Positions 1 to 9,185 of a stretch of DNA of 9,185 nt are shown here, in pieces (the first letter of the stretch is position 1; each line of letters starts with the position of its first letter). Below the pieces are notes generated by a model, which was not told where the DNA came from, did no database searches, and saw nothing but the letters and a program-made list of their open reading frames with translations. Position numbers and translations under genes: made by a program. The DNA is from Nitrospinota bacterium (GTDB lineage: Bacteria > Nitrospinota > Nitrospinia > JACRGO01). The stretch is from contig JACRGO010000144.1 in NCBI GenBank assembly GCA_016212295.1, positions 1 through 9,185 on the forward strand, written 5' to 3'.

Positions 1-41
1 ATGAGATTGCGTTCTTCTTTGGTCACGCGTGTGTAAGCCAT
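1..41 (-). CDS. 5' end of a gene running off the left edge (possible IS30-type transposase)
   Basis: Seen: reading the minus strand from ATG at 41, thirteen full codons give MAYTRVTKEERNL before the window ends. A very good Shine-Dalgarno, AAGGAG, lies 7 nt upstream (about 49-54), so this is very likely a real start. Known: IS30-family transposases commonly begin with a short stretch of the form M-x-Y-T-x-L-T-x-E-E-R, which this resembles. Inferred: the gene is an IS30-like transposase transcribed leftwards. Thirteen residues cannot prove a family; a different DNA-binding protein is possible. Confidence 0.5.
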   Translation of the reverse strand, partial: MAYTRVTKEERNL

Positions 42-122
42 GTCGTTCTCCTTGTGTTGTGGCACAATACGAAGAACGTAGCTTACCTCGCGTGGCTTTT
101 TCTATCTACAAGTGTTGCAATA
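1..122 (-). mobile_element. Possible right end of an IS30-like insertion sequence
   Basis: The stretch 42-122 between the partial gene and the repeats is non-coding. Its outer part, read on the minus strand, starts TTGCAACACTTGTAGATAG (120 down to about 102). Ends with a TTGCAACACT-type core are what I would expect of an IS30-family terminal inverted repeat, but the partner end is outside the window and no target duplication can be checked. The call rests on the transposase-like start codons next to it and is tentative. Confidence 0.28.
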
Positions 123-142
123 GCCGGTAGCGCGCGGGAATC

Positions 143-220
143 AAAAAAAATACTTATCTCACACGAAGCCACGAAGGCACAAAGTTTTTTTCTTTGTGGT
201 CTCAGTGCCTTTGTGTGAGA
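143..220 (-). terminator. R2-type hairpin followed by a T-run on the minus strand
   Basis: Positions 157-220 form a long imperfect hairpin. TCTCACAC (157-164) pairs with GTGTGAGA (213-220), and an inner GAAGGCACAAAG arm faces CTTTGTG and GTGCCTT on the other side. Read on the minus strand, the hairpin is followed after 6 nt by eight T residues (150-143). It lies downstream of the PBECR2-like/DUF2283 pair and is well placed to end that transcript. It is also the shortest copy of repeat family R2, lacking the inner GTTCAGGG-type palindrome of the two other copies. Confidence 0.5.
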
Positions 221-244
221 CAAATCCTTAAAAAGATTTTAAGA

Positions 245-366
245 TTTTAGCCGCGAAGAACGCCAATATCCTTCGACAAGTCAGATCCTTCGACAAGCTC
301 AGGATGACAGCGTGGGTTGTCATGGTGAGCTTGTCGAACCATCCGCGTCCTTGGCGGCTGATTTTA
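245..366. repeat. Long palindromic repeat R1, copy A
   Basis: The outer arms TTTTAGCCGCGAAGAACGCC (245-264) and CCTTGGCGGCTGATTTT (349-365) are imperfect reverse complements. A second palindrome is nested inside: TTCGACAAGCTC with GGATGACAG on the left, and TTGTCATGG with GAGCTTGTCGAA on the right. This copy carries an internal short duplication, ATCCTTCGACAAG at 268-280 and again at 285-297, which looks like replication slippage. It begins about 30 bp past the stop codon of the DUF2283 gene. Together with the R2 hairpin it fills the gene-free stretch 42-396. Confidence 0.85.
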
Positions 367-396
367 CTGTCTTGTCCCGCACCCTGGCAACCGCCT

Positions 397-639
397 CTAA
401 TGCCTCTTCGATGCGTCCATTATGGTCATGCCTATAAGTTCATCATCCTTATATCTGAGCAAAATCCCATTTTTCAACATCTCGGAATCAGTTGCCTTTT
501 GAGGTCTCTTGAAACTGATATAAAGGACGTCCGCCTCCTTGTCATAGTCTATCCACATCTTCTTTTCCGGTAATTTGAGTATATGGGAAACGGCCATCAT
601 TGTTTCGTTCAGGGTCTCTTCTGATACTGGCGTTGCCAT
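397..639 (-). CDS. DUF2283 family protein, likely antitoxin-like partner
   Basis: 80 residues. The C-terminal two thirds match my recollection of DUF2283 (PF10049): YDKEADVLYISF at residues 32-43, a G-I-L-L-R-Y strand at 58-63, and GMTIMDASKR at 70-79. The first 30 residues are a probable helix of the kind that precedes this small beta domain. Start: ATG at 639 has a strong AGAGGAG site about 7 nt upstream. It overlaps the end of the upstream nuclease-like gene by 31 bp (609-639), which indicates translational coupling. Known: DUF2283 genes often sit next to small toxin-like genes (DUF4258 and relatives); no biochemical role is firmly established to my knowledge. Inferred: it is the antitoxin or accessory partner of the upstream gene. 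The family call is fairly sure, the function is not. Confidence 0.8.
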   Translation of the reverse strand: MATPVSEETLNETMMAVSHILKLPEKKMWIDYDKEADVLYISFKRPQKATDSEMLKNGILLRYKDDELIGMTIMDASKRH

Positions 640-932
640 AATATCTCCTCTTTTTCAAGTTTCAATTTATTCGTGAAATACGCGGTGATGATAAATCCAT
701 CTGTTTCGCTTACTTCCTTGTATACTACGGCAATAAACTTATCTTGCAAAAACTTCCTTAAAGCCACTAAAGCGCCTTTATACCCTTCTATTATAAGATC
801 AGGGCCATCAACGGTTTGCAACACCTCATCATAATAACCGGCAAGGTCATCATGGTTTTCAACGATATGAAGCCATCTTTCCGGTGTTAATCTTATTGGC
901 GCCTTGTTTTTTGAATATACTATATCAACCAA
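609..932 (-). CDS. PBECR2-like (barnase/EndoU/colicin/RelE-type) nuclease-like protein, putative toxin
   Basis: 107 residues. Visible features are I-x-L-T-P-E-R-W-L-H-I at 13-23, a conserved-looking H27 followed by DDLAGYYDEVLQTV (28-41), GPD at 43-45, and a C-terminal strand GFIITAYFT at 79-87. This order (R/W/H helix, G-P-D, K-x-hydrophobic strand, [VI]-I-T-A-Y-F) is what I recall of the phage barnase-EndoU-colicin-RelE-like nuclease family 2 (PF18810). Known: the superfamily comprises RNA-cutting toxins. The start is TTG at 932 with AGGA about 9 nt upstream; an ATG at 939 is in another frame and stops after four codons. It is first in a two-gene unit, overlapping the DUF2283 gene by 31 bp. 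Inferred: toxin of a toxin-antitoxin-like pair. A related RelE-like fold under another name is the main alternative. Confidence 0.65.
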   Translation of the reverse strand: MVDIVYSKNKAPIRLTPERWLHIVENHDDLAGYYDEVLQTVDGPDLIIEGYKGALVALRKFLQDKFIAVVYKEVSETDGFIITAYFTNKLKLEKEEILWQRQYQKRP

Positions 933-1006
933 CCGCCATATTCCTAATTTGGCAAATACGTTTGCAATGGGCTACACATTTTTATTTCTTTTATAATTGG
1001 AGTCAT

Positions 1007-1110
1007 CTTTAGCCGCGAAGAACGCCAAGATCCTTCGACAAGCTTAGGATGACAGCATGGATTGTCATGGTGAGCTTGTCGAACCATCCGCGTCCTTGGC
1101 GGCTGATTTT
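1007..1110. repeat. Long palindromic repeat R1, copy B
   Basis: Same composition as copy A: outer arms TTTAGCCGCGAAGAACGCC (1008-1026) and CCTTGGCGGCTGATTTT (1094-1110), with the nested arms TTCGACAAGCTTAGGATGAC and GTCATGGTGAGCTTGTCGAA between them. It lacks the 13-bp internal duplication of copy A. It separates the PBECR2-like/DUF2283 pair from the PDDEXK-like gene, and its right end lies only 4 bp from that gene's stop codon at 1115. Confidence 0.85.
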
Positions 1111-1114
1111 GAAA

Positions 1115-1801
1115 TCACCACTCAAAACTCTGAATAACCTCCACCCCCTTCTTCTTCCCATATTCAATCACTGACTCCCTAGCGTAATGCGTCACGGCCA
1201 AAAGAAACTCGTCCCCTTCATGAGCGCCCTTCAGTTTCCGTGAAATATCAATCACGCCGTCTATATCTTCCTTCTCAAGCCTGGATTTCGCCTCTCCTAT
1301 TATAATAATCTTCTTTCCTTTATATGTCCCCTTGCTGAAAATATTAACCTCCCCGTCCTTCTTGACTCCAAAGCTCCTTATGCTCCTCCTCAAGAACCTC
1401 TCCGTCGCCTCTATCCCGTATCTCTTTTTAAGCATTTCCGGCAATACCCTGTATGCCTCGTTTTCAAGCATGTAGCCGAGGGTTGACGTGACCCCGCCCA
1501 AATCCTTTCTCGTCAGGTTCAATCCTTTTGCCAGTATGTTGACCTCCACGGCCAATCCATCCATTCTTTTTGTTAATACGCTGATTTCCTTCTGTGTTTC
1601 CTTCTGGGCCTCCGCAAGCTCTTCTACCTTCTTCTCCGTCCGCGTCTGGGCGTCCGCCAATTTTTCCACGGCATTTTCTATTCTGTCCAGCCGGCCTTCC
1701 ACCCTGCCGGAGTCTTTACTCGCGGCCTTTACCCTTTCATCCACAATCGTTACTATTGCTTTATACAACTTGCCGTCAATGCCGCCATGAGCCGTTTGCA
1801 T
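1115..1801 (-). CDS. Coiled-coil protein with C-terminal PDDEXK-like nuclease domain
   Basis: 228 residues. Residues about 33-100 are a heptad-patterned coiled coil rich in E, K and A, with repeats such as KLADAQTRTEKKVEELAEAQ. The C-terminal part (about 101-228) has the signature order of the PDDEXK nuclease superfamily: E115 in a helix (LGYMLENEAY), E151 in GEVNIF, and the E170-A-K172 pair after a hydrophobic strand (IIIIGEAKSRL). Start: ATG at 1801 with GGAGG 7 nt upstream. Known: proteins with this layout (DUF3782-like, sometimes mislabelled as chordopoxvirus fusion protein) are widespread and uncharacterised. Inferred: an oligomer held by the coiled coil, with a nuclease-fold head that may or may not cut DNA. 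It stands alone between two R1 repeats with no visible partner. I am confident of the architecture, not of activity. Confidence 0.75.
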   Translation of the reverse strand: MQTAHGGIDGKLYKAIVTIVDERVKAASKDSGRVEGRLDRIENAVEKLADAQTRTEKKVEELAEAQKETQKEISVLTKRMDGLAVEVNILAKGLNLTRKDLGGVTSTLGYMLENEAYRVLPEMLKKRYGIEATERFLRRSIRSFGVKKDGEVNIFSKGTYKGKKIIIIGEAKSRLEKEDIDGVIDISRKLKGAHEGDEFLLAVTHYARESVIEYGKKKGVEVIQSFEW

Positions 1802-1816
1802 ATTGAATCCTCCATT

Positions 1817-1900
1817 GTTTTATCCGCGAAGAACGCGAAGAACCACGAAGAATAATAAAAAAATTTTCGCGTAACTTCGCGCCCTTGGCGGCTGATTTTA
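1817..1900. repeat. Palindromic repeat R1, copy C (different core)
   Basis: The outer arms are TTTTATCCGCGAAGAACGCG (1817-1836) and CCCTTGGCGGCTGATTTT (1882-1899). The core differs from copies A and B: the TTCGACAAGCTC palindrome is absent and is replaced by GAAGAACCACGAAG facing TTCGCGTAACTTCGCG. It starts 16 bp upstream of the PDDEXK-like gene's ATG, leaving just room for its ribosome binding site. It runs directly into the R2 element that follows. Confidence 0.8.
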
Positions 1901-1910
1901 AAATTGTCTA

Positions 1911-2117
1911 ACACGAAGGCACAAAGGCGCAAAGTTTTTTTTAACCGTTCAGGGTTCAGGGTTCCAAGGTTCTGGGTTATAGAAAACCCTTTAATCACGC
2001 GGAGTTTCACGCCCTTTCAACCCGGAACCCAAAACCCTGAACCCAGAACCTTGAACCCAGAACCCAGAACGGACATTTTCTTTTTTTTCTCTGTGGTCTC
2101 AGCGCCTTTGTGCGAGG
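1911..2117. repeat. Nested palindromic repeat R2, copy 1
   Basis: The outer arms carry GCACAAAGGCGC on the left (1919-1930) and GCGCCTTTGTGC on the right (2102-2113). Inside lies a second inverted pair made of short GGTTCAGGGTTC / GAACCCAGAACC words, with a unique-looking centre around 1982-2015. Positions 1911-2064 are identical to 2763-2916 except for one base (G at 1929, A at 2781). With R1 copy C it fills the gene-free stretch 1802-2125 and ends 9 bp from the YgiT gene's stop. The plus-strand reading frame over it is a repeat artefact. Confidence 0.85.
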
Positions 2118-2125
2118 CCCTGTTT

Positions 2126-2347
2126 TTACAAACTAACCACTTCAACATCAATTCGTTCTTTTACGGCATGTTCTTTTTCCAAAAGGCGGTCTATCACGTC
2201 AAGGACCCCGGCATGGAAGTATCGCTCTCCGCAATCAGTACAAACCTCCACCTCTACATTCTCAACAATGTATAATTTACCCTGAAGCCAGTGCTGCCTT
2301 TTTGCCCTCTTTTTTACTGTTTTTCCTTCGCAAAATTCACAAATCAT
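2126..2347 (-). CDS. YgiT-type zinc finger protein (MqsA N-domain-like antitoxin)
   Basis: 73 residues from ATG at 2347. I choose this start over an ATG at 2389 because GGGAGA sits just upstream, and because the protein then begins MICEFCEG exactly at the zinc finger as in the family. Visible: C3-x2-C6 and C36-x2-C39 with a G-E-R-Y-F tail, the YgiT-type finger of the MqsA N-terminal domain. The helix-turn-helix half of full MqsA is absent, so this is the short form. It overlaps the upstream DUF4258 gene by 11 bp (2337-2347). Known: short YgiT fingers often follow DUF4258 or RelE-like genes as presumed antitoxins. Inferred: antitoxin or partner of that gene, binding zinc through the four cysteines. 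Without the HTH, autoregulation of the usual MqsA kind is doubtful. Confidence 0.85.
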   Translation of the reverse strand: MICEFCEGKTVKKRAKRQHWLQGKLYIVENVEVEVCTDCGERYFHAGVLDVIDRLLEKEHAVKERIDVEVVSL

Positions 2348-2585
2348 ATTTCTCCCTGAATCTACAAATGACATGGACGTTTCTGCCATCCCTTGCCGCG
2401 CCTTCGATCCTATACCTTGTTCCTCTTGCGTCTTCAGTCAATATTTTCTCGATTCGTCCCTTCAAAATAGCGTTTTCCATGTCAGCGCGCTCCAATTCGT
2501 CATTGAGCATCTCATCTTCCGCGTGCGCTGAAATGTAGTAATCCCTATTAATAACCTTCCGCCGAATCTTTTGTAATCTCGCCAT
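2337..2585 (-). CDS. DUF4258 family protein, putative RelE-like toxin
   Basis: 82 residues. Visible: ISAHAEDEM at 18-26, the D-M-E-N-A-I-L-K-G-R-I helix at 35-45, and a beta strand pair GTRYRIEG (55-62) and NVHVICRF (69-76). This is the DUF4258 (PF14076) pattern of S-x-H-A-x-x-x-M, then a V-x-x-A-I-x-x-G helix, then Y-x-I-x-G and the H-V-V strand. Known: the family is linked by fold to small RelE/BrnT-like toxins, mostly by context. The ATG at 2585 has AAGAAGGG immediately upstream and GAGG further up. The frame stays open for 19 codons before this ATG (a K-K-W-L-E-I-H-K-K-E-N-D-E-V stretch) with no ATG, GTG or TTG, so the gene may have lost its original start. First gene of a pair with the YgiT-type gene. 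Confidence 0.8.
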   Translation of the reverse strand: MARLQKIRRKVINRDYYISAHAEDEMLNDELERADMENAILKGRIEKILTEDARGTRYRIEGAARDGRNVHVICRFREKYDL

Positions 2586-2670
2586 GCCCTTCTTAACCTC
2601 ATCATTCTCTTTTTTATGAATTTCCAGCCACTTTTTTATTTAGGATTGCGGATTTAAAATCCCAAAAAGG

Positions 2671-2753
2671 ATTTTAGCCGCGAAGAACGCGAAGAACCGC
2701 TAAGAAAAATAAAAACCTTCGTGAAACTTCGCGTCCTTGGCGGCTGATTTTAA
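2671..2753. repeat. Palindromic repeat R1, copy D
   Basis: ATTTTAGCCGCGAAGAACGC (2671-2690) faces CCTTGGCGGCTGATTTT (2736-2752). The core resembles copy C rather than A and B, with GAAGAACCGCTAAG against CTTCGTGAAACTTCGCG. Copies C and D and the R2 elements to their right keep the same order and nearly the same spacing (offset about 852 bp). They are therefore part of one composite direct repeat bracketing the DUF4258/YgiT pair. Confidence 0.8.
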
Positions 2754-2762
2754 ACTTGCCTC

Positions 2763-2977
2763 ACACGAAGGCACAAAGGCACAAAGTTTTTTTTAACCGT
2801 TCAGGGTTCAGGGTTCCAAGGTTCTGGGTTATAGAAAACCCTTTAATCACGCGGAGTTTCACGCCCTTTCAACCCGGAACCCAAAACCCTGAACCCAGAA
2901 CCTTGAACCCAGAACCGGAACCCATAACCTTGAACCCATAACGTACACCTTCTTTTCTTTCTTCGTGATCTCCGCGC
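2763..2977. repeat. Nested palindromic repeat R2, copy 2
   Basis: Near-identical to R2 copy 1 over 2763-2916 (one difference in 154 positions). To the right it diverges, with extra GAACCCATAACC-type words, and ends in a decayed outer arm CTTCGTGATCTCCGCGC (2960-2976), 9 bp before the hybrid kinase's stop codon. With R1 copy D it occupies the gene-free stretch 2586-2985; I see nothing else there. Confidence 0.85.
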
Positions 2978-2985
2978 TATGGCTA

Positions 2986-4116
2986 TTACTTCCCTTTTAA
3001 TTTACAAATCGGCAGCCGGAAGAAAAAAGATGAACCTTTTCCGGCTTCGCTGGAAACGCCGATGGTCCCGCCATGCAATTCCACGAGTTTCTTGCAGATG
3101 GAAAGGCCAAGCCCTGTCCCCTTTTCCCCCTTGGTCCCCTTTCTGCTGACCATGGAGAATTGCGAGAAAAGATGCGGTATGTCTTTTTCCGGGATGCCTC
3201 GTCCTGTGTCGTTTACCCGGAATTCCACTTCCTTCTCATTGGCAAGGGTCGCGGTTATGGATATTTTCCCGCCCATGTCAGTGAACTTTATAGCGTTGCC
3301 GATCAGGTTGTTCATGACCTGAATGATTTTCGGCGGGTCTATCATCACCATCGGCATGTCCTTGTTTATATCCATTTGTATGCTTATGTCCTTTTCATGG
3401 GAGAGGACGGAGAAGTTGTGGACCGCTTCCTCCACGAAGGGATATATGTTGGAGCAATAAGGCTCCAACTCCACCTTCCCGGCCTCCATCTTGGACAGGT
3501 CCAATAGGTCGTCGATCAGATTCAAGAGATTTTTTCCCAGGCGCTGGATTCTTCCGATCATGTCCTTATACTGCGGGGCCACCTTTGTATCGTCCGCCAT
3601 CTGAATCAATTCGGTGAAACTATGGATAGCGGCCAGGGGCGACCTCAGGTCGTGGGAGGCGATGGACAGGAATTCATCCTTCATCTTGTTCAACTCTGCG
3701 AGCCGTTGGTTTTTCCGGTTTAGTTCCTGCTGAAGGGTCCTGGTGCGGACGCCGGATTTTACCCGCGCCATAAGCTCCACCATTTCCACCGGCTTTTTCA
3801 CATAATCGTTTGCCCCGGCCTCGAGTCCCAACCGCAGGTCTTCCATGTCCGCGCGGGCGGAGACAAGGATAATGGGAATGTACCGCAAATTTTCGTCCTC
3901 CTTCATTTTCCGGCACACGTCCAATCCGCTGAGCCCGGGCATCATCCAGTCCAGCAAGAGAAGGTCAATTGCTTCTTCTTTCAGAATTTTCAGGCATTCT
4001 TCCCCGCTGGACGCTGACAGGACTTTAAATCCTTCCTTTTTCAATGGCCTGCGCAAGGCGATTATATTATTTTCCTCATCGTCAACCACAAGGATGGTTT
4101 GGGTTTCTTTTTCCAT
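2986..4116 (-). CDS. Soluble hybrid: response-regulator receiver domain plus histidine kinase
   Basis: 376 residues with no membrane segment. The receiver domain (7-122) has the acidic pair D12-D13, phosphoacceptor D56 (LLLLDWMMPG), S86 and K108-P109. A short coiled linker (125-147) leads to a HisKA domain with H155 in SIASHDLRSPL. The HATPase domain (about 222-370) has the N box N270-x3-N274, the G1 box DTGRGIP (303-309), the F box LFSQF (316-320) and the G2 box GTGLGL (333-338). All residues needed for phosphotransfer and ATP binding appear intact. Start: ATG at 4116 with AAAGGAGAG just upstream. Known: REC-first soluble kinases are usually switched by phosphorylation of the receiver by another kinase. 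Inferred: it acts with the membrane kinase and lone receiver encoded upstream, in a relay. The GxxExxY gene separates it from them. Confidence 0.92.
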   Translation of the reverse strand: MEKETQTILVVDDEENNIIALRRPLKKEGFKVLSASSGEECLKILKEEAIDLLLLDWMMPGLSGLDVCRKMKEDENLRYIPIILVSARADMEDLRLGLEAGANDYVKKPVEMVELMARVKSGVRTRTLQQELNRKNQRLAELNKMKDEFLSIASHDLRSPLAAIHSFTELIQMADDTKVAPQYKDMIGRIQRLGKNLLNLIDDLLDLSKMEAGKVELEPYCSNIYPFVEEAVHNFSVLSHEKDISIQMDINKDMPMVMIDPPKIIQVMNNLIGNAIKFTDMGGKISITATLANEKEVEFRVNDTGRGIPEKDIPHLFSQFSMVSRKGTKGEKGTGLGLSICKKLVELHGGTIGVSSEAGKGSSFFFRLPICKLKGK

Positions 4117-4137
4117 GTCTCTCCTTTATTTATTATT

Positions 4138-4170
4138 AACCACGAAATACACTAACTACACGAAAAAATT
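4138..4170. repeat. Left 33-bp inverted-repeat arm of the GxxExxY cassette
   Basis: AACCACGAAATACACTAAC opens this 33-bp arm, which is the reverse complement of 4535-4567 at 29 of 33 positions. It spans the gap between the hybrid kinase and the GxxExxY gene and overlaps that gene's stop codon (4169-4171) by two bases. It belongs to the same CACGAA-rich style of repeat as R1 and R2. Confidence 0.85.
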
Positions 4171-4570
4171 ATAAAATGATTCTTTCAACCTGAGCCTTTG
4201 GATAATGGCCGAAGTTTACAATCAGCCCAAGCTTTAGACCCGTTGCCTTAAGATAGTTGAAAATTTGTGCCTTGTGTTCAGACGCTATTTCCTTGGCAGC
4301 CTTTAGCTCTACGATGATTTTTCCATAACAAATAATGTCCGGTTTATAGATTTGCCGAAGCTGCTCACCTTTGTAAAAAAGGTTAAGCTCTTTTTGGGAA
4401 ATGAAAGGAATATTTTGCCTGCAAAATTCTTTTTCCAAGCATTCCTGGTATACAGCTTCCAGAAATCCGCAACCCATTTCACGATACACTTCAAATACTG
4501 CCCCCTGAATGGCAAAGCATTCCTCCTTGAATAAAATTTTTTCGTGTGCTTCGTGTGTTTCGTGGTTCAT
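4169..4570 (-). CDS. GxxExxY protein (PDDEXK_3 nuclease-fold family)
   Basis: 133 residues. The family name motif is seen as G35-F-L-E38-A-V-Y41, followed by the PDDEXK core D78 in YKPDIICYGK and E88-L-K90 in IIVELKA. This is the layout of PF13366/TIGR04256. Known: these are widespread small proteins with a predicted nuclease fold and no settled function. The ATG at 4570 lacks a Shine-Dalgarno. Codons 2-12 (N-H-E-T-H-E-A-H-E-K-I) are exactly the right inverted-repeat arm, so the N-terminus is repeat-derived; the family core starts near F14-K-E-E. An AAGGAGG lies inside the gene (codons 15-17) but has no well-spaced in-frame ATG, GTG or TTG after it. The gene interrupts an otherwise signalling-gene run, suggesting an inserted cassette. 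The family call is secure; start and activity are not. Confidence 0.88.
   Translation of the reverse strand: MNHETHEAHEKILFKEECFAIQGAVFEVYREMGCGFLEAVYQECLEKEFCRQNIPFISQKELNLFYKGEQLRQIYKPDIICYGKIIVELKAAKEIASEHKAQIFNYLKATGLKLGLIVNFGHYPKAQVERIIL
4535..4567. repeat. Right 33-bp inverted-repeat arm, encoding codons 2-12 of the GxxExxY gene
   Basis: Read on the minus strand it begins AACCACGAAACACACGAAG and matches the left arm at 29 of 33 positions. It begins directly after the ATG and ends at codon 12, so the repeat provides the histidine- and glutamate-rich start of the protein. Confidence 0.85.
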
Positions 4571-4599
4571 GCTTTATTTAGCGTAATGTCTAATGACCT

Positions 4600-4612
4600 C
4601 GCCAAAATGGCG
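4600..4612 (-). terminator. Compact hairpin just after the response regulator stop
   Basis: CGCCA (4600-4604) pairs with TGGCG (4608-4612) around a 3-nt loop, immediately downstream of the response regulator's TAG. A wider pair, TTAGCG (4578-4583) and CGCTAA (4611-4616), could enclose it. No T-run follows on the minus strand, so intrinsic termination is doubtful; it may only protect the mRNA end. Confidence 0.35.
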
Positions 4613-4978
4613 CTAACTTAAATAAGGCTCGAGTGCTTCTATCAATTCCTTCCTGGTGAAGGGTTTTGAAACGATCCCGTTGCACCCCGCGTCCAGGGCC
4701 TCTTTTTTCTGCTCAGGCAGGGCGGAGGCGGTGAATGCCATGATCACCATGTTCCGGTATTCATCCATTGCGCGAAGTTTTTGGGTCAATTCTATACCGG
4801 ACATCATGGGAAGCTGTAAATCCATGAGGATGACGTCAGGTTTTTTTATGTGGATTATTTCCAGCCCCTTCTCAGCGGAGCTGGCCCAAATGCATTCGCA
4901 AACCTTTCTCAGGCTGGTCTTGGCCGCCAGCCAGATGTCTTCGTTGTCTTCTATGATTAAAACGGTTTTGGGAGTCAT
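4613..4978 (-). CDS. Single-domain response regulator (REC only)
   Basis: 121 residues, one receiver domain and nothing else. Visible: E10-D11 acidic pair, phosphoacceptor D53 in ILMDLQLP, switch residue T83 in MAFTAS, and K105-P106 in IVSKPF. Residues W16 and W31 are unusual for the fold but not in catalytic positions. The ATG overlaps the stop of the upstream membrane kinase as ATGA (4975-4978), so the two are translated in a coupled way and almost certainly work together. Known: lone receivers act by protein contact or as intermediate phosphate carriers, as CheY, Spo0F and DivK do. Inferred: receives phosphate from the coupled kinase and may pass it on or bind the downstream hybrid kinase. 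Its final target cannot be read from the sequence. Confidence 0.93.
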   Translation of the reverse strand: MTPKTVLIIEDNEDIWLAAKTSLRKVCECIWASSAEKGLEIIHIKKPDVILMDLQLPMMSGIELTQKLRAMDEYRNMVIMAFTASALPEQKKEALDAGCNGIVSKPFTRKELIEALEPYLS

Positions 4979-6549
4979 GCCGGTTTTTCCTTCCTGCCGC
5001 CATTATAAGGCAAAAAAACGCGAAAACATGATCCCTTTCCAACCTCGCTTTCCACTTCTATGGCGCCGCCGTGCATTTCAACTATTTCCTTGACAAGATT
5101 CAGTCCCAGCCCTGTCCCTTGGTATCGCTTGGCGTCGGAGCCGTCCACCTGCCGGAACCGGTCGAAAACGTAATGGACCGCGTCCGCTGGTATTCCGATG
5201 CCGGAATCTCTCACCTCAAGGACCAGACCGTCTTTATACCCGGCCTTTTGAAATAATTTCACGTGGACCCCCCCAGAGTCTGTGAATTTGATGGCGTTGC
5301 TGAGCAGGTTCAGGATAACCTGCATGATTTTTCTTTCGTCGCAGGCCACTGGGGGCAGGTCCGGCTGAATGGTCCGTTCCAGGAAAATGCCCTTGGCCCC
5401 GGCCAGGGGTTGCACATTGGCCATTGTGTCCGCGATTATCGATCCAAGGTCGTTGTCCATCAATTCCAGCTTCATCATGCCGGCCTCTATCTTGGCCAAG
5501 TCCAACAGGTCATTGATGAGCGACAGTAGGTGGCGGCTGCTTTTCAGGACCCGCTCCAGCATGTCCTTGGCGTCCTTGTTCCATTCGTCATCTTTCTTTA
5601 ATTCCTCCCAGTCCTCTATGATCTGGTCGGAAAAATTTATTATGGCGTTCAGAGGTGTGCGCAGTTCATGTGACATGCTTGCCAGGAATTCCGTTTTATG
5701 CTTGTCCGCCTCCTTTAGCTGCCGGTTCGCGTCTTTTAAAATCTCGTTGGTCTCGTAAAGTTTCTGTTGGGCCATGTTCAATTGTTCCGCTGTTGAATTG
5801 AAGGACTCGGCCAGGACGCCGATTTCATCCTTTGTTTTCACGTCCGCCCTGGCTGCGAGGTTCCCGGCGCCTAGTTCCTTGGTGGCGCGGACCAGTTCCC
5901 TGAGGGGCTTGTTTATTGACCTCACCATTATAGGCGCGGTAATAATGGAAAATACTATCACCATCAGGGTTATGGCCACGTCTGTTCTCACATGTTCCCT
6001 GGATATTTCCTCCATGGCTTGCTGAAGATTCAAGAACTCCTGGTATTTCGCGTCTTCCAAAGAATCCATGTGTTTTTTTAGCTGCGGGAGGAGGAGTTTG
6101 ACCATGTTGGCGTTGACCGCGACTTCCGGATTGGAAAAATCCTCCTTTAGAAGGATTTGAGAGAGCCTCTTCCCGGCCTGGATGTATTCCATGAAGATGG
6201 CCCTGACCTTGTCATACTCCTTTGAAAGACCCGGGTCATACGCCTTGAGATTTTCAATGAGAGACAGGAACTGGCGCTCCGTCTGGCTTGTTTTTTTGAC
6301 GAATTCAATTTCGCCGGTTTCGGCCGCTGAACTTAAATTGCTTTCGATGGATTTTAAATACCGGCTTAGCAGGATCACCTCTTTCAATACTTCCACGTTC
6401 GCTGGATCGAGGTGTGAAACCGTCTTGCGGGCGAAATAGGAACTGATGGCGCCGTTTATCACGAAAATCGCGAGAAAGAAAAGGGTCATTAACCACAATT
6501 TCCTTCTGATGGTGAATCGGAAGATGGATGGGAGCATAGAAATGTTCAA
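4975..6549 (-). CDS. Membrane sensor histidine kinase with HAMP domain
   Basis: 524 residues. A basic N-terminus (TIRRKLW) leads to membrane segment 1 at about 18-37, a helical, heptad-like sensor region of about 150 residues (38-190) predicted periplasmic, and membrane segment 2 at about 191-209. HAMP follows at 210-262 (INKPLRELVRATKELGAGNL), then a coiled linker, HisKA with H294 in SMSHELRTPLN, and HATPase with N414/N418, DSGIGIP (448-454), an F box near 462-465 and GTGLGL (478-483). Start: TTG at 6549 has a weak AGAG upstream; ATG at 6537 (residue 5) has no clear site, so the start is uncertain by four codons. Coupled by ATGA to the response regulator. The sensor region shows no recognisable ligand fold beyond a probable four-helix bundle, so the signal is unknown. 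Confidence 0.92.
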   Translation of the reverse strand: MNISMLPSIFRFTIRRKLWLMTLFFLAIFVINGAISSYFARKTVSHLDPANVEVLKEVILLSRYLKSIESNLSSAAETGEIEFVKKTSQTERQFLSLIENLKAYDPGLSKEYDKVRAIFMEYIQAGKRLSQILLKEDFSNPEVAVNANMVKLLLPQLKKHMDSLEDAKYQEFLNLQQAMEEISREHVRTDVAITLMVIVFSIITAPIMVRSINKPLRELVRATKELGAGNLAARADVKTKDEIGVLAESFNSTAEQLNMAQQKLYETNEILKDANRQLKEADKHKTEFLASMSHELRTPLNAIINFSDQIIEDWEELKKDDEWNKDAKDMLERVLKSSRHLLSLINDLLDLAKIEAGMMKLELMDNDLGSIIADTMANVQPLAGAKGIFLERTIQPDLPPVACDERKIMQVILNLLSNAIKFTDSGGVHVKLFQKAGYKDGLVLEVRDSGIGIPADAVHYVFDRFRQVDGSDAKRYQGTGLGLNLVKEIVEMHGGAIEVESEVGKGSCFRVFLPYNGGRKEKPA

Positions 6550-6582
6550 GATTTACTCTAATCGTATGGATTGTTTTTTTGT

Positions 6583-6671
6583 AACTGCTCAGGCACGGAA
6601 CCATAGGCACAGAGTTATTCTTTATCCTTCCCTTCTGCCTTTGTGCCTTCTGCCTCTGCGCCTGAGTAGTT
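6583..6671. repeat. Long palindromic repeat R3 between kinase and phosphofructokinase genes
   Basis: AACTGCTCAGGC (6583-6594) faces GCCTGAGTAGTT (6660-6671), and further in GGCACAGAG faces CTTTGTGCC. The right arm is built of CTTCTGCC / TTTGTGCC words. It is related in style to R2 (GGCACAAAG core) but has different outer arms. A T-run follows on the plus strand (6675-6680), yet the gene ending here lies on the minus strand, so I do not call it an intrinsic terminator for the phosphofructokinase transcript. Confidence 0.75.
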
Positions 6672-6679
6672 GCGTTTTT

Positions 6680-7969
6680 TCATGCGTCTTTTTCCTTGGA
6701 GTTTTTTTCACTTGTCCCGTCTCCAAGGCCGACCAGGTAGCTGAATTGTGACTCGAAGTTTTCCATGGACTGGTTGGTGATGGCCGCCAGCTTGGCCAAT
6801 TCATGGGCGTCGGTGAAATCTTCCTTCCGCAGGCGGATCATGTATTTCTGCGCTATCTGGTAATACTCCGAGCTGACGTCAACCATTCTTATTTTCATTT
6901 TATTGGATTTAGGGTCTATGATGTCCTTGAAATACAGAGGAACAAATCGATAGTTCTGGATGGAAACCATGGCGCCGGTCCCCTCATTCAGCAGGAACTG
7001 GGCAGCACAATGCCCGAGGTCCCTGGTATATTCCATGTCAAAGGGAATAGGGTCCGCGCACCTCAATTCGTAGCCGATGTTTTTTGAGACGATGGTGGAC
7101 TTGATTCCAAGGCCCTTAAGCCTCTTTTGTACCTCGGATTTAAGTATTTCGCCGAAGTTGATCTCAGCGATCCTGATATTGTCATGGGCGTCCCGTTCCA
7201 CGTTTTCCAGGGCGGACAAGTCCTTGGGGTCCAGGCTCTCCACCAGCCCTTCCGCAAGGACGCACACTCCGTCCTGCCTCCCGTAGCTGAGCCTCTTGAT
7301 AATGGCGCCTACCAGGATGTCCACGATGTTTTTAAGCCGTATTTTTCCCTCAACGAACTCTTCCGGGATAAGGGTGAGAGTTGCCCCCGCCGCCTTGCCT
7401 ATTCCCATGGCCAGATGGCCCGCCTTTCTGCCCATTGTCACCACGAAATACCATCGCGACGTGGTCTTGCCGTCCACCATGATGTTTTTCAGGATTTCCA
7501 CGCCGACGTGCCTTGCGGTCTGGAAACCAAAAGTGCTGATGCCGTGCGGGAGGTCAAGGTCGTTGTCAATGGTCTTGGGAACATGCGCCACCCGGATTCT
7601 GCCGTGCGCCTTTTGGTCGACGCAATGGGCCGAATAAGCCGTGTCATCGCCTCCTATTGTCAGGAGCTTATCCACGTTCAGCCGGAGAAGTGAAGTGACC
7701 ACGTTTTCCAGCAGTTTTGGGTCCTTGGTGGGGTTCTCCCTGGATATGCCGATATGGGAGCCGCCGCGGAAATGGATTCTGCTCACAGACTCAATGGTCA
7801 GGGGCGTTACTCTGGAAATGTCCCCCTTGGAAATCCATTTAAAACCGTCCAGGATGCCTATGACGTCCGAGCCGGAAAGAACGCTCCTTATGGTGGCCGC
7901 GCTGATGACGCTGTTTATTCCAGGGGCCGGGCCTCCTCCCACGAGGATGGCCATTTTTTTCTTGTCCAT
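6680..7969 (-). CDS. 6-phosphofructokinase, pyrophosphate-dependent type (PFK-A superfamily)
   Basis: 429 residues. Catalyses phosphorylation of fructose 6-phosphate at C1 in glycolysis, in the cytoplasm. Visible: phosphate-binding loop GGGPAPGIN (11-19), GGDDT at 106-110, catalytic PKTIDND at 131-137, and MGRKAGHLA at 179-187. Known: ATP-dependent enzymes have Gly after the GGD and in P-G-T-I-D-N-D; Asp and Lys at these two sites (D109, K132 here) mark pyrophosphate use, giving a reversible reaction (EC 2.7.1.90). The length is greater than the roughly 320-residue bacterial ATP enzyme, as in related PPi types. Start: ATG at 7969 with AAAGGAA 9 nt upstream. A TATAAT-like -10 (7993-7988 on the minus strand) has no good -35. 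It heads the minus-strand run, 130 bp ahead of the kinase gene, so shared transcription is possible but R3 lies between. Confidence 0.93.
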   Translation of the reverse strand: MDKKKMAILVGGGPAPGINSVISAATIRSVLSGSDVIGILDGFKWISKGDISRVTPLTIESVSRIHFRGGSHIGISRENPTKDPKLLENVVTSLLRLNVDKLLTIGGDDTAYSAHCVDQKAHGRIRVAHVPKTIDNDLDLPHGISTFGFQTARHVGVEILKNIMVDGKTTSRWYFVVTMGRKAGHLAMGIGKAAGATLTLIPEEFVEGKIRLKNIVDILVGAIIKRLSYGRQDGVCVLAEGLVESLDPKDLSALENVERDAHDNIRIAEINFGEILKSEVQKRLKGLGIKSTIVSKNIGYELRCADPIPFDMEYTRDLGHCAAQFLLNEGTGAMVSIQNYRFVPLYFKDIIDPKSNKMKIRMVDVSSEYYQIAQKYMIRLRKEDFTDAHELAKLAAITNQSMENFESQFSYLVGLGDGTSEKNSKEKDA

Positions 7970-8108
7970 GTTTTTTATTTCCTTTGAATTATATTATTAC
8001 GTACAGAAATTTGCGTTTTCCGCGCTACGGGCTTGGCTTATGTTAACCATTTTCCAAGGTTTTTTCAATTGCAATCGCCCGCATGAAAATTTGGCAAAAA
8101 AAAATGAA

Positions 8109-8136
8109 TAGCCGCAAAGTCACGAAGCCACTAAGG
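8109..8136. repeat. Single decayed repeat arm (R1/R2-like)
   Basis: ATAGCCGCAAAGTCACGAAG at 8108-8127, then CCACTAAGG, combines the AGCCGC start of R1 with the CACGAAG word of R2. No facing arm is found nearby. It lies in the divergent gap between the phosphofructokinase and HepT genes and looks like a relic of a palindrome that has lost its partner arm. Confidence 0.5.
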
Positions 8137-8152
8137 TTAGCGAAGCTTTAAA

Positions 8153-8181
8153 TTGTAAATTCAATTGAAAAATTGTATAAA
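8153..8181 (+). promoter_or_regulatory. Sigma70-type promoter for the HepT/MntA operon, with palindrome in the spacer
   Basis: TTGTAA (8153-8158) and TATAAA (8176-8181) are separated by exactly 17 bp, about 50 bp before the HepT start. The spacer holds a perfect palindrome TTCAATTGAA (8160-8169) that could be an operator; the CAATTG word recurs at 8062 and 8208. The promoter is well supported by sequence; regulation through the palindrome is a guess. Confidence 0.6.
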
Positions 8182-8234
8182 ATAAGTAAGTTTCGTGGTT
8201 TGAGGCACAATTGGCCAGTAAGAATGGGGGAGGC

Positions 8235-8666
8235 ATGAGCATTGATTATAGTTCGCTGGGAAAAGCAATAAACCGGCTTGAAAAAAGCATACAGTACGCG
8301 GATTCTCCAACAGCCAAGGTTGATCCTGGGTTGTTCGAGCAGTTGCGTAATTCCGTTATTCAGTGTTTTGAATTTACTTACGAGTTAAGCCACAAACTGC
8401 TCAAGCGCTATCTTGAGGAAACGTCCGCCAGCCCTGATGAGTTTGATTTGGGCGTTTTTCAAAACTTGATTCGAATAGGCAATGAAAAAGGCATGCTGCG
8501 CTCTGATTGGCCGCGCTGGAAGGCATACCGGCAAGCCCGCGCGGACAGCAGCCACGCTTATGATGAAGATAAGGCGGATGCGGTATATCAGATCGCCCAT
8601 GATTTTTTGATAGAGGCCGGGCATTTGTATAAAAAGCTTACTGAAAGAAGCGGCAGGGAATCATGA
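8235..8666 (+). CDS. hepT: HepT-type HEPN toxin (HI0074-like nucleotidyltransferase substrate-binding protein)
   Basis: 143 residues from ATG at 8235, preceded by GGGGGAGGC. An in-frame TTG at 8211 would add eight residues but lacks support, and the GGGGGAGG favours the ATG though its spacing is tight. The protein is all helical. It carries FEFTYELSHKLLKRYLE at 45-61, typical of PF08780/TIGR01987, and the HEPN ribonuclease motif R102-x4-H107 (RADSSH). Known: HEPN toxins of this group cut RNA, and the partner MntA nucleotidyltransferase neutralises them by AMPylating a tyrosine near the motif; Y109, two residues after H107, is the expected place. The ATGA overlap with the next gene shows coupling. 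It is on the opposite strand to the rest of the window and separately promoted. The catalytic motif is intact, so I expect an active toxin. Confidence 0.9.
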   Translation: MSIDYSSLGKAINRLEKSIQYADSPTAKVDPGLFEQLRNSVIQCFEFTYELSHKLLKRYLEETSASPDEFDLGVFQNLIRIGNEKGMLRSDWPRWKAYRQARADSSHAYDEDKADAVYQIAHDFLIEAGHLYKKLTERSGRES

Positions 8667-9001
8667 CGATGAGCTACTCCATGCCTGGCATCGACCTCAA
8701 TCCTCACGACTTGGAAGAGGTGAAACGGATTTTAAGGGCCATCGCGCCAGAATACGATGTGTGGGCGTTCGGCTCTCGCGTGGATGGGACGGCAAAGGCA
8801 TACTCGGATCTGGATTTGGCCGTTATCGCGGAGCGTCCTTTGCCGCTTTCCCTGAAAGCTGATTTAAAAGAGGCGTTTGACGAATCCGGCCTTGCCATCC
8901 GGGTGGATATAATTGATTGGGCAAGCGTCCGTGAAAATTTCCGCGCGATTATTGAGCGGAAGAAAGTCATGGTGCAGGAAGGGGGACAGATTTCAGAATA
9001 A
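8663..9001 (+). CDS. mntA: MntA-type minimal nucleotidyltransferase antitoxin
   Basis: 112 residues. The motif G37-S38-x10-D49-x-D51 of the polymerase-beta nucleotidyltransferase superfamily (PF01909/PF18765) is complete, and the third carboxylate is D82 in RVDIIDW. The ATG at 8663 overlaps the HepT stop as ATGA and has AGGGA a few bases upstream; a second ATG at 8669 is a possible start. Known: MntA proteins transfer AMP from ATP to the HepT toxin, blocking its RNase. With all three metal-binding acids present this copy should be active. The toxin-first gene order is usual for this family. No DNA-binding domain is present, so any autoregulation would need another factor. Confidence 0.92.
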   Translation: MTMSYSMPGIDLNPHDLEEVKRILRAIAPEYDVWAFGSRVDGTAKAYSDLDLAVIAERPLPLSLKADLKEAFDESGLAIRVDIIDWASVRENFRAIIERKKVMVQEGGQISE

Positions 9002-9025
9002 AGTAATAAACTCTGTAAGTGGGTA

Positions 9026-9049
9026 AGGGGCAGGCATTAGCCAGCCCCT
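9026..9049 (+). terminator. GC-rich hairpin after the HepT/MntA operon
   Basis: AGGGGC (9026-9031) pairs with GCCCCT (9044-9049), and inside GGC (9033-9035) pairs with GCC (9040-9042) around an ATTA loop with one A-A mismatch. It lies 25 bp past the MntA stop. No T-run follows, so it is at best a weak or factor-assisted terminator. Confidence 0.45.
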
Positions 9050-9056
9050 CCCCGTT

Positions 9057-9115
9057 GTCGCAATAGGGTCAATTCCCTATATTTACCGGCGCGCGGCTTT
9101 CCCGCGCCGGGCGAC
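9057..9115 (+). other. Possible structured RNA: three-way junction
   Basis: An outer stem, GTCGC (9057-9061) with GCGAC (9111-9115), would enclose two perfect hairpins. One is ATAGGG/CCCTAT (9063-9068 and 9075-9080, 6-nt loop); the other is CCGGCGCG/CGCGCCGG (9086-9093 and 9103-9110, 9-nt loop). The pairing is seen in the sequence; whether it is an RNA, a mobile-element end or a leader cannot be told. I do not recognise a known riboswitch or ncRNA family. Confidence 0.4.
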
Positions 9116-9128
9116 CCCCGGCATATTG

Positions 9129-9141
9129 CCCCTTTAAGGGG
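9129..9141. repeat. Perfect short palindrome
   Basis: CCCCTTTAAGGGG is self-complementary apart from the central T. It is the fourth hairpin in the 9026-9141 cluster and sits 30 bp before the last start codon in the window. Confidence 0.5.
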
Positions 9142-9170
9142 AGTGTTTTCAACGTTCTTTGACAGCGGGA

Positions 9171-9185
9171 ATGCCAAGAGGCCGA
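9171..9185 (+). CDS. Possible gene start at the right edge (five codons)
   Basis: ATG at 9171 gives MPRGR before the window ends. M-P-R-G-R is a common opening of REP-associated tyrosine (IS200-like) transposases, and a hairpin cluster directly upstream would suit one, but five residues prove nothing and no properly spaced Shine-Dalgarno is present. A GTG at 9143 in another frame is also open to the end. Listed only so that the edge is not overlooked. Confidence 0.2.

Follow-up and report, generated by a model that had tools for sequence, protein, structure and literature searches.

The locus analyzed here raises the question of why unrelated small genes on one strand are separated by long palindromes, and whether these palindromes are the borders of exchangeable cassettes. 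The window, i.e., the whole stretch of DNA analyzed, comprises 9,185 nt of a Nitrospinota bacterium (GCA_016212295.1, contig JACRGO010000144.1, positions 1–9,185, forward strand). The original prediction had described three same-strand modules with a palindrome of family R1 and/or R2 at every junction, and R1 or R2 is indeed found at each of the named junctions: the window holds four copies of R1 and three of R2 (Table 1), and all of them fold as hairpins. The two families are not chance, since genome-wide searches gave 11 arm matches for R1 and 32 for R2, and the reversed-pattern controls gave none.

The locus and the cassette question

Two of the R1 copies are interrupted within the loop by the hairpin R3, and two of the R2 copies by R4. 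R1c with R2b and its R4, and R1d with R2c and its R4, form a single composite direct repeat (211 bp, 95%) around the YgiT/DUF4258 gene pair, and both copies that the genome contains lie in the window.

Table 1. Palindromes and genes of the locus, with positions in the window.
Feature	Position	Strand	Remarks
R2a	155..220	.	Palindrome without a gene; CACGAAG/CACAAAG words, period about 9
R1a	245..365	.	Gene-free palindrome; word CGCGAAG; loop holds hairpin R3 (284-343)
DUF2283 protein, 80 aa	397..639	-	56 bits, cut-off 23
Small protein	609..932	-	PBECR2 and DUF4258 matches, both sub-threshold
R1b	1007..1110	.	Loop holds hairpin R3 (1029-1088)
Coiled-coil protein, 228 aa	1115..1801	-	Coiled-coil models alone match, all below cut-off
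R1c	1818..1900	.	R1 palindrome without interruption
R2b	1905..2118	.	Loop holds R4 (about 1945-2072)
YgiT-type zinc finger antitoxin-like protein	2126..2389	-	47 bits, cut-off 20
DUF4258 protein	2337..2585	-	42 bits, cut-off 25
R1d	2672..2752	.	R1 palindrome without interruption
R2c	2757..2980	.	Loop holds R4 (about 2797-2942)
Gene-bearing palindromic element	4134-4571		Loop contains GxxExxY gene
Arm of the gene-bearing palindrome	4138..4173	.	AACCACGAAATACACTAACTACACGAAAAAATTATA
GxxExxY protein (TIGR04256/PDDEXK_3), 133 aa	4169..4570	-	
Other arm of the gene-bearing palindrome	4532..4570	.	AACCACGAAACACACGAAGCACACGAAAAAATTTTA read on - strand; codes for N-terminus MNHETHEAHE
Further palindrome, gene-free, related words	6587..6676	.	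CAGGCACGGAACC... / ...CTGCCTCTGCGCCTG; folds as hairpin

The assignments of DUF2283, DUF4258, and the YgiT-type finger were borne out by scores above the respective cut-offs, whereas the PBECR2 match of the small protein stays below its cut-off (20.2 bits versus 27.1) and a PDDEXK domain of the 228-aa protein was not confirmed. The small protein is a possible toxin partner of the DUF2283 protein, and the DUF4258 protein is the probable toxin partner of the YgiT-type protein. The earlier list of repeats was incomplete, as an element of the same class that carries a GxxExxY nuclease gene had been missed.

It had been proposed that R1 and R2 act as borders at which toxin, antitoxin, and nuclease modules are shuffled by recombination, and the palindromes at every junction named, the direct repeat that frames the YgiT/DUF4258 pair, an R1 copy about 0.7 kb from a second DUF4258/YgiT pair, and the location of 11 of 80 GxxExxY loci in Type I restriction operons all fit such an exchange. 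We nevertheless regard it as very improbable, as about 39 genomic sites have R1 and about 28 have R2, with ordinary genes on either side in nearly all cases, and of 35 copies inspected elsewhere in the genome, 34 are intergenic; copies in gaps regardless of gene type are what the prediction itself had named as speaking against cassette borders, and this is largely what was found. An enrichment of toxin–antitoxin genes beside the repeats was not seen either, with one such gene among 20 flanking genes scanned, and the other neighbors include genes for ATP synthase epsilon, proC, Lpd, ROK, DprA, RseP, FliW, and kinases. Furthermore, an R1 or R2 copy lies within 1 kb of only two of the nine DUF4258 loci of the genome—the window itself being one of them—and beyond the two copies in the window, the genome has no composite repeat. 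In the sole congener, the PFK gene alone is kept of the window neighborhood. In line with the prediction, profile searches with proteins of the window revealed no integrase among those scanned. What holds of the array is the mobile appearance of the repeats and the tie of a nuclease family to them, and what finds no support is the array of defence-gene cassettes. The composite direct repeat could allow loss or duplication of the YgiT/DUF4258 pair through ordinary recombination.

We favor another explanation, and give it as a whole a probability of about 0.7: R1 and R2 are probably gene-free members of a class of palindromic elements whose gene-bearing members carry a GxxExxY gene, the GxxExxY protein would read the words of its own palindrome, and the toxin–antitoxin modules would be bystanders where repeats happen to be dense.

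GxxExxY genes in the loops of word palindromes

GxxExxY proteins are named only after a motif. To our knowledge, no role is known for these proteins or for the dispersed 'CACGAAG'-type palindromes, both of which recur in many phyla. Of the two papers found to name GxxExxY, one deals with matters other than repeats and the other is, going by its title, on a viral genome. We found no publication that joins PDDEXK_3/PF13366 with repeats, and the portions available to us of the papers on Geobacter, MITE, and Thiomargarita repeats describe no pairing of a palindrome with GxxExxY.

R1 and R2 are members of a larger class of palindromes in which a 'word', CRCNRAN, recurs with a period of 9, and the GxxExxY gene is associated with this class across phyla: 162 of 177 collected loci carry words at the gene edges. 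In the first set, words were present in 135 of 149 elements versus 4 of 149 shuffled flanks, and a separately collected set gave 27 of 28. Independently of the words, a strong inverted repeat was seen at the gene edges of 73% of 77 GxxExxY loci from many phyla, versus 3% of 92 neighbor genes of similar size (p = 6e-18). The gene lies in the loop of one palindrome in 98 of 128 elements, and the median distance of the arms is 11 bp to the conserved core and 9 bp to the stop codon. In about a quarter of the gene-bearing elements, a full palindrome stands beside the gene at one end or at both. The idea that a period of 9 keeps the arms free of stop codons in all frames was dropped, as the arms have 4.3 open frames and shuffles 4.1. 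With the few motifs tried, no SOS boxes were found outside Alphaproteobacteria.

The GxxExxY protein of the window scores 139.6 bits with TIGR04256 (cut-off 35) and 141.7 bits with PF13366 PDDEXK_3 (cut-off 22). It has the residues D78, E88, K90, Q102, and Y106, of which D78 is invariant and the others are conserved to over 90% among 75 GxxExxY sequences; Q22 and Y29 are located on helix 1. A search by sequence for a solved structure of the protein gave none. Its AlphaFold model has a pLDDT of 92.9, and the best solved fold, at the top of both structure searches, is that of the Cas4-family protein SSO0001 (4ic1; Foldseek E 4.6e-4; VIA Z 9.9, rmsd 3.4 over 98 residues). By its D...ExK and QxxxY motifs and its predicted fold, the protein can be classified as a small PD-(D/E)XK protein of the RecB/Cas4 type. 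All four GxxExxY genes of the genome stand between inverted word arms, and gene-free copies occur in the same genomes as gene-bearing ones. As no GxxExxY gene of the R1/R2 word type was found in this genome (90.5% complete), its R1 and R2 copies are orphans there.

The closeness of the arms to the gene, within about 10 bp of its ends, could also mean that they serve GxxExxY as autoregulatory operators or as terminators, and that the gene-free copies are sites of a regulon or of a nucleoid protein. That the protein seems to read the arms and that gene-free copies are often close to gene ends would suit such operators, and for Geobacter, the available part of a study proposes that multicopy intergenic sequences are IHF/HU-type regulatory sites (PMC2700814). 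An operator function is nonetheless unlikely, as the protein has the full set of PD-(D/E)XK and QxxxY residues, the arms frame both gene ends and not the promoter alone, and word, gene, and copy number differ between genomes in the manner of a selfish element.

Covariation of protein residues with palindrome bases

Residue 22 of the protein covaries with base 5 of the word, glutamine going with A and arginine with G (Fisher p = 2e-12): with Arg or Lys, there are 18 G and 1 A, and with other residues 5 G and 56 A. Residue 29 covaries with base 7, pairing Tyr with A, Asn with C, and His with G or T. The relationship is predictive, as base 7 fitted residue 29 in 26 of 27 new loci, and loci of the Asn29 type from outside the first scan carry CACGAAC or CACGGAC, matching the prediction made from their residues. 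Both residues share one predicted helix on which they are seven residues apart, and the four strongest covarying residues (22, 15, 12, and 18) all lie on or beside this N-terminal helix. On the best tree, 9 of 11 covariation contrasts agree and 1 opposes, in trees that are poorly resolved for such a short protein and have well-supported branches under only 2–3 contrasts. Base 7 also tracks C81, N105, and Q42, and because these residues are elsewhere in the protein, subfamily history is mixed into the base-7 signal. The covariation scan gave no clear residue code for bases 2 and 4, and no residue stood out for base 5 within the His29/G7 subfamily, in which R1 and R2 are placed by their word. 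Because single residues change in step with single palindrome bases, the GxxExxY protein very probably reads its own palindrome, and as far as sequences can tell, the first helix does the reading.

This covariation also bears on the idea that an unrelated transposase, be it a HUH RAYT or that of an IS, moves the palindromes as REP/BIME sequences or MITEs, with the GxxExxY genes as passengers. The size, the intergenic position, and the nesting of the palindromes resemble those of REPs and MITEs, so far as the available parts of the respective papers describe them (PMC2817692, PMC10969869). However, a passenger would not covary residue by base with the repeat, and the flanks of GxxExxY genes carry period-9 words in many phyla, which makes the passenger role highly unlikely. 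Through the link between GxxExxY and its palindrome, the DNA target of the protein would become predictable from the protein sequence.

Mobility and related systems

Among 77 genomes of the class, the palindrome count rises with the number of GxxExxY genes (Spearman 0.54, p = 4e-7), whereas a control pattern gave a value near 0, and palindromes also occur in some genomes of the class that lack GxxExxY altogether. In Caulobacterales, orthologous sites differ in presence and absence of the element, with reciprocal empty sites: in L182 and L185, the element separates dnaG from a sigma-factor gene, and L184 has none there, and at the site of L184's own element, L185 has a gene-free palindrome only, whose word type equals that of the full element 2.4 kb away in L185. 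No clear target-site duplication was found at the compared empty sites (78–88% identity). Empty sites and count correlation are compatible with a mobile element. Phages or plasmids were rejected as a route of spread, as GxxExxY was found in one locus of a viral collection and in 8 of 72,556 plasmids.

In the mechanism that we propose, R1 and R2 would be non-autonomous, gene-free copies with CRCNRAN words every 9 bp in their inverted arms, and gene-bearing members would encode, by one GxxExxY gene in the loop, a small Cas4/RecB-like PD-(D/E)XK nuclease. The first helix of this protein would read the words of its own palindrome, residue 22 going with base 5 and residue 29 with base 7, the protein would bind the arms, and it may cut at palindromes that are extruded or being replicated. 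Repair of the breaks, or copying from a template, could then spread the palindromes, and gene-free copies could become gene-bearing. The GxxExxY protein would thus be a candidate agent for the palindromes and provide a second, non-HUH route of palindrome spread.

The known route is that of the REPtron, in which REP palindromes have co-evolved with their recognition by TnpA-REP/RAYT (PMC8266576). Dispersed intergenic palindromes, an associated cognate nuclease gene, and co-evolution with the enzyme are common to both (PMC8266576), but the REPtron enzyme is of the HUH/Y1 type and the gene associated here is a PD-(D/E)XK GxxExxY gene, which mostly lies in the loop of a single palindrome; the REPtron hairpin is headed by GTAG, whereas here there are period-9 words, and recognition appears, on sequence grounds, to use a helix that reads bases. 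As in MITE/IS pairs, short gene-free copies share their termini with gene-bearing ones, but the GxxExxY element has no transposase and no identified target-site duplication, and its arms are one palindrome. A nuclease gene that splits its own target, as with PD-(D/E)XK homing endonucleases, is a plausible view of the gene in the loop, although GxxExxY genes lie outside introns and inteins and the candidate target is the repeat palindrome. Cas4/RecB nucleases share with GxxExxY the fold, as seen in the match to SSO0001, and the D-ExK and QxxxY motifs, but GxxExxY has only 133 aa, its helix 1 is poorly covered structurally, and no CRISPR genes were seen in the window.

R4, which is nested in R2, belongs to a second class of palindromes with a period of 7–8 that frame genes for four-helix-bundle (S23) proteins, and the R4 copy in R2b is a period-7 palindrome of this class. 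It may well be—we rate the chances as even—that there is a widespread kind of bacterial mobile element in which one palindrome of repeated words has a lone gene in the loop, that at least two unrelated gene families each have a palindrome class of their own (GxxExxY with period 9, S23 with period 7–8), and that GxxExxY reads by a one-helix residue–base code and spreads the palindromes. If this code and the spreading are true, many unexplained intergenic palindromes across phyla would be accounted for. The intervening sequences of 23S rRNA with an S23 ORF, known from Coxiella and Leptospira, have a proposed mobile origin and an unclear function (PMC4990558). There, too, inverted repeats pair into a stem whose loop contains a small ORF (PMC4990558), and the palindrome class of R4 frames the same S23/four-helix-bundle family; the intervening sequences differ in that they lie inside rRNA genes, whereas the present elements are intergenic and built of words with a period of 7–8 (S23) or 9 (GxxExxY). 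The S23 parallel may bear on the old question of the nature of the rRNA intervening sequences.

Palindromes R1 and R2 in the window and across the genome

The original prediction regarded R1 and R2, two gene-free palindrome families, as borders of a cassette array of toxin and nuclease genes. Four R1 and three R2 copies were indeed found between modules of the same (minus) strand, and the gene calls for DUF2283, DUF4258 and YgiT were confirmed, while PBECR2 and the PDDEXK domain of the coiled-coil protein were not. The window is an entire contig (G000:C107; 9,185 bp) of a 3.74-Mb genome assembly that is 90.5% complete, and within this assembly the copies are widespread: a covariance model of R1 gave 63 rows at about 39 places, the weakest of which may represent other word families, and the R2 arm pattern matched 32 times, spread over about 28 places, against no match of the reversed control. 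Intergenic positions were seen for 34 of 35 R1/R2 copies examined. A Pfam scan of 20 flanking genes identified a single antitoxin, Phd/YefM, and otherwise ordinary functions (ATP synthase epsilon, proC, Lpd, D-Ala ligase, ROK, MobB, FliW, RseP, DprA, kinases), and only two of the nine DUF4258 loci of the genome are less than 1 kb from R1/R2, which argues against an enrichment of toxin–antitoxin genes. A composite direct repeat (R1c-R2b-R4 and R1d-R2c-R4, 211 bp, 95% identity) was returned by the genome search only in its two window copies. The cassette-border model is therefore not supported.

The palindrome density in this part of the window is high (7 per 2.8 kb), which their tendency towards nesting and duplication explains at most in part. 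The loops of R1a and R1b each contain a further hairpin, R3, which lacks a clear period and thus probably belongs to another class. The loops of R2b and R2c each contain the hairpin R4, which is also nested within other R2 loops of the genome. R4 has a period of 7, so that the R2/R4 nests look like one palindrome class in the loop of another. Such a second class was found at genes of S23 four-helix-bundle proteins (TIGR02436; 17 matches in the source genome), where inverted word repeats enclose the gene at 22 of 25 loci (from L331–L360 and G000:C215, C48 and C208) versus 1 of 20 controls. The S23 arms have period 7 in 13 cases and period 8 in 7, but never 9, whereas GxxExxY arms mostly have period 9.

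Features and loci discussed in the text
Feature	Position or loci	Remarks
R3 hairpin	284-343; 1029-1088	ccttcgacaagctcaggatgaca...; same spot within two R1 loops
GxxExxY element	4134-4571	Gene between inverted arms AACCACGAAACACACGAAGCACACGAAAAAATT
GxxExxY gene	4169-4570, minus strand	133 aa
HI0074-like substrate-binding protein and MntA-like nucleotidyltransferase	8211-9001	Probable toxin–antitoxin pair; nucleotidyltransferase below its cut-off
Tandem GxxExxY elements (Geobacter)	G081:C3:169508-172251 (L268)	Three elements, about 95-97% alike
Tandem palindrome duplication	L134	166 bp
Word palindrome over gene start	L012:6937-7042	Overlaps start of probable coaD
His29-type loci with R1 word	L286	CGCGAAG
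His29-type loci with R2 words	L288, L300; L285, L289, L303, L311	CACAAAG; CACGAAG
GTTCN7GTTC box	L135, L165, L177, L182, L184, L185	Upstream of GxxExxY
Type I restriction-modification	L109, L113-L116, L123, L131, L134, L168, L169, L173	Operons adjoin or contain GxxExxY elements

Word palindromes around GxxExxY genes

GxxExxY (TIGR04256/PDDEXK_3) is a small PD-(D/E)XK protein, and all four of its genes in the genome lie between inverted arms built from a short word, a different one in each case (CACGAAA, CGCGGAT, CACGGAA/T and CAGGAT). The window protein is only 36-40% identical to the other three, and its closest match when 84,980 species genomes were scanned came from Methylomonas koyamae (73%). 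The words of R1 (CGCGAAG) and R2 (CACAAAG/CACGAAG) are those flanking His29-type GxxExxY genes in other genomes (examples in the table). As no GxxExxY gene of this word type was found in the assembly, R1 and R2 represent gene-free copies without a cognate gene therein.

The scan yielded 80 GxxExxY loci from many phyla. The inverted-repeat score between gene edges had a median of 39 at 77 of these loci versus 17 at 92 neighboring genes of similar size, and scores of at least 28 were reached by 73% and 3%, respectively (p = 6e-18); the two highest-scoring controls themselves carry GxxExxY-type palindromes. Period-9 words (CRCNRAN) flank 135 of 149 distinct elements (the first loci, loci from the taxonomic class and from the 21 genomes behind the first loci, and further stretches), versus 4 after shuffling, and 27 of 28 in a separately collected Pseudomonadota set. 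The gene resides in the loop of a single palindrome in 98 of 128 elements, and a full palindrome is present on one side in 20 and on both sides in 10. At L144, one gene has nested palindromes with outer CACGAAA and inner CACGAAT words, the latter adjoining a Gln22/His29 protein. Type I restriction-modification operons accompany 11 of the 80 loci, in distant phyla.

Covariation of residues 22 and 29 with the word

A single residue already distinguished CACGAA from CACGGA words among the initial 80 loci. Among A7/C7 words in a combined set of 162 elements, Arg or Lys at position 22 (numbered as in the window protein) coincided with G at base 5 in 18 cases and with A in one, the divergent member L280 being the sole Arg with A5; other residues coincided with G in 5 and with A in 56 cases (Fisher p = 1.7e-12), including Gln22 with A5 in 41 of 41. 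Residues 15, 12 and 18 covary next, all of them, out of 133, at or adjoining the N-terminal helix. Residue 29 corresponds to base 7 (Tyr–A 69, His–G 46, Asn–C 6; T occurs with Tyr, His or Ser). Several cases were examined after the rule had been noticed: L184 (Arg22, Asn29) has the word CACGGAC, L152, L177 and L165 (Gln22, Asn29) have CACGAAC, and the base 7 rule fits 26 of 27 elements of the held-out Pseudomonadota set, which are mostly His29 proteins and do not probe residue 22. The tree is poorly resolved; its supported branches give 2–3 contrasts, nearly all concordant and none opposed, and the best tree gives 11, with 9 concordant and 1 opposed. AlphaFold (pLDDT 92.9) places both residues on helix 15–32, seven residues apart, and DNA recognition helices commonly contact A through Gln and G through Arg. 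The covariation thus suggests that GxxExxY binds the palindrome words.

Possible mobility, mechanism, and regulation

In Caulobacterales, L182 and L185 have an element between genes that we take, by their sequences, to be dnaG and a sigma-factor gene; L184 lacks it and has there an intergenic gap of some tens of bases. Conversely, the site of the L184 CACGGAC element is occupied in L185 by no more than a CGCGGAA palindrome devoid of a gene, of the word type of L185's own full element 2.4 kb away. The flanks of the empty sites are 78-88% identical, with no clear target duplication, and the pattern is compatible with insertion as well as with loss. Among 77 genomes of the taxonomic class, the median palindrome-arm count was 5.5 with GxxExxY and 0 without. 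Palindromes also occur in some genomes that lack GxxExxY; one of these, G004, has many word palindromes and five S23 matches. GxxExxY is nearly absent from viruses and plasmids. At L012, the annotated N-terminus of the probable coaD product may be palindrome-encoded, as a word palindrome overlaps the gene start.

We propose that palindrome and nuclease would be paired in a REPtron-like manner, with the PD-(D/E)XK enzyme encoded in the loop; fold and motifs are consistent with catalysis, and the distribution points to palindrome spreading. The elements resemble REPtrons in this working, but REPtron membership needs an HUH enzyme, which GxxExxY is not. No description of the GxxExxY–palindrome pairing was found in the literature searched, and our claim of novelty extends as far as that literature. 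Should direct cutting and conversion prove true, the element would merit being called categorically new. Finally, a GTTCN7GTTC box, the alphaproteobacterial SOS/LexA consensus, is present upstream of GxxExxY in 6 of the 9 elements from Alphaproteobacteria, against a total of 7 such motifs over 54 kb, and the gene may be damage-induced.
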